Assembly: GCF_014267175.1 (NCBI RefSeq)
Contig: NZ_JACMTR010000002.1
Location: 4,737,501 to 4,801,500 of the forward strand
DNA length: 64,000 nucleotides
From: Pseudonocardia sp. C8
GTDB taxonomy: Bacteria; Actinomycetota; Actinomycetes; Mycobacteriales; Pseudonocardiaceae
Reading direction: 5' to 3'
Numbering within the stretch: the stretch's first letter is position 1; every line of letters begins with the position of its first letter. Shown here one piece after another: positions 1-64,000 of the stretch. A program made the position numbers and the translations under genes. The notes beneath the pieces were generated by a model that worked only from the letters and a program-made list of their open reading frames with translations, was not told the DNA's origin and ran no database searches.

Positions 1-116
1 CGCCAGGTCCGGCGGGTCTCGCCGGCCGGGCGGTGCCGGGCCCGGTGGCTGCCCGGGCGGGCGCGCGACGCACCGGCCACCGGCGGCCGGTCCGGGCCGG
101 GAGGAGGCACCGGTCG

Positions 117-740
117 TCAGACCGAGCCGAACTGGCGGTCCCCGGCGTCGCCGAGGCCCGGGACGATGAAGGCCGAGTCGTTGAGCCGCTCGTCGATGCT
201 GGTGGTCACCATGCGGATCGGCAGCCCCGACTCCTTGAGCCGCTGCAGCCCCTCCGGTGCGGCGAGCGCGCAGATCGCGGTGACGTCGTCGGCGCCGCGA
301 CGGGTGAGGAGCCCGACGGTGTGCACCATGGACCCGCCGGTGGCGAGCATCGGGTCGAGCACGAACACCGGCCGCCCGACCAGCGACTCGGGCAGCGACT
401 CCATGTAGGGCACCGGCTCGTGGGTCGTCTCGTCCCGGGCCATCCCGACGAAGCCCATCTGCGCCTCGGGGACGAAGTTCAGCGCGGCCTCGGCCATCCC
501 GAGGCCGGCCCGCAGGACCGGGACGAGCACCGGCGGCGCCGCCATCCGGTGGCCGACGGTCCGCGAGACCGGGGTGTGGATCGGGTGCTCGGCCAGCGGC
601 GCCGAGCGGGTCGCCTCGTAGATCAGCATCAGCGTGAGCTCCCGCAGCGCCGCCCGGAAGGTGGCGTTGTCGGTGCGTGCGTCCCGCATGGTGCTGAGCC
701 GCGCCAGGGCCAGCGGGTGGTCGACGACGATCGTGTCCAC
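117..740 (-). CDS. upp: uracil phosphoribosyltransferase
   Basis: This cytosolic pyrimidine-salvage enzyme makes UMP from uracil and PRPP. The 207-residue product matches the usual family length. It shows the PRPP-binding stretch [14 protein letters not shown] and the uracil-site region near the C-terminus ([12 protein letters not shown]). I chose the GTG at 740 because the protein then opens with [19 protein letters not shown], a typical UPRT N-terminus. The open frame runs on upstream to 1178, but that stretch is Arg-rich and looks non-coding. The gene is divergent from the small gene at 1226. In Mycobacterium upp also lies beside an Rv3311-type gene and add, as here. Bases 1-116 beyond its stop show nothing I can identify. 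Confidence 0.95.
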
Positions 741-1225
741 GGACCGACAGCCTACGGACGTGCGGCCGCCCTGGGAGCCCCCGACGGCCGGTGGCGTGCA
801 CGACCGGTGACGGCCGTCGGACACGCCGGAGTGATGCCGACCCGTGACCGGACGGCCATCCCCCGTCCACCCGCTGCGCGGACACCGACGCGTGTCGGCG
901 TTCACGCAGCGTAGGGTTTCTCGCCCACCTGACGAGTGATGTCCCGACACCCCGCGGAGCACTCCCGGCCCACCCGGGTGAGGCCCCGGGCGCCCCCGCG
1001 GACCTTGCGTGACGAGCCGCCCCCGATCGGTCACACGATCACGACGCGTGCCGCTCCCGGCCCGCCCGACTCGCCTCTTCGCGTGAACCACGGCGACAGG
1101 CGTCGCAATCGGCACGCGCGGTCGCCGATCACGGGATTCACCTGACCCGAACGGGTGGTATGGCCGAAACGGTGTCACACCGGGGCCGCCGCCGACGCTG
1201 TACTAGATGACGAGGAGGTGATCCG
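741..1225. other. divergent intergenic region upstream of upp and the 78-aa gene
   Basis: These 485 bases lie between the divergent starts of upp and the gene at 1226. Both strands have open frames, but their translations are Arg/Pro-rich with no recognisable domain, so I read the region as non-coding. It must hold both promoters. I see no confident -10/-35 pair; TACTAGAT at 1201-1208 is the most AT-rich stretch ahead of the plus-strand gene. Confidence 0.5.
1213..1223 (+). promoter_or_regulatory. extended Shine-Dalgarno site
   Basis: AGGAGGTGATC is an 11-base match to the complement of the 16S rRNA 3' end (GATCACCTCCT). The GGAGG core lies 7 bases before the ATG at 1226. Most genes in this window have weak sites or look leaderless, so this one stands out and fixes the start. 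Confidence 0.8.
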
Positions 1226-1462
1226 ATGCCGGAGAACACGACTTCCGAGGAGCAGACGTTGATCGCTGCTGCGGAGAAGCTCACGCAGTGCGACGGCTAC
1301 GTCGTTCTTGCGGTGGACCCGCAGACCGGGGAGGTGGACGCCCACGGCCCGTTCGACGGGATGACGGCCACGGTCAAGGCCGACCAGCTGCGGCGTGACT
1401 TCGACCGCGGGGGGCTCGAGGACGTCTCCATCGGCGTGGTCCGCCTGCACAGCCAGGCCTGA
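1226..1462 (+). CDS. small conserved-looking protein of unknown function (78 aa)
   Basis: I do not recognise the family. The 78-residue product is acidic and soluble, with no membrane segment. It opens with a Glu-rich segment (MPENTTSEEQ) followed by a possible beta-rich stretch (GYVVLAVDPQTGEVDAHGPF). The very strong ribosome-binding site, the normal amino-acid composition and the compact length support it as a real gene. Its stop is 58 bases before the next start, which has its own promoter-like element, so the two genes need not be co-transcribed. Confidence 0.7.
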   Translation: MPENTTSEEQTLIAAAEKLTQCDGYVVLAVDPQTGEVDAHGPFDGMTATVKADQLRRDFDRGGLEDVSIGVVRLHSQA

Positions 1463-1507
1463 CCCGCCGGGGGTTCCCCGAGACCCCTGATGTCCCCGAC
1501 GCGACGA

Positions 1508-1513
1508 TAGGGT
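1508..1513 (+). promoter_or_regulatory. putative -10 element of a leaderless transcript
   Basis: TAGGGT matches the actinobacterial TANNNT -10 pattern and ends 7 bases before the GTG at 1521. There is no Shine-Dalgarno sequence in between. That spacing would place the transcription start on the initiation codon. This is inference from spacing and motif only. Confidence 0.45.
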
Positions 1514-1520
1514 CGCCGGC

Positions 1521-2783
1521 GTGGCAAGCGACATCGTCCCGATCCGGCTCGCTCTCACGCGGGGCGACGTGGTCACCCTGTGGGCTCCCCCGTGGCGGGA
1601 GGACGGCGAGGAATGGGAGGCCTTCCTCGGCGATGACGAGCACGTGTTCGTCTTCGACGAGGTGGCGGGCCTCGCCGCGTACGTCCGTACCGCGACCGGT
1701 CACGACCTGGAGGATCACCCCGCGTGGTCCGCGGTCCCCGCGCTCTCCGTGGCGGAGCTGACCCCGGACGACGCGCATCGTCATGATCTGGTCGGCGTGC
1801 CGGAGCTCGCGGCGGGCGACCCGGACTCCGGACGGGTGCAGGAGCTGCACGAGACGGTCTCGATCGTCCGGTCGCTGGCCGACGTCTGCGATCTCGCGGA
1901 CGTGACGGCCGTACTGGACGGCGAGCCCGCGTTCGCCCTGCTCGCCGAGGGGTCGCACGCGTTCGCCGGCCGCGACGGCGCGAAGCGCTGGACGGCGCTG
2001 TCCGAGGCGATCGCCCAGCACTGGGACGACGTCGTCGACACGGTCGACGGGCTCGTCACCACCCCCGAGGTCGACGAGGGCGCCCTCGAGAAGGCCCGGG
2101 CCGAGGCACCCGCCGCCGACGACGCGGACGACGAGGAGCTGGAGGCCCAGGCCCTCGCCGCGGGCGAGGCCACGGACGCCGGCACCCGGGACACGGACGA
2201 GGACACCGACGAGGGCCCGACCGGTTTCTGGGCCGAGGTGGGCATCGACCCGATCCGCATCGTGTCCGGCGACCGCTCGCTGGTGACCCTGCGGTGCTAC
2301 CTCGACGACAAGCCGGTGTTCCTCGGCTCCGACGGCCGGATCGACGTCTTCGGATCGGAACGGGCGCTCGTGCGGGCGCTGGCCGACCCCGAGCACCCGG
2401 CCGTGCAGCGCACCGACCTCGCGGTGGCCGTCACCTTCCCCGAGGTGCTGGAGGCCGCCCGGGTCGGCGAGCTCGAGGCGACCGTCGAGGACATGAACAC
2501 CTACGTGCTCACCGGCATCGGCACGGACCTGGCCGAGGGTGTGCTCGACCTGGACCCGGTGCAGCTGGACCTCGCCGCCGAGCTGCTGACCGACGTCGGC
2601 GAGTGGGCGGGCGACCCGGAGCCCGCCGAGGCACTCGCCGAGTCGAACAGCCTGGGCTGGCTGGTGTCGTTCGTCGTCCGGCCGGACCCGACGCGGATGG
2701 CCCCGAGCCCGCCGTTCACCCAGGAGGCGCAGGCCTGGGGCGAGCTGGTCGCCGGCCTGGAGGCCCGGCTGCGGGAACACTAG
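1521..2783 (+). CDS. Rv3311-type conserved protein
   Basis: This 420-residue protein has the same length and position as Rv3311 of M. tuberculosis, between upp and add. I recall that family as conserved but without an established biochemical function. Two homologous-looking halves (about residues 1-185 and 235-420) each start with a short beta-rich segment ([38 protein letters not shown]). They are joined by an acidic Ala/Asp/Glu linker at about 190-235. There is no membrane segment or signal peptide. Translation starts at GTG 1521 with no Shine-Dalgarno site, consistent with a leaderless mRNA. The gene converges on add and overlaps its last 4 bases on the opposite strand. Confidence 0.8.
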
Positions 2784-3928
2784 GCCTGTCGGGCCAGCGC
2801 CGCGTACCCCGGCTTGATGACGCCCTCGATCAGGGCCAGGCGCTCGTCGAACCCGATGAACGCCGACTTCATCGCGTTCACCGTGAACCAGCGCAGCGTG
2901 TCCCAGCCGTACCCGAACGTCGCGGCCAGGTCGGACAGCTCGCTGGTGAGCGTGCAGCCCGACATGAGCCGGTTGTCGGTGTTCACCGTGACCCGGAACC
3001 GTAGCTCGGTGAGCAGGCCGATCGGGTGCTCGGCCAGCGAGCGCGCGGCCCCGGTGTGCACGTTGGAGGTCGGGCACATCTCCAGCGGCACCCGGCTGTC
3101 CCGGACGTAGGCGGCCAGCCGCCCGAGCCGGGGCCGCTCGCCGGGCCGCACGTCGATGTCGTCGACGATCCGGACGCCGTGCCCGAGCCGGTCGGCGCCG
3201 CACCACTGGATCGCCTCCCAGATCGACGGGAGCCCGAACGCCTCGCCGGCGTGGATCGTGACGTGCGCGTTCTGCTGGCGGACGTACTCGAACGCGTCCA
3301 GGTGCCGGGTGGGCGGGAAACCCTTCTCGGCGCCGGCGATGTCGAAACCGACCACCCCCACCGGCGGCGGGCCCGCGGAGCCGGTGTCCAGCGGCAGGCG
3401 GTGCCGGACGGAGAGCTCCGCGATCTCCCGGGACCGCGCGGCGTGCCGCATCGCGGTGAGCAGCACGCCGATCCGGATGGACTGCCCGGCCTCGGCGGCC
3501 CGGTCGATGCCGAGCCGGAACCCGTCGAGGACGGCGGCGATGACGTCGTCGACGTCCAAGCCCTGCTCCACGTGCAGCTCCGGCGCGAACCGCACCTCGG
3601 CGTAGACGACGCCGTCCGCGGCGAGGTCCTCGGCGGCCTCGGCCGCGACCCGGGTGAGCGCCTCGGGGGTCTGCATGACGGCGACGGTGTGGCCGAACGT
3701 CTCCAGGTACCGCTCCAGCGAGCCGGAGTGCGCGGCGCCGAGGAACCACGCGGCGAGCTCGCCGGGGTCGGTGGTCGGCAGCTTGCGGTAGCCGGTCTCG
3801 CGGGCCAGGTCGATGACCGTCTCGACGCGCAGGCCGCCGTCGAGGTGGTCGTGCAGCAGCACCTTCGGGGCGCGGCGCACGGTGTCAGGGGTGAGGGGCG
3901 CGGGGTCCGGACCAGTGGGATCAGCCAC
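2780..3928 (-). CDS. add: adenosine deaminase
   Basis: This zinc hydrolase deaminates adenosine or deoxyadenosine to inosine or deoxyinosine in purine salvage. The 382-residue protein shows the family metal and catalytic motifs in order: HDHLDG near the N-terminus (the HxH ligands), HAGEAFG (ligand His and catalytic Glu), SNVHTG, and NTDNRLMS (ligand Asp). The GTG at 3928 was chosen because the protein then begins VADPTGPDP, just ahead of the conserved [13 protein letters not shown] region. Longer upstream reading is low-complexity. It is divergent from the coiled-coil gene at 4125. In Mycobacterium, deoA and cdd follow directly; here they lie 17 kb away. Confidence 0.95.
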
Positions 3929-4124
3929 ACCGGCACGGTAGGGGATCCGCTCCTCGCCCGGCGTGCCGCGCTGCGGGAGCCCGGGGTGCCTGCCATCATC
4001 GCCACGATTCGGGTGGTCCCGCGTGCCCCGGACGGCGCAATCCACACCGTCCGTCGACGCTCGATCGGCGGTCGCTACCCTCTGGGCACTCCCCACTTGG
4101 CTCAGAGGAAGCGCAGCAGGTGCC

Positions 4125-5372
4125 ATGAGCGACACTTCGAACCTCTCGTTCGACCGGATGCGCGGCATGCTCATGCGGGCGGCCGAGATCCGTGACAGCG
4201 AACAGCAGCAGATCTTCGACTCCCTCGACGAGATCCACGCCCGGCTGGCCGCACTGGACGCCATCGGCACCGTGCGCAAGAAGCTCACCGAGATCCCCGA
4301 CCGGACCGAGCTGAACGTCCTGGCCGAGCGGCTCGACGAGACCGTCACCAAGCTCGACAACCAGGAGATCGTCCTGGGCGCGATCACCCGGGCCATCGAG
4401 TCCCTCCCGGACAAGCTGGCGAAGCCGATCGCCCAGCTCGACGGCCGCCTCGACGGCATGGGCGGGCGCCTGGAGGGCGTGTCGGGCCGGATGGACGGCC
4501 TCGACGACCGCCTCGGCGGCCTGCACAAGCGGCTCGACGACCTCGACAACCGGCTCGACCGGCACGAGATGCGCCTCGACGCGATGCCGAACGCCGTCGC
4601 CTCCCCGATCAAGGAACGCGTCGACGGCGTCGAGCGGCAGGTCAAGGAGCAGCTCGACGCGGCCGTGCACTCGTTCGAGGAGACCGGCGAGGGCCTGCGC
4701 AACCTGCTCGGCGACACCTCGGTCGGCCTGCACCGCCGGCTGGAGGAGCTGTCCCAGCGCCCGGCCGTCGACCCGACCCCGGCCTTCGACGCGCTCACCG
4801 AGCGGCTCGAGGCGCTGTCGACCCGGCTGGAGGAGGTCGGCTCCCGGCTGGACGCCGTCGAGTCCGGTCTGGACGGCAAGCTGGGTGAGCTCGACGGCTC
4901 GGTCAAGGAGCGGATCGGCGAGCTCGATGGCACCGTGTCCGAGAAGCTGACCGGTGTGGACGAGAAGCTCACCGGCTTCGACGAGCGGCTCGACAAGCTC
5001 TCCGGCGACGTCGACGGCCGGCTCGACAAGCTCGCCGAGAACGTCGACACCCGGCTCGACAAGCTGTCCGGTGACGTCGACACCCGGCTGTCCAGCCTCG
5101 ACACGGCGCTGCGGGACCGTCCGGACGCCGGGTCGGTGACCGAGCTGGTGACCCGGGCGAACGCCGAGTCCGAGCGGCGCAACGCCAGCCAGCTGGACGA
5201 GGCCATGGCGACCTTCGCCGAGCTGATCATGGGTCGGGGCGGGCAGTACGCCCAGCAGACGCCGCCGCCCCCGCCGCGCCCGGCCCAGCGTCGCAGCCGG
5301 CAGAAGGTGTCGGTGAAGAGCCAGAACGGCGCCTCCGCTGCCGACCTCGTCTCCGACGACCCGGACGCCTGA
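4125..5372 (+). CDS. long coiled-coil protein with heptad and hendecad repeats
   Basis: I do not recognise a named family. The 415-residue product is almost wholly predicted helix. Residues about 108-151 form consecutive 7-residue units starting R-L/M ([28 protein letters not shown]). Residues about 288-331 form 11-residue units ([33 protein letters not shown]). The tail after residue 378 is Pro-rich then basic. There is no signal peptide or membrane segment, so it is probably a cytoplasmic rod or an amphipathic surface-binding protein (inference). The ATG at 4125 opens a normal N-terminus ([16 protein letters not shown]). A TACCCT hexamer at 4076-4081 could be its -10. It lies immediately beside the interrupted HNH gene. 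Confidence 0.85.
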
Positions 5373-5474
5373 CCGGCCCCGCGATCGCGCCTCGTTCGTC
5401 CGGAACGGACGCCTCGGCCGGACGGATCGGGCGCCCGCGGTTGAGTTCTGATCGACCGGGTCGGGTGTCCCTCC

Positions 5475-5766
5475 TCAGGCGGCTGCGGTGGTCCGCCCGG
5501 GCGGGAGCAGGGCATCGAGGATGGGTGCCGGGTCGAGCGGGTCGCCGTACCAGGCCGGGGTGAGGGTGGTGCGGTCGATCCGGAGGCCGGCCTGGGTGTT
5601 CGACTCGACCATCTGCCCGGCGTCCCCGGTGAGCGGTCGCCCGGTCGCGGGCACCGGCGTGCCGTCCGGGCGATGGAACTCCCATCTCCCGCCCCCGCGA
5701 TGGCGGATCAGGTAGCCGTGGTCATGGACCAGGCGGTGATGGTGGCTGCACAGCAGGACGAGGTTG
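5475..5766 (-). pseudogene. DUF222/HNH endonuclease, C-terminal fragment (displaced by the prophage-like element)
   Basis: This is the 3' part of the gene whose 5' part lies at 15358-16895. It encodes the end of the HNH domain (NLVLLCSHHHRLVHDHGYL) and about 70 further residues of typical 13E12-family tail ([20 protein letters not shown]). It has no start codon of its own at the correct place. Upstream of 5766 the frame continues into the inserted element and reads unrelated residues. Joined to the other fragment across TTG at 5764-5766, it completes a 610-codon frame including the stop, without any shift. Confidence 0.9.
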
Positions 5767-5793
5767 CAAGTACCTTCGCAGTGGTTCCTACGG
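5739..5793. other. left attachment junction of the element (hybrid att site)
   Basis: Host HNH sequence runs up to and including TTG at 5764-5766; element sequence starts at 5767. The same TTG recurs at the other junction, 15355-15357. The element-side arm at 5767-5793 is an imperfect inverted copy of the element-side arm at 15326-15354, the expected shape of a serine-integrase attP site. Confidence 0.8.
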
Positions 5794-5891
5794 GGTGACG
5801 TTGCGGGACATGGCCTTCCACCCGTGAAGGCGGCCCCGGGCGGTGTAGCAGCACCGGCCCCGGGGCCTTGACGGACTCTGGAGGTCCGCCC

Positions 5892-6383
5892 ATGGCCCAG
5901 CTTCTCACTCCCGCACCCGCTGACGACCGGCTGATTGCCCTCGATGCCGTCGCCGCCACCCTCGACCTCACGCCCGCGTGGACTCTGCCCGGGCAGGCCG
6001 CACGGTGGACCGGCGATGGTGTCGACCTGGTCGCCGACGACGACGCCCGCGGCGGGTACGTCCATGTCCTCCGCGACGACGCCGACGCCACGTTCGGCCC
6101 GCACGCCGACCCCGCCGAGATCGCCACTGCGGTCCGCGCGGCCCGGTCCGGCGAGGTGACCGAGGCTGATATCCGCCTGACGGACGTCAGGTCCGGCGGG
6201 CGTTGGCACACCGCCTACAACGAGCCGCACAGCGTCCACGGCCGGTGGCAGAGCCCGCCGACGTGCCACGCCTCCCGCGCCGCCGAGGACCGGATCGGCG
6301 GGGTGACCGCGCTGGCCGGGCCGGGTGCCGCCTCCCACCGGACGTGGACGCTCGCTCCGTGCGACGGGTCGTGCGAGCGATGA
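5892..6383 (+). CDS. element-encoded hypothetical protein (163 aa)
   Basis: I do not recognise this protein. It is soluble and mixed alpha/beta in composition. It has an acidic centre (VDLVADDDARGGYVHVLRDDADATFG) and a C-terminal part with scattered His and Cys. The ATG at 5892 follows GGAGG by 8 bases; an in-frame TTG at 5868 lacks such a site. A GC-rich hairpin (about 5832-5867) lies between the junction and this gene and could be a leader structure. Its stop overlaps the next start (ATGA). Its place at the end opposite the integrase matches the small divergent genes of phiRv1-type elements. Confidence 0.65.
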   Translation: MAQLLTPAPADDRLIALDAVAATLDLTPAWTLPGQAARWTGDGVDLVADDDARGGYVHVLRDDADATFGPHADPAEIATAVRAARSGEVTEADIRLTDVRSGGRWHTAYNEPHSVHGRWQSPPTCHASRAAEDRIGGVTALAGPGAASHRTWTLAPCDGSCER

Positions 6384-6574
6384 GCGCCGGACGGCACACC
6401 GGGCGGCGGGCGTGGATCCTGGCCCGGCTCCCGCTCGGCCGTCTGCGGGTGACCGCGTGCGGGCTCTGCGCGGCCCTGGTCGCCGCCGAGCACACCGACG
6501 CGCACGACCGCTACCACCGGGCCGTGGTCGCCGCGCTCAGCGGATCCGACCGGCCCTGCGAACAGCAGGACTGA
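6380..6574 (+). CDS. small element-encoded protein (64 aa)
   Basis: The function is unknown. The ATG at 6380 overlaps the TGA of the preceding gene, so translation is probably coupled. The 64-residue product is basic at its N-terminus, with a CGLC pair in the middle (residues about 27-30) and one further Cys near the end. A strong inverted repeat follows 22 bases after the stop. Confidence 0.55.
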   Translation: MSAGRHTGRRAWILARLPLGRLRVTACGLCAALVAAEHTDAHDRYHRAVVAALSGSDRPCEQQD

Positions 6575-6595
6575 ACGGCCGTTCCCGCACGACCG

Positions 6596-6627
6596 ACGCC
6601 CCGGCGCTGATCTCAGCGCCGGGGCGT
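6596..6627. terminator. bidirectional hairpin terminator between convergent genes
   Basis: ACGCCCCGGCGCTGA at 6596-6610 is followed after TC by its exact reverse complement at 6613-6627. It sits between the convergent stops at 6574 and 6639. A mixed AT stretch (TGATTATTAG) lies just beyond on the right. This suits termination from both sides. Confidence 0.75.
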
Positions 6628-6638
6628 TCTGGTGATTA

Positions 6639-7316
6639 TTAGTCGTCGCCGGGGCCGTTGTTCGCGCGGCTCGATCGGAGGTCGTCGATCAACGGGTTGA
6701 GGACGGCCGCTGCGCGCTCCAGCTCGGGGAGGTTGGCTTCCGCGATCGTGGCGGCGTTCGCGGTGAACCGGTCGTCGCCGTGTAGCTTGCTCAGCCGGTT
6801 GCTCACCCGAATCAGATCGCGGTGCAGGGCCAGAAACTGCTGCGGGAGCGGAGAACGCCTCATCGACGTGGGCATGGTCGGCGAGGTGTAGGTCTTGCCA
6901 TCCAGGCCGGTGATCTCGGCGGGCTGCCGTTCGCCTCGGTGCTCGCGCGGGCTGGGTGCAGTGCTCTCCGGCGAATCAGGTGATCCAGATGGATCACCTG
7001 ATGCGGACACGTCCCGTTGCACGGTGCCGTAGCCCTGGCCGGTGGCGCTGGCGATGGCGCGGACGGACATGCCGTGCTCGCGCATGGAGGCCACCACTTC
7101 GCGGCGCTCCTCGCGTGGGAGCTTGAGTCGCGACGTACCGAACTCGCGGTCGCAGTACTCGTCCCAGCTCAAGTAGCCCAGCGCGGCCCAGGCGCGGGAG
7201 ACGTGGGCCTGCCTGATCAGTTCCCAAGCGCCCTCGACCGTGATCTTGATTCGGTCGGTGAGCTGCCGCGCTTGCTCGGGGGTGGCCTCGGCATCGTCGG
7301 TCGCGATCTCGCGCAC
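6639..7316 (-). CDS. helix-turn-helix protein of the element
   Basis: This is a probable DNA-binding protein of about 225 residues. A central segment (LPREERREVVASMREHGMSVRAIASATGQGYGTVQRDV) reads as a helix-turn-helix with recognition helix near GTVQRDV. It is followed by a Ser/Pro linker, the ITGLDGKTYTS motif seen in many actinobacterial phage regulators, and a C-terminal helical region. The GTG at 7316 starts 4 bases after the stop of the upstream small gene. An in-frame GTG at 7364 would overlap that gene by 44 bases and has no better ribosome site. Its role could be repressor, partition or copy control; the sequence does not decide. Confidence 0.7.
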   Translation of the reverse strand: MREIATDDAEATPEQARQLTDRIKITVEGAWELIRQAHVSRAWAALGYLSWDEYCDREFGTSRLKLPREERREVVASMREHGMSVRAIASATGQGYGTVQRDVSASGDPSGSPDSPESTAPSPREHRGERQPAEITGLDGKTYTSPTMPTSMRRSPLPQQFLALHRDLIRVSNRLSKLHGDDRFTANAATIAEANLPELERAAAVLNPLIDDLRSSRANNGPGDD

Positions 7317-7320
7317 GCCG

Positions 7321-7584
7321 TCAGCCCAACTCTCGCTCGATACCGTCGAGATCCATGCCCTCACCGCGGGCGAACGCCGAGACCGCAGCCTGCCCGCCGC
7401 GGGGGCCGACCTTGTTGCCGATCGTGTCGTCGACCAGGACGAAGAGCCCGTAGTCCTCGGCCCGCCGGTCGCGGCGACGGGACTTGACCAGCATCAGGCC
7501 TTGCCGCTGCGCGGCCCGCCGCAGCCGGTTCTCCCGGATCTTGTCGTCTCGCCCGATCGAGGGTTGCGATGTACGCGAAGTCAT
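7321..7584 (-). CDS. small basic protein common in actinobacterial mobile elements
   Basis: The 87-residue product starts at ATG 7584. It contains a basic helix (IRENRLRRAAQRQGLMLVKS) followed by RRRDRRAEDYGLFVLVD. I recall this pattern as a frequent but uncharacterised small protein in actinobacterial integrative elements and plasmids. It is probably nucleic-acid binding (inference from charge). It is followed closely by the helix-turn-helix gene, so the two likely form one transcript starting in the divergent region to its right. Confidence 0.65.
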   Translation of the reverse strand: MTSRTSQPSIGRDDKIRENRLRRAAQRQGLMLVKSRRRDRRAEDYGLFVLVDDTIGNKVGPRGGQAAVSAFARGEGMDLDGIERELG

Positions 7585-7993
7585 GCTTGGGAAGGTACGG
7601 AGAGTGATGCTTTAGTGACTAGTCGCCCATAAGTGCGGCACCACGAGTAGCTCGTGACACGATCAGGTGACCCGATCTCCTATCTGGGACGAATCCGAGA
7701 GGCAGAGCGTGCCGGGTCGCCGCGGGCCCGGGGAGGGGGTGGGACCCCGGGGGTCTCGGACCTCTAGGTCGTCGGCCTCGGGTCAGGCCCGTAGGCCCGG
7801 GTGCGGGGGCGTGGGCGTCGGGCTCGGGCCAGGCTGCGGCGGGATTTGCACAAGGCGGGGAAGGCGTCCCCCGCCCTCATCTCCGGGGGGATGATTGAAG
7901 CGCCGCTGGTGATGGGGACTCTCGGTCCACAGTTCTGATGAGCTGCTCAGGTCCGCCGTAACGGGTAGTGCGCGCTACGCCGATTGGCAGGTC
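7585..7993. other. divergent regulatory region of the element with a G-rich tract
   Basis: These 409 non-coding bases lie between the minus-strand regulator pair and the plus-strand membrane gene. Bases about 7720-7900 carry repeated runs of G (for example GGGCCCGGGGAGGGGG near 7728), enough for G-quadruplex potential. They also hold short inverted repeats such as ACCCCGGGGGT. The flanks at 7590-7680 and 7905-7990 are notably AT-richer than the rest of the window, as expected of promoters. It could be the switch region or a replication origin for the element. I cannot tell which. Confidence 0.4.
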
Positions 7994-8269
7994 ATGACGT
8001 ACCCCTCTGCTGCCAAGGCTACTGGCCCTGGCCTCGCCATCGCTGCCTGGACTATTGGCTCACTCGCGATCCTTACCACCCTCTACTGGCGGGCAGGTCT
8101 CGGGATCATTCCCCTCGTGATGTTGGTGCTCTCGCTCGGATTGACCGTGGCGGCTCGTGCTGCGTCGTCGCCAAGCCGCCATCGCACGGCAGCTGCGGTC
8201 ACGACGGGGGTCGCCGTCGGGCTGAACGTCCTGTTCATCGTGCTGTCGATCTTGGTTCCGACCAGCTAA
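7994..8269 (+). CDS. small membrane protein of the element
   Basis: The 91-residue protein has three hydrophobic segments: about residues 13-30, 34-54 and 70-88. It resembles no family I can name. Its base composition is visibly less GC-rich than the chromosomal genes, with many A/T-ending codons, which suggests recent acquisition. It starts at ATG 7994 and converges on the capsid gene, with stops 7 bases apart. Possible roles include superinfection exclusion or an anchor protein, but nothing in the sequence proves this. Confidence 0.6.
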   Translation: MTYPSAAKATGPGLAIAAWTIGSLAILTTLYWRAGLGIIPLVMLVLSLGLTVAARAASSPSRHRTAAAVTTGVAVGLNVLFIVLSILVPTS

Positions 8270-8276
8270 GCCTTCA

Positions 8277-9125
8277 TCAGACGGCCGGGCTGTAGGTGAT
8301 GTGCACGACGGATTCCGGGTGGATGAACCCGAACCCGCCGCGGAGCCTGCTACGGACCGCGACCCGGTCGCTGCTGAAGTAGGGGCTGGCGTCGGCGGTG
8401 ACCTCGGCGTCGAGGGTGCGCAGGATGGTGAAGATCCGGCGTGCGTCCACGCCCCAGACCTGATCGGCGGGCACGTCCGGGGTGACGATGATCGGACGGC
8501 CCTCGGCGATCCTCCGGCTCGGCGCGGCCGGGTCGAGCTGGAGCAGGCCGCGGTTGCTGCCGTCGCCGTCCTTGAGTCCGGCCAGGCGCAGCGCCATCGA
8601 GCTACTGCACAGCCAGGCGGTGATGTTGGCGCCGACGTTCTCGGCGGCGGCGGCCGCGCGGGCGAAGGCCTCCAGGTCGACCAGGGCGCCGCCGACGATC
8701 TCCTGATAGCCGACCCCGGCCAGCCCGGTCGGGGTGTTGGGCGCGGTGCCATCGCCGACGAACGCGGTGTCGAGCTGGCGGGCGGTGTCGCGGGTCAACC
8801 CATCGCCGAGCACCCCGGCGGCGACGTCGTCGGAGTCCTCCAGCAGCTCGGAGCTGACGACGGTCAGCCCGGCTACCTTCGACGGAACCACGACCACCTC
8901 GTCCAGCGCGGCATCCGAAACGGGGATTTCGCCACCTTCGGCGACCCAGCCCGCCGAGGGGTCGGCGGTGATCCTGGGGGCTCGCCAGGTCGGGCCCTTG
9001 AGCCGGACCACGGTGGCGACGGCCGGGTCGGTGGCAACCGCGCGGGCGATGACCGGCTCGACGAACAGGGCGGAGACCTGCTCCGGCGAGAAGATCGCCG
9101 AGCCGTTTCCGGTGGTCATGACCAT
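8277..9125 (-). CDS. phage major capsid protein (HK97-like)
   Basis: This is the structural shell protein of a tailed-phage-type capsid. The 282-residue product shows the usual HK97-family features of small actinobacterial capsids. These are an N-terminal segment (FSPEQVSALFVEPVIARAVA), a central VAEGGEIPVSD strand region of the kind that forms the E-loop/P-domain, a conserved serine/threonine-rich stretch, and a C-terminal VRSRLRGGFGFIHPESVVHITY strand. It has no N-terminal protease or delta domain. The ATG at 9125 has GGAG 7 bases upstream. No prohead protease gene adjoins it, so maturation would need a helper or may not be proteolytic. Confidence 0.85.
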   Translation of the reverse strand: MVMTTGNGSAIFSPEQVSALFVEPVIARAVATDPAVATVVRLKGPTWRAPRITADPSAGWVAEGGEIPVSDAALDEVVVVPSKVAGLTVVSSELLEDSDDVAAGVLGDGLTRDTARQLDTAFVGDGTAPNTPTGLAGVGYQEIVGGALVDLEAFARAAAAAENVGANITAWLCSSSMALRLAGLKDGDGSNRGLLQLDPAAPSRRIAEGRPIIVTPDVPADQVWGVDARRIFTILRTLDAEVTADASPYFSSDRVAVRSRLRGGFGFIHPESVVHITYSPAV

Positions 9126-9280
9126 GTGAACACTCCAGGGTGGACGCGCGCCGATGCTCGCGTGTCGTCTGCTGAGGATTCACGCGGCGGGATCCACCCG
9201 TCTCCGCGCGGCCCACCCGGGGCGGCGTGCCGGACCGGCGGGCTGACCTGAGCCGGACGCCGGTCCGTGCACTGTGGAGG

Positions 9281-9787
9281 CTACCGGGTGCGCAAGGCCT
9301 CGGACCAGGACGCGCCCGACGGCCGGGCACCGGAGGGGTAGGAGCCTTGCCCGATACCGGCGCGGACCTCGGCCGACGACGGGGAACGTCGGAGCCCGGG
9401 CCGGGCACCGACCAGGGTCGCGGCCGCGGTGCGGATCCGGTCGGGGTCCGGGTGCCCGTCGTCGTCGATCAGGTCGTGCAGCTCGGCCTTGCCGACGTCG
9501 AACAGGTCGGAGCCGACCTCCAGGTGCTCGGCGGCGACCCGCTCGGCTTCCCGGCGCTGGAGAGCGGTCACCTGCTCGGCCAGCCGGTCGCGCTCGGCCT
9601 CAGCCTCACGGAGCCGTCGCCGGTACCCCGCGGCCTCGGCGTTGCCGGACTCCTCCGTGGCCTCAGTGCCGTTCTCCCGTCCGCCGGTGCCCTCGCCCTC
9701 CGGCGGGGCGGTGCGGGCCGCAGCGGCGCTTTCAGGGGCCTCTGAGTGGTCGGTGGCGGTGTTCGGGTCGCGGGTCTCGGTGCTCAC
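9281..9787 (-). CDS. putative capsid scaffolding protein
   Basis: The 168-residue protein lies just upstream of the capsid gene. It has the layout of small phage scaffolds: a disordered acidic Glu/Gly/Ala-rich N-terminal half, a short coiled coil (residues about 55-85, GYRRRLREAEAERDRLAEQ), and a C-terminal domain with IDDDGHPDPDRIRTAAATL. Scaffold function is inferred from position and this layout. The GTG at 9787 follows GAGGAGG and overlaps the upstream stop (GTGA). Bases 9126-9280 between it and the capsid gene are non-coding. Confidence 0.65.
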   Translation of the reverse strand: MSTETRDPNTATDHSEAPESAAAARTAPPEGEGTGGRENGTEATEESGNAEAAGYRRRLREAEAERDRLAEQVTALQRREAERVAAEHLEVGSDLFDVGKAELHDLIDDDGHPDPDRIRTAAATLVGARPGLRRSPSSAEVRAGIGQGSYPSGARPSGASWSEALRTR

Positions 9788-10113
9788 GGTGCCTCCTCGG
9801 GGGCCGGGTCGAGGGAGATCGGGTTGCCGACCTCGTCCAGAAAGGACCGGCGGATGATGCCGGGGCTCACCCTGGTGACGATGGTGGTGTGCGGGGTGGC
9901 CGTGATGCCGAGCGCGGCCAGCAACGCGGCCTCGGTGTCGGTGGTCGCCCGGGGCTCCCACCCGATCGGCCACACGTAGTCGGCATCGGCGACCCGCCGG
10001 GCATCCTCGGCGGCCAGCAGCGGGCACCCCTGATCATGGGCGAACCGCAACGGGTCCACCGCCGGGTGCGGGTCGAGCCGTTGACCGCCGCACGCCGGGC
10101 AGTGGGCGGTCAT
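9784..10113 (-). CDS. small protein with an N-terminal CxxC pair
   Basis: The function is unknown. The 109-residue product begins MTAHCPACGGQRLDPH, suggesting a zinc-binding knuckle. It continues with a short alpha/beta region containing ADADYVWPIGWEPR. It overlaps its neighbours on both sides by 4 bases (ATGA/GTGA), so it belongs to one translationally coupled run from the primase to the scaffold gene. It is probably an accessory morphogenesis or replication protein of the element (inference from position). Confidence 0.6.
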   Translation of the reverse strand: MTAHCPACGGQRLDPHPAVDPLRFAHDQGCPLLAAEDARRVADADYVWPIGWEPRATTDTEAALLAALGITATPHTTIVTRVSPGIIRRSFLDEVGNPISLDPAPEEAP

Positions 10114-10394
10114 CGGTTCACCTCCCGCTCGGCGACATCCGCAGCGTGGATCATGTGCGCGCTCACCGCGCGGGCGGTGGCGACGTCAAACCGGACCGTG
10201 CCGTGCTCGGACACGACCTCGGCCGGAATCGCCAGCTCGACCCCGGCGAGGGTGTCGACGCCGTCCGGGCCGATGGCGGTCGTGCCGATCGCGGCCACTC
10301 CGATCAGGGAACGGTCACCGGCACCGGTGTGCGGGGCGATGCCCCACATCTCGATCCGGCCCTCGGCATCGGTGGTTCCGTCGTTGGTGCTCAT
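10110..10394 (-). CDS. small element-encoded protein (94 aa)
   Basis: I do not recognise this protein. The ATG at 10394 overlaps the upstream stop (ATGA), which decides the start against an in-frame upstream codon. The product is acidic, with a possible beta-sheet core (MWGIAPHTGAG, LIGVAAIGTTAIG) and a C-terminal helix. It contains no Cys and no membrane segment. Confidence 0.55.
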   Translation of the reverse strand: MSTNDGTTDAEGRIEMWGIAPHTGAGDRSLIGVAAIGTTAIGPDGVDTLAGVELAIPAEVVSEHGTVRFDVATARAVSAHMIHAADVAEREVNR

Positions 10395-10714
10395 GCGAGG
10401 CGGCTCCATTCGCCAGGGGTGATACGGACGGCCACGGCGCGGCCGTCGCGGTTGTGCCGCACCTCAGTGCCGACCTCCACGTCCCACCCGTTGTGGGTGA
10501 GCCAGTCCAGCTCGGTCAGATCATCGGGCCGCAGCCGGGACGGCTCGGCGACATAGACCCACTGACTCGGGAGATCCGAGCGGGGCACCCGCCACGGGTC
10601 GACCAGCCAGTCCACGCTGGACTCGGGGAACCGGTCGCGAAGCGTGCACAGCGGGCCGGTATCGGTCGGCCAGCCGTGCTCGGCCGGAGTGGCGCTGGTG
10701 GTGTCGGTGGTCAT
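10391..10714 (-). CDS. small element-encoded protein (107 aa)
   Basis: The function is unknown. The ATG at 10714 is preceded by GGAGAAC and lies 2 bases after the stop of the primase gene, so the two are probably coupled. The product is Trp-rich for its size, with six Trp residues including WLVDPWR and LDWLTHNGWDVEV. It ends in a short beta-rich segment. Confidence 0.55.
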   Translation of the reverse strand: MTTDTTSATPAEHGWPTDTGPLCTLRDRFPESSVDWLVDPWRVPRSDLPSQWVYVAEPSRLRPDDLTELDWLTHNGWDVEVGTEVRHNRDGRAVAVRITPGEWSRLA

Positions 10715-10716
10715 GA

Positions 10717-12834
10717 TCAGTTCTCCTCTCGGTAGGGCGAATCGGTGCCGGGCGGGTAGGCGCAGGACCGGCACCGCCCGTTGATCAGTGGGTGGTCGCT
10801 GGGATGACGGCAGCGGGAGCAGCAGGGCCTATCCGCGCCTGGATCCTGGGGAGAGTCCATGGAACGGCGCGAATGACCTGATTGAGCGTGACCTGCGGAA
10901 ACGCTCCAATCATCCGCGCCAGGCTCGTCATCGGCGCCAGTGCGTTCGCCCTGGTCGGAGCCAATGCCGCCAGTCATGCCACCCTGGGGGCTCTCCCTGG
11001 CGCGGCGGGGATGATCCGAGTCGATCGACCAGATAGCTCCCTGCTGGAATCCGCGGCGCCTGGACCGGACTCCGGCTCGGTGGCGGACCCGCTGCAACGT
11101 CCGCTCCGGGATGTCGACCTTCTGGGCTGCCTCGCGGATGTCCTGGAACGGCGCGGTCCCGCCCTTGTCGTTCAGGTACTTGTTCAGCCAGTCCACGGCG
11201 TGGTCGCGTTCGGCGCGCTCGTCGGGATCCCCGCTGGTCTCCTTGGCGTCGCGCAGCAGGTCTTCCACCGATCGCGACGAGGGGCCGGTGAAGTCGAACC
11301 GGGCCGTCGCCGCGGTGCCCTTGGGGGTGGGGATGTCGACCGGGGTCAGGGTGTAGCTCAGCGATGGCAGATCATCGCGACCGAGACTGTTCTTGGTCTG
11401 GGTCATCACCCGCCCGTCGTCGTCCCGGGCGAATCCGAGCACGGCCCGCGCCACGTTCTTGAACGCGCCGGAGGCGGTGATCAGGTTGGACACGTCGGTA
11501 CCGGAGGACTTGTTGAAGTGCGCGATCCCCAGGATCACGGCGCCGGTGCGGTCGGCCAGGGCGGTCAGCGGGTCAAGCGCGGTCCGGACCTCCCGTTCCC
11601 GATGGGTGTCGATCTTCTGCGCGACCGCGGACATCAACGGGTCCACCATGGTCGCCGCCACCTCGTGGCGGATGATCTCGGACTCGAGAAGGTCATTGTC
11701 GTGCGGCAGCGACAGGGCCCCGTCGGCGCCGGACTCGGTGATCACGTCGAACCGGCCGATCATCGACAGGTCAGCCCCGGCGGCGATCAGCCGCGGAACG
11801 ATCGTGTGCTTCCACGAGTCCTCGACGGTCACGTAGAGCACCCGGCGCGGGGTGCCGTGGAACGCGCCGGGCAGCGTGCCCCGGCTGATCTGTGCGGCCA
11901 TCCAGATCGCGAACGAGGATTTCCCGGTGCCCTCCCGCCCGGCCGCGATGACCTGCGACCCGGCCGGAACTCGCCCGTGCCCGTCTTCGGTTGTCCAGGC
12001 CCACACGACCGGCTCCGGCTCGATCTGTGAGGCCCAGGTGATCCGAGACTGGCGGCCGGTCGCCACCGTCTCGACGTCGGCCAGGTCCTCGACCCCGTAT
12101 CCGGCGTGGACGTGGTCGGTCAGGTCGGCGCCCTTGTGGCCGGGCACCGGCTCGACCACCCGCACCGACCGAGCCCGGCCGGACAGGGCCGCACGGACCC
12201 GTTCGGCATGGGCCCGGCCCGGATCGTCTCGGTCGCGCACGACCAGCACATCCGCCCCGACGAGCGCCGCCGTGTGCTCGGCCTTCCAGCCTCCGGAGGA
12301 TCCGCCGACACTGCACGTGGCAGTGACGCCGTACTCGCGGGCGGTCTCGACGTCGCGTTCACCCTCGACGACGAGGATCTGCCGACCGTCCGCCGCGGCG
12401 GCGAGCACCTCCGGCAGCCGGTAGAGCGTCGTGTTCAGCTCCGGGCAGCCGCCGAACTCGTAGTGCTCGCCCACCCGGTGCACCTGGTGGAACTTCTTGC
12501 CCGCCCGCCGGACGACCTTGGCGAACTCGGTGCCATCGGCGCGCTGGTAGACGTACTCGGCGCTGCCCGCGGGCGGGGCCCGGTGCGCGCCGTCGCCGTT
12601 CCGGCTCGGCGGTGCGGGGTCGGCGAACAGATCGGCCATCCGCAGCCCCAGGGCGCCGACGACGTCGCCGGTCTCGCATCCGGCGTGACACTTCAGCCCG
12701 ACGCCACGGTCGTCCTCAGTGATCGACAGCGAGGGGGTCCTGTCGTCATGGCCGGGACACTGCGCCCGGCCGTTGTTGACGATGAACCCGTGGTCCTCCA
12801 GGGCGGCGCGCACCCTGTCGATCGGGGCACTCAT
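10717..12834 (-). CDS. primase-helicase replication protein of the element
   Basis: This is probably a replication protein that combines primer synthesis with a RecA-like helicase ATPase, as in many phages and integrative elements. In the 705-residue product I see four parts. First is a CHC2-like zinc motif (C26, H29, C49, C53 in QCPGHDDRTPSLS and KCHAGC). Second is a TOPRIM region (ILVVEGERD with E158; VVRDRDD). Third is a Walker A motif GREGTGKSS at about 299-307, with a Walker B-like region near TMVDPLMS. Fourth is a C-terminal winged-helix-like segment (ERTLQRVRHRAGV) and a final Cys-rich motif (CCSRCRHP, CRSC). The ATG at 12834 overlaps the preceding stop. Confidence 0.8.
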   Translation of the reverse strand: MSAPIDRVRAALEDHGFIVNNGRAQCPGHDDRTPSLSITEDDRGVGLKCHAGCETGDVVGALGLRMADLFADPAPPSRNGDGAHRAPPAGSAEYVYQRADGTEFAKVVRRAGKKFHQVHRVGEHYEFGGCPELNTTLYRLPEVLAAAADGRQILVVEGERDVETAREYGVTATCSVGGSSGGWKAEHTAALVGADVLVVRDRDDPGRAHAERVRAALSGRARSVRVVEPVPGHKGADLTDHVHAGYGVEDLADVETVATGRQSRITWASQIEPEPVVWAWTTEDGHGRVPAGSQVIAAGREGTGKSSFAIWMAAQISRGTLPGAFHGTPRRVLYVTVEDSWKHTIVPRLIAAGADLSMIGRFDVITESGADGALSLPHDNDLLESEIIRHEVAATMVDPLMSAVAQKIDTHREREVRTALDPLTALADRTGAVILGIAHFNKSSGTDVSNLITASGAFKNVARAVLGFARDDDGRVMTQTKNSLGRDDLPSLSYTLTPVDIPTPKGTAATARFDFTGPSSRSVEDLLRDAKETSGDPDERAERDHAVDWLNKYLNDKGGTAPFQDIREAAQKVDIPERTLQRVRHRAGVRSRRRGFQQGAIWSIDSDHPRRARESPQGGMTGGIGSDQGERTGADDEPGADDWSVSAGHAQSGHSRRSMDSPQDPGADRPCCSRCRHPSDHPLINGRCRSCAYPPGTDSPYREEN

Positions 12835-13160
12835 CGGCGGGCCCCTACGCGCTTCGGGCTCCGCGCTCGGCTCCGCCGACGACGCTGCTGCGTCGGGACC
12901 GCAGCGACCGGCGGCCGGGACCGCCCGATGTTCACGGCGACGTCGCCGTGCTCGTCGAGGAACCGGATGTGCGGCAGAACGGGCGTCGTCGCGGCAGAAG
13001 GCGACTCCTCCGCCGGGACGGCATCCACGCTTCGGCACCGGCCACAGAGGACTCCGGGCGCGCCGAGCCAGGACCACGCCTGGCTCCCGCAGCGCGGGCA
13101 TCGACTAGTGGGAAGCGACCGCGGCGCGAGGGTCTCGCCGTGGCCGTCGTGGTCATGCAT
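12831..13160 (-). CDS. small zinc-ribbon protein of the element
   Basis: The 109-residue product carries CPRCGSQAWSWLGAPGVLCGRC, the spacing of a zinc ribbon. This is followed by a short folded segment (PHIRFLDEHGDVAVNIG) and a strongly basic tail. It begins at ATG 13160 after AGGAG. Its TGA overlaps the primase start, so it may act with the primase. The function is otherwise unknown. Confidence 0.6.
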   Translation of the reverse strand: MHDHDGHGETLAPRSLPTSRCPRCGSQAWSWLGAPGVLCGRCRSVDAVPAEESPSAATTPVLPHIRFLDEHGDVAVNIGRSRPPVAAVPTQQRRRRSRARSPKRVGARR

Positions 13161-13240
13161 GATTGACGTCAGCTCCTATCGGGCTGACGCCCTCGCGCGG
13201 GATGGTCGGGCACCACGTACGCGCGGGGGCGTCGTGGTGT

Positions 13241-13492
13241 CTACAGCGGGCGGTGAAGCGACGGCAGTAGCCCGCGAAGTCGCTCGATCTGCTCGGCGGT
13301 CGGTGCGGGCGCGGACTCGACGACCTCGCGGATGTGGTCGGCGAGCCGGTCCACGGCGAACCTGCGCCGGTCGTCGTCCACGCTGGGGTCGTCGGGGCCG
13401 CGGTGCCGGGTGCGCGCGGCGAGGGAGGCGCGTTCCCGCCGCTGCTCAGGGGTCAGAGGCGGGCGGCGACGCTGCGTCTCGTTGACGGTCAT
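13241..13492 (-). CDS. small basic helical protein; candidate recombination directionality factor
   Basis: The 83-residue protein starts at ATG 13492. It opens with a basic motif, PPLTPEQRRERASLAARTRHRG, seen in small proteins next to integrases in actinobacterial elements. It continues with two amphipathic helices (RFAVDRLADHIREVV; AEQIERLRGLLPSL). It is the first small gene after the integrase, about where phiRv1 keeps its excision factor Rv1584c. The assignment as excision factor rests on position and size only. The 297 bases between it and the integrase hold no supported gene. Confidence 0.5.
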   Translation of the reverse strand: MTVNETQRRRPPLTPEQRRERASLAARTRHRGPDDPSVDDDRRRFAVDRLADHIREVVESAPAPTAEQIERLRGLLPSLHRPL

Positions 13493-13789
13493 GGGCGGTG
13501 ACTCCGCTGGGTGCAGTGCCCAGCGGGCCGCGTTCGAGGAGGCGACCCCCCGGGCACGGACGGCCTGGGGATCACGCTCGACGTCCCGCGGCACCCGGCC
13601 GTCGGACCTCCGGCAGCGGGTCCGCCCGGGACCCCTACTGCCCTCCGTCGTTCACCGCGCCCGCGGAGCGTGGACCCGAGGGGCCACCACCCGCACCGGC
13701 GTTTCAGTCCGCCTGAGACTCGGCGCGGGCCGCTTCGTGATCACGGCTAGCGAGTGCGCTAACGGTAGCAACGTGCTACCTGCTGCGCA

Positions 13790-15322
13790 CTACTTCGCCG
13801 CGTCGGTGCTGCGCAACCAGTCGATCCGCTCGACCACTGGCATAGTCGCCCCGCCGCCGCGGCGGCCCTCCGGGCGCCGGTGCGCGACCAGCGTGCCGAG
13901 CAGGTCCGGGGCCAGCAGTATCCGAGCCACCGCCCGGCGAGTCGACATCGGAGACTTGCCCCACGCTGCCGCGACGTTCTTGCCAGGCGTGATCAACCCG
14001 CGCAGCGCCGACGGGGTCTGTAGCTCTCGCTCCCGAGCTTCGGCCGCCCGCAGCCGCTCCAGCAGTTGCGGCTCGGTGCGGGCGGCCAGGGTCAGCGAGA
14101 CCGATCCATCGGCCACGGCGTCGGCCAGCTCATCCAGGCGGGTCCGCAGTGAGGCGATCTCGGCACGCACATTCTCAATCTCGGCGTTCTGATCGTCATT
14201 GCCCGCGGCGAGCGCCTCATGGATGTCGGCGCGGGCGAGCCACTTCAGCATGGCCTTCTCGGCGATCGAGTCCAGCTCATCGGCGTCGACTCGCACGCAC
14301 CCGCGCTCGTGGCACTGGTACTCCCGTCTCCGGGCTCGGTTGGTCGCGGCCAGTCGGGAGTCACACTCGGCGCACCGGGCGATCATGGAGAGCAGATGGA
14401 CACCGCGGCCGGGCCGAGTGGTTCGCCGGGTCGGGTTGGTCAGGATGCGCTGTACCGCGTAGTAGTCGGCCTCGGACACGATGCCGGGCCAGGCTCCAGG
14501 GACGATGCGGGCGTCGGTGCTGAGCGCCGCGGGCCGCTGGGTGCCGCGCACCCCGTTCCGTCCCGGGTCGTGCACCCGCAGCCCTGCATAGGTGGGGTTG
14601 AGCAGCAGCGACCGCAGGTGCGCTCCAGAGAACGGTCCGCCGGATCGCTTCTGAATGCCGCGCTCGGCGAGGTCGGCGGTGATCGACCGCAGCGAGTGCC
14701 CCTTGATCACCCGGTCGAACAGCTCGGCGACCACCGGCGCCTCGTCGGGGTGCGGTTCCTGGCCGATGTAGCGCCGGGTGTGTCCGTCGTAGGTGCGGCG
14801 GTACCCGTATGCGACCGGACCGTGCGGCTTGCCGTCCGCGGCGTTCGCGGCGGCGGCCCGCTTCGCCCGCAGGGAGACCTTGGACGACTCGTACTCGCTG
14901 TCCACGGCGTCCTCCTGGAGGGTGCGCCGATCGCGGCCGTTGGTCGGATCGTAGGTGCGCCCGTGCGTGGTGACATGGATGGCAACGCCGCGCTCGGCGC
15001 AGATGTCGATCAGGTCGCACCACTCGCCCGCCCGCCGGGACCCGCGCGAGGACTCCCAGATGATCAGCACCGAGGCACCGAACCGTCCGGAGTCAAGATC
15101 GGCCATCAGCTCCGCGAATCCGTCCCGGACCTTCTTCGAGTAGCGCGACGCGCTCACCGACTCGTCCCGGTACGGCGTGCCCAGCGTCCAGCCCTCGCGC
15201 TCGGCGGTGGCGGCGTTGTCGTCGTGCTGCTCGTCCAGGGACCGCGCCCGCCCGGACCGGTCGAGGCTGACCCGCAGGTACTCCCGCGCCGTAGGGGTCG
15301 TGCCGTTGCGCGTCGTCGTCAT
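13790..15322 (-). CDS. large serine recombinase (integrase)
   Basis: This enzyme integrates and excises the element by site-specific recombination. The 510-residue protein begins with the resolvase-type catalytic domain. The motif YLRVSLDRSG contains the nucleophile Ser19 with Arg17, and the catalytic arginine region is WESSRGSRR. The recombinase domain follows (KPHGPVAYGYRR to RSLLLNPTYAGLRVHD). A zinc ribbon (CAECDSRL, CHERGC) is next, then a coiled coil at about 395-450 typical of this family. It is complete, with no frameshift. The ATG at 15322 lies only 33 bases inside the right junction, the usual place for an integrase beside its att site. Confidence 0.95.
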   Translation of the reverse strand: MTTTRNGTTPTAREYLRVSLDRSGRARSLDEQHDDNAATAEREGWTLGTPYRDESVSASRYSKKVRDGFAELMADLDSGRFGASVLIIWESSRGSRRAGEWCDLIDICAERGVAIHVTTHGRTYDPTNGRDRRTLQEDAVDSEYESSKVSLRAKRAAAANAADGKPHGPVAYGYRRTYDGHTRRYIGQEPHPDEAPVVAELFDRVIKGHSLRSITADLAERGIQKRSGGPFSGAHLRSLLLNPTYAGLRVHDPGRNGVRGTQRPAALSTDARIVPGAWPGIVSEADYYAVQRILTNPTRRTTRPGRGVHLLSMIARCAECDSRLAATNRARRREYQCHERGCVRVDADELDSIAEKAMLKWLARADIHEALAAGNDDQNAEIENVRAEIASLRTRLDELADAVADGSVSLTLAARTEPQLLERLRAAEARERELQTPSALRGLITPGKNVAAAWGKSPMSTRRAVARILLAPDLLGTLVAHRRPEGRRGGGATMPVVERIDWLRSTDAAK

Positions 15323-15325
15323 GAC

Positions 15326-15380
15326 CCGTACGGTACCAATAGGAAGGCTGATGCTTGTCGATGTCCGTGGGGCCGCCGCG
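15326..15380. other. right attachment junction of the element (hybrid att site)
   Basis: Element sequence ends with TTG at 15355-15357 and host HNH sequence follows from 15358. The element-side arm 15326-15354 contains CCGTACGGTACC and GGAAGG. It pairs imperfectly with the inverted arm at the left junction (GGAACC and GAAGGTA read on the minus strand). The midpoint of the rejoined arms falls on the TT of the shared TTG. Confidence 0.8.
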
Positions 15381-16895
15381 CAGCCAGCTCCGGACGTGGT
15401 GTGCATGCAGGTGGCGGGTACGGCCGCAGCCGGGGAACCGGCAGCCCCCGCCGTCGGCGGTGTCGCGGGCGGTGAGTGCGGCGATCTGGGCGGGCGAGGC
15501 CAGGCGACGGGAACGCCCCAGGTAGAGCCGGTTCGTCCGGCGGTCGTCGAGCAGGGCCTGGGCGCGGGCGTCGCAGGCCAGCCGCTCCGCGGTCGGAGCG
15601 GGTATCGCGGGGCCGCCGGCGAGCTGCGCCGTTCCGGTGGCGGCGTCCAGATGGACGATCACCTGCGCGGCTCCCCGTTCGACGGTCGGGCCGTCGGCCG
15701 CGTCCTGCCCCCGGACGAGGGTCAGCAACGCGTCGGCGCGGCGGGCCGCCGTCCGGTCCGCCACGCTGCCGGGCTCCTGCTCGAGCTCCCGGTGTCGGCG
15801 GGCCGCCCCGTACAGGCCGTCGACCGGGGTGCAGTCCGTCTCGCGGACCGCGTCCGGCCCCGGGAGCAGCGCGTCGATGGCCGCGATCAGCACCGCGCCG
15901 TCGTCCGGCGTCAACCGCCCGCGCAGGACGAGTGAGCCGTCGGCGTCGTGGTACCAGCTCACGCCGCGGCGGGCCGCGGAACCCGCAGGCGGGGTGCTCC
16001 GGCGGCGCACGGCCCGGACCACGGTCTCGACGTGGCTGGCCGTGCCGGAGAGGGCCAGGTCCAGGAGCACCTGCTCGGCGACCTCGGGCTCGGCCACGCC
16101 GTGCACGGCCGTTCCGGTGTGCGGGTCCGTCGAGCCGTCGGGGGTCGTGTCGTGGCCGGCCCGGGTGGAGCCGTCGGCCGCCGCGCCGTCGCCGGTCGCC
16201 GTGACGCGTGCGGTCGTGCCCGCCGCCCCGCCGGTCGCCTGGGCGCTGCCGGTCGAGCGGCAGGCGCTCGCGGTGTCCTGGCCGGTCGGAGTGCTGTCCT
16301 CGGCCGTGGGGTCGCAGTGGGCCGTGCGCCCGACCCCGGTACCGCTCTCCCCGGTCGCGGAGGCAGGAGTGAACGCACCACCGGCGGTGGTTCCCGGTAC
16401 CTCATCGGCTGCGTCGACGGTTCCGTCATCGGCTGCGTCATCGGCTGGGTCATCGATACTGCCGGGCGCACCGGATCCGCCGGTCTCGGCGTGCGCGGCC
16501 ACGACATCAGTGCCGTCCGCACCTGCGGTTGCCGCCGCGATCCGGGCCAGGACCGAACTGTCCGACCCGGTCACCCTGGTGATCGCCCGGACCTTCGAGT
16601 AGGAGATCCGCCCGGCTGCGAACGCGGCGGTGACACGGGGCAGGTTCTCCAGGGCGTGGGCCACCCGCAGATGCTCGGTCGCGGTGCGCAGGCTCATCCC
16701 CGCCCGCCAGGACAGCCAGTGCGCGCAGGACCGGATACCGACTCCGCTCCAGCCGCCGCGCCGGTCGAACTCGGCGAGCAGCTGCAGGAATCGGCACTCG
16801 GCGGCGGCGATGTGCCCCGCCAGGCCGAGCAGTTCCGACTCCAGGTCGGGCAGGCTCAGGGCCGGTAGCGGGACGGGCTCGGTCGTGATGGACAT
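15358..16895 (-). pseudogene. DUF222/HNH endonuclease (13E12 family), N-terminal part interrupted by the element
   Basis: The intact 5' part encodes about 512 residues from ATG 16895. It holds the DUF222 domain (SLPDLESELLGLAGHIAAAE to RAITRVTGS), an Ala/Thr/Gly-rich low-complexity insert at about 155-290, more DUF222-type sequence, and the first half of the HNH nuclease domain (CRFPGCGRTRHLHAHH, then SWLRGGPTDI). The frame leaves host sequence inside the codon after PTDI and reads element sequence to a stop at 15093, so any product would be truncated in the active site. Adding 5475-5766 restores PTDIDNLVLLCSHHH and a protein of 609 residues. DUF222/HNH genes are multicopy in many actinobacteria; their cellular role is not settled. 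Confidence 0.9.
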
Positions 16896-17316
16896 CGGAC
16901 ACTCCCGGATTTCGAACTGATGTTCCCATGCGGGAGGATGGCAGGCAGGTCCGACGTTTTTCGGCCCGCGAGCCCCGGGCGGGCCCCGTCGGGCGTTCCG
17001 CGGAATGCCGGAACGAGCCGCGTCCACGCACGGCTCACCGGCTTCACGCACGTCTCACCGCGTTCCGCGGAACGCACGGACAACCGGACCGGAACCGCAC
17101 CGGCGGGGTATCGCTTCACGCCGGCCCGGCCGAGCGCGCGAGACGGCCGGCGCGTCGAGAGCGCCGGTACCGCCGTCAGGCCGAGCGCGGCGATGCCCGC
17201 GCCCACGCGCCATCGGGGCGGCCGCGGCGCCCACCCGGGGACGCGGCGCGGACCCGGGGACGCGGCGCGGGCCGGGCTGACGGTGGCCGGGCGGGTCCCG
17301 TCCCCGAGCCGGGGAT
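16896..17316. repeat. intergenic region with two copies of a 16-bp palindrome
   Basis: These 421 non-coding bases lie between the HNH gene start and the stop of the PatB-type gene. GCGTTCCGCGGAACGC occurs perfectly at 17060-17075, and with one change (GCGTTCCGCGGAATGC) at 16993-17008. The same perfect palindrome appears twice more at 20506-20521 and 20637-20652, beyond the two genes that follow. The rest is GC-rich with short GGGGACGCGGCGCGG-type repeats near 17235-17270. I see no gene in it. Confidence 0.7.
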
Positions 17317-18447
17317 CTACGGCAACGCGGCCGCCATCCGGCGCACGGCCTCGGTGAGGATCTCCGGGCTCGTCGCGAGGTTGAGCCGCGCGTGCCCGGC
17401 CCCGCCGTCCCCGAACGGGAGGCCGGAGTTGAGGGCCACGCGTCCCCGCTCGAGGAACGCCGCCGCCGGGTCGTCGCCCAGCCCGAGCTGCCGGCAGTCC
17501 AGCCAGGCCAGGAACGTCGCCGGTGACGGCCGGTACCGGACCGCCGGCAGGTGCTCGGTGAGCAGCGCCGCCAGCAGCCTGCGGTGCGACGCCAGCGCGG
17601 CCAGGAACTCGTCGAGCCAGTCCCGGCCGTCGTCCAGACCGGCGACGTGCGCCTGCACCGCCACGTGGCTCGCCCCGGCCTCGAGCATGCCGGCGGGGAA
17701 GCGCCCGAGGTCCACCTCCGGCCCGGTGACGGCGATCGCCGCCTTCAGCCCGGCCAGGTTCCACGCCTTCGTGGCCGACATCAGGCTGACCCCGTTCTCG
17801 GCGCCGGGGACGCTCAGCCACGGGGTGAACGGGGTGCCCGGATCGATCAGCGGAGCGTGGATCTCGTCGGCGACGACCGTGACCTGCCGCCGCCGGGCCA
17901 GGTCGGCGACGGCGGCGAGCTCCTCGGCGGTGTGCACGGTGCCCGTCGGGTTGTGTGGCGAGCAGAGCAGGAACGCACCGACGCGCCCGTCGGCGAACAC
18001 TGCGTCCAGGGCTGCGAGGTCCAGCCGGCCGTCCTCGCCCAGCGGCGCGCCGACGGGCTGCATCCCGCCGTGCGCGAGGAACGCGTAGAACGGCGGGTAC
18101 ACCGGCGGGGTGACGGCGACGGCGTCCCCCGGCGGCAGCACGACCTTCAGCGCCTCGACGATCCCCTGCATCACGTCCGGGACGACGAGCGAGCGGGCCG
18201 GGTCGAGGCGGTCCCACCCCCACCGGTCGCGGGCGAACCGTGCGAAGGCCGTCGGGTAGCCGTCCCCGGCGGGATAGCCGGTGTCGCCGCGCCGGACGGC
18301 GCGGGTGACGGCGTCGACGATCGCGGGGGCGAGCGGGACGTCGGCCTCGGCCACCCAGAGCGGGAGCACGTCGTCGTCGTGGGTCCGCCACTTCATGCTC
18401 GTACGGCGGCGCAGCTCGGTCAGCGGGGGGAACTCCAGCGGCGGCAC
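17317..18447 (-). CDS. PatB/MalY-type PLP-dependent C-S lyase or aminotransferase
   Basis: This is a fold-type I PLP enzyme of the MalY/PatB branch. It most likely cleaves the C-S bond of cystathionine or related cysteine conjugates, although family members vary. The 376-residue sequence shows the branch markers PLWVAEADVPLAPAI near the N-terminus, SPHNPTGT (Asn166), VVADEIHAPL (Asp194) and SATKAWNLAG with the PLP lysine at about 227. The start is GTG 18447; the protein then opens with the usual FPPLTELRRRTSMKW. The gene ahead of it on the same strand is murJ-like, 22 bases away, so co-transcription is possible. Confidence 0.88.
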   Translation of the reverse strand: MPPLEFPPLTELRRRTSMKWRTHDDDVLPLWVAEADVPLAPAIVDAVTRAVRRGDTGYPAGDGYPTAFARFARDRWGWDRLDPARSLVVPDVMQGIVEALKVVLPPGDAVAVTPPVYPPFYAFLAHGGMQPVGAPLGEDGRLDLAALDAVFADGRVGAFLLCSPHNPTGTVHTAEELAAVADLARRRQVTVVADEIHAPLIDPGTPFTPWLSVPGAENGVSLMSATKAWNLAGLKAAIAVTGPEVDLGRFPAGMLEAGASHVAVQAHVAGLDDGRDWLDEFLAALASHRRLLAALLTEHLPAVRYRPSPATFLAWLDCRQLGLGDDPAAAFLERGRVALNSGLPFGDGGAGHARLNLATSPEILTEAVRRMAAALP

Positions 18448-18469
18448 GGGGCCGATGCTGGCACGCCGA

Positions 18470-20410
18470 TCACCTCCGCGAGAAGCGGCGGAACACCGCG
18501 TCCAGCTCCTTCACCTTCAGCAACCGCATCCCGGCGACAGCCAGCGGCAGGGCGACGAGCGACCCACCGACGAGCACGGTCCACGCCTGCGCGACGACCG
18601 GCCAGCCCGCCGTCGCCGGCTCCACGAGCCGGGCCAGGCCCCACGCGACCGCGGCGCCGGCCGCGGACGCGAGCGCCACCCGGACCACGGTGTTCAGCAC
18701 CTCACCGCTGCGCGCGCGCCCCAGCCGTCTCCGCAGCAGCAGCTGGCCGAGGACCGCCCCGCCGACGAAGGACAGGGAGTTCGCCGCGGCCAGCCCCAGC
18801 ACCACCTGCTCCGGCGGGAGGACCAGCGGGCACGCCAGCAGCAGCGGGATCTTCACCCCGACCATGCCCAGCTGGATCAGGGTGGGCGTGCGGGAGTCGG
18901 TCATCGCGTAGAAGACGCGCATCTGCAGCATCGTCACCGCGTACGGGAGCAGCCCGAACGCCGACCACGCGACCGTCTCCCCCAGCCGCGCAGCGCCCGC
19001 CCCGCTGCCCGCACCGACCGAGAACAGGGCCGTCCCGAGTGCGCCGCCGAACGCCGTCATGACGGCCGCGATCGGCAGCAGCCCGACCGTGGACAGCCGG
19101 GCGCCCAGCGAGAGGTCGGTGACGACCTGGGCCGTGTCGCCGCTGGCCGCTGCCCGGCTCATCCGCGGCATCAGGGCCGTCAGCAGGGACACGCCGAGCA
19201 CGCCGTACGGGACCTGCAGCAGCAGCCACGCGTTCTGGTACGTCGACACCGAGCCACCGTCGGCGGCCGCGGCCACCCGGGTGGTGACGATGTAGCCGAT
19301 CGCCCCGACGAGGACGTAACCCATGATCCAGCCGACCATGCCGCCGGCCACGCTCAGCCGCGGGTCCCAGCCCCAGAGCGGGCGGTACCGGAACCCGATC
19401 CGGCGCATGAACGGGATCAGCACCAGCGCCTGCACGACGATGCCCAGGGTCGTGCCCAGGCCCAGGACCAGCAGTTTCGGATCGCCCATCCGCACCGGGT
19501 CGACCGAGATCTCCCCGGGGACCAGCACGTACACGACGAGCACCACGAGCACGACGAGGTTGTTCAGCACCGGGGCCCACGCGAACGGCCCGAACACCTG
19601 TTTCGAGTTCAGGATCGCGCCGAGCAGGGCGCCGACGCCGTAGAAGAAGATCTGCGGCAGCAGCAGCCAGGCGAACGCGGTCGCGAGCTCCGGATTGGAC
19701 TGTCCGGAGCTGCCGGAACCGAGATACAGGCGGGTGAGCAGCGGTGCCGCGGCCATCGCCAGCACCGTCGCCGCCAGCAGGCCGACGCCGACCACGGTCA
19801 GGAGCCGCCGGGTGAAGGCCTCGCCCCCGTCGGCGTCCTCGGCCTGCGCGCGCACCAGGACCGGGATCATCACGCTGGTGAGCACGCCGCCGATGAGGAA
19901 CTCGTAGACGATGTTCGGCAGCGTGTTGGAGACGGTGTAGGAGTCGTTGACGACGGCGAGGCCGAGCACCGCGACGAGCGCCAGGTTCCGGACGAATCCG
20001 GTGATCCGGCTGACCAGGCTCGCGATCGCGATCATGCCGGACGACCGGACGAGCGAGCCGGTGTTCTCGGTGCCCGCCGTCCGGGTGGCGGCCGGCGGGC
20101 CCGGGGCCGGGCTGCCACCGGGCGGCGCGGGGTCCGCGGTGGCGGGCGGCGCGGGGTCCGCGGTGCCCGGCGCGGGTGGGGGAGGCGCCGACCGTCCGCC
20201 GGGGCGCGGCGGGTGCGGAACGGGAACGGCCGGCGGCCGGGGCCCCGCGGCCGGGTCGATCGGCGTCGTCGGCGGCCCCTCCTCGGGCGGCACCGGTCGC
20301 CCGACCGGGCGAGTGGTCTCCCGGTCCGATTCCCCGGGTGCCGGACGGAACCGTTCCGGCATCACCGGTCGGGGTATCGGCGCCCGCTCCGCCCGTCGGT
20401 CCTCACGCAT
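18470..20410 (-). CDS. murJ: MurJ/MviN-family lipid II flippase with Pro-rich N-terminal extension
   Basis: This is an integral membrane protein of the MOP superfamily, expected to flip lipid II for peptidoglycan synthesis. After a Pro/Ala-rich cytoplasmic extension of about 120 residues, the 646-residue protein has the family pattern. It opens with SLVRSSGMIAIASLVSRITGFVRN, then NTLPNIVYEFLIGG and VGALLGAILNSKQVFG, and about 14 membrane segments. It ends in a short basic tail (KVKELDAVFRRFSRR) and lacks the pseudokinase/carbohydrate-binding part of mycobacterial MviN. ATG 20410 (MREDRRAER) was preferred to an upstream codon in repeat DNA. murJ near oriC is common in actinobacteria, so this could be a second paralogue; the window cannot show that. 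Confidence 0.85.
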   Translation of the reverse strand: MREDRRAERAPIPRPVMPERFRPAPGESDRETTRPVGRPVPPEEGPPTTPIDPAAGPRPPAVPVPHPPRPGGRSAPPPPAPGTADPAPPATADPAPPGGSPAPGPPAATRTAGTENTGSLVRSSGMIAIASLVSRITGFVRNLALVAVLGLAVVNDSYTVSNTLPNIVYEFLIGGVLTSVMIPVLVRAQAEDADGGEAFTRRLLTVVGVGLLAATVLAMAAAPLLTRLYLGSGSSGQSNPELATAFAWLLLPQIFFYGVGALLGAILNSKQVFGPFAWAPVLNNLVVLVVLVVYVLVPGEISVDPVRMGDPKLLVLGLGTTLGIVVQALVLIPFMRRIGFRYRPLWGWDPRLSVAGGMVGWIMGYVLVGAIGYIVTTRVAAAADGGSVSTYQNAWLLLQVPYGVLGVSLLTALMPRMSRAAASGDTAQVVTDLSLGARLSTVGLLPIAAVMTAFGGALGTALFSVGAGSGAGAARLGETVAWSAFGLLPYAVTMLQMRVFYAMTDSRTPTLIQLGMVGVKIPLLLACPLVLPPEQVVLGLAAANSLSFVGGAVLGQLLLRRRLGRARSGEVLNTVVRVALASAAGAAVAWGLARLVEPATAGWPVVAQAWTVLVGGSLVALPLAVAGMRLLKVKELDAVFRRFSRR

Positions 20411-20735
20411 CGCGCTCCATCGTGCCGGATCCCCGTCCTTCCCACGGATCCGCCCGCCCCGGGCCGGATGCGCCCGGCCGGTGGAGTGTCCGGGTGCCGG
20501 TGGCCGCGTTCCGCGGAACGCTCCTGCACCGGGCAGGGGCCCGGACGGCGGCCACGGGGGCCTCCGGGGCGTACCCCCGCCCGGGGCCGGACGCACCCGG
20601 CCGGTGGGCCGGCGGGCGCGCCGGGTGCCGGTCGTCGCGTTCCGCGGAACGCGGCCACCGGTACCGGACGCCGCGGAACGGTGGGACGGCGCCGCGAACA
20701 GGTGGGGTTCCGGGCCCGCCGCCACCCGGCGGCGG
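20411..20735. repeat. intergenic region with tandem imperfect units and two 16-bp palindromes
   Basis: These 325 non-coding bases lie between the murJ-like start and the deoA stop. Two related units are recognisable: about 20455-20521 and 20580-20652. Each contains GGCCGGA-GC-CCCGGCCGGTGG, then GGGTGCCGGT, then the palindrome GCGTTCCGCGGAACGC (20506-20521 and 20637-20652). A third partial palindrome, CCGCGGAACG, follows at 20671-20680. These palindromes match the pair at 16993-17075, on the far side of the two-gene module. Confidence 0.7.
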
Positions 20736-22040
20736 TCAGTCCGGACGGCGGATGTCCAGCACCAGCTTCCGGTCCGGCGGTGGATCGGCCGTGACCAGCA
20801 ACGCCGCCCCGCCCAGGATCTGCCGGGCGTCCGGGATCCGCTCCGGGGTGTCGGTGTGCAGCTCGAGCAGCGGGGTCCCGGGGCGGACCTCCTCCCCGGG
20901 CTCGACGAGCAGCCGTACCCCCGCGGCGGGCTGCACCGGGTCCTCCTTGCGGGCCCGGCCGGCCCCGAGCCGCCAGGCCGCGGTGCCGACGGCGAGGGCG
21001 TCCGCGCCGGAGAACACCCCGGTCCGGTCGGCGGTGATCTCGTCCACGTGCCGGGCGACCGGCAGCGGCGCGGACGGGTCGCCGCCCTGGGCAGCGATCA
21101 TCCGCTCCCACACGTCGTGGGCCGCACCCGAGGCGAGCACGGCGGCCGGGTCGGCATCGGTGATCCCGGCCAGGACCAGCATCTCCCTCGCCAGCGCGAC
21201 GGTGAGCGCGACGACGTCCGCGGGCCCGCCGCCGCGCAGCACCTCGACCGACTCGGCGACCTCCAGGGCGTTGCCGACGCACCGCCCGAGCGGCCGGGAC
21301 ATGTCGGTGAGCAGCGCCGTCGTCGGGAGCCCGTGCGCGGCGCCGATCGCGGTCATCGCGTCGGCCAGCTCCCCGGCCCGGCCGAGGGTCTTCATGAACG
21401 CCCCGGACCCGACCTTGACGTCGAGCACCAGCCCGCCGGTCCCCTCGGCGAGCTTCTTGCTCATGATCGAGCTCGCGATCAGCGGGATGGACTCGACCGT
21501 GCCGGTGACGTCGCGCAGTGCGTACAGCCGCCGGTCGGCAGGGGCGAGGGTCGGGGTCGTCGCGCAGACCACGGCGCCGACCTCGACCAGCTGGTCCCGG
21601 ATCTCCGCGGTCGACAGCGAGGCCCGCCAGCCGGGGATCGACTCCAGCTTGTCGAGCGTGCCACCGGTGTGGCCGAGCCCGCGCCCGGACAGCTGCGGGA
21701 CGGCCGCCCCGCACGCCGCGACCAGCGGCGCCAGCGGCAGCGTGATCTTGTCGCCGACCCCGCCGGTGGAGTGCTTGTCGACCAGCGGGCGACCGACGTC
21801 GCCGAAGTCCAGCACCTCCCCGGAGTCGATCATCGCCTGCGTCCAGTGCGCCGTCTCGGCGGCGTCCATCCCGTTGAGCAGGATCGCCATCGCCAGGGCG
21901 GACATCTGCTCGTCCGCGACCTCGCCGCGCGTGTAGGCGCCGACCACCCACTCGATCTGCGCGCGGGTGAGCTCGTGACAGTCCCGCTTGGCCGCGATCA
22001 CCTCGACGGCGCCGAACGACCGGCCCCCGCCGCGGGTCAC
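20736..22040 (-). CDS. deoA: thymidine phosphorylase (pyrimidine-nucleoside phosphorylase)
   Basis: This enzyme splits thymidine (and often uridine or deoxyuridine) with phosphate into base and (deoxy)ribose-1-phosphate. The 434-residue protein shows the family signature at the phosphate site (VDKHSTGGVGDKITL), LSGRGLGHTGGTLDKLESIPG, and SIMSKKLAEGTGGLVLDVKVGSGAFMK. The GTG at 22040 overlaps the cdd stop (GTGA), marking translational coupling. It is the last gene of the nucleoside-uptake operon that starts at 27490. The product is cytosolic. Confidence 0.95.
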   Translation of the reverse strand: MTRGGGRSFGAVEVIAAKRDCHELTRAQIEWVVGAYTRGEVADEQMSALAMAILLNGMDAAETAHWTQAMIDSGEVLDFGDVGRPLVDKHSTGGVGDKITLPLAPLVAACGAAVPQLSGRGLGHTGGTLDKLESIPGWRASLSTAEIRDQLVEVGAVVCATTPTLAPADRRLYALRDVTGTVESIPLIASSIMSKKLAEGTGGLVLDVKVGSGAFMKTLGRAGELADAMTAIGAAHGLPTTALLTDMSRPLGRCVGNALEVAESVEVLRGGGPADVVALTVALAREMLVLAGITDADPAAVLASGAAHDVWERMIAAQGGDPSAPLPVARHVDEITADRTGVFSGADALAVGTAAWRLGAGRARKEDPVQPAAGVRLLVEPGEEVRPGTPLLELHTDTPERIPDARQILGGAALLVTADPPPDRKLVLDIRRPD

Positions 22041-22495
22041 CGCGCGCCCCCGCCCGGTGGCAGGTGCTCCGGCCCGAACGCGTCCGGGAGCACCTCGGTG
22101 AACGGCCGCACCCCGCGGGGCGTGTCGCACAGCAGCTCCGGCCCGCCGAACTCGTACAGCACCTGCCGGCAGCGCCCGCACGGCATGAGCAGGTCACCGC
22201 CGCCGGACCGGCACGCGACCGCGAGCAGCCGGCCGCCGCCGGTGAGCCGCAGCTGCCCGGCGAGGGTCACCTCCGCGCAGGCACCGAGGCCGTAGGAGGA
22301 GTTCTCCACGTTGCACCCGGTCACGATCCGGCCGTCGTCGACCAGCGCCGCGGCCCCGACCCGCAGCCCGGAGTACGGCGCGTACGCCCACGCGGCCGCG
22401 GCGACGGCCGCCGACCGGAGCTCGGGCCAGTCCGGCTCCGGCGGCCCCGGCCGCATCATGTCCGCACCGGCCCCGGACGGTCCGCCGCCGGCCAT
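22037..22495 (-). CDS. cdd: cytidine deaminase
   Basis: This homotetrameric-type zinc enzyme converts cytidine or deoxycytidine to uridine or deoxyuridine. The 152-residue protein contains NVENSSYGLGACAEVT (zinc Cys and catalytic Glu) and MPCGRCRQVLYEF (two zinc Cys). The ATG at 22495 overlaps the upstream permease stop (ATGA). The product supplies uridine to the phosphorylase encoded next. A short C-terminal extension ends in PPGGGAR. Confidence 0.95.
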   Translation of the reverse strand: MAGGGPSGAGADMMRPGPPEPDWPELRSAAVAAAAWAYAPYSGLRVGAAALVDDGRIVTGCNVENSSYGLGACAEVTLAGQLRLTGGGRLLAVACRSGGGDLLMPCGRCRQVLYEFGGPELLCDTPRGVRPFTEVLPDAFGPEHLPPGGGAR

Positions 22496-23742
22496 CAGGC
22501 CCCCTCCCCGCGCCGGTAGGGCTCGCCGAGCCGGGCGGGTGGTCGTAGTCGCTGGCTCGCGGCCGCGAGCACGACCAGCGTGACCAGCTGGGGCGCGTAG
22601 GACGCGAACTCCGAGGGCACCGTGTCGGCCGCCCAGTACAGCGCGTAGACCACGGCGCCGGCCGCCAGCGCGACCGCGGTGGCCGTCCACATGCGCCGGA
22701 CCGCCCACAGCACCGCGACCACGACCGCGACGAGCGTGGCGCCGTACAGCAGGGCGTGCACGGCGTCGCCGCCGGCGCGCAGCTGCAGGCCGTCGACGTA
22801 GCCGAACAGCGCCGAGCCGACCAGCAGCCCGGCCGGCCGCCAGTTGCCGAAGATCATCGCGGCGAGCCCGATGTAGCCACGGCCGCCGACCTGGTTCTCC
22901 AGGTAGCCGAGCTGGGCCGGGTTGAGCACCAGCGCCGCACCGCCGAGGCCGGCGAGCCCACCGGAGACGACGACCGCGACGTACTTGTGCAGCACGACGT
23001 TCACCCCCAGCGACTCGGCCGCCACCGGCGACTCGCCTGCCGACCGCAGCCGCAGCCCGAACGGTGTCCGCCACAGGATCCCGTAGCTGACCGGCACCAG
23101 CACGAGCCCGAGGACGACGATCGGCGTCAGCCCGGTGACCAGCCCGGACAGCAGCCCGGCCAGGTCGGACACGAACACCCGCTGCTGGGCCTCGAGGGCC
23201 TGCAGGCCCGGGGAGACGCCGGGGACGGAGAACTCGGTGAACCCGTCGATCCGCGGCGACTGGCGCGGGTTCTGCGAGACCGGGGTGAACACCAGCGTCG
23301 CCAGGTACTTGGTCAGCCCGGTGCCGAGCAGGGTGATCGCCACACCCGAGACGATGTGGTTGACGTGGAACGTGACGGTCGCGACCGCGTGCAGGCCGCC
23401 GCCGAGCGCGCCGAACACCAGGCCGCCGAGCACGGCGGCCCACGGGCCCCCCAGGTACCCGGCCCAGGCCGCGCCCCAGGTGCCGAGCACCATCATGCCC
23501 TCGAGACCGATGTTGATGATGCCGGCCCGCTCGGACCAGAGCCCGCCGAGCGCGGCGAACAGGATCGGCAGCCCGAGCCGGACCGCGGCCTCCGAGGTGC
23601 CGGACGAGGCGAGCTGGGTCTGCCCGGTCAGCGTCACGGTGATCGACAGGACGAGCACCAGCCCGGCCGCGATCAGGGCCGACCGGGCCCAGCCGGGAAG
23701 GGTCGCGGCCCGGCCGGTGAGGCGCGCGAGCACGGCCGTCAT
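22495..23742 (-). CDS. nucleoside ABC transporter permease (second subunit)
   Basis: This is an integral membrane permease of the branched-chain/ribose-type family found in BMP-dependent nucleoside transporters (NupQ/YufQ type). The 415-residue protein has about 10 hydrophobic segments and the typical SERAGIINIGLEGMM and GGLAGLGGAALVL motifs. It also carries an AGESPVAAESLGVNV loop, the likely contact with the ATPase. The ATG at 23742 overlaps the first permease stop. The C-terminal part (about 330-415) adds two to three extra membrane segments compared with minimal permeases. Confidence 0.9.
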   Translation of the reverse strand: MTAVLARLTGRAATLPGWARSALIAAGLVLVLSITVTLTGQTQLASSGTSEAAVRLGLPILFAALGGLWSERAGIINIGLEGMMVLGTWGAAWAGYLGGPWAAVLGGLVFGALGGGLHAVATVTFHVNHIVSGVAITLLGTGLTKYLATLVFTPVSQNPRQSPRIDGFTEFSVPGVSPGLQALEAQQRVFVSDLAGLLSGLVTGLTPIVVLGLVLVPVSYGILWRTPFGLRLRSAGESPVAAESLGVNVVLHKYVAVVVSGGLAGLGGAALVLNPAQLGYLENQVGGRGYIGLAAMIFGNWRPAGLLVGSALFGYVDGLQLRAGGDAVHALLYGATLVAVVVAVLWAVRRMWTATAVALAAGAVVYALYWAADTVPSEFASYAPQLVTLVVLAAASQRLRPPARLGEPYRRGEGA

Positions 23743-24812
23743 GACGGGGCCCCCACCGGCTCCGGCACCGCGGCGGCCACCCGGCGCTGCTCGGCGCGCC
23801 GCTCCACCCGGCGCACCAGCTCGTAGGCCACGACCACCGACAGCACGATCAGCCCCTGCATGATCAGCACGATCTCCCGAGGGATCCCGACGACGTCGAG
23901 CGCCACGGCGGACTTGTCCAGGAACGCCCACAGCAGTGCGCCGAGGGCGATGCCGACCGGGTGGTTGCGGCCCAGCAGCGCGATCGCGATACCGGTGAAG
24001 CCGTAGCCCTGCGGGGAGGTGAGCGTGTACGCGTGGTCGCGGCCGAGCAGCTCCGGCAGCCCGATCAGCCCGGCCACCGCTCCGGACAGGAGCAGCGCGA
24101 CGACGATCGTCCGCCGCGCGTTCACACCACCGGCCGACGCCGCCGTCCGCGATTCGCCGGAGGCGCGCAGCTCGAACCCGAACCGGGTCCGGCCGAGCAG
24201 GAACCAGTAGCCGACCCCCAGCGCGGCGGCGACGAACACCATCCCGAAGATCGTCCCGTTGCCGAGCGGGATGCCGGGGAACCAGCCGGACTCGGGGATC
24301 GGCGGGGTGGTGATGTTGTTGCCGCGCCGCTCTCCGAACGTCTCCCCGCGGATGAGGAACGCGATCGTCCCGGTGGCGATCGCGTTCAGCATGATCGTCG
24401 AGATGACCTCGGAGACCCCGCGGTAGGCCTTGAGCAGCGCCGGGATCGCGACCCACGCCGCGCCGGCCAGCACCGCCACCAGCATGATCAGCAACGTGTG
24501 CAGCACCGGCGGGAGCGGCACCGTCCCGCCGACGATCGCGGCCACGCAGGCGGCGATCCGGTACTGGCCCTCGACGCCGATGTTGAACAGCCGCATCTGG
24601 AAGCCGATCGCGACCGCCAGCGCGGCGATGTAGTAGACGGCCGCGGAGTTGACCGTGTCCACGGCGACCGTGCCCGAGCCGAGCTGGGACAGGATCGTGG
24701 TGAGCGCGGTCCACGGCGAGGCCCCGCTGACGACCAGCGCGACCGCGCACAGCAGCGCGGCCACGCCGATCGCCAGCGCGGGCGCCACGATCGCACCACG
24801 CAGCCGCGTCAT
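23739..24812 (-). CDS. nucleoside ABC transporter permease (first subunit)
   Basis: This 357-residue permease pairs with the one at 22495 (NupP/YufP type). It has about nine hydrophobic segments, the motif FQMRLFNIGVEGQYRIAA near residue 68, and ASGESRTAASAGGVNARR, the coupling-loop region facing the ATPase. It starts at ATG 24812, 24 bases after the ATPase stop; that gap contains two near-identical copies of ATGTCCGGCCC. It ends in a basic cytoplasmic tail. Confidence 0.9.
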   Translation of the reverse strand: MTRLRGAIVAPALAIGVAALLCAVALVVSGASPWTALTTILSQLGSGTVAVDTVNSAAVYYIAALAVAIGFQMRLFNIGVEGQYRIAACVAAIVGGTVPLPPVLHTLLIMLVAVLAGAAWVAIPALLKAYRGVSEVISTIMLNAIATGTIAFLIRGETFGERRGNNITTPPIPESGWFPGIPLGNGTIFGMVFVAAALGVGYWFLLGRTRFGFELRASGESRTAASAGGVNARRTIVVALLLSGAVAGLIGLPELLGRDHAYTLTSPQGYGFTGIAIALLGRNHPVGIALGALLWAFLDKSAVALDVVGIPREIVLIMQGLIVLSVVVAYELVRRVERRAEQRRVAAAVPEPVGAPS

Positions 24813-24836
24813 GTCCGGCCCCTCATGTCCGGCCCT

Positions 24837-26342
24837 TCATGACACTGCCCCGGTCATCTTCGTGCCCAGCTCCTCCGGGGTGACGGTGGCGGGATCGGCG
24901 GTGCCGACCAGCCGCCCGGCGTGCAGGACGGCCAGGGTGTCGGACAGGCCGATCAGCTCGTCCAGGTCGGCGGAGACCAGCAGGACGGCGAGACCCGCGG
25001 CGCGGGCCCGCCGCAGCTCGGCCCATATCCCGGCCTGGGCGCCGACGTCGACGCCGCGGGTGGGGTGGGCGGCGATCAGCAGCACCGGGTCCCCGGACAG
25101 CTCCCGGCCGACGACGAGCTTCTGCTGGTTGCCGCCGGACAGCGCCGAGGCCATGACGTCGATGCCCGGGGTGCGCACGTCGAACGCGCCGACGATCCGC
25201 TCGGTGTCGGTGCGGGCGGCGGCCCGGTCGATCAGCCCGCGGCGCCCGATCGGCGGCCGGGACTGGAAGCCGAGAACCCGGTTGGCCCACAGCGGCTGGT
25301 CGCCGAGCAGGGCGTGCCGGGTGCGGTCCTCCGGGACGTAGCCGACGCCCCGCTCGCGCCGGGCCATCGTGGACAGGCCGGAGACGTCCTCCCCGGACAG
25401 CAGCACCCGCCCGCGGGCGTGCCGCCGCATCCCCATGATCGTCTCGACGAGCTCGGTCTGGCCGTTGCCCTCCACGCCGGCGACGCCGAGCACCTCGCCG
25501 GCGTGCACCACGAGGTCGACGCCGTCGAGCAGGTCCCGCCCGCCGGCCGGGTCGGGCAGCCCGAGGCCCTCGACCCGCAGCACCTCGCGCTCGGTCACGG
25601 TCGATTCCCGCGTCCCGGGCGACGGCAGCTCGGAGCCGACCATCATCTCGGCCAGCTCGGAGTTGGTCACCCGCCCCGGATCGACGGTGCCGACGGTGCG
25701 CCCCCGGCGGAGCACGGTGATCCGGTCCGCGATCGCGCGGACCTCGTCGAGCTTGTGCGAGATGAACAGGAACGTGTAGCCGTCGGCCTGCATCGTCCGC
25801 ACGGTCGCGAACAGCTCGTCGACCTCCTGCGGAACCAGCACCGCGGTCGGCTCGTCGAGGATCACGGTCCGGGCACCGCGGTAGAGCACCTTGAGGATCT
25901 CGATGCGCTGGCGCTCGGCGACGCCGAGATGCTCGACGAGCGTGTCCGGTGCGGCCGACAGCCGGACCGCGGCCGCGAGCTCGGCGATCCGTGCGCGGGC
26001 CGCCTTCCCGATGCCGTGCCGCCGCTCCGCCCCGAGCAGGACGTTCTCGGCGACGGTCAGGTTGTCGGCCAGCATGAAGTGCTGGTGGACCATCCCGATC
26101 CCGGCGGCGATGGCGTCCGCCGGGCTGCGGAAGTGCGTCCCGGCGCCGCCGACCGCGATCGTGCCCTCGTCCGGGGCCAGCATCCCGTAGAGGATCTTCA
26201 TCAGGGTCGACTTGCCGGCCCCGTTCTCGCCGCAGAGGGCGTGGACCTCACCGGGGCGCACGGCGAGGTCCACGCCGTCGTTCGCGACGACGCCGGGGAA
26301 CCGCTTGGTGATCCCCCGCAGCTCGACGGCGTGCTCGATCAC
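24837..26342 (-). CDS. nucleoside ABC transporter ATPase (two fused nucleotide-binding domains)
   Basis: This is the cytoplasmic energising subunit of the BMP-type nucleoside importer (NupO/YufO type). The 501-residue protein carries two ABC domains. The first has Walker A GENGAGKST (about 38-46) and a Walker B region TVILDEPTAVL. The second has a degenerate P-loop (GVEGNGQTE) and the signature SGGNQQKLVVGREL. One intact and one degenerate site is usual for this group. The GTG at 26342 overlaps the stop of the binding-protein gene (GTGA). Confidence 0.93.
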   Translation of the reverse strand: MIEHAVELRGITKRFPGVVANDGVDLAVRPGEVHALCGENGAGKSTLMKILYGMLAPDEGTIAVGGAGTHFRSPADAIAAGIGMVHQHFMLADNLTVAENVLLGAERRHGIGKAARARIAELAAAVRLSAAPDTLVEHLGVAERQRIEILKVLYRGARTVILDEPTAVLVPQEVDELFATVRTMQADGYTFLFISHKLDEVRAIADRITVLRRGRTVGTVDPGRVTNSELAEMMVGSELPSPGTRESTVTEREVLRVEGLGLPDPAGGRDLLDGVDLVVHAGEVLGVAGVEGNGQTELVETIMGMRRHARGRVLLSGEDVSGLSTMARRERGVGYVPEDRTRHALLGDQPLWANRVLGFQSRPPIGRRGLIDRAAARTDTERIVGAFDVRTPGIDVMASALSGGNQQKLVVGRELSGDPVLLIAAHPTRGVDVGAQAGIWAELRRARAAGLAVLLVSADLDELIGLSDTLAVLHAGRLVGTADPATVTPEELGTKMTGAVS

Positions 26343-27490
26343 TTGGTGGACGACACCTGGATCCGACCGGCGATGATCGCCGCCTTGTAGGCCTCGAGCT
26401 GCGGCCGGATGTCGTCGACGAAGCCGCCGGAGGTGGAGTAGCCCACGCCGTCGTTGCGCAGGTCGAACCGCTTCGGGAGCTGGTCGACGGTGTTCCCGGC
26501 GACGGCGTTGACGTAGTCGTACACCGCCACGTCGACCCGCTTGATCATCGACGTCATGATCACGTCGCGGACCTGGGTCAGCTGCGGCGAGTTGTACTGG
26601 TCGGAGTCGACGCCGATCGCCTTCTTCTGCGCGGTCTGCGCGGCGGCGAAGACGCCCTGGTTCGACTGGCCGGCCGCGGCGAACACGATGTCCGCGCCCC
26701 CGTCGTACTGGCCGGAGGCGATCTCGGTGCCGCGGGTGGCGTCGTTGAACCCGGAGTTGTCCCCGAGCGGCGAGATGTAGGCCGAGTCGACCTGAACGTT
26801 CGGCGCGGCCGCCGTGGCCCCCTGCGCGTAGCCGGCGTCGAACTTCTGGATCAGCGGGTTGTCGACGCCGCCGACGAAGCCGACCTTGCAGGTCTGGGTC
26901 TTCAACGCGGCCGCCACGCCGACCAGGAAGGAGCCCTGCTCCTCGGCGAAGACCAGCGGGGTGACGTTCGGCAGCTGCACGGTGTCGTCGTCGACGATCG
27001 CGAACCTCGTCTGCGGGAACTCCTTCGCGACCGTGCTCACCCCGGTCGCGTAGTTGAAGCCCACCGCGATGATCGGGTTGAAGCCGCCCTGTGCGAGCTG
27101 GCGCAGCCGGGTCGTGCCGGCGTCCTCGCTCTCGCCCTGCTGGGCGGTGGCCTCCCGGGTGTTGGCCTTCTGCAGGCCCAGCTCGGCGACCGCCCGGTCC
27201 AGCCCGGCCGCGGCGGCGTCGTTGAACGACGCGTCGCCGCGCCCGCCGATGTCGTAGGCGAGGCCCACCTTGAGGCGGCTCGCGTCGGCCCTCGGCTTCT
27301 CCGGGGCGGGCTGCGCGCTCGCCGCCGGGACCGACGGCGGTGCGACGCGCTCGCACTGCCCGCCCTGGGCGGTCCCCCCACCGCCGCCGGTGTCGCGGGC
27401 GCAGCCCGCCAGTGCGAGTGCTGCGACGGCCGCGACGGCGACCGCGGTCGCGACCCTGCTCCGCCGTCCGATGCGCTGCTGGATCCGCAC
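26339..27490 (-). CDS. BMP-family nucleoside-binding lipoprotein
   Basis: This is the extracellular substrate-binding lipoprotein of the importer. A 29-residue signal ends in the lipobox LALAGC (Cys30). The mature part shows the BMP/PnrA pattern: VGLAYDIGGRGDASFNDAAAAGL, then IIAVGFNYATG, KVGFVGGVDNPLIQKFDAGY, and DIVFAAAGQSNQGVF. Purine or mixed nucleosides are the likely ligands, supported by downstream cdd and deoA. GTG 27490 follows GGGAGG. This is the first gene of the operon, divergent from the SRPBCC gene with about 147 bases between, where the promoter must lie. Confidence 0.92.
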   Translation of the reverse strand: MRIQQRIGRRSRVATAVAVAAVAALALAGCARDTGGGGGTAQGGQCERVAPPSVPAASAQPAPEKPRADASRLKVGLAYDIGGRGDASFNDAAAAGLDRAVAELGLQKANTREATAQQGESEDAGTTRLRQLAQGGFNPIIAVGFNYATGVSTVAKEFPQTRFAIVDDDTVQLPNVTPLVFAEEQGSFLVGVAAALKTQTCKVGFVGGVDNPLIQKFDAGYAQGATAAAPNVQVDSAYISPLGDNSGFNDATRGTEIASGQYDGGADIVFAAAGQSNQGVFAAAQTAQKKAIGVDSDQYNSPQLTQVRDVIMTSMIKRVDVAVYDYVNAVAGNTVDQLPKRFDLRNDGVGYSTSGGFVDDIRPQLEAYKAAIIAGRIQVSSTK

Positions 27491-27623
27491 GAACGTCCTC
27501 CCCCCGTCCCGGCGCCGCCCGTCCGGTGGCACCCGTTCCGCGGGACGGTAACGCTCCCGGGCGGCGCCGGGCAGGGTCGAGACAACGCCGTGACACGCAA
27601 TCGTCGAGCGGTTGACGGACCGG

Positions 27624-27629
27624 TACGGT
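27624..27629 (+). promoter_or_regulatory. putative -10 element of a leaderless transcript
   Basis: TACGGT fits the TANNNT -10 pattern and ends 8 bases before the GTG at 27638. There is no Shine-Dalgarno site in between. The arrangement matches the element ahead of the gene at 1521. Confidence 0.4.
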
Positions 27630-27637
27630 CCAGCCTC

Positions 27638-28120
27638 GTGGATCGTGCGGAGCTGACCGTGGAGGCCCCACCGGAGCGGGTGTGGGCACTGGTCTCGGAC
27701 ATCACCCGGGCCGGCGAGTGGAGCCCGGAGGCCACCGGGGGACGCTGGACGCACGGCGCGACCGGCCCCGCGGTCGGCGCCCGCTTCGTCGGCACCAACC
27801 GGAACGGGCGTCTGCGCTGGTCGACGCACTGCCGGGTCACCGAGTGCGAGCCGGGACGCCGGTTCACGTTCGTCGTCACCGAGTCACGGACGGCGTGGGG
27901 CTGGGTGCTCGCCCCGGCCATCGACAACCCGGCCACCGACGACCCGGCCAGCACGCGGGTGATCGCCTGGCGGGAGGGCGTCGGGCGCCCCGTGCTGCCG
28001 GTGCGGCTGCTGCAGCGCTCCGGCCTCCTCGGCCGGGACCGGGAGGGCATGATGCGCGACGGGCTGGCGCGGAGCCTGGAGCGGGTGAGACAGATCGTGG
28101 AGGCTCGACCGCCGAGGTAG
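27638..28120 (+). CDS. SRPBCC-family (START-like) protein
   Basis: This 160-residue cytosolic protein has the helix-grip fold pattern of the polyketide-cyclase/dehydrase-like SRPBCC group. It shows ELTVEAPPERVWALVSDIT at the start, GEWSPEATGGRW, GARFVGTNRNG, and a C-terminal helix (LARSLERVRQIVEA). Members bind hydrophobic ligands; the substrate here is unknown. I chose GTG 27638 over the upstream GTG 27590, because the family domain begins at once and a -10-like hexamer precedes it. It lies 14 bases ahead of the carboxypeptidase gene. Confidence 0.75.
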   Translation: MDRAELTVEAPPERVWALVSDITRAGEWSPEATGGRWTHGATGPAVGARFVGTNRNGRLRWSTHCRVTECEPGRRFTFVVTESRTAWGWVLAPAIDNPATDDPASTRVIAWREGVGRPVLPVRLLQRSGLLGRDREGMMRDGLARSLERVRQIVEARPPR

Positions 28121-28134
28121 GGCATGCTGCGCAG

Positions 28135-29586
28135 GTGAGGGTGCTGATTCCCGGCCTGCTGGTGGTCCCGTTGCTGCTCGGCGCGGCCGCCCCGGGGCAC
28201 GCGGGCCCGGGTCCGGCCGGTCCTGCTGTTCCCGCTCTGGCGGGCGCACTCATCCCGGGACCCACCGCCGCGGGACCCGCCGACGCAGGGCTCACCGACG
28301 CGGGACTCACCGGCGCAGGGCTCACCGCCGCAGGGCTCACCGACGCGGGCCTCGCCGGCGCGCCGGGCGCGGCCGTCCCGGCGTTCCCGGCGGCACCTGC
28401 CGGGGCCGGCGCCTGTCCCGGGCAGGCGGTGCCGCCCGGACCACCGGCGAAGGAGGAGGCGGGCGCGGCCGTCGCGCCGCTTCCGGTGCCGGACCCGCCG
28501 GTCGGCGGCCTCACCGTCTGCGCCGAGGCGCACGTGGGCCCGGTCCCCCCGCCGCCGGTGGGCGTCGCGTCCTACCTGGTCGCCGACCTCGACACCGGGG
28601 CGGTGCTGGCCGCGCGTGCCCCGCACGCCCGGCACCGGCCGGCGTCGACGATCAAGCTGCTGCTCGCCATGGTGGTCGACCGGGCGCTACCGCCGGAGCA
28701 GGTGGTCACCGGCACGGTCGAGGACGCGAACATCGAGGGCAGCCGGGCCGGGATCGGCCCGGGCGGCCGGTACACGGTCGACCAGCTGCTGCACGGCCTG
28801 CTGCTGGCCTCCGGCAACGACGCCGCGCACGCGCTCACCCGCGAGCTCGGCGGCGGGCCTACGACCCTCGCCGCGATGCAGGACGTCGCCCGCCACCTCG
28901 GCGCGGCGGACACCCGGCCCGCGACCCCGTCCGGGCTGGACGGTCCCGGCGCGTCGTCGTCGGCGTACGACCTGGCGCTGATCCTGCACGCCGCACTCGA
29001 GCGCCCGCGGATCGCCGCGATCCTGCGGACGCCGGCCGTCCCGTTCCCCGGCTTCGCCGGCCGGCCCGGCTTCGTGCTCGGCAACGACGACCGGTTGCTC
29101 GGCACACCGGGCTTCCTGGGCGGCAAGAACGGCTTCACCGATGCGGCCCGGCACACGTTCGTCGGTGCGGTCGAGCGGGGCGGACGGCGACTGGTCGTCG
29201 CGCTCGTGCGCGGCGAGTCCCGGCCGGTCCGGATGGTCGACCAGGCCCGCGCCCTGCTCGACTGGGGCTTCGGCACCCCCGGCGGGACGGCGGTCGGGAC
29301 GCTCGTCGCCCCGGGTGCCGGGCCCGGTTCGGCGCTCCCCGACCCGGCGGCGGCTCCCGACCGGCTCTCCGGGCCGGGCCTGCCGGCCGGCCCGGACCCG
29401 CTCGCACCCCCGGGCAGCGGAGCCGCGGCCGGCGCCGTTCCGGGCACCGGTGCACCAGGGATCGGCGCGGACGGCCCCGGACCGGGCGTCCCGGCCGCCG
29501 TCGTCGTCGGCGGGGTCGCCGCCGCGGTCGGCCTCGCGGGCCTGCTCGCGGGCCTGCTCACGGTCGTGCACCGGCGCCGCCGCTGA
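28135..29586 (+). CDS. D-alanyl-D-alanine carboxypeptidase (penicillin-binding protein, S11-type)
   Basis: This exported serine peptidase trims the terminal D-Ala of peptidoglycan stem peptides. A signal sequence (residues 1-23) is followed by a low-complexity region with five AGLT-type pentapeptides (51-75) and a Pro-rich linker. The catalytic domain has S171TIK (nucleophile Ser171, Lys174), S226GN and K331NG. The third motif is KNG where most family members have KTG. A second low-complexity linker leads to a C-terminal membrane helix (about 457-478) and a basic end, so it is anchored at both ends before processing. It corresponds in position to dacB1 (Rv3330). The GTG start has no clear ribosome site. 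Confidence 0.85.
   Translation: MRVLIPGLLVVPLLLGAAAPGHAGPGPAGPAVPALAGALIPGPTAAGPADAGLTDAGLTGAGLTAAGLTDAGLAGAPGAAVPAFPAAPAGAGACPGQAVPPGPPAKEEAGAAVAPLPVPDPPVGGLTVCAEAHVGPVPPPPVGVASYLVADLDTGAVLAARAPHARHRPASTIKLLLAMVVDRALPPEQVVTGTVEDANIEGSRAGIGPGGRYTVDQLLHGLLLASGNDAAHALTRELGGGPTTLAAMQDVARHLGAADTRPATPSGLDGPGASSSAYDLALILHAALERPRIAAILRTPAVPFPGFAGRPGFVLGNDDRLLGTPGFLGGKNGFTDAARHTFVGAVERGGRRLVVALVRGESRPVRMVDQARALLDWGFGTPGGTAVGTLVAPGAGPGSALPDPAAAPDRLSGPGLPAGPDPLAPPGSGAAAGAVPGTGAPGIGADGPGPGVPAAVVVGGVAAAVGLAGLLAGLLTVVHRRRR
28285..28359 (+). repeat. five 15-bp tandem repeats inside the carboxypeptidase gene
   Basis: Five consecutive 15-base units, related to GCAGGGCTCACCGAC, start at 28285, 28300, 28315, 28330 and 28345. 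Each encodes AGLT/AGLA plus one residue. The unit length keeps the frame, so copy number could vary without disrupting the protein. Confidence 0.8.
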
Positions 29587-29642
29587 CCCCGGGCCCGGCC
29601 GGGCCCGCCCGCGTGCGCCCGGCCCGCCGCCCCGTCGCCGGG

Positions 29643-30707
29643 TCAGTGGCGGCGTCTCCCCCAGGCCCGCAGGCCCAGCGCCCCGCCGAGCAGCCCCGCG
29701 GTCAGCAGGCCCGCCGACGCCAGCGCGCCGGGGCCCTCACGGACGACGTACTGCGGCCGGATCACCGCCGGTGCCGGGACGTCCCGCGGGCCCTGGTCGT
29801 TCTCCTCGGCGCTGGCAGCCCAGGCCGTCACGAACAGCAGGAACCGGGACGCGAAGAAGATGAAGATCAGCAGACCGAGGATCGACCCGAACGCCGCCCC
29901 GGCCGCGGAGTTGGTGACCGTCCCCAGGTAGACGACCATCACCCGCTGCAGGATCGCGAACCCGACCGCGCCGAGCAGCGCGGCCTTCGCGGCGCTGCGG
30001 AACGTCACCGGTTCCCGGGGCAGCCGGGCGATGACCCACAGGAACACCAGCCAGTTCCCGCCGAGACCGATCAGGAACGACGCGACCCCGAGCAGGAAGC
30101 GGGCCCAGCCGGCCTCGCCGAGCCCCACCAGCCCGAGCAGGTAGGCGCCGAGCGTGCCCCCGATCGAGGCGATCGCGAACGAGGCGACCAGCGCCAGGCC
30201 GAGCCCCACGAGCGCGAGGAGGTCCCAGAACAGCCGCTTGATCATCGGTGGGGCCTCGTCACGCTGGCCCCACTGCTCGGTGAGCGCCTCGCGCAGGTTG
30301 CTCATCCACCCGATCCCGGAGTACAGCGCGCCGAGCAGACCGACCGCACCGATCGTGCCCGCCTGCCTGATCGCGGTGTCGACGACCCCGCCGAGGGTGT
30401 TGCCCAGGTCGCCGGGGACCGCCGAGGTGATCCCGCCCTTGAGCTGCTGGAGCAGCTCGGGGTTGCCGCGCAGCACGAACGCCGCGACGGCGAACGCCAC
30501 CATCAGCAGCGGCACGAGGGCGAGGATCGAGAAGTACGTGATCGCCGCGGCGTAGTGGTCGCCGTGGTTCTCGGTGTACCGCTCGCCGGCCCGCACCAGG
30601 TGGTCCAGCCACGGGTACTTCTCGCGCTGGCGCTCGAGGAAGGTCTGGCCCTCCTCCACGTCCTCGTCGAGCCGGTGTGCCGTCGTGGTCGCGCTGCGGT
30701 CGGCCAT
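29643..30707 (-). CDS. YihY/BrkB-family integral membrane protein
   Basis: The 354-residue protein has the family pattern. An N-terminal helix is followed by GDHYAAAITYFSILALVPLLMVAFAVAAF, six membrane segments, a conserved GWMSNLREALTEQWG loop, and FGSILGLLIFIFFASRFLLFVTAW. The family was once called RNase BN, but that activity is not supported; its function remains unclear, possibly transport. It lies 38 bases downstream of trpS on the same strand, matching Rv3335c next to Rv3336c. The C-terminus carries one extra hydrophobic segment and a basic tail. Confidence 0.88.
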   Translation of the reverse strand: MADRSATTTAHRLDEDVEEGQTFLERQREKYPWLDHLVRAGERYTENHGDHYAAAITYFSILALVPLLMVAFAVAAFVLRGNPELLQQLKGGITSAVPGDLGNTLGGVVDTAIRQAGTIGAVGLLGALYSGIGWMSNLREALTEQWGQRDEAPPMIKRLFWDLLALVGLGLALVASFAIASIGGTLGAYLLGLVGLGEAGWARFLLGVASFLIGLGGNWLVFLWVIARLPREPVTFRSAAKAALLGAVGFAILQRVMVVYLGTVTNSAAGAAFGSILGLLIFIFFASRFLLFVTAWAASAEENDQGPRDVPAPAVIRPQYVVREGPGALASAGLLTAGLLGGALGLRAWGRRRH

Positions 30708-30745
30708 GGGTCCCCCGGGGTCGGTCGTCACCCGCCCGGGACGGA

Positions 30746-31834
<1,089 letters not shown>

Positions 31835-31860
31835 TCATCGGCCGAGCCCACGCTGGTCAC

Positions 31861-33360
31861 ATGACCGCCCCCACGCTCGTCGACGCACCGCCGCCGGCGC
31901 ACGGCTCCGGCCGGCGACGGACCGCGAGGCCGGCCCTCCTCGTCGCGGTCGTGGCCCTCGTCCTCGTCGGCGGCACCTGGGCGGCGACCGGCGGGCCGGG
32001 CGCGCTGCCGGCCGGCCTGTCGGTGACCGGAGCGGTGACCCTCTCGGTGTTCCTGGTCGCGGTGGGGCTCTGGGCCTTCACCCGGGTCGACGAGACCTAC
32101 GTCGCGCTGGGGGCGGCCACGCTCCTCACGCTGGCCGGTGCCCTCGAGCCGGACACGCTGTTCGGCGCGCTCGGCGACGAGACGATCTGGCTCCTGGTGG
32201 CCGCGTTCGTGCTGGCCGCCGGGGTGCGGGCGACCGGGCTGAGCACCCGTGCCGCGGTCGCGCTGGTGTCCGGGGCCCGCAGCCCGCGCGGACTCGCGCA
32301 CCGGGTCGCGTTCGCGGTGTTCGTCACCGCGTTCGCGGTGCCGTCGACGTCGGCGCGGGCGGCGGTCGCCCTGCCGGTGTTCACGGCCGTGTCCGGCACG
32401 CTCGGCGCGGACGCCCCGGACCGGCGGTTGCGCAAGGCCCTGGCCCTGCTGTTCCCGTCGGTGATCCTGCTCAGCGCGGTCGCCACCCTCACCGGTGCCG
32501 GAGCCCACCTGGTGACCAGCCAGGTCCTGCACGCCGCCACCGGCGCCGGCATCGGGTTCGGCCGGTGGCTCCTGCTCGGGGTGCCGCTGGCGGTGGTGTC
32601 GACCGTGCTCACCGCGGAGCTGGTGCTGACCCTGTTCACCCGCCGCGACGACCGGCGCCGCAGCCTGCGCGTCGACCGGGAGGCCGTGGCCTCCGCGATA
32701 CCCACGCCGGTGACCGGCCCGCTGACCGGGCCGGAGCGCCGCGCCCTGATCGTGCTGGCCGCCGTGACAGCGACGTGGTCCACCGAGAGCTGGCACGGGA
32801 TCCCGGCCGCGCTGGCGGCCCTGGCCGGGGCACTGGTCCTGGCCGGCCCGCGGATCGGCACGACGTCGCTGGAGGCCGGGCTGCGGTCGGTGCCGTGGTC
32901 GTTGCTGGTGTTCATGGCCGCCACCGGAGCGCTCGGGGCCGCGCTGGTCGGCTCCGGAGCCGGTGGGTGGCTGGCCGGCGTCGCGCTGGGCGGAGCGGGC
33001 GCGGTCCCGGGCCCACTCTTCATCACGGTCGTGATCGCGCTCAGCGCCCTGGCCCACCTGGTCCTCGCCTCCCGCACGGCGCGGTCGAGCGTGCTGATCC
33101 CGCTGCTCGTCCCGGCCGCCGTGGCCGCAGGCCTGGACCCGGTGGCCGTGGCGTTCGCCTCGACCGCCGCGGCCGGCTTCTGCCACACGCTGCCCTCGTC
33201 GGCGAAGCCGGTGGCCATGTTCGCCCGGGTCGACGGCGTACCGACCTACGACCGCCCCGACCTGCTGCGGCTCTCGGCCGGGCTCGGGCCACTGACCGTT
33301 GCGCTGGTCCTCGTGTTCTCCCTGGCCGTCTGGCCACTGCTCGGCCTGCCGCTGCGCTGA
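31861..33360 (+). CDS. SLC13/DASS-type anion permease, probably for glycerate or a related acid
   Basis: The 499-residue membrane protein has about 12 hydrophobic segments. It shows the features of the DASS/ArsB-like transporters: paired hairpin regions with conserved Ser/Thr (VTAFAVPSTSARAAVALPVF and VLASRTARSSVLIPLLVP), and a C-terminal STAAAGFCHTLPSSAKPVAMFA. The two halves look like an inverted repeat, as usual in the family. Its stop is 37 bases before glycerate kinase, so glycerate or a close hydroxy-acid is the likely cargo (inference from neighbour). It starts at ATG 31861. Confidence 0.8.
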   Translation: MTAPTLVDAPPPAHGSGRRRTARPALLVAVVALVLVGGTWAATGGPGALPAGLSVTGAVTLSVFLVAVGLWAFTRVDETYVALGAATLLTLAGALEPDTLFGALGDETIWLLVAAFVLAAGVRATGLSTRAAVALVSGARSPRGLAHRVAFAVFVTAFAVPSTSARAAVALPVFTAVSGTLGADAPDRRLRKALALLFPSVILLSAVATLTGAGAHLVTSQVLHAATGAGIGFGRWLLLGVPLAVVSTVLTAELVLTLFTRRDDRRRSLRVDREAVASAIPTPVTGPLTGPERRALIVLAAVTATWSTESWHGIPAALAALAGALVLAGPRIGTTSLEAGLRSVPWSLLVFMAATGALGAALVGSGAGGWLAGVALGGAGAVPGPLFITVVIALSALAHLVLASRTARSSVLIPLLVPAAVAAGLDPVAVAFASTAAAGFCHTLPSSAKPVAMFARVDGVPTYDRPDLLRLSAGLGPLTVALVLVFSLAVWPLLGLPLR

Positions 33361-33397
33361 GCCCGTCCGCACACCGATCCTTCGTGGAGGTCCTGCC

Positions 33398-34576
33398 ATG
33401 CCCGTCACGCGACCGCGCCGTTTCGTCGTCGCCCCCAGTGGCTTCAAGGAGTGCCTCGACGCGCACGACGTCGCCGCCGCCATCGCCGCCGGGATCCGCC
33501 GGGTCGTGCCCGGCGCGGTCATCGACCTGGTGCCCCTGGTCGACGGTGGGGAGGGCTCGGCTGCGGCGATGGCGGCCGCGACCGGGGGACGCCTCGTCCC
33601 GGCCCGGGTCACCGGGCCGGTCGGCCGGCCCGTCGACGCGCACGTCGGCCTGCTCGGCGGCCCGGGTCCCCTCACCGCGGTGGTCGAGATGGCGCAGGCG
33701 GCCGGTCTGTACCGGGTGCCCGCCGACACCCGGGACCCGGGCGTGACCACCACGTACGGGGTCGGTGAGCTGATCACCGCCGCGCTCGACCTCGGCGCGA
33801 CCCGGCTGCTCGTCGGCTGCGGCGACTCGGGCACCAGTGACGGCGGTGCCGGCGCGTTGCAAGCCCTCGGCGCGGACGTGCGCGACTCCCTGGGCAATGC
33901 CGTCGGGCCCGGGGGGTCCGCGCTGGCCGAGGTGGACGGTGTCGATCTGTCGGGGCTCGACCCCCGGCTGGACGACGTCGAGATCCTCGCCGCGGTCAAC
34001 CCGCACAACGTGCTGTGCGGCCCGAACGGGGTGGCCCGCGTGTTCGGGCCGCAGAAGGGCGCCACCCCGGAGCAGGTCGACGAGCTCGACGGGGCTCTGG
34101 AGCGATGGGCCAAGGTGCTCTCCCGCGACACCGGCCTCGACGTCGGACGGCTCCCGGGTTCCGGGGCGTCGGGCGGGCTCGGCGCGGGACTCGCCGCCGG
34201 GCTCGGAGCCCGGCTTCGCCCTCGCTTCGACGTGCTGCTCGACCACGTCGACCTCGACGGTGCGCTCGCCGCCGCCGACCTGGTCGTCACGGCCGAGGGC
34301 GCGCTCGACGCGCAGACCCCCCGAGGCAAGGTCCCCGCCGAGGTCGCGCGGCGCGCCCGGCGCCACCACGTCCCGACGATCGCCCTGGCCGGAACCCTGG
34401 GCGCCGGCGTCGAGACGGTGCACGAGGCCGGCATCGACGCCTACGCCACGATCGTGCCCGCCCCGATCGGACTGCCCGAGTCCGTCTCCCGGGCCGCCGA
34501 GCTGCTCACCGACGCCACCGAACGCGCCCTGCGCATGGTCCTCGTCGGCACCCTGTGCGCCGCCCGCGCCGCCTGA
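33398..34576 (+). CDS. glycerate kinase (GarK/GlxK family)
   Basis: This cytosolic kinase phosphorylates glycerate, feeding C3 acids into central metabolism. The 392-residue protein shows the family motifs VVAPSGFKECLDAHDVA at the N-terminus, VDGGEGSAAAM, VGCGDSGTSDGGAGALQALGA, FGPQKGAT, and a C-terminal VTAEGALDAQTPRGKVPAEVARRA. The ATG at 33398 follows GTGGAGG. It forms an apparent two-gene operon with the permease upstream and converges on the response-regulator gene 22 bases away. No dedicated regulator is visible in this operon. Confidence 0.93.
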   Translation: MPVTRPRRFVVAPSGFKECLDAHDVAAAIAAGIRRVVPGAVIDLVPLVDGGEGSAAAMAAATGGRLVPARVTGPVGRPVDAHVGLLGGPGPLTAVVEMAQAAGLYRVPADTRDPGVTTTYGVGELITAALDLGATRLLVGCGDSGTSDGGAGALQALGADVRDSLGNAVGPGGSALAEVDGVDLSGLDPRLDDVEILAAVNPHNVLCGPNGVARVFGPQKGATPEQVDELDGALERWAKVLSRDTGLDVGRLPGSGASGGLGAGLAAGLGARLRPRFDVLLDHVDLDGALAAADLVVTAEGALDAQTPRGKVPAEVARRARRHHVPTIALAGTLGAGVETVHEAGIDAYATIVPAPIGLPESVSRAAELLTDATERALRMVLVGTLCAARAA

Positions 34577-34597
34577 GGGGGCGCGCCGGCGCGGTCG

Positions 34598-35257
34598 TCA
34601 CGGCAGGCGGTAGCCCATCCCGCGGACGGTGGTGATGCACTCGGCGCCGAGCTTGCGGCGCAATGCCCGCACGTACACGTCGACGATGTTCGAGCCGGGG
34701 TCGAAGTCGTAGCCCCACACCTGGGAGAGGATCTGCTCCCGGGAGAGCACCTGACCGGGGTGGCGCAGGAACATCTCGAGCAGGACGAACTCGCGGGCGG
34801 TGAGGTCGACGGTGCGCCCGTCCACCCGGGCCTGCCGGGTGCGCAGGTCCAGCGCGAGGTCACCGAGCTGCAGGGTGGTGAGCTCCCCGACCCGCTCACG
34901 GTCACGCAGGCGCAGCCGGATACGGGCCAGCAGCTCCGCGAACTCGAACGGCTTGGTCATGTAGTCGTCGGCGCCGCCTTCGAGCCCGGTCAGCGTGTCA
35001 CGGGTCGTGTCCCGGGCGGTCAGGATCACCACCGGGGTGTCGACCCGGGCCTGCCGCATCGCGCGCAGCACGGCGAACCCGTCGCCGCGCGGCAGGCCGA
35101 TGTCGAGCACGACGAGGTCGAACCCGAGGCCGACGGCGTGGGCGAGGGCGGACTCGCCGTCGGCGACCACGGTCGGGGTGAACCCGTTGGCGCGCAGCCC
35201 CTTCTCCAGGAACGACGAGATGTTCGGCTCGTCCTCGACGATCAGGATGCGGCTCAC
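34598..35257 (-). CDS. OmpR/PhoB-family response regulator
   Basis: The 219-residue regulator has an N-terminal receiver domain (ILIVEDEPNISSFL; phosphoacceptor Asp52 in LVVLDIGLP; conserved Lys in MTKPFEFAELL). Its C-terminal winged helix ends VDVYVRALRRKLG and TVRGMGYRLP. The GTG at 35257 overlaps the kinase stop (GTGA), so it is the partner of the kinase at 35254. It is the last gene of the run that starts with fbiC. The target genes are unknown. Confidence 0.93.
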   Translation of the reverse strand: MSRILIVEDEPNISSFLEKGLRANGFTPTVVADGESALAHAVGLGFDLVVLDIGLPRGDGFAVLRAMRQARVDTPVVILTARDTTRDTLTGLEGGADDYMTKPFEFAELLARIRLRLRDRERVGELTTLQLGDLALDLRTRQARVDGRTVDLTAREFVLLEMFLRHPGQVLSREQILSQVWGYDFDPGSNIVDVYVRALRRKLGAECITTVRGMGYRLP

Positions 35258-36810
35258 GGGCGTCCCCTTCCGGTCGTGGCGGCCCGGGCCGGTAGCCCGA
35301 CGGTGAACGTGGCGCCCGCCCCGGGCGGGGACTCGACCCGCACCGTGCCTCCATGTGCCTCGGCGATGGCGCGGACGATGGCCAGGCCCAGCCCGGCTCC
35401 GGCCCCGGGGCCCCGGTCGGAGGGTCCGGTCCCGCGGGAGAACCGCTGGAAGATCGCCGCCACGTCCCCGGCGGGTACGCCGGGGCCGGAGTCGGCGACC
35501 CAGAACGACACCCACGGGCGCTCGTCCTCGCCGGTGTGGAGGGCCGACCCGATCCGGATCTCGTCGCCGACCCCGGTGTGCTGGACGGCGTTCTGTGCGA
35601 GCTGGACCATCGCCTGGGTGACCCGCTGCGGGTCGAGGTCGGCCCGGTCGTCCTCACCGACGGACTCGAGGACCCACCGGCGGTCGGCGAGCGCACGGAC
35701 CTTGGCGTCGATGTCGCTGGTCAGCTCCGGCACCGACGTGCGTTCGAGCCGGACGAAGTCAAGCCGGTCGGACTTCGCCAGCAACAGCAGGTCCTCCACG
35801 ATGCGGCCCATCCGGTCGAGCTCGCCGGAGACGATCCGGAGCGTGGCGTCACGGTCGGCCGGGTCGTCCCCCATCAGCTCCAGATGTCCGCGGATGATCG
35901 TGATGGGGGTCCGCAGCTCGTGCCCGGCGTCGTCGACGAACTCACGCTGGGTGGCGAACGCCGTTTCGAGCCGGTCGAGCATCGCGTTGAACTGCCGGGT
36001 GAGCGCGGCGATGTCGTCGCGCCCCCGCACCGGGATGCGACGGCTGAGATCCTGTTCGGTGATCTGCGCGGCCGCCCGGCGCACCAGGCGGACCGGCTCG
36101 AGGATCTGGCCGGACACCAGCCAGGCCGCGCCCCCGGTGAGCAGCAGGCCGACCAGGCTGACCGCGGCGAGGATGTACATCGTGCCGGTGACCTCGGCCT
36201 GCTCGCGGTCGAGCAGCTCGGCGACGAGGTAGACACCGCGATCGGTGGGCGACCCCGTGGAGACGTCGATCTTCGCCCAACGCAGCTCGCCCGCCTCGGT
36301 GGCCAGCGCCCCCGTCCGGGAGGGTGCGGCGACGATCCGGTCCAGCAGGTCCGGGCGCCGGGACAGCGGGAACGGTTCGGGCGTGGTCTGCGGGATGACC
36401 CGCGGCCCGCCCTCCGGCCGCAGGACGAGTCCGAGCAGGACCGCGTTCTCGTCCGGTTCCTGACGCAGGATGTGGTTGAACAGCAGCTGCTCGGTACCGG
36501 CGAACGGCAGGCCGGTCGCGCGGTCGACACCCTGACCGGCCACCCCGGCGAACTCCTGGATCTCCTGGTTGAGGTCGCCGAGGACGTCCGCGGTCTCCGC
36601 ACGGGTGAGCAGCCCGTAGCTCATGACGTTCACCGTCACCAGCGCCACCGCCATGAGCAGCAGCACCCAGCCCATGATCCGGACCCGTGCGGGCAGCCGG
36701 TGGCCCACCTCGTCGGCCACGCTGCGCCCCGACCGGTCCCGGCCACCGGTGACACCCGCCCGGCTCGGTGGCAGCGTTCGTGCGCGGGAGCCGAGCCGCG
36801 TGTCAGCCAT
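35254..36810 (-). CDS. membrane sensor histidine kinase
   Basis: The 518-residue kinase has two membrane helices (about 46-68 and 211-233) enclosing an extracytoplasmic sensor domain of about 140 residues. A HAMP linker follows (about 234-286), then a dimerisation domain with phospho-His297 (DDAGHELRTPIT). The ATPase domain has N-box AQNAVQH, DSGPGVP and GLGLAIV. Its start overlaps the end of the 61-residue peptide gene by 8 bases, and its stop overlaps the response-regulator start. The sensor domain resembles nothing I can name, so the stimulus is unknown. Confidence 0.92.
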   Translation of the reverse strand: MADTRLGSRARTLPPSRAGVTGGRDRSGRSVADEVGHRLPARVRIMGWVLLLMAVALVTVNVMSYGLLTRAETADVLGDLNQEIQEFAGVAGQGVDRATGLPFAGTEQLLFNHILRQEPDENAVLLGLVLRPEGGPRVIPQTTPEPFPLSRRPDLLDRIVAAPSRTGALATEAGELRWAKIDVSTGSPTDRGVYLVAELLDREQAEVTGTMYILAAVSLVGLLLTGGAAWLVSGQILEPVRLVRRAAAQITEQDLSRRIPVRGRDDIAALTRQFNAMLDRLETAFATQREFVDDAGHELRTPITIIRGHLELMGDDPADRDATLRIVSGELDRMGRIVEDLLLLAKSDRLDFVRLERTSVPELTSDIDAKVRALADRRWVLESVGEDDRADLDPQRVTQAMVQLAQNAVQHTGVGDEIRIGSALHTGEDERPWVSFWVADSGPGVPAGDVAAIFQRFSRGTGPSDRGPGAGAGLGLAIVRAIAEAHGGTVRVESPPGAGATFTVGLPARAATTGRGRP

Positions 36811-36988
36811 CCCCGTCCCTGCCGGACGGAGGGGGCACCGGGCCCGTGCTGCCCTCGCCGATCCGGATGTGCGCCGGCGCGGCCGGCCGGTCCGCGGCCG
36901 GGTCGGGCAGCATCGAGATCGTGATCGCGCCGCCCACGGGCACGACCACCACTGCGGCCAGCACGACGATCCGCGGGACGAGTCTCAT
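36803..36988 (-). CDS. 61-aa membrane-anchored or exported peptide between fbiC and the kinase
   Basis: The 61-residue product has a short basic start (MRLVPR), one hydrophobic segment (about 7-26) and a polar tail with [13 protein letters not shown] and a Pro/Gly/Asp end. It therefore looks like a single-pass or secreted peptide with its tail outside. The ATG at 36988 overlaps the fbiC stop (ATGA) and its TGA lies inside the kinase start region. The overlaps and the non-repetitive signal-like sequence support a real gene. A role in kinase sensing is plausible from position only. Confidence 0.65.
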
Positions 36989-39564
36989 AGGGCCAGCGGC
37001 AGCATCCGGGGCCCCGACGACCGGGCCGGCGTGAGCACGGCCGGCTCGCCCCGGTAGGTGGTCGTCCGCTGCCGGACCGGGCGCCCCGCCGCACGGGCGA
37101 TCGCGGCGAGCTCCTCCACCGAGCGTTCCGAGCCGTTCTCCGAGCCGGCCATCCGGCTGATCGTCTCCTCCATCAGGGTGCCGCCCATGTCGTCGGCGCC
37201 GCCGCGCAGGATGTCGGCGGCCAGGTCGTCGCCGAGCTTGACCCAGGAGCACTGGACGTGGTCGATCCGGCCGTGCAGGGCGAGCCGGGCGAACGCGTGC
37301 ACGGCCCGGTTGTCCCGCTCGGTGGGGCCCGGGCGGGCGAGGCCTGCGAGGTAGATCGGCGCGTTGTGGTGCACGAACGGCAGCGGCACGAACTCGGTGA
37401 ATCCTCCGGTGCGGTCCTGCACGGAGGCGAGGGTGCGCAGGTGGCCGAGCCAGTGCCGGGGCCCGTCGACGTGGCCGTACATCATCGTCGACGACGACGG
37501 GATCCCCAGCTCGTGCGCGGTCGTGACGACCTCGATCCACTGCGCGGCGGGCAGCTTGCCCTTGGTCAGCACCCAGCGGACCTCGTCGTCGAGGATCTCG
37601 GCGGCGGTGCCGGGGATCGAGCCCAGCCCGGCGGCCTTCAGCTCGGCGAGCCAGTCCCGGATCGACACGCCGGCCTTGGCCGCCGCGGAGACGATCTCCA
37701 TCGGGGAGAAGGCGTGCACGTGCATGCCCGGCACGGCCTCGGTGACCGCGCGCACCAGGTCGGCGTAGAACGACACCGGCAGCTGCGGGTCGATCCCGCC
37801 CTGCACACACACCTCGGTGGCGCCGTCCCGGGCGGCCTCGGCGGCGCGCTGGGCGATCTCGTCGAGCGAGAGCCGGAACGCGTCGGCGTCCCGCTCGCGC
37901 TGGGCGAACGCGCAGAACCGGCAGCCGACGTAGCACACGTTCGAGAAGTTGATGTTCCGGTTGATCACGTAGGTGACGTCGTCGCCGTTCACCGAGGCCC
38001 GGACGTCGTCGGCGAGCCGGGACAGCGTCGCCAGCGCCGCACCGTCCGCGGTGAGCACGGCCATGGCCGCGGCCTCGTGCGCCGGGTCCAGCAGGGCGGC
38101 CGGGTCCGATGCGGCCAGGTCGAGGCCCGCCCTCACGTCGCCGTCGAGCCGCTGCGGGGCCCGGGAACGCTGGTCGGCGAGCTCCGCGGCGACCTCGTCC
38201 CAGTCGCCGTAGACCGACCCGAAGTCGCTGCGCCGGTCGGCGGTCCGCCCCTCGGTGTCGACGGCGGTGTGCAGGTCGGTGCGGCCGGTGGAGGCGAAAC
38301 CGCCGTCCGGCTCCTGCCACGGCCTGCCCTCGACGGCCGCGCCGGCGCGGGCCAGCCCGTCCGGGCCGGCGAGCGCGGCGACGTGGCCGTGCAGCCGGGT
38401 GTCGATCCACGGCGAGCCCGCACGCACGTACTTCGGGTAGGCGGTGAGCCGCTCGGCCAGCGTGAACCCCTCGGCGGCGGTCACCCGGGCCAGCTCGTCG
38501 ACGGCCGGCCACGGCATCTCCGGGGACACGTGGTCGACGGTCACCGGGGACACCCCGCCCCAGTCGTCGATCCCGGCCCGCAGCATCAGCGCCTGCTCGT
38601 CACCGACCAGGTTCGGCGGCGCCTGCAGGCGGGTCTTCGGGCCCAGCACCAGCCGCGCGACGGCGATGGTGGCGGCCAGGTCGTCCAGGTCGGCGTCCGG
38701 GTCGCCCGCCATCGCGGTGCCCGGCTTGGCCCGGAAGTTCTGGACGATGACCTCCTGCACGTGTCCGTGCGCCCGGGCCGCGGAGCGGATCGCGAACAGC
38801 GACTCGGCCCGCTCGGTGCGGTTCTCGCCGATCCCGATCAGGATCCCGGTGGTGAACGGGACCCCGACCCGCCCGGCGTCGGCCAGCGTGCGGAGCCGGA
38901 CCGCGGGTTCCTTGTCCGGGCTGCCGAAGTGCGGCCCGCCGCGCTCGAACAGCCGCTGCGAGGTGGTCTCCAGCATCATCCCCATGCTGGCCGCGACCGG
39001 CTTGAGCCGGGTGATCTCCTCCCAGCTCATGACCCCGGGGTTGAGGTGCGGCAGCAGCCCGGTCTCCTCCAGCACCGCGATGGCGCACGCCCGCACGTAG
39101 TCCAGCGTCGAGTCGTACCCGCGCGCCTCCAGCCACTCGCGGGCCTGCGGCCACCGGTCCTCGGGCCGGTCACCGAGGGTGAACAGCGCCTCCTTGCAGC
39201 CCTGGGCGGCGCCCTGCCGGGCGATCTCGACGACCTCGTCGCGCTCGAGGTACATCGACTCGAGCCGCCCGGGCACGGTCGCGAACGTGCAGTAGTGGCA
39301 CCGGTCCCGGCACAACCGGGTCAGCGGGATGAACACGTTGCGCGAGTACGTGACCACCCCCGGCCGGCCCTCCTCGACCAGCCCGGCGTCCCGGACCCGG
39401 CCGGCGTGGGTGAGCAGCTCGTCGAGGGCCTCGCCGCGGGCGGCGAGCAGCACGGCGGCCTCGGTGACGTCCAACGTGGCGCCGTCGCGGACCCGGCGCA
39501 GCGCGCGGCGCAGCGCCGACGCGCTCGGGGCGGGTTCGATCGGGGCGGCGGAAGAGTCGGCCAT
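36985..39564 (-). CDS. fbiC: 7,8-didemethyl-8-hydroxy-5-deazariboflavin (F0) synthase, two-domain FbiC
   Basis: This enzyme joins a ribityl-diaminouracil precursor and tyrosine to form the F0 chromophore of coenzyme F420. The 859-residue protein is the usual actinobacterial fusion of CofG and CofH. Its first radical-SAM motif is C85-x3-C89-x2-C92 (CRDRCHYC), and a second CYVGCRFC lies near residue 545. Other markers are [31 protein letters not shown], and [17 protein letters not shown] 39564 gives the standard length. The stop overlaps the 61-residue peptide gene, linking fbiC to a two-component system, an arrangement I do not know from model actinobacteria. Confidence 0.95.
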
Positions 39565-39886
39565 GCCCTCACACTAGGTACGGCGGATCATCCCGGCGAC
39601 CACCGAGCCCCGGCCGGCCCGCGACACGCGCATTCTTCGTCGGAACGCACCCGGGCCCGTGCACCGTGCACGACACGCCGTGGCGCAGCTCGATCCGCCA
39701 GGGCCCGGCCGGCCGCCCTCCCCGCCGAGATGCAGCTCACGGTTCACCGAAGATCGACGATTCGCGCTGGGCCGCACCTCGGCGGGTTTCGTCCGGACAC
39801 GGAACGGTTCGCGGGTGCGCCCGGGACCTCGACACCCAGCGCGGCGGCGGGGTGCTCGGCTGCGGTCTCGCTCATGGGGGACAGAT
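39565..39886. repeat. intergenic region containing a palindromic repeat (copy 1)
   Basis: These non-coding bases lie between the pseudokinase stop and the fbiC start. At 39721-39786 there is a long imperfect hairpin: CCCGCCGAGATGCAGCTCA pairs 16 of 19 with TGGGCCGCACCTCGGCGGG. Its loop contains AAGATCGACGATTCGCGC. The same structure, with a closely similar loop, recurs at 63356-63413. The promoter of the fbiC operon must lie between this hairpin and 39565; I see no clear -10. Confidence 0.75.
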
Positions 39887-40702
39887 CTACAGCACCACCC
39901 AGGCGACCATCGCCACCACCGCGAGCAGCAGCAGGCCGGCCACGACCAGCAGGATCGGGCGGTTGCGCCCCAGGTCACCACCGGACGGCCGGGGCCGCGC
40001 GGCCCGCTCCAGCAGGGCGTCGGCGTCGTCCGGGCCGATCCGCTCGGCGGGGTCGGGCGCGGTCAGCCCGGTGATCGCCTGCGCCAGCGGGCTGCCCGGC
40101 TGGACCCGGCCCCCGGTGGCGTGGTGCAGCACGGCGCCGAGGCTCCACAGGTCCGCGGCCGGGGTGTCGGCCCGCTCGGGCGGCGCGAACGCGGCCGGGT
40201 CGGGGCCCCGGCGGCCCACGGCCCGGGCCAGCCCGATGTCGGTGACGACCCCGCGACCGTCCGGGGTGAGCAGCACGCACTCGGGGTCGAGGCCGCCGTG
40301 CGTACGCCCCTCGGCGTGCACCGCCCGCAGCGCGGCCAGCGCGTCCCGCCCGACCGCGGCGACCCGGCGGGCCGGCAGCGGGCCGTCCCCGTCGCCGGCC
40401 CGGCTCAGCGGGCGGGCGTCCGGGTGCTCGGTGACCAGGTACTCGTGCATCCGGCCGTCGGCGGCCCGGCCGGTGACCAGGTCCAGCACCCCGACGATGC
40501 CGGGGTGCCGCAGCCGTCCCGCGGCCCGGACCTCGGCGAGCAGCCGCTCCCGCGCGGACCCGTCGGCGGGCATCGCGATCTCGGTGACGGCGACGATCCG
40601 CCCGGTGATCCGGTCCTCGGCCCGCCGGGACCGGCCGAAACCCCGGCGGTCGAGCTCGTCCAGCAGCAGGTAGCGACCCCCGACGATCCTGCTCTCGATC
40701 AC
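39887..40702 (-). CDS. membrane-anchored Ser/Thr pseudokinase
   Basis: The 271-residue protein has the outline of a PknB-type kinase domain but lacks key catalytic residues. The ATP lysine position reads AVTEI (Thr40). The catalytic loop is HGGLDPECVLL (His135) instead of HRDxKxxN. The metal motif is DIG (Asp155) instead of DFG. The APE region is APPE, and DLWSLGAVLHH matches the conserved helix F start. A single membrane helix (about 249-271) ends the protein with no outside domain. It is therefore probably a binding or scaffold protein. The GTG at 40702 overlaps the exonuclease gene stop (GTGA), indicating co-expression. Confidence 0.82.
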   Translation of the reverse strand: MIESRIVGGRYLLLDELDRRGFGRSRRAEDRITGRIVAVTEIAMPADGSARERLLAEVRAAGRLRHPGIVGVLDLVTGRAADGRMHEYLVTEHPDARPLSRAGDGDGPLPARRVAAVGRDALAALRAVHAEGRTHGGLDPECVLLTPDGRGVVTDIGLARAVGRRGPDPAAFAPPERADTPAADLWSLGAVLHHATGGRVQPGSPLAQAITGLTAPDPAERIGPDDADALLERAARPRPSGGDLGRNRPILLVVAGLLLLAVVAMVAWVVL

Positions 40703-41526
40703 CCGGCGCCCCCGAGCCGGACGAGCACCGGGGCGTGGTCGGACCAGCGGGTGTCGTGCGACGGCGCCCGTTGCACCTCGGCGGCGGTCGCCGCCGCCGC
40801 GAGTCCGGGCGTGCCGAGCAGGTGGTCGATCCGCCAGCCCACGTCGTTGTCGAAGGCCCGGCCCCGGTAGGTCCACCACGAGTACGGGCCGTCGGTGTCC
40901 GGGTGCAGGGCCCGGACGACGTCGACCCAGCCGTGCTCCAGCAGCTTCGCGAACCACTCCCGCTCGTGCGGCAGGAACCCGGAGCTGCGCTGGTTGTTGC
41001 GCCAGTTCCGCAGGTCCCGCTCGGTCGGCGCGATGTTCCAGTCCCCGGCGACGACCATCTCGCGGCCGGTCGCGGCGCACCGGTCGAACGCGCTGCGCAG
41101 GTGGTCGCCGAAGGCCGCGAGGAAGGCGTCCTTGGCGTCCTGCCGGTCGGTGCCGGCCACGCCCTTGGGCAGGTACAGCGACGCGACGGTGAGCCCGCCC
41201 GGCAGGTCGGCCTCGAGGTAGCGGCCGTCGGCGTCGGTGGCGGTGTCCCCGAACCCCACCCGCACCGCCTCGGGAGCGGCCCGGCTCAGGACGGCGACGC
41301 CGTTGCGGCCCTTCGCCGTCTCCGACGGGGCCAGCAGCAGGTGCCAGCCGTGGGCGTCGAGCACCTGCCGGAGGGCGGCCGGCAGCTCCGCGGGACGGGC
41401 CCGCACCTCCTGCAGGCAGACGACGTCGGCGTCGGTCGCGGCGAGCCAGTCGAGCAGCCCCTTGGCGGTGGCCGCGCGGACGCCGTTGACGTTCGCGGTG
41501 GCGAGGGCACGGACGGGAGGGACCAC
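40699..41526 (-). CDS. xth: exodeoxyribonuclease III / AP endonuclease
   Basis: This Mg-dependent enzyme cuts DNA at abasic sites in base-excision repair. The protein of about 275 residues has the family motifs NVNGVRAA at the start, VVCLQEVRA (metal Glu), VVAGDWNIAP, FDNDVGWRIDHLL and WSDHAPVLV (catalytic Asp and His). I chose GTG 41526. A GTG at 41544 is also in frame and would add six residues (VGDSRG). The start of the pseudokinase overlaps its stop. Confidence 0.9.
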   Translation of the reverse strand: MVPPVRALATANVNGVRAATAKGLLDWLAATDADVVCLQEVRARPAELPAALRQVLDAHGWHLLLAPSETAKGRNGVAVLSRAAPEAVRVGFGDTATDADGRYLEADLPGGLTVASLYLPKGVAGTDRQDAKDAFLAAFGDHLRSAFDRCAATGREMVVAGDWNIAPTERDLRNWRNNQRSSGFLPHEREWFAKLLEHGWVDVVRALHPDTDGPYSWWTYRGRAFDNDVGWRIDHLLGTPGLAAAATAAEVQRAPSHDTRWSDHAPVLVRLGGAG

Positions 41527-41568
41527 GCCTCTACTGTCTCCCACGGACGGTCGCGATGCGCAACGGGC

Positions 41569-41901
41569 TCAGCAGACGCTCCCGGGCGTCGCGGCGACGC
41601 TGTTCGACGGCACCCACCGCTCCCCGCCGGTCAGCTTGCGGAAGCCGGTGTCGACGATCGTCTCGGCCGGGACCTCCTGGCCGCGGGTGAGGGTGTCGAC
41701 GGCCTGCGCGGAGGCGCTCGGCGCGGCCCGGACGGTCACCTCGGGGGCCTGCACGGTCACGGTGCAGGTGGTGCCGATCTCGTCGGTGGCACCGCCGTAC
41801 CCCAGCGCGACGACCGTCAACGCGACCGCGATGACGACGACCAGCGGCCAGCCACGCAGGAACGACTTCCGCGTGAGCCCCGGGAGCTTCACCTTCGCCA
41901 C
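41569..41901 (-). CDS. small membrane-anchored SH3-like protein
   Basis: The 110-residue protein has a basic cytoplasmic start ([14 protein letters not shown]), one membrane helix (about 17-36) and an extracellular domain. The pattern [32 protein letters not shown], then [11 protein letters not shown], resembles bacterial SH3-like domains that bind cell-wall material. Two Cys residues (about 46 and the last residue) could form a disulfide outside. It is divergent from icd with about 200 bases between. Confidence 0.7.
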
Positions 41902-42104
41902 GTGCGCCGTTCCCTTCTCGCCACCGCCGTCGCACGTACGGTAACCGCTCGGGCACCATCGGCAGATCCACCGGCCGGGGTGTCGGGCGGGTTACTCCTG
42001 CGGGCGTCCGCGCCGGTCCAGGGGATAGCGTGTGCCCGCGGAGAAGCGGGCCGCCGCGCCGGTGGCCCACCACCACGACGAGCCCGAGGCAGGCCAGACA
42101 CGCG

Positions 42105-44336
<2,232 letters not shown>

Positions 44337-44353
44337 CCCGCGTCCGCGACCAC

Positions 44354-44389
44354 GAGGGCCCGCCTCCGGGAAACCGGGGGCGGGCCCTC
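44354..44389 (+). terminator. hairpin terminator of icd
   Basis: GAGGGCCCGCCTCCGG at 44354-44369 pairs with CCGGGGGCGGGCCCTC at 44374-44389 over 16 positions (one G-T pair) around a GAAA loop. There is no T-run, as is common in high-GC actinobacteria. Confidence 0.85.
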
Positions 44390-44392
44390 GCG

Positions 44393-44425
44393 TAGAATGT
44401 TGTTAGCGATGATCATTATCGAGCT
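44393..44425 (+). promoter_or_regulatory. AT-rich promoter-like segment with a palindrome
   Basis: Directly after the icd terminator, TAGAAT (44393-44398) fits a TANNNT -10 hexamer. A near-perfect 15-base palindrome, CGATGATCATTATCG, follows at about 44408-44422. This is the most AT-rich spot in several kilobases. It could be an operator for a metal or redox regulator acting on a small downstream transcript, but no convincing gene follows on the plus strand before 44619. Confidence 0.3.
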
Positions 44426-44618
44426 CCCCAGGATCGCGCCGACCGGGACCCCCGCCCGGCCGGCGCCCGCCCGGCCGGCCCGCCACGGGCTCCGGCCGCG
44501 GGCCACCAGCACCGGCCCCGGGCGGCCCGGCAGCAAACGGCCCGCCGGCCCGCGCCGGCCCCCGACCCGGCGTCCGGCCACCCCCGCGGCCCCGGGCGAC
44601 ACCCGCCGCTGAGCGCGG

Positions 44619-45281
44619 TCAGGCCCGCCCCATCCCGGCGTCGCGAGCCCGGACGATCGCCTCGGCCCGGTCCGCGACGTGCAGCTTCGCGAAGATGTTC
44701 GACACGTTGTTGCGCACCGTCTTCGGCGACAGGTACAGGGCACCGGCGATCTGCGGGTTGGACCGGCCCGCAGCCAGGAGATCGAGGATCTCCCGCTCCC
44801 GCGCCGTCAGCTCCGGGAACGCCCCGGCCGGCACCGCGGCCGGGGCGGCGAAGAAGTCCGCGATCCGGCGGGCCAGCGCGGGCCCGAACACCACGTCGCC
44901 GCGGGCCACACCGGTGATCGCCCGGACGATCTCGGCCTGGTTGGCGCCCTTGAGCAGGTAGCCGCGTGCCCCGGCGCGCATCGCGGCGAACACCGTGGCG
45001 TCCTCCTCGCTCATCGTCAGCACCACCACCCCGACCGACGGCGACACCGAGGTGATCTCCCGGGTCGCGGCGATGCCGTCCAGGCCGGGCATGCCGACGT
45101 CCATGACGACCACGTCGGGCTGCAGGTCCACGGCGCGGGAGACGGCCTCCCGCCCGTCCGCGGCGACGCCCACGACGTCGATCCCGGGCACCGAGCGCAG
45201 CAGCGCCGCCAGGCCGTCCCGGTAGACGGGGTGGTCGTCGGCCAGCAGCACCTGCACGATCTCGTCGCCGTCCACGGTCAC
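44619..45281 (-). CDS. NarL/LuxR-family response regulator
   Basis: The 220-residue regulator has a receiver domain (VLLADDHPVYRDGLAALL; phosphoacceptor Asp61 in VVVMDVGMPGLDG; conserved Lys in GYLLKGANQ). It also has a C-terminal LuxR helix-turn-helix (ELTAREREILDLLAAG to LSPKTVRNNVSNIFAKL). The GTG at 45281 overlaps the kinase stop (GTGA); a second GTG two codons later is also possible. It works with the kinase at 45278. Likely targets include the shared control region near 47463, because such systems often autoregulate (inference). Confidence 0.92.
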   Translation of the reverse strand: MTVDGDEIVQVLLADDHPVYRDGLAALLRSVPGIDVVGVAADGREAVSRAVDLQPDVVVMDVGMPGLDGIAATREITSVSPSVGVVVLTMSEEDATVFAAMRAGARGYLLKGANQAEIVRAITGVARGDVVFGPALARRIADFFAAPAAVPAGAFPELTAREREILDLLAAGRSNPQIAGALYLSPKTVRNNVSNIFAKLHVADRAEAIVRARDAGMGRA

Positions 45282-47386
45282 CCCTTCCCCAGCGGCAGCC
45301 GGGCCCGCACGACGGTGCCGCCGCCGTCCGCGGCCAGCACCGCGCACGTCCCACCCAGCTCGGCGGCCCGCTCGCGCACCGACAGCGTGCCGACACCGGC
45401 CGCCACGTCCGGCGCGATCCCGCGGCCGTCGTCGGCCACCTCCACGACCAGTGTGCCGGGCTCCCGCACCAGGGAGACCCGCGCGGTGCGCGCCCCGGCG
45501 TGCCGGACCACGTTGACGAGGGCCTCCGCGGCGATCCGGTAGGCCGCGACCTCGACGGCTGCGGGCAGCGGTGGCCCGTCGCCGTCCTCGGTGACGGTGA
45601 CCTCCAGGCCGGCGGGCGCGGTGCGCCGGGCGAGCTCGCGCAGCGCCCCGGCCGGGCCGAGATCGTCCAGCGCGGGCGGGCGCAGCTCGTGCACGAGGCG
45701 GCGCATGTCGGCGAGGACGGCGGCGACGTCCCCGATGGCGGCCTCCAGCATCCGGTCGGCACCCGCCGGGTCGCCGGCGGCGAGGTTGCGGGCCGTCTCG
45801 ATCCGGAGCGCGACGGCGCCGAGCGCGGGGCCCAGGCCGTCGTGCAGGTCGCGGCGCAGCCGCCTGCGCTCCTCCTCCCGGGCCGTGACCAGGGCGGTGC
45901 GGTGCTGCTGCAGCCGGGTGGTGAGCTCGTCGGCACGGGCCGCCGTCGCCGCCTGCCGGACCAGGTCGCCCAGCAGTCGCTGGTCGGTGTCGGAGAGCGC
46001 CGTCCCGCCCACGCACAGCTCGACCCGCCCGATCGGCTCGTCGCGCCACGTCACCGGCAGCGAGCTGACCGGCCCGTTCGGACGGCCGTGCTCGGCGACG
46101 GCCGTGCCGCCGTCCGGGCGGGAGGTCACCACCCGGACGTAGGGCAGCCGGAACGCCTCCGCCACCGACGTGGCGACCGCGGCGAGCTGCCGGTCGCCCG
46201 CTGCCCGCTCCAGGCGCTCGGCCAGCGTGGACAGCGCCCCGTACGGGTCGTCGCGGCGGCCGCGGACGACCCGCCGGGCGGTGGCCCAGAGCCGGGTGCG
46301 CAGCGGCGTGTAGAGCACCGCGACGACCGCGACCGCCAGGAAGGTCGCGTCCCGCCCACCCAGCAGGTTCCCGGCCAGCGCCAGTACCAGCACGTCGACC
46401 GCCCCGACCAGCGCGACCAGCAGGACCGAGACGACCGTCCCGGACAGCAGCCGGTCGACGTCGTAGAGCCGGTGCCGGGTGACGGCGACGACCACCGCCC
46501 CGGACGTCGCCGCGACGGCCACCGCCAGCAGCACCGACGGCCCCGGTGCCGGGACGACCCACATCGGCGCGACGGCGACCGCGCTCACCAGCCCCGCCCA
46601 CACCAGCCAGCGCAGCTGCAGCCGCCGCTCGCCGACGGCGGCCCGGTACCGGGACACGACCGCGGCGGCCGGGACGACCAGGCTGAGCGGAACCATCAGG
46701 TAGGCCAGCGCCAGCACCGGCTGCCAGAACGGCAGCGGCACGCTGAGCAGGTCCCGGTCCAGCGCCAGCTCCTCCGGGCGCGGCGCGACACCGCTGTACG
46801 CCTGCACCTCCGCGGCCGGGACGAGCACCAGCGTGAGCGGGAGCAGCGCCGTGGAGAGCAGGCTCGCCACGGACAGCGGCCGCCACACCCGGCCCGCGGG
46901 AAGCCGCCCGTCGGGGAACAGCAGCAGCAGCAACGGCAGACCGAGCAGCAGCGTCGCACCCAGCCGGTTCCAGAACCACCAGGCCGGCGACAGCAGCGGC
47001 AGGCCCGGGTCGGCCGCGACGTGCAGGCCGTACCGGGTCCACGCGGCAGCGGCGGCGTCGAGCGCCCACAGCGCCCCGGAACCGGCCAGCACCCAGGCGA
47101 CCGGATGCCGAGGCAGCCGGGCCACCAGCAGCACACCGGTTCCGAGCAGCACGGTCGCGATCGCCACCGTCGCCCACGCCGGTTCGAGCCCCGCCTCGCC
47201 CGGGACGGCACCGTCCGGCACCCGGAGCTCGATCGCGACCGCGGCGGCCAGGGCGGCCAGCGACGGCACCCCGAGCAGCGCGACCGGCAGGACCGCGGGC
47301 CGGGCGCGTGCTGGGACGCCGGCCGGCACGTCCGCGGGACCGCGGGGCGTGGTGCCCGGCGCACCGGCCGTCGTGCCAGCGGTCAT
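45278..47386 (-). CDS. NarL-type membrane sensor histidine kinase
   Basis: The 702-residue kinase has an N-terminal region of about 370 residues with some 9-10 hydrophobic segments. A GAF-like segment follows at about 385-480, then the HisKA_3 dimerisation helix with phospho-His515 (RRDLHDGLGPALG) and a compact ATPase domain (DDGRGIAPDVAAGVGTLSVRERA). The sensor sits within the membrane, so a lipid-soluble or membrane-state signal is plausible. ATG 47386 follows GGAGAGG. It is divergent from the membrane protein at 47614. Confidence 0.9.
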   Translation of the reverse strand: MTAGTTAGAPGTTPRGPADVPAGVPARARPAVLPVALLGVPSLAALAAAVAIELRVPDGAVPGEAGLEPAWATVAIATVLLGTGVLLVARLPRHPVAWVLAGSGALWALDAAAAAWTRYGLHVAADPGLPLLSPAWWFWNRLGATLLLGLPLLLLLFPDGRLPAGRVWRPLSVASLLSTALLPLTLVLVPAAEVQAYSGVAPRPEELALDRDLLSVPLPFWQPVLALAYLMVPLSLVVPAAAVVSRYRAAVGERRLQLRWLVWAGLVSAVAVAPMWVVPAPGPSVLLAVAVAATSGAVVVAVTRHRLYDVDRLLSGTVVSVLLVALVGAVDVLVLALAGNLLGGRDATFLAVAVVAVLYTPLRTRLWATARRVVRGRRDDPYGALSTLAERLERAAGDRQLAAVATSVAEAFRLPYVRVVTSRPDGGTAVAEHGRPNGPVSSLPVTWRDEPIGRVELCVGGTALSDTDQRLLGDLVRQAATAARADELTTRLQQHRTALVTAREEERRRLRRDLHDGLGPALGAVALRIETARNLAAGDPAGADRMLEAAIGDVAAVLADMRRLVHELRPPALDDLGPAGALRELARRTAPAGLEVTVTEDGDGPPLPAAVEVAAYRIAAEALVNVVRHAGARTARVSLVREPGTLVVEVADDGRGIAPDVAAGVGTLSVRERAAELGGTCAVLAADGGGTVVRARLPLGKG

Positions 47387-47462
47387 GCGCTGCCCCTCTC
47401 CGGTCGCCTGCGACACCCGCACCGGGTGGTAGTCGCCGGCCGGGGCATCGTCGCAACATCCC

Positions 47463-47505
47463 GTGTCCCGTGTCCCGGGACACCGGTCCCGTACCGGCGG
47501 GACAC
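47463..47505. promoter_or_regulatory. nested palindromes in a divergent control region
   Basis: GTGTCCCGGGACAC at 47470-47483 is a perfect 14-base palindrome. An outer pair, GTGTCCCG (47463-47470) and CGGGACAC (47498-47505), repeats the same half-site in inverted order. The cluster lies 77 bases upstream of the kinase and 109 bases upstream of the divergent membrane gene. That suits binding of the neighbouring NarL-type regulator. Confidence 0.5.
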
Positions 47506-47613
47506 GCCGACGGGACGGCGGCCGGGCTCCGTGCCCCTGCCGCCCCGGGACGCGGGCACCGGAGGGTTCTCCCCGGCACGCCGGACCCACCGGCCCCACC
47601 CGAGGAGGACACC

Positions 47614-48255
47614 GTGAGCAACCCGGCCCCCGCACGCACCGACGTCGACCCGCTCGGCACCCCGGCCACCGCACCCGGAGTCGCCGCGCCGGCGCTCGGC
47701 ACCACCCGCCGGATCGGCACCGGGCTGGCGCTCGGCGCCACCGCGTTCGGCCTCAGCTTCCTCGTCGGTGACCCGCAGGACGCCGGCGGCGCGGGCGACT
47801 TCACCGACGCCGGCGGGTTGCTGTTCCAGTTCGGCCTGTTCGGCCTGCTGTACCTCATGCGCCGCACCCGGGCGACCGGCGACGGGCGGTTCGGTCGCGG
47901 GCTGCTGTGGACGGTGACCGCGCTGCTGGTCCCCGCGACGGCCTGGTCCGCACTGGCGATCGTCGTCCCGGCGGACGCCCGTGGCACCTGGTTCGTCGTG
48001 CTCGACCTGTTCTGGCCGCTGTCCATGCTGGGCATGGCCGTGATCGGGGTGACGATCGCCGTCGTCGGGCGCTACCGGGGGATCCTCCGGTTCTGGCCCG
48101 CGGTCGCCGAGACCTGGGCCGTGGTCACCGTCCCGGTACTCGGCGTGCTCGGGCCGGCGGTCGGCAACGCCGTCGGCGGCCTGCACATGATCCTCGGCTA
48201 CGGCGTGCTCGGGCTGCTCGTCGCCACCCGCCCGCAGCGCCTCGGGGTTCGCTGA
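47614..48255 (+). CDS. integral membrane protein of unknown function
   Basis: The 213-residue protein has about six hydrophobic segments after a polar Pro/Ala-rich start of about 30 residues. Conserved-looking features are the DPQDAGGAGDFTDAGGLLFQ loop and VPADARGTW. I cannot name the family. GTG 47614 follows GAGGAGG by 5 bases. It is divergent from the two-component system and shares its control region, so it is a plausible target or partner of that system. Confidence 0.75.
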   Translation: MSNPAPARTDVDPLGTPATAPGVAAPALGTTRRIGTGLALGATAFGLSFLVGDPQDAGGAGDFTDAGGLLFQFGLFGLLYLMRRTRATGDGRFGRGLLWTVTALLVPATAWSALAIVVPADARGTWFVVLDLFWPLSMLGMAVIGVTIAVVGRYRGILRFWPAVAETWAVVTVPVLGVLGPAVGNAVGGLHMILGYGVLGLLVATRPQRLGVR

Positions 48256-48264
48256 CCGGCTGGT

Positions 48265-48573
48265 TCAGCTGACGGTCAGCGAGCCCCGGGTGATCGTCAG
48301 CGCCAGCAGGAGGACGGCCAGGCCCAGGCCGCCGTAGACCAGGGCGTCGGCGTACCGGCCCCGGATGGCGAGCAGCCCCACGCGGTCCGGGGGCAGCGCC
48401 ACCCGGAGGCCGGCCGCGACCAGCATCGCCAGCCCGAACGCCGCCGAACCCTCCCGCCAGTGCTCGCTCACCACCCGCTGGAGGCCGAGCAGGGTGATCG
48501 CGAGGACCACGAGCAGCGGCCAGTGGGCGCGCAGCCGGGCCCGCAGCCCGTACCCGCTCCGCGTGGTGGCCAT
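48265..48573 (-). CDS. DUF3017-family membrane protein
   Basis: The 102-residue protein has three hydrophobic segments (about 18-32, 44-60 and 78-95) and the polar loop LPPDRVGLLAIRGRYADAL typical of DUF3017. The family is found beside folD in actinobacteria (Rv3355c next to Rv3356c); no function is established. The start is ATG 48573. About 100 bases holding a 32-base tandem repeat separate it from folD on the same strand. Confidence 0.85.
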   Translation of the reverse strand: MATTRSGYGLRARLRAHWPLLVVLAITLLGLQRVVSEHWREGSAAFGLAMLVAAGLRVALPPDRVGLLAIRGRYADALVYGGLGLAVLLLALTITRGSLTVS

Positions 48574-48611
48574 CCGCCCTCCTCGGCTCAGCGTCCCTAC
48601 GACGTCCCGCT

Positions 48612-48700
48612 GCTCACTCCGACAAGCTCCGTTCGGTGTCGATGCTCACTCCGACAAGCTCCGTTCGGTACCGATGCTCACTCCGACAAGCTCCGTTCGG
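48612..48700. repeat. three tandem 32-bp repeats at the 3' end of folD
   Basis: GCTCACTCCGACAAGCTCCG followed by TTCGG occurs at 48612-48636, 48644-48668 and 48676-48700, a period of 32 bases. The rightmost copy holds the last codons and stop of folD (reading ERSLSE then TGA). The other two are non-coding copies downstream of the stop. Confidence 0.9.
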
Positions 48701-49532
48701 CTGCCTCGACGACGTTCGTCAGCAGCATCCCGCGGGTCATCGGTCCCACCCCGCCCGGCATCGGCGCCAGCAGGCCGGCCACCTCCGCGACCTCCGGGGC
48801 AACGTCGCCGACCAGCCCGAGCTCGGTCCGGGTGACCCCCACGTCCAGGACCGTCGCCCCCGCGCGGACCTGGTCGGCGGTGATCAGCCCGGCCTTCCCG
48901 GCCGCCGCGACCACGACGTCGGCCTCCCGCAGGTGCGCACCGAGGTCCCGCGTGCCGGTGTGGCACAGCGTCACCGTCGCGTTCTCGCTGCGGCGGGTCA
49001 GCAGCAGGCCCAGCGGCCGCCCCACGGTGACCCCGCGGCCGACCACGACGACGCGGGCGCCGTTCAGCTCGACACCGAACCGGCGGCACAGCTCGACGAT
49101 CCCGCGCGGCGTGCACGGCAGCGGGCCCGGTTCGCCCAGCACGAGGCGCCCCAGGTTCGTCGGGTGCAGGCCGTCGGCGTCCTTGGCGGGATCGATCCGT
49201 TCCAGCGCGGCGCCGGCGTCCAGCCCGGACGGCAGCGGCAGCTGGACGATGAAGCCGGTGCAGGCCGGGTCGGCGTTCAGCTCGTCGATCGTGTCCTCGA
49301 CCTGGGCCTGGCTCGCACCGGCCGGGAGCTCACGCTGCAGGGACGTGATGCCGACCTTGGCGCAGTCGCGGTGCTTGCCCCGGACGTAGGCCTGCGATCC
49401 CGGGTCGTCACCCACGAGCACGGTGCCCAGGCCGGGCGCCGCCCCCGACGCCGTCAGCTTCTCCACCCGCGCCCGGAGGTCCTCGAGGAGCTCCGCCAGT
49501 GTCGCCTTGCCGTCCATGACCGTTGCGCTCAC
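48678..49532 (-). CDS. folD: bifunctional methylenetetrahydrofolate dehydrogenase / methenyltetrahydrofolate cyclohydrolase
   Basis: This enzyme interconverts 5,10-methylene- and 10-formyl-tetrahydrofolate with NADP, supplying formyl groups for purine synthesis. The 284-residue protein has [23 protein letters not shown] with the catalytic Lys, QLPLPSGLD, and the nucleotide-binding [17 protein letters not shown]. It ends with [19 protein letters not shown] chose GTG 49532 ([15 protein letters not shown]); ATG 49517 is the next option. The final six codons lie in the first unit of a tandem repeat. Confidence 0.95.
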
Positions 49533-49761
49533 ACCGGCATCCTCGCAGGCGCCCGGACGGGCCGCCGCACCTGACCGAAGGGAGCGGACGTGCGACCCGA
49601 GGAGGGGATCCGGGCGAGGCAACCTGCGAGAACGGCAGGCGTTCGGCCGACCGGAGCAGGGGACGTCGTCTGATCGTCCGGAGGGCCCGGGGCCCGGCCC
49701 GCCGAGAGCAGAATCACAACGCCGGTGATCAGACCGGCCGAAACTCGACGAGGAGTCCCCC

Positions 49762-50424
49762 ATGACCGTGGAGAGCGAGACCGCCGGGGCGTACACGGAC
49801 GCCCCGCCCGCGGCGGCCGCGCCGCCGGCCGCCAACCCCGCCCTGATGGGCCTGATCTGCTTCCTTCCCTCGGGCATCACGCTGGGCCTGTGGTTCGTCG
49901 GCTACCTCGACACCACCGCCCTGCCCGGCGGCATGATCCCGATCGTCACCTTCGCCGCCGGCCTGTTCCTCCTGCTGGGTGCCGTCTCCGCGCTGGGGGC
50001 CGGCGACAGCGTCACCGCCGCGATCTTCGGCGTGTTCTCCGCGTTCTGGACCAGCTTCGGCGTGCTGCTGATGGCCCTGAACAACGGCTGGATCATCGAC
50101 GCCGGAACCGGGCAACCGCTCTCGACCGAGCAGATCGGCTCGATCCAGTCGACCTACCTGCTGTCGTTCACCCTGGTCTTCGTCCTGCTGACGCTGGCCA
50201 CCCTGCGCCTCCCGCTGATGTTCACGGTCGGCTTCGTGCTGGTCGACATCACGTTCGTGCTCGCCTACCTGGGCGTGACCGCCGGCAATGCCGGGCTGTT
50301 CCCGATCGCCGGGATCACGACGTTCGGGTTCTGCGCGGTGTTCGCCTACATCCTCTACGACGCGTTCGGCCAGGCCCTGGGTGGTCGTGCCCTGGCGATG
50401 GGCAACCCCATCCGGAGGTCGTGA
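49762..50424 (+). CDS. GPR1/FUN34/YaaH-type (acetate/succinate) transporter
   Basis: The 220-residue protein has six hydrophobic segments. A motif at the first one ([20 protein letters not shown]) recalls the NPAPLGL signature of the acetate-uptake family. The following [41 protein letters not shown] also fits. Small monocarboxylates such as acetate are the likely substrates (family knowledge). ATG 49762 is preceded by GAGGAG. Its stop faces the end of dnaE2 7 bases away. The 229 bases upstream show no gene. Confidence 0.72.
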
Positions 50425-50430
50425 CGACGG

Positions 50431-53400
50431 TCAGCGGAAGTCACGGGAGGCCACCTGCACGGCCAGCGGCAGGCGTTGCAGCCGGTCCGCCAGCAGGTTG
50501 AGGACGCCCTCGGGGCTGCGTTCCAGCCGGCCCCGCACCAGCAGCGCGGCGCTGCCCAGCGCCACCGACCGGTAGCGCGCCCACAGGCCCTCCGAGCAGG
50601 TCACGTTCAGCATCCCGGACTCGTCCTCCAGGTTCACGAACGTCACCCCGCCGGCGGTCGCCGGGCGCTGCCGGTGGGTGACCAGGCCACCGACCAGCAC
50701 CCGGGGCGGCGCGTCCGGATCGGCACGGCGGCCGACGGCGTCCAGCCGGTCGATCCGGATCGCGCCGAGCTCGTCGAGCTTGTCCCGCAGGTGCTGCACC
50801 GGGTGGCTGTCCGGGGAGACGCCGGTGGCCCAGACGTCGGAGACGGTCAGCTCGGCGTCGGTCATCCCGGGCAGCGCGGGCGCCTCGAACCCGACGGTGG
50901 TACCCGGCAGGTGCTCGGGCCGTACCCCCGCGACGACACCGGCCGCCCACAGCGCCTCCCGCCGGTCCACCCCGAAGCAGCCGAACGCCCCCGCGGTGGC
51001 CAGAGCCTCGGCCTGCGGCCCGGTCAGCCGGACCCGGCGGGCCAGGTCGGCGAGGTCGGCGAACGGACCGGCGGTGTCGCGCTCGGCGTCGATCGTCTCG
51101 GCGAGCTCGGTGCCGATCATGCGGACACCGGACAGCCCGAGCCGGACCGCCCGGCCACCGATGCTGTCCGGGTCGGGCTGCAGGATCGCGTCGGCCCGGC
51201 CGTCGTTCACGTCCGGGCGGCGGACCCGCACCCCGTGCCGGCGGGCGTCGGCGACCAGCGACTGCGGTGAGTAGAACCCCATCGGCTGGGCGTTGAGCAG
51301 GGCCGCGCAGAACGCCGCCGGGTAGTAGAGCTTGAACCAGGCCGAGGCGTAGACCAGCGACGCGAAGCTGATCGAATGGCTCTCCGGGAAGCCGAAGTTC
51401 GCGAACGCCAGCATCTTGGTGAAGATCTTCTCGGCGAGCTCGCCGGTGATCCCGTTCGCCGCCATCCCGTCGAAGAACCGGCCGCGCAGCCGTTCCATCT
51501 TCTCGGTGGAACGCTTGGCGCCCATCGCCCGGCGCAGCTCGTCGGCCTCCGCGGCGGTGAACCCGGCGACGTCGACGGCGATCTGCATCATCTGTTCCTG
51601 GAACAGCGGGATGCCCAGGGTCCGCTCCAGTGCCGGTTCCAGCAGCTCGTGGTCGTGCTCCCACTTCTCGAGCTCGTTGCGGCGCCGGATGTAGGGGTGC
51701 ACCGAGTTCCCCTGGATCGGCCCGGGCCGGATCAGCGCGACCTCGACCACCAGGTCGTAGAACTCGCGCGGGCGCAGCCGCGGCAGCGTCGCCATCTGGG
51801 CGCGGGACTCCACCTGGAACACCCCGACCGAGTCGGCCCGGGCGAGCATCGCGTAGACCTCGGGATCGGCCTGGTCCAGCTCGTGCAGGTCGACGCGCCG
51901 TCCGTGGTGCCCGGCGACCAGGTCCACCATGAGGTGCAGCGCGGTGAGCATGCCCAGCCCGAGCAGGTCGAACTTGACCAGGCCGGCGGCCGCGCAGTCC
52001 TCCTTGTCCCACTGGACGACCGTCCGGTCCGCCATCCGCGCCCATTCCACCGGGACCACCTCGGACACCGGCCGGTCGCAGATGACCATCCCGCCGGAGT
52101 GGATGCCGAGGTGCCGGGGCGCCCCCATCAGCTGCCCGGCCAGCTCGACCAGCCGGTCGGGCATCCCTGCCGGTAACGGACTCGCCTCCAGGGCGTGCCA
52201 GCGCTCCACCCGCTTGCTCCAGGCGTCCTGCTGGCCGGGGGAGAACCCGAGCGCGCGGGCGGTGTCGCGGACCGCCGACCGCGGCCGGTAGGTGATGACG
52301 TTCGCGACCTGCGCGGCGTACAGCCGCCCGTAGCGGCGGTAGACGTACTGGATGGCCTCCTCGCGGCGCCCGGACTCGATGTCCAGGTCGATGTCGGGGT
52401 AGCCGTCCCGGTCCGGGGACAGGAACCGTTCGAACAGCAGGCCGTGCCGGACGGCGTCGACGTTCGTGATGCCCAGCGCGTAGCAGACCGCGGAGTTCGC
52501 GGCGGATCCCCGGCCCTGGCAGAAGATGTCCTCCCGGCGGCAGAAGGCGACGATGTCGTGGACGATCAGGAAGTAGCCGGGGAAGTTCTTCTCCTCGATG
52601 ATGGCCAGCTCGCGTGCGACCGTGTGTGCGGCGAGCGGGTTCTCGGCCCAGCTGCCGTAGCGCTCCATCCGGCCGCGCTCGGTCAGCGTCCGCAGCCAGG
52701 ACGCCTCGGTCTCCCCGTCCGGGACGCCGAACGGCGGCAGGTCCGGCGCCACCAGGTGCAGCTCGAACGCCAGCTCCCGGCCGAGCTCCGCGGCCCGCGC
52801 CACCGCACCCGGGTACCGGTCCTCGAAGCGCCGCGCCATCTCCTGCCCCGAACGCAGGTGCGCGGTGCCCGCCGCGGGCAGCCAGGGGTCGATCTCGTCG
52901 AGGCTGCGCCGGGCCCGGACGGCAGCGACCGTCGCGGCCAGCGGGGCCCGCTCGGGCCGCGCGTAGTGCGCGGCGGTGGTGGCCACCGTCGCGACGCCGG
53001 CGGCCTCCGCCAGCGCCGTCAGGGCGTCGTTCCGCTCGGTGTCGGACGGGTCGCCGTGCGCGGTGAGCTCGACCCGCACGTTCTCCCGTCCGAACCGGGC
53101 GGCCAGGTCCTCCAGCGCCGCCGCGGCCCCCGCCGGGCCCTCCCGCTCCAGCGCCCGGCGCACCGCGCCCTTGCGGCAGCCGGTGAGCACGACGACCTCG
53201 CCCACCGTGTCGGCCACGACCTCGTCGAGGTCGTAGACCGGGCGCCCCTTCTCCCGGCCGCGCATCTGCGCGGTGGAGATCGTGCGGCACAGCGCGCGGT
53301 AGCCGTCGGGGCCGCGGGCGAGCAGGAGCAGGTGCTCGCCCTCCGGGTCGGCGACACCGTTCTGCGGGGCGGACAGCCCCAGGCTCAGCTCGGCGCCGAA

Positions 53401-53769
53401 GACGGTGCGCAGGCCCAGCGCCCGCGCCGCCTCGGCGAACCGGACCACGCCGTACATGCCGTCGTGGTCGGTGAGGGCGATCGCCTCCAGGCCGAGCTCG
53501 GCGGCCCGCTCGACGAGCGCCTCGGGGGCGCTCGCGCCGTCCAGGAAGCTGAAGTGGGAATGGCAGTGCAGCTCCGCGTACGGGACCGTCGCCGGTGCGG
53601 GACGCAGGTCCCCCGGCGGCTCGTACGGGTCCCGGTGGGCGGACCAGGCCGGGGCGTCGCCGCCGTCCGCCTCCGGGCCACCGCGCAGGCTCGAGCCGTC
53701 GCGCACCCGCCGGCCGGAGAGCGCGCGCTCCAGCTCGGACCAGGGGACGTCCGGGTTCTGCCAGCCCAC
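50431..53769 (-). CDS. dnaE2: error-prone DNA polymerase, DnaE2
   Basis: This is the catalytic subunit of the SOS mutasome and performs translesion synthesis with ImuA' and ImuB. The 1112-residue protein starts with a PHP domain (ELHCHSHFSFLDGASAPEALV). The C-family polymerase follows, with catalytic aspartates in YPDIDLDIESGRREEAIQYV and the conserved FCQGRGSAANSAVCYALGIT and IPLFQEQMMQIAVDVAGF. An OB-fold near the C-terminus has LVGGLVTHRQRPAT. The start is GTG 53769, 7 bases after a TATGCT -10. The in-frame ATG at 53781 overlaps that -10 and is unlikely. A perfect LexA box lies next to the promoter. Confidence 0.95.
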   Translation of the reverse strand: MGWQNPDVPWSELERALSGRRVRDGSSLRGGPEADGGDAPAWSAHRDPYEPPGDLRPAPATVPYAELHCHSHFSFLDGASAPEALVERAAELGLEAIALTDHDGMYGVVRFAEAARALGLRTVFGAELSLGLSAPQNGVADPEGEHLLLLARGPDGYRALCRTISTAQMRGREKGRPVYDLDEVVADTVGEVVVLTGCRKGAVRRALEREGPAGAAAALEDLAARFGRENVRVELTAHGDPSDTERNDALTALAEAAGVATVATTAAHYARPERAPLAATVAAVRARRSLDEIDPWLPAAGTAHLRSGQEMARRFEDRYPGAVARAAELGRELAFELHLVAPDLPPFGVPDGETEASWLRTLTERGRMERYGSWAENPLAAHTVARELAIIEEKNFPGYFLIVHDIVAFCRREDIFCQGRGSAANSAVCYALGITNVDAVRHGLLFERFLSPDRDGYPDIDLDIESGRREEAIQYVYRRYGRLYAAQVANVITYRPRSAVRDTARALGFSPGQQDAWSKRVERWHALEASPLPAGMPDRLVELAGQLMGAPRHLGIHSGGMVICDRPVSEVVPVEWARMADRTVVQWDKEDCAAAGLVKFDLLGLGMLTALHLMVDLVAGHHGRRVDLHELDQADPEVYAMLARADSVGVFQVESRAQMATLPRLRPREFYDLVVEVALIRPGPIQGNSVHPYIRRRNELEKWEHDHELLEPALERTLGIPLFQEQMMQIAVDVAGFTAAEADELRRAMGAKRSTEKMERLRGRFFDGMAANGITGELAEKIFTKMLAFANFGFPESHSISFASLVYASAWFKLYYPAAFCAALLNAQPMGFYSPQSLVADARRHGVRVRRPDVNDGRADAILQPDPDSIGGRAVRLGLSGVRMIGTELAETIDAERDTAGPFADLADLARRVRLTGPQAEALATAGAFGCFGVDRREALWAAGVVAGVRPEHLPGTTVGFEAPALPGMTDAELTVSDVWATGVSPDSHPVQHLRDKLDELGAIRIDRLDAVGRRADPDAPPRVLVGGLVTHRQRPATAGGVTFVNLEDESGMLNVTCSEGLWARYRSVALGSAALLVRGRLERSPEGVLNLLADRLQRLPLAVQVASRDFR

Positions 53770-53776
53770 GCGACAC

Positions 53777-53782
53777 AGCATA
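53777..53782 (-). promoter_or_regulatory. -10 element of dnaE2, probably leaderless
   Basis: On the minus strand TATGCT is followed by GTGTCGC and then the GTG start, so transcription would begin at or next to the start codon. There is no ribosome-binding site in the gap. Confidence 0.6.
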
Positions 53783-53783
53783 C

Positions 53784-53799
53784 TCGAACACAAGTTCGA
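53784..53799. promoter_or_regulatory. LexA (SOS) box of dnaE2
   Basis: TCGAAC-ACAA-GTTCGA is a perfect actinobacterial LexA operator (TCGAAC, four bases, GTTCGA). It ends one base upstream of the -10 element, where bound LexA would block RNA polymerase. Confidence 0.93.
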
Positions 53800-54254
53800 T
53801 CGCCGAGCACGGAACGACCGCGATCGGGCCGGGATCGGGGGCCGCGGGCGTGCCGTGCGGGGGCCGGCCGGCCACTCCCCAGCACCGGTCGGCCCCGCAC
53901 GGCGGAAACCGAGCTCCTCCGCGGCACCGGCCGCTCCCCAGCGCCGGGCCGCAGGGCCACTCGGGCGGCCGCGTCGGACGTCGGCCGGGCCCGCACCGGA
54001 CCTCCGCCGACGAGTCGAGTTCACCAGCAGAACCTGTGGAACTGCTGAGACGAGACCGTGGAACCGCCATGGATCCGCACCCGCGGCCCGGCCGGCGATG
54101 CCGAGTCGTGATCGCCAGTTCACGGCGCGACCACACCCGAAGGCGGATGCTGGCCCAACGCTGCGGTGCCCGGGCCCCCGGGCGCCCTCGACGACGGGCA
54201 CCGGAGGACCGGTGCGGACGAGGCCCGGGACGGGCCGGACGGCGGGGTAGGTCC
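53800..54254. other. intergenic region between dnaE2 and the M28 peptidase gene
   Basis: These 455 bases lie between the dnaE2 LexA box and the chosen start of the peptidase gene. The plus-strand frame of the peptidase stays open through this region, but its translation is Arg/Pro-rich with no motif, so I treat it as untranslated. Bases around 54000-54110 are less GC-rich (GAACCTGTGGAACTGCTGAG) and could hold the peptidase promoter. Confidence 0.45.
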
Positions 54255-55991
54255 ATGAGGTCGGGAGCCACGGGAACGGGACCGGGCGGCCGCGCCCGGC
54301 GGATCGTCGGGGGCCTGCCGGGCGGCCGCGCCCGGCGGATCGTCGGGGGCCTGCCGGGCAGCCGCGCCGGAGGGATCGCCGGGCGCCCGCCGGACGACCG
54401 CACCGGGCAGATCGTCGAGCCCCTGCCGAACGACCGCACCGGGCGGATCACCGCTCGCCTGCCGGGTGGCCGCACCCGGCAGGCGAGCGGGGGCCGGCCG
54501 GCGGCCGGAAGCCGGCTGGCCCGGCTGCTGGGGGTCGGACTGGCGGTCGCCGCGCTGGCGGCCTGTGCGGACGCTCCCGCCGGGCCGGGCACGGCGACGA
54601 TCGGCTCCGGGACGATGGGCGCCGGAACCGCTCCCCCCGGCACGAGTACCACCCCGGCCGACCCCGGGCTGCCGGCCCGGCTCGCCGACGCGGTGAGCGG
54701 GGACGCCGCCTTCGCCCACCTCCAGGAGCTGGAGAAGATCGCCGACGCGCACGGGGGCAACCGGGCGGTCGGGACACCGGGCTACGACGCGAGCGTCGAC
54801 TACGTCTCCGGCACGCTCCGCGAGGCCGGGTACAAGGTGCGGACACCGTCGTTCGAGGTCCGCACGTTCAGCGCGGGCGCCGCCCGGCTGACCGTCGCCG
54901 ACGCCCCGGTGCCGACCGAGGTGCTGAGCTTCTCGCCCGCCACCCCGCCCGGCGGGCTGACCGCGCCGCTGTCGGTGCGGCCGCGCACCCCGCAGGACCC
55001 GACACCGGGCTGCGAACCTGCGGACTACACCGGGATCCCGCGCGGCGCGATCGCCGTCGTCGAGCGCGGGATCTGCCCGTTCGGGCAGAAGTCCCAGCTG
55101 GCCGGGGCGGCCGGGGCCGCCGCGGTGATCATCGTGAACACGGAGGACGCGGCGCTGCCCGCCACGCTCGGTGACACGCCCGGTGTGGTGCCGACCGCGG
55201 CCGTGCAGAAGACCGCGGGAGCGGCACTGCGCGACGGGCAGCGGGCCACGCTCGTCCTGGACACCACGATCCAGGAGCAGACCTCGCGGAACGTCGTCGC
55301 CGAGACCACGACCGGGGACCCGAACCGGGTCGTGATGGCGGGTGCCCACCTCGACTCGGTGCCCGAGGGTGCCGGGATCAACGACAACGGCAGCGGCAGC
55401 GCGGCGCTGCTGGACGTCGCCCGGCAGCTCGGCGCGGCACCGCCTGCCGGGCAGAAGGTGCGGTTCGCCTGGTGGGGCGCCGAGGAGATCGGGCTGGTCG
55501 GGGCGACCCGGTACGTCGAGTCGCTGTCCGAACAGGACCGGGCGCGGATCGCGCTCTACCTGAACTTCGACATGGTCGGGTCCCCGAACGCGGGCTACCT
55601 CGTCTACGACGGCGACAACTCCGACCGGCTCGGTGGCCGGCCCGGCCCGCCCGGCTCGGAGACCGCGGAGCGGGTGCTGACCGAGTCGCTCGTCGCCGCG
55701 GGCGTGCAGGGGCCGGAGGGGACCGCCTTCGACGGCCGCTCCGACTACGGGCCGTTCATCGAGACGGGGATCCCCGCCGGTGGGCTGTTCACCGGCGCCG
55801 AGCAGCCCAAGACCCCGGAGCAGGCGCGGAAGTGGGGCGGGACGCCCGGCCAGCCCTACGACGCGTGCTACCACTCGCCGTGCGACCGGCTGACGAACGT
55901 CGACCGGAACGCGCTCGACCGGAACGTCACCGCGATGGGGTCGGCGATCGGCCGCTTCGCGGTGGACCTGAGCGGCATCCCGCCCCGGTAG
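54255..55991 (+). CDS. M28-family zinc aminopeptidase lipoprotein
   Basis: This is probably a secreted, lipid-anchored aminopeptidase. The catalytic part has AGAHLDSVPEGAGINDNGSGSAALL (zinc His and bridging Asp), WWGAEEIGLVG (catalytic Glu pair), LNFDMVGSPNAGY and the last zinc His in CYHSPCDRLTN. A PA-type insert precedes it (GAIAVVERGICPFGQK). A lipobox LAAC (Cys104) follows the hydrophobic RLARLLGVGLAVAALAAC. Oddly, about 80 residues, encoded mostly by 36-bp tandem repeats, come before this signal. I found no ATG or GTG in frame nearer to it, so the true start is uncertain. It separates dnaE2 from imuB on the opposite strand. Confidence 0.82.
   Translation: MRSGATGTGPGGRARRIVGGLPGGRARRIVGGLPGSRAGGIAGRPPDDRTGQIVEPLPNDRTGRITARLPGGRTRQASGGRPAAGSRLARLLGVGLAVAALAACADAPAGPGTATIGSGTMGAGTAPPGTSTTPADPGLPARLADAVSGDAAFAHLQELEKIADAHGGNRAVGTPGYDASVDYVSGTLREAGYKVRTPSFEVRTFSAGAARLTVADAPVPTEVLSFSPATPPGGLTAPLSVRPRTPQDPTPGCEPADYTGIPRGAIAVVERGICPFGQKSQLAGAAGAAAVIIVNTEDAALPATLGDTPGVVPTAAVQKTAGAALRDGQRATLVLDTTIQEQTSRNVVAETTTGDPNRVVMAGAHLDSVPEGAGINDNGSGSAALLDVARQLGAAPPAGQKVRFAWWGAEEIGLVGATRYVESLSEQDRARIALYLNFDMVGSPNAGYLVYDGDNSDRLGGRPGPPGSETAERVLTESLVAAGVQGPEGTAFDGRSDYGPFIETGIPAGGLFTGAEQPKTPEQARKWGGTPGQPYDACYHSPCDRLTNVDRNALDRNVTAMGSAIGRFAVDLSGIPPR
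54285..54482 (+). repeat. 36-bp tandem repeats at the 5' end of the M28 gene
   Basis: Five 36-base units start at 54285, 54321, 54357, 54393 and 54429, with a partial sixth from 54465. The first two are identical (GGCGGCCGCGCCCGG, then GGATCGTCGG) and the later ones diverge. In the gene's frame each unit reads a 12-residue motif like GGRARRIVGGLP. Confidence 0.88.
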
Positions 55992-56007
55992 GCTCCGCGG
56001 GCCGCCC

Positions 56008-57741
56008 TCAGTCGTAGACACCGGCCACCTCCCAGCGCGCCCCGCGGTGGACCAGTAGCAGCGCCGCCCCGTCGGCGAGCGCCACCTGGAGCCGCGCCAG
56101 GGGGCCGGGTCCGCCGGGATCCCACCAGCGGGCGTGCACCGGCCAGGGCCCGGCCCAGCCGGTGACCTCGCGGTCCGCGCCGCCGCCGGAGACCCGGTGC
56201 GGGACCCGGTCGAGCAGGTCGGGAGCCGCGAGCCCCACCTCGGCACCGTCCGCGGCGATCAGCCGGACCGGCACCGGGTCCGGCGGGACCGTCGCCGGCG
56301 AGGGCGCCGGCAACCGGCCGGGCCACGTCGCAGGCGGGTCCTTCGGCACCCGCCCGCCGGGCGCCCGGCCCGCCGCTCCCGGGTCGGCGACGGTCCCGCC
56401 GGACCCCGTCCCCGGATCTGCGGCTCCCGGCTTCGCGGCGCCGTCCGGGTGTGGGGGCACGGCCGTCTCCTCGACGACCCGTTCCTCCCCCCAGGGCACC
56501 AGCCGCACCCGCTCCCCGGGATCCCGCCCACCCGTGGGCACCGCGGTGACCACCGCCTCCGGCCCGAGCAGCGCCTGCACCCGGACCAGGGCGCGGCCGG
56601 CCCGCTCGTCGCCCTCGCCGACGTCGCCCCACAGGCCGCGCTGCAGCGCCCCGGCGACGACCGTGTCCTCGGGGGTGAGCCGCAGCGCGACCAGCGTGCC
56701 GGACCCGCCGCGGCCCAGCCACGAGTCGAGCTGCCAGCGCACCCGGTCGACGGTGCCCGACGGTGTCAGCGGTTCGGCGCACCGCCAGATCCGCAGCAGC
56801 TCCTCGCCGCCGTCGGTGCGTGCGTGCACCCCGAGCCGGGTGCAGGCGAGACCGTGCCCGGCGAGCGCCTCGTGCAGCCGGGCCGCCAGCCCGCGTGCGG
56901 CGAACGCGGCGGCGTCCACCCGGTCCACCGGCGGGTCCAGCTCGATCGCGGCGGCCAGCTCCTCCGGCGGGACCCGGCGCACCGGGGGCCGCGGGTCGCG
57001 CCCCCGGGCCAGCCGGTGCGCGGCCACCGCGTCTGCCCCGAACCGGGAGGCCACGTCGGCCTCTGCCAGCGACGCGAACGCCCCGAGCGACCGCAGGCCG
57101 AGCCGGCGCAGCAGGTCGACCAGAGCGGAGCGGTCGGCCTCCGGGTCGCGGTCCAGCTCGGCGACCTCCAGCGGGGCCAGGAACTCCGCCGACCGGCCGG
57201 GCGGCACCCCGCGCCCGCGACGGGCGGCGAGCTCGGCGGCGAACATGCCGTCCGCGACGCCGATCTGGCACTCGACGCCGGCCCGCAACGCCACCTGGTC
57301 GATCAGCCGCTCGACCGCCTCCCGCTCACCGCCGAACCAGCCGACCGGGCCACGCGCGGGCAGCACGAGCAGCCCGGGCCGGACGACCTCGACCCCCGGT
57401 GCGAGCTCCTCGACCGCGGCCGCGACCGGTTCGAACAGCCGGGCGTCCCGCCCGGGATCCGGGGCGAGCACCGCCAGGTCCGGGCAGCGGGCCTGCGCCT
57501 CGCGCCGGCGCAGCCCGCGCCGGACCCCGTACCGGCGGGCGGTGGCGGAGCAGGCCAGGACCCGGTTGGCGTGGAAGACCGCCGCCGGCCGGTGCGCGGG
57601 GACGTGCGCGGCCCGGGCGGCCGCGGTGACCGGCCAGTCCGGGGACCAGACCGCCAGCACCCGCGGGTCGGGGCCGCGGCCCCCGCCGGTCGGCCCGGTG
57701 GTGACGGCCTCGCCCGCCGCCCCTCCGCCGGTGGTGCTCAT
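56008..57741 (-). CDS. imuB: ImuB, inactive Y-family polymerase homologue of the mutasome
   Basis: ImuB is the hub that links DnaE2 and ImuA' to the sliding clamp. The 577-residue protein has the Y-family outline (RRYGVRRGLRRREAQARCPDL, then a helix-hairpin-helix region LRRLGLRSLGAFASL). The catalytic acidic motif at the N-terminus is replaced by VLAVWSPDWPVTAA, as expected for ImuB. QRGLWGD at about 367-373 lies where mycobacterial ImuB has its clamp-binding QLPLWG. The long C-terminal part has a Pro/Gly-rich linker and an end domain (REVTGWAGPWPVHARWW). ATG 57741 overlaps the imuA' stop (ATGA). Confidence 0.9.
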   Translation of the reverse strand: MSTTGGGAAGEAVTTGPTGGGRGPDPRVLAVWSPDWPVTAAARAAHVPAHRPAAVFHANRVLACSATARRYGVRRGLRRREAQARCPDLAVLAPDPGRDARLFEPVAAAVEELAPGVEVVRPGLLVLPARGPVGWFGGEREAVERLIDQVALRAGVECQIGVADGMFAAELAARRGRGVPPGRSAEFLAPLEVAELDRDPEADRSALVDLLRRLGLRSLGAFASLAEADVASRFGADAVAAHRLARGRDPRPPVRRVPPEELAAAIELDPPVDRVDAAAFAARGLAARLHEALAGHGLACTRLGVHARTDGGEELLRIWRCAEPLTPSGTVDRVRWQLDSWLGRGGSGTLVALRLTPEDTVVAGALQRGLWGDVGEGDERAGRALVRVQALLGPEAVVTAVPTGGRDPGERVRLVPWGEERVVEETAVPPHPDGAAKPGAADPGTGSGGTVADPGAAGRAPGGRVPKDPPATWPGRLPAPSPATVPPDPVPVRLIAADGAEVGLAAPDLLDRVPHRVSGGGADREVTGWAGPWPVHARWWDPGGPGPLARLQVALADGAALLLVHRGARWEVAGVYD

Positions 57742-58802
57742 CCGGCCACCCGCCCGAGCACCCGGCCGCGCTCCGCCGCGCCCCCGGTGCCGGGCCGGAC
57801 CGCCGGCGTGCGGATCTCCGGCGCCGCGGCGACCGCCCCGCCCGGTCCCGGCAGCAGCACGTCGATCCCGCGACCGGCGGGTGCGATCCCCCGGCCGGCG
57901 ACCCGTACCGCGACCCGCCGGTACCGCAACCGCCCGGTGCCGCGCCCGACCCCCTCCCAGCGCGGTCGCTCGCAGGACAGCCGCAGCTCCGCCCCCGGCC
58001 AGGAACCCAGCGCCAGCAGCACCGACCCGCGCTGCCGGGCCCGGGCCATCAGCCGCTGCCGGTCGGCGGCGCGCAGACCGGCACGTTCCGGGCCCGCCAG
58101 CGCGACCAGGTCCAGCCCGTCCAGCAGGGCACCGGTGACGGCGACCGGATCGGCTCCGGGGTCCGGGACCAGCGCCAGCCGGTCCAGCCGGATCCCGGCC
58201 TCGGCCGCAGCCGTCGCACCCAGCCCGGGACGCCCGACCACACCGGCCCATGAGCCCTCCGCGGACGCCGCGGCCAGCAGCGCGAACAGCAGCGAGCCGG
58301 CCCCGGGCCCGGCACCCACCGCCACCGTGGAACCGCGGCGCAGCCCGCCCCCGGGCAGCAGCGCGGCGAGCGGTGCGGCCACGGGGAGCGACACGGCGTC
58401 GCCGTCGGTGAGGTCGGCCGTCCCGGCGACGCGAGCCGGGCTCGTGCCGGGGCCCGCAGGCGCGGCCGCGGTCCGGGCCGTGGGGCGGGGCCGCTCGGCA
58501 CCGGCCCGGGTCTCCATCCGGTACAGGACCTGCCGGGCGCGGGCCAGCCGGTCCGCCACGGACCCCGGCGCACCCGGACCGCGCTTCCCGGCACGCGCGG
58601 GGGCGGGCTCCCCGCCCGGCTCGGGGGGCGACACCGGGTCTGTTTCCCCGGCGGCTGCCGCACCGGCGACCCGGCCCACCGCCGCCGCTCCCCCGACGAC
58701 GGTGATCCCGGTCGCGGTGTCCCGTCCGGCGCCCTGATCTCCAGCTGCCCGCTGCACGGCAGCGTGCTCTCGCTCGCGCGCCTCGGCCGCGGTCCTGCTC
58801 AC
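57738..58802 (-). CDS. imuA': ImuA' (RecA/SulA-like mutasome protein)
   Basis: This 354-residue protein accompanies imuB in actinobacteria and is needed for DnaE2-dependent mutagenesis. The N-terminal 130 residues are low-complexity with a short basic helix (SVADRLARARQVLYRMETR). The core has a RecA-like arrangement (LAALLPGGGLRRGSTVAVGAGPGAGSLLFALLAAASAEG) with a degenerate P-loop lacking the GKT lysine, followed by LDLVALAGPERAG and LRYRRVAVRVAGRG. GTG 58802 follows GGGGGAGG. The LexA box about 80 bases upstream controls the imuA'-imuB pair. Confidence 0.88.
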   Translation of the reverse strand: MSRTAAEAREREHAAVQRAAGDQGAGRDTATGITVVGGAAAVGRVAGAAAAGETDPVSPPEPGGEPAPARAGKRGPGAPGSVADRLARARQVLYRMETRAGAERPRPTARTAAAPAGPGTSPARVAGTADLTDGDAVSLPVAAPLAALLPGGGLRRGSTVAVGAGPGAGSLLFALLAAASAEGSWAGVVGRPGLGATAAAEAGIRLDRLALVPDPGADPVAVTGALLDGLDLVALAGPERAGLRAADRQRLMARARQRGSVLLALGSWPGAELRLSCERPRWEGVGRGTGRLRYRRVAVRVAGRGIAPAGRGIDVLLPGPGGAVAAAPEIRTPAVRPGTGGAAERGRVLGRVAG

Positions 58803-58882
58803 CGAACCTCCCCCATCGCACCGCGACCGGCGTGCCCGCCGGTCGGTACCTGCTGGTGCGCCGTGGGGAAGACGGCGCGATC

Positions 58883-58898
58883 TCGAACTTACGTTCGA
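58883..58898. promoter_or_regulatory. LexA (SOS) box of imuA'-imuB
   Basis: TCGAAC-TTAC-GTTCGA is a perfect actinobacterial LexA operator. On the minus strand the hexamer TATGAT (rc of 58899-58904) directly precedes it and fits a -10, so LexA would cover the transcription start. Confidence 0.93.
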
Positions 58899-59096
58899 AT
58901 CATAGAAGCCGGGGCGGTCCGGTGCAGCCCCCGGTCGGGGGAACCGCCGCCCACCCCGCACCGCGGCGGCGGCAGCAGCCCACCGTCCCACCCGCCGGTT
59001 CGGCGTTCCCGGGATGCGCTCGGCTTTCACCCTCGACGCCGCCGGGTGCCGATCGGTGGGTGCGGCGTCGGTGGGCGCGTGTCGGCGGGTGGCGCG

Positions 59097-60656
59097 TCAG
59101 TGGGCGAAGTGCCGGGTCCCGGTCAGGTACATCGGCACGCCCGCCTTCGCGCACGCGGCCACCACCTGCTCGTCGCGCACCGACCCGCCCGGCTGCACGA
59201 CGGCCGCGACGCCGGCCTCGAGCAGCACCTCCAGACCGTCCGGGAACGGGAAGAAGGCGTCCGAGGCCGCGACCGCGCCCCGCACCCGGTCGCCGGCCCG
59301 CTCGACGGCGAGCCGGGCCGCGTCCACCCGGTTGACCTGTCCCATGCCGACGCCGACGGCCGCGCCGTCGCGGGCGAGCAGGATCGCGTTGGACTTCACC
59401 GCCCGGCAGGCACGCCAGGCGAACGCGAGGTCGGCGAGGGTCTCGGGCGAGACCGGGTCCCCGGTCACGAGCTTCCAGGAGGCCGGGTCGTCGCCGTCGG
59501 CGTCGACGAGGTCGCGCTGCTGGGCGAGCAGGCCACCGGAGATCGGGCGCAGCTCGATCCCGGCCCGCACGACCTCGCCGGGGATCCGCAGCAGCCGCAC
59601 GTTCTTCTTGCGCTGCAGGACCTCCAGCGCGCCGTCGGCGTAGGCCGGGGCGACCAGGACCTCGGTGAAGATCTCCGCGACCTGCTCCGCCAGCTCGGTG
59701 GTCACCTCACGGTTGACCGCGATGACGCCGCCGAACGCCGACACCGGGTCGGTCGCGTGCGCCTTGCGGTGCGCCTCGGCGATGTCGGCGCCGACCGCGA
59801 TCCCGCACGGGTTCGCATGCTTGATCACCGCGACGGTCGGGACGTCGCCCTGGTCGTGTGCGGCCCGCCAGGCGGCGTCGGCGTCGACGTAGTTGTTGTA
59901 GGACATCTCCTTGCCGTGCAGCTGCTCGGCACCGGCGAGGCCGGTGGCGTCGCCGTCGGAGTACAGGGCGGCGGCCTGGTGCGGGTTCTCGCCGTAGCGC
60001 AGCGGGCGCTGCCGGGTCCAGGCGGCACCGAACCACTCCGGGGTCGCGGACTCCTCGGCGTCCGGGAACTGCTCGCCCATCCAGGCGGCGACGGAGACGT
60101 CGTACGAGGCGGTGTGCCGGAACGCGTCGGCGGCGAGCCGGCGCCGGTCCTCCACGACGAAGCCCCCGGCCGCGACCTGCTCCAGCACCCACCCGTAGCG
60201 GGCCGGGTCGACGACCACGGCGACGCTCTCGTGGTTCTTCGCCGACGCGCGGACCATCGCGGGGCCGCCGATGTCGATCTGCTCGACCGCCTCGTCACGG
60301 CTCGCGCCGGACGCCACGGTCTCCCGGAACGGGTACAGGTTCGACACCAGCAGGTCGAACGGCACGATGTTCAGCTGCTCCAGCTGGGCGACGTGCTCCT
60401 CCTTGCGGGTGTCGGCCAGCAGGCCGGCATGCACCCGCGGGTGGAGGGTCTTCACCCGGCCGTCGAAGCACTCCGGGAAGCCGGTGACCTCCTCGACCGG
60501 GGTGACGGGGACGCCGGCGTCGGCGATCCGCTGGGCCGTCGACCCGGTAGAGACGATCTCCACCCCGGCCGCGTGCAGCCCGGTCGCCAGGTCCAGCAGA
60601 CCGGCCTTGTCGTAGACGCTGATCAGGGCCCGGCGGACCGGCCTGCGCTCACTCAC
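59097..60656 (-). CDS. purH: bifunctional AICAR transformylase / IMP cyclohydrolase
   Basis: This enzyme carries out the last two steps of IMP synthesis, using 10-formyl-tetrahydrofolate. The 519-residue protein starts with the cyclohydrolase domain ([44 protein letters not shown]). It continues with the transformylase domain ([42 protein letters not shown], ending [10 protein letters not shown]). GTG 60656 lies 8 bases inside the end of purN, so the two are translationally coupled. The order perM-purN-purH matches Rv0955-Rv0957. Confidence 0.96.
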
Positions 60657-61269
60657 TGTTCACCTCGTGCGTTCTCCCGGCACGGTCACCGGCCGCGGCG
60701 AGCCGCCGCACCGTCTCGACCAGCAGCCGTCGTTCCTCGGTCTTGATCCGCTCGTGCAGGACGGCTTCGTCGTCGGTCGGGAGGACGGGGACCTCCACCT
60801 GCGCGAGCACCGGCCCCGTGTCCAGTCCCGCGTCGACCTCGTGCACGGTCGCGCCGGTCACCTCGACACCGGCGGCCAGCGCGTCACGGACGGCGTGCGC
60901 GCCGGGGAACGCCGGCAGCAGGGCCGGGTGCGTGTTCAGCATCGGGCATCCGATCGCGTCCAGGAAGGCCGGTGCGACCAGCTTCATGAAGCCGGCCCCC
61001 ACGACGAGGTCCGGGCGGTGCGCGACGACGGCGGCGGCGAGCGCGTCGTTCCACGCGGCGCGGTCGGGGTGGTCGGCGAGCCGCTCGACGAACGTCGGCA
61101 CCCCCGCCGTGCGGGCCCGGTCCAGCCCGGTCGCACCGGGCCGGTCGGCACCGACAGCGACGACACGATACTCCGGACCGTGCACGTCGAGCAGCGCCTG
61201 GAGCAGGGTGCCGCTCCCGGAGACGAGCACGACGACCCGGTACGGCCCCGCCTGCTCCGGCACGTGCAC
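60649..61269 (-). CDS. purN: phosphoribosylglycinamide formyltransferase (folate-dependent)
   Basis: This enzyme transfers a formyl group from 10-formyl-tetrahydrofolate to GAR in purine synthesis. The 206-residue protein shows [45 protein letters not shown] and the active-site [20 protein letters not shown] with [15 protein letters not shown]. The start is GTG 61269; a second GTG two codons later is possible. Its end overlaps purH. It lies 156 bases after perM on the same strand. Confidence 0.95.
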
Positions 61270-61425
61270 CGTCTCCCCTCCGACGCCGTGTGGTCATGGC
61301 CGCCGCCGCAGCCGGTGACCAGCGTAGACGCGCGGGGCGGGTGCGGGGCGGACCGGGTCGTCGGTGCGCGCAGGCCGTGGGGCACGCCGAGCACCGGGTC
61401 GGGCGCCGGGGTCCACCACCGGTGA

Positions 61426-63177
61426 TCACCGGTGTTCGCTCGGGTCCTCCCGGTCGGTGGTGGGGGCGGCGGCGCCTCCGGAGTCGGCCGGATCGGGCCG
61501 GTCGGCGGTGCCGGCCCCGTCGGCGCTATCGGTCCCGTCAGCCCGGTCGGGCCGGTCGGCCACGTCGGCCCCGTCGGCCCTGTCCGCGCATTCGGCCCGG
61601 TCGGAGCTGTCGGTGCCACCGTCCCGATCGGCGCCGCCGTCGACGTCCGGTCCGGCCTCCCCGGAACCCCGCGCGTACCCCGCGCGCCGGCCGGTGTCGC
61701 GGCCGCCACCGGCGGTGCGGCGCGCATCGACCGCCGCCTGGACGGTCGACGCCCGCGCGCGACCGCCGGCCGGCTGCGGGTCGGGGCGCCCACCCGGCAG
61801 CGCCCCCATCGGGACGTGCCGGGACAGCTCGGGACCGGCACAGGCCAGCAGCGCCGGTAACCCCACGAGCAGCAGCACGGCGGCGAGCACCCCACCGCCG
61901 TGGAACGAGACCGGGTCGTACGGGCCACCGGCGAGCTGCCCGCCGGCCACCGTCGCGAGCACGGAGGCGGCGAGCGCGGTCACCGCGACCGCCGTGACCG
62001 GGGCCGCGACCCGGTCCACGGTGGGCGCGTCCACTGGCAGCGCGCGCCGGCAGGCGAGGCCGGTCAGCACGCCGACCCCGACCGGGAGCAGGAGCACCAG
62101 CGGTGCCGCCGCCGGCACGTCCGCGACCGGCAGGACCACCGTCAGCGGGAACGGCGGCAACGGGCCGGGCGCGGCCTGCAGCGGCCCGGAGGTCGCGGCA
62201 CCGATCGAGACCCCGGCGCCCAGTCCCCAGGAGAGCGCACCGACCAGTGCGTTGGGCAGGTAGCCGACGGCGAGCGCCAGCACCCCCAGGGTGGCGCCGA
62301 ATCCTGGACCCAGGCGTGCGGCCGCCTCGGTCACCGCGGGCGCGGACAGCACCAGGGCGCCGCTCAGCACCAGCGCTCCGGTCAGCAGCAACCCGGTCGC
62401 GGCCACCCGGACCCCGGCCAGCGACGCGCCCGGCCAGCCCGCGAGCACCCGCTTCCAGGCTGCGGGCAGCCCGCAGGCGTGGACGACACCGACACCCGCG
62501 GCCGTGCCCCCGATGAGCCCCGCCCCGACGAGCGATGCCCACGGCGCCGTCACCGCCATCTCCTTCGGCAGCAGCGCCCCGGCCAGGACCGCGACCGCGG
62601 CCGCCGCGCCGGCCTGTGACGCGACGACCGCCCCGGCGTCGTGCCGTACCCGGCCGCCGAGGCGGCGCACCGCCCAGTGCGAGGAGCAGGCGACCATGAG
62701 CACGACCACCAGGGTCGGCAGCAGCGGGAGCACGCCGAGCGGGCGGTCCTGCAGCGCGATCGGGATCTGGTGGGCGGCCAGCCACATCGGGACGGCCGTG
62801 GCGAGCGCTCCGTCCGCGGTCACCGGCGCGCCCCCGGAACCGGCGAGCAGCGCCGCGACCGGGACCAGCAGGGTGTAGCCGGTCAGCACCGCGCCCATGG
62901 TCGCCGCGAGGAGGATCCGCAGGCGGTCGAGTCCGTTCCCGTCGCCGTGCCGGGCCGGCGCCGCCCGCCGTGCCGTGCCGCGGGAGCGCCCGCGCTCGGC
63001 GTCGGCGCGGGTCCGTCCCGCCCCGGTGCGCGTGCGTTCCGGCCCGGTGCGGACCCGCTCCGGCCCGGCGCCGCGCACCCCGTCCGTGGCGGCGACGCGC
63101 GACCGGTCGGCTCCGGAACCGGTCGGCCGGGCGCGGGACGCGGGACGGCCGCGGGTGGGCCGGGACGAGGTGGTCAC
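61426..63177 (-). CDS. perM: PerM-like membrane protein (DUF6350)
   Basis: This multi-pass membrane protein has about 11-12 hydrophobic segments. It corresponds in position and type to Rv0955 (PerM), which in mycobacteria supports cell division under stress. The 583 residues include an Arg-rich N-terminal cytoplasmic part of about 85 residues, then LRILLAATMGAVLTGYTLLVPVAALLA, a PKEMAVTAPWASLVGAGLIGG loop and LGVLALAVGYLPNALVGALSWGLGAGVSIG. A long acidic tail of about 100 residues is rich in Asp-Arg-Ala (RADGADVADRPDRADG). The start is GTG 63177. Function is by family and synteny. Confidence 0.82.
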   Translation of the reverse strand: MTTSSRPTRGRPASRARPTGSGADRSRVAATDGVRGAGPERVRTGPERTRTGAGRTRADAERGRSRGTARRAAPARHGDGNGLDRLRILLAATMGAVLTGYTLLVPVAALLAGSGGAPVTADGALATAVPMWLAAHQIPIALQDRPLGVLPLLPTLVVVLMVACSSHWAVRRLGGRVRHDAGAVVASQAGAAAAVAVLAGALLPKEMAVTAPWASLVGAGLIGGTAAGVGVVHACGLPAAWKRVLAGWPGASLAGVRVAATGLLLTGALVLSGALVLSAPAVTEAAARLGPGFGATLGVLALAVGYLPNALVGALSWGLGAGVSIGAATSGPLQAAPGPLPPFPLTVVLPVADVPAAAPLVLLLPVGVGVLTGLACRRALPVDAPTVDRVAAPVTAVAVTALAASVLATVAGGQLAGGPYDPVSFHGGGVLAAVLLLVGLPALLACAGPELSRHVPMGALPGGRPDPQPAGGRARASTVQAAVDARRTAGGGRDTGRRAGYARGSGEAGPDVDGGADRDGGTDSSDRAECADRADGADVADRPDRADGTDSADGAGTADRPDPADSGGAAAPTTDREDPSEHR

Positions 63178-63355
63178 CCGGTCAGGGTCGCAGCGCAGCC
63201 GCGCCGATCGGGTCAGGCACGCCGGGTCCGGCCGGCACGCGTCCGATCCGGCCAGTACGCCCACGACGCGCACGGGCGAGGACGGCGACCGGGCAGCACG
63301 GGTTCCATCGCCCCGTCAGGTCGTCGCGAATCGATCCGTTCCCGGAACACCCTCA

Positions 63356-63413
63356 CCGAGGTGCACCTGAGCGTTCGGCAAAGATCAACAATTCGCGCTG
63401 AGCTGCATCTCGG
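63356..63413. repeat. palindromic intergenic repeat (copy 2)
   Basis: CCGAGGTGCACCTGAGCG at 63356-63373 pairs 15 of 18 with CGCTGAGCTGCATCTCGG at 63396-63413. The loop between them (GTTCGGCAAAGATCAACAAT) closely matches the loop of the repeat at 39721-39786. It lies just beyond the stop of the gene at 63424. The surrounding bases 63178-63423 hold no gene. Confidence 0.75.
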
Positions 63414-63423
63414 CGGGGACGGG

Positions 63424-64000
63424 TCAGGACGATGACGCCGAGCCGCCCTCGGTCCGGAAGGCGCGGGTGGACTCGCCGTCCTCGGAGGACGGCCCCGGCC
63501 AGGAGCGGGTGGCCTCCGACGACGCGCCACCGGCGTTCGGCTGTGCGCTCCCGCCGCCCGGCTCGACAGCGCCCGCCGGACCGGTCGCGTCCACCGCGGA
63601 TCCGCCCGACGTGCCAGGTGCCTGCTCGGAGCTCTCGCCGGCGGTCCGGCCGGGACCGGATCCCTGCTGGCCGGTGCCGTTGTGGCCGGACGACTGCCCA
63701 CCCGGGTGACCGGACGCCCGTCCGGCCCCCTCGGACGCCGGTCGCGCGCCCTGCTGGCCCGCCGCCTGTCCGGCACCGGGATGGCCGGAACTCTCGTATG
63801 CGGTGCCCGGCTGCTCCGGAGCCGCCGGCTGGCCGGCTGCGTGCCCGGTTCCGGGCTGCTCGGCCACCTGCCTGGAACCCTGCAGATCAGTCCCCTGGCC
63901 GGGATCGCGCTGGTCTGCCCCCTGCCCGGAAGCCTGGTATGCACTGCCCGCCTTCTCCGGAACCGCACCGGCACCCGGCTGGCCGGCCGCGTGCCCGGTT
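63424..64000 (-). CDS. C-terminal tail of a probable DUF5336-family membrane protein (runs off the right edge)
   Basis: The frame is open from the window edge to the TGA at 63424, about 190 residues. The visible part is a disordered, repetitive tail rich in Gly, Gln, Ala and Pro, with related blocks (TGHAAGQPGAGAVPEKAGSAY and TGHAAGQPAAPEQPGTAY, each seen once). No domain is visible. In Mycobacterium the gene ahead of perM is Rv0954, a DUF5336 protein with four membrane segments and a Pro/Gln-rich tail on the same strand. I infer the same here. The start lies outside the window. Confidence 0.6.
   Translation of the reverse strand, partial: TGHAAGQPGAGAVPEKAGSAYQASGQGADQRDPGQGTDLQGSRQVAEQPGTGHAAGQPAAPEQPGTAYESSGHPGAGQAAGQQGARPASEGAGRASGHPGGQSSGHNGTGQQGSGPGRTAGESSEQAPGTSGGSAVDATGPAGAVEPGGGSAQPNAGGASSEATRSWPGPSSEDGESTRAFRTEGGSASSS

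Follow-up and report, generated by a model that had tools for sequence, protein, structure and literature searches.

A capsid-carrying element at the HNH asparagine codon of a DUF222/HNH gene in Pseudonocardia: a probable PICI-like satellite with its own serine integrase

Introduction

What kind of mobile element splits a DUF222/HNH gene of Pseudonocardia sp. C8, and does it belong with phiRv1, which occupies the same gene family? phiRv1 is described as ~9.3 kb long, with its attachment core published in Table 1 (PMC3986857), is counted among PICI-like elements (PMC10654092) and sits in a REP13E12 repeat (PMC9317374), the latter being grouped with HNH/DUF222 (PMC10589994). Serine-integrase attachment sites are hard to predict, common cores being short, according to PMC10654092.

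Here we analyse one such split gene in a window of 64,000 nucleotides, the whole stretch of DNA under study. The inserted element is very probably a capsid-carrying, PICI-like phage satellite whose own large serine integrase would have recombined attP with attB at the HNH Asn codon of an accessory DUF222/HNH gene, such genes being a recurrent landing pad. Its exact boundaries, the inverted-repeat centre of attP, the family-fitting join and the gene content can be read directly from the DNA.

Results

A gene interrupted at its active-site codon

The element, 9,591 bp long, lies at 5767..15357 on the minus strand between two parts of a host gene.

15355..16895, minus: DUF222/HNH (13E12-family) gene, N-terminal part, codons 1-513 and the AA of the Asn codon (PF02720 E=4.6e-26; joined frame)
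5475..5765, minus: the same gene, C-terminal part, which begins NLVLLCSHHH..., contains the rest of the HNH motif (its second half) and includes the stop (joined frame)
15333..15380, minus: integrase-side junction, N-terminal host half and element half-site, crossover AA at 15355-15356 (dyad test, repeated without a fixed core)
5742..5790, minus: distal junction between the element half-site and the C-terminal part of the host gene, with its crossover AA at 5764-5765 (dyad test, repeated without a fixed core)

Joining 5766 to 15358 yields a single minus-strand frame from the ATG at 16895 to the stop at 5475-5477, comprising 609 aa plus stop (610 codons) and reading GGPTDI-D-N-LVLLCSHHH. The rejoined protein matches homologues from the genus across the cut, for example RGGPTDIDNLVLLCSFHH, and since these homologues read alike there, the join agrees with expectation for the family. 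A preliminary description of this DNA had proposed a loss-free insertion into a gene of the DUF222/HNH (13E12) family, with a restored 610-codon frame running from PTDI into DNLVLLCSHHH; all of this is borne out by the uninterrupted frame and the PF02720 match. As judged from the joined frame, the element is inserted exactly at the HNH active-site Asn codon, with no host sequence removed.

By itself the C-terminal part had no Pfam match, and by tblastn it was similar to two of seven fetched homologues. An intact homologue from the genus (L229) is 64% identical to the N-terminal half of the host gene; its own Pfam scan matched HNH, with no DUF222 match at E<=0.05. When the locus was located in relatives through neighbouring genes instead of the host gene, the latter was absent between conserved neighbours in five of them. 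No same-locus empty allele was found among the relatives compared, and none of the seven best gene homologues (0/7) shared the window's neighbours.

A probable two-base crossover

The trinucleotide TTG occurs at both 5764-5766 and 15355-15357, and no longer in-register identity surrounds the two junctions. When the element ends were put together, the best inverted repeat among 77 tested centres was centred on AA (TT on the plus strand) and paired 14 of 22 positions, a score reached in 4 of 20,000 shuffles. AA was likewise the best of 77 centres in two same-codon elements, L028 (3/20,000 shuffles) and L033 (2/20,000). A search free of any assumed core again ranked AA top among the window's 383 pairs (score 14; the next, close beside it, 13); in L028 the best centre, at 14, is closely followed by another at 13, and for L250, a site-B element, the dyad test had no clear outcome. 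With this AA the Asn codon AAC begins (minus strand, 15356-15355 and 5765-5764).

These positions indicate that the crossover is 2 bp, AA/TT, and that TTG is AA/TT plus a chance G. TTG had earlier been put forward as the sole duplication, which holds in that nothing longer lies in register, while AA/TT is the better core. An inverted-repeat attP around a 2-bp crossover adjoining the integrase gene, in a target that has lost nothing, is the arrangement expected of a serine integrase. The predicted attB pattern, searched in the organism's own genome at up to 3 mismatches, gave 0 matches.

Gene content and the nature of the element

13790..15322, minus: large serine integrase, 510 aa, with Resolvase and Recombinase domains (PF00239, PF07508; phrog_95 E=8e-80) and a zinc ribbon match below cut-off (PF13408)
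13241..13594, minus: small ORF adjoining the integrase, a possible directionality factor from its position alone; no family match; a 26-aa stretch is 61.5% identical in L028 (tblastn)
12831..13160, minus: small ORF, weak match below cut-off to PF24451, a family of unknown function (E=0.002)
10717..12834, minus: primase-helicase with AAA_25 (PF13481 E=5.6e-22; phrog_10729 E=1.8e-54), Toprim_3 just below cut-off
10391..10774, minus: ORF without match in family searches
10110..10409, minus: ORF without match in family searches
9784..10113, minus: ORF without match in family searches
9281..9790, minus: probable capsid scaffold, judged from its place before the capsid gene (phrog_15186 E=0.0017, function unknown; no match in Pfam or NCBIfam)
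8277..9125, minus: HK97-type major capsid protein (PF05065 E=1.4e-23; phrog_10 E=6e-27; TIGR01554 above cut-off)
7994..8269, plus: small hydrophobic ORF, membrane-like by eye, no family match
7321..7584, minus: ORF with a relative in viral contig L084 (tblastn, 46% over 78 aa)
6639..7364, minus: helix-turn-helix protein (HTH_38 E=0.0012, below cut-off; phrog_29861 E=9e-18), with a relative in L034
5868..6383, plus: ORF close to the distal end, no match for its part 5892-6383

The earlier reading of a phage-like element with a serine integrase is supported, the integrase by PF00239, PF07508 and phrog_95; the element is small, 9,591 bp, and also encodes an HK97 capsid and a primase-helicase. PADLOC returned a weak DnaG-like match on the primase and nothing else. 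The ORF at 9281..9790 is 35% identical over 97 aa (E=0.001) to the region before the capsid gene of L251, a mycobacterial element. Compactness (9,591 bp), an integration gene together with a major capsid gene, and the lack of a complete virion set agree with PICI-like elements in the sense of PMC10654092.

No terminase, portal or tail gene was matched among the element ORFs searched against Pfam, PHROG and NCBIfam, several small ORFs remaining without assignment, and on these grounds we rejected a complete prophage. The same result would be expected of a full prophage that had since lost its packaging and tail genes, and a viral contig inserted at the same codon (L106) does carry a terminase large subunit along with a capsid. 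Such decay is nevertheless unlikely, as the integrase, primase-helicase and capsid frames are all open, a clean dyad is kept in both half-sites, no remnants were matched, and other records whose capsid is related are near its 9.6 kb in length (L159, 11.1 kb; L274, 10.9 kb; L251, ~8.9 kb between host fragments). That the element is instead plasmid- or AICE-like, with an incidental capsid gene, we regard as very unlikely: the primase-helicase might be a plasmid replication gene, and in L033, an element at the same site, the single large ORF that was searched encodes a Rep-like nicking protein, whereas no FtsK-like translocase or relaxase was matched in the element ORFs scanned, and a scaffold-like ORF precedes the capsid in the gene order seen in L251. 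An AICE or ICE was rejected for want of a match to a conjugative translocase or relaxase among those ORFs. As for a helper of the satellite favoured here, phrog_9, the sole terminase family tried, was not found in its own genome.

Closest related elements

L028 (Haloechinothrix alba, NZ_FZNW01000007.1) has an integrase 58.5% identical to that of the window and shares the Asn codon, side and orientation, a size of ~9.5 kb, and a capsid plus helicase; it differs in the best capsid family (phrog_2263), in having a tape-measure gene, and in a capsid similarity confined to an 82-aa stretch. L033 (Actinoplanes solisilvae, NZ_RJAC01000002.1), with an integrase 49.5% identical, uses the same codon but lies in the opposite orientation in its gene, spans 7.8 kb, and encodes the Rep-like protein with no capsid related by tblastn, so that this site is not reserved for capsid satellites. 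Against 50,697 phage records the window capsid had 12 matches at E<=1e-5 (34.5-36.5%) and no others, all of them 11-kb records of Mycolicibacterium aichiense phages, Alyssa1 (OR387110) and 11 more. Alyssa1 resembles the window element in its capsid and in having a serine integrase, but has annotated terminase, head-tail and tape-measure genes, and its integrase is very distant; used as query, that integrase found 2/249 in the order-level scan and one locus in viral contigs.

Recurrent insertion into DUF222/HNH genes

Including the window, 16 loci share the Asn codon, with integrases from at least two separated groups (the others being L028, L029, L030, L033, L106, L157, L158, L210, L211, L213, L215, L216, L217, L219 and L220); both ends were seen in L028 and L033, 13 of the 16 were seen at one end only, and the L030 insertion was traced by eye across a frameshift. 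Three more sites of the same module are used by other integrases, giving at least four positions: the Asn codon, the last HNH histidines, a point immediately ahead of the CxxPxC motif, and the tail. A mycobacterial genome (G936) carries three copies, identical over at least 3,069 bases, in three different DUF222 genes.

A DUF222 fragment lay 5' of the integrase in 6/73, 10/30, 16/30 and 3/4 loci, the 16/30 set (L194-L223) having been picked by hand, partly for shared frame length, so that it is not a rate; on the 3' side the count was 0/137. Among loci of the window's integrase kin, 67 of 73 had no DUF222 fragment. The integrases of L214 and L218 are identical to those of L213 and L219 over the tree columns, yet neither adjoins DUF222 by profile, so targeting is not absolute. 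A capsid-guided scan of viral contigs gave 33 loci, none with DUF222 by profile. Taken together, several serine-integrase lineages seem to use the multicopy DUF222/HNH genes as a recurrent landing pad; the suggestion that elements exploit a multicopy, dispensable HNH family is strengthened by this repeated targeting, though not as the habit of one element lineage.

Relation to phiRv1

P0142, which we take to be the phiRv1 integrase from its length (469 aa, presumably that of Rv1586c), abundance and source name, is 28.0% identical to the window integrase over 396 aa. In trees of 144 and 61 rows the window integrase falls in a clade apart from the phiRv1 group. The published phiRv1 core (PMC3986857) falls in the LDHGQP motif of the DUF222 tail. 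In the L251 gene, where both are readable, this motif comes ~36 residues after the Asn position. In viral contigs P0142 found no phiRv1, and the presumed phiRv1 stretch in G659, at a guessed position, held no integrase and no DUF222.

As described, phiRv1 is like the window element in its ~9.3 kb, serine integrase, PICI-like character and 13E12-family host gene, and unlike it in integrase clade, in site and in a host subfamily without the HNH Asn. A common ancestor with a conserved choice of 13E12 genes might account for the shared host family, the similar size and the pairing of integrase and capsid, and L251, with a phiRv1-group integrase, does have a capsid 40% identical to that of the window. 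The separate clade, the low identity to P0142, the tail-motif core and the Lys or Asp that replaces Asn in five genes with insertions at sites C or D make such descent highly improbable, and we rejected a single lineage because integrase clade and insertion site both differ. A further search for capsid and replication homologues gave at least 15 matches, none named phiRv1 among the matches listed. The label phiRv1-like in the preliminary description therefore suits the element's length, its overall content and the family of its host gene, not the integrase or the site in the gene; its claims of the same target choice and of one wider element lineage are not supported, and an integrase outside the phiRv1 group, which it had itself named as evidence against kinship, is what the trees give.

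Loci and search scope

Integrase loci were found with alignment A1; a single-sequence scan of genome contigs confirmed nothing. Of these, 171 were kept, and 163 rows including the window were available for trees (144 in one, 61 in another). The 30 loci L163-L192 come from the best-scoring genomes of one scan and are not a random sample, and L160-L162 gave no integrase. DUF222 side counts left out L027, L100-L105, L107-L112, L114-L119 and L140-L155, among which a fragment 5' of the integrase occurred only in L140, L143 and L144, which, having equal matches, we take to be the genomes of L029, L028 and L030 again. HNH genes were gathered by HMM, regular expressions recovering none or 3 genes; the profile that collected the 33 HNH windows compared had itself been made from genes with Asn, a bias towards that residue.

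Discussion

We propose that the element's integrase recombined attP with attB at the HNH Asn codon through a 2-bp AA/TT crossover, removing no host sequence. Excision would involve a directionality factor, replication the primase-helicase, and packaging its own small capsid with the terminase, portal and tail of a helper phage. The Asn codon may be favoured because active-site codons are conserved and the loss of one accessory copy is tolerated. A bolder extension, in which the nuclease counters mobile DNA or competes with it, insertion disrupts its catalytic core and so is a reversible off-switch of a multicopy nuclease family, undone when precise excision restores the gene, and several integrase lineages have converged on the catalytic Asn at an actinobacteria-wide hub as an adaptive choice and not simply as conserved DNA, is speculative and seems to us unlikely.

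With phiRv1 in REP13E12, a single example becomes a countable pattern across several actinobacterial groups, in which different serine-integrase lineages insert at four or more positions within a single short protein module. Predicted attP/attB pairs are supplied for new integrases, together with a search rule, to look inside split DUF222/HNH genes for serine-integrase elements, and the question of why this gene family is chosen becomes directly testable.

An element in the HNH Asn codon, with a probable AA/TT crossover

In the sequence, the element separates cleanly from its host gene. When position 5766 is joined to 15358, a single frame of 609 aa plus stop results, in agreement with the 610-codon frame of the preliminary description. 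The element and its recognizable genes are:

5767-15357 (9,591 bp): element, inside a DUF222/HNH gene on the minus strand
Integrase, 510 aa: PF00239 and PF07508; phrog_95
Primase-helicase: AAA_25 and Toprim-like; phrog_10729
Scaffold-like ORF: precedes the capsid gene
HK97 capsid: PF05065; TIGR01554 above cut-off
HTH protein and several small ORFs without assignment: from ORF scans of the element

The attP of a serine integrase is expected to form an inverted repeat about a 2-bp crossover. With the element ends united, the best of 77 centres tested was AA, with 14 of 22 positions paired, a score reached by 4 of 20,000 shuffles. AA of the same codon also came first in the same test at L028 (Haloechinothrix alba; 3/20,000 shuffles), where a second centre scores 13, and at L033 (Actinoplanes solisilvae; 2/20,000). 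A scripted search in which the core could be any shared dinucleotide again placed the AA pair at the top of 383 in the window (score 14), closely adjoined by the runner-up (score 13). Since the dyad test and the free-core search both put this pair first, AA/TT is the most likely core. TTG, previously described as the sole duplication, is indeed the only in-register sequence common to both junctions, but corresponds to the core plus one base.

Among the element ORFs scanned, none matched a terminase, a portal or tail protein, a translocase or a relaxase. PMC10654092 treats mycobacterial regions with an integration gene and a capsid gene as candidate PICIs and counts phiRv1 and phiRv2 among these PICI-like elements; under that definition the present element is a candidate PICI. 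It would replicate, excise and be packaged with a helper. The phrog_9 terminase is absent from its own genome, which therefore has no resident helper of the phrog_9 type.

At E<=1e-5 the capsid matches 12 of 50,697 phage records, all of them Mycolicibacterium aichiense phages of about 11 kb (OR387110, Alyssa1, and 11 sister records), on which a literature search found no paper. At least 15 proteins, itself included, match at E<=1e-8 among 7,993 scored candidates. For the integrase, at least 702 proteins matched at E<=1e-20 (7,996 scored candidates, 120 matches listed); among the matches listed, the closest other than itself is P0002 (85% identical), the remainder being at most 63% identical. 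Relatives occur at E<=1e-60 in 2 of 62 genus genomes, own included, and at E<=1e-130 (alignment query) in 14 of 390 family genomes.

The host gene is accessory

The N-terminal half of the split gene matches DUF222 (PF02720, E=4.6e-26); an intact genus homologue, L229, has an HNH match (PF01844) in the corresponding stretch and no DUF222 match. Read across the join, the interrupted codon is the Asn of ...GGPTDID-N-LVLLCSHHH. From the alignment, and from what is established for HNH nucleases, we take this residue to be the Asn of the HNH motif. This position is Asn in 27, Lys in 3 and Asp in 3 of 33 distinct HNH windows from the fetched loci, gathered with a profile that favours Asn.

Relatives of the N-terminal half are present at E<=1e-20 in 30 of 62 same-genus genomes (own included), some with many copies, and 24 DUF222 matches in this genome itself are interpreted as about 21 genes. 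Within the window, at 5373-17316, the gene is flanked on one side by a coiled-coil gene and on the other by a malY-like gene. The latter was found at E<=1e-100 in 11 other genus genomes. Five of these (L263-L267) retain murJ, the malY-like gene and the coiled-coil gene in this order; for the remaining six, the 1.5 kb fetched did not include the coiled-coil gene. Since in all five the malY-like and coiled-coil genes adjoin directly, with no DUF222 gene separating them, the host gene is accessory, whether gained in this genome or lost from those relatives. For the same reason, these genomes offered no same-locus empty allele. The empty-allele comparison proposed earlier could thus be made only with homologues elsewhere (0 of 7 syntenic), several of which run uninterrupted past the cut position (7 of 19 fetched loci by strict pattern, more seen otherwise).

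Recurrent insertion into DUF222/HNH genes

By DUF222/HNH profile and junction inspection, the Asn codon is interrupted at 16 loci, window included, with one end only visible in 13.

Interrupted DUF222/HNH genes outside the window
Site A (Asn codon), both ends: L028; L033 (element in opposite orientation)
Site A, one end: L029 (Pseudonocardiales MAG; opposite orientation); L030 (Actinomycetospora MAG; frameshift bridged by eye)
Site A, IMG/VR contigs: L106, L157, L158
Site A, mycobacterial: L210, L211, L213, L215, L216, L217, L219, L220
Site B (last HNH histidines): L169, L170, L178, L183, L184, L198, L201, L202, L208, L222, L223; three copies in the mycobacterial genome G936
Site C (directly before CxxPxC): L172, L173, L180, L206
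Site D (tail): L177, L179
DUF222 cut at another place: L209

Among the window's integrase kin, 6 of 73 loci have a DUF222 fragment 5' of the integrase; the figures are 10 of 30 for the best-scoring mycobacterial loci, 16 of 30 for loci from hand-picked handles and 3 of 4 for the L106 group. As a control, no such fragment lies 3' at any of the 137 loci of all four sets. The six kin loci are L028, L029, L030, L033, L034 and L099, the last two being cut within DUF222 at places other than the Asn codon: at L034:9116-11461 and L099:3-143 (L099 begins near its contig end), relatives of the window's integrase lie beside fragments ending in the DUF222 domain, not HNH. No DUF222 is seen at the other 67, some of whose targets look, by eye, like ComEC or AMP-ligase genes. 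One Pseudonocardiales MAG (JAHEXI) holds three closely similar integrase genes (L031, L038, L077) with a common upstream half-site, differing flanks and no DUF222 neighbour by profile.

Excluding the G936 copies, mycobacterial insertions at the four sites and in L209 amount to 26 of 60 loci. Of 396 genomes sampled from this genus, which its PPE genes lead us to take as Mycobacterium, 137 have an L106-type integrase at E<=1e-20. The G936 copies (L252-L254) each occupy a different DUF222 gene at the identical cut place. Starting at the junction, their sequences agree base for base for at least 3,069 bases, past the integrase and up to where the fetched stretch ends. The L214 and L218 integrases are identical over the tree columns to those of L213 and L219, respectively, and no DUF222 was found beside either; this counts against absolute specificity for DUF222, and we read the two as relaxed or secondary sites.

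Two mycobacterial elements, viewed from the integrase end, have other genes downstream of the integrase. At site A, L244:10684-13425 encodes a 913-aa subtilase-family protein, and an FtsK-like protein is also encoded downstream; this element is perhaps something other than a capsid satellite. At site D, L248:4521-7721 encodes a 1,066-aa SNF2/DEAD-type helicase, possibly a defence gene.

Comparison with phiRv1

phiRv1 (9.3 kb) has the core GGTTGGCCGTGG, according to PMC3986857. Translated in the DUF222 frame, the reverse complement of this core gives HGQP. An exact copy lies in the gene that is interrupted by L251, a mycobacterial element with a phiRv1-group integrase (...HLDHGQPQT...; the tail motif begins 36 residues past the Asn position); the copy in L173 has one mismatch, that in L179 two. 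phiRv1 belongs to site D, because this sequence falls in the HGQP tail motif and, in L179, directly at the integrase junction. Both elements lie in DUF222-family genes, phiRv1 at site D and the window's at site A, and the preliminary description's claim of the same target choice is not supported at the level of the site.

Nor does the integrase group with the probable phiRv1 integrase. P0142 (469 aa; 180 members on 1,000 contigs, longest 4.46 Mb, named Mycobacterium), which we infer to be the phiRv1 integrase, is about 70% identical to those of L177/L179 and 28.0% identical over 396 aa to the window's. It groups with L177/L179 (support 97), and the window with L028 and L030 (94) within a different clade (100); a second tree, without P0142, agrees. 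On both trees site A requires at least two changes (either gained twice, or gained once and lost once). Lys or Asp replaces Asn in five genes cut at sites C or D (L206, L251, L180; L173, L179), and site A as such is therefore absent there.

Discussion

The phiRv1, REP13E12 and DUF222 literature covered here (passages of PMC9317374, PMC4015280, PMC3783163, PMC10654092, PMC2884959, PMC11530663, PMC5311408, PMC4748531, PMC11449866, PMC10589994 and PMC3986857) places phiRv1 in REP13E12; we found in it no statement of DUF222/HNH genes as a general target; the original phiRv1 descriptions lie outside this scope, and we claim no priority. The portions of PMC3986857 covered name two HNH genes for phiMmcs_2, which has a phiRv1-type integrase, with no conclusion drawn from them, and those of PMC10589994 place REP13E12/HNH/DUF222 among repetitive elements.

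The element's own integrase probably carried out the insertion. Asn codons always begin with AA, so an integrase with AA as its crossover would always meet these two bases, embedded in a conserved stretch of the active site that is available in many accessory copies. Disruption of any one DUF222/HNH copy may come at little cost.
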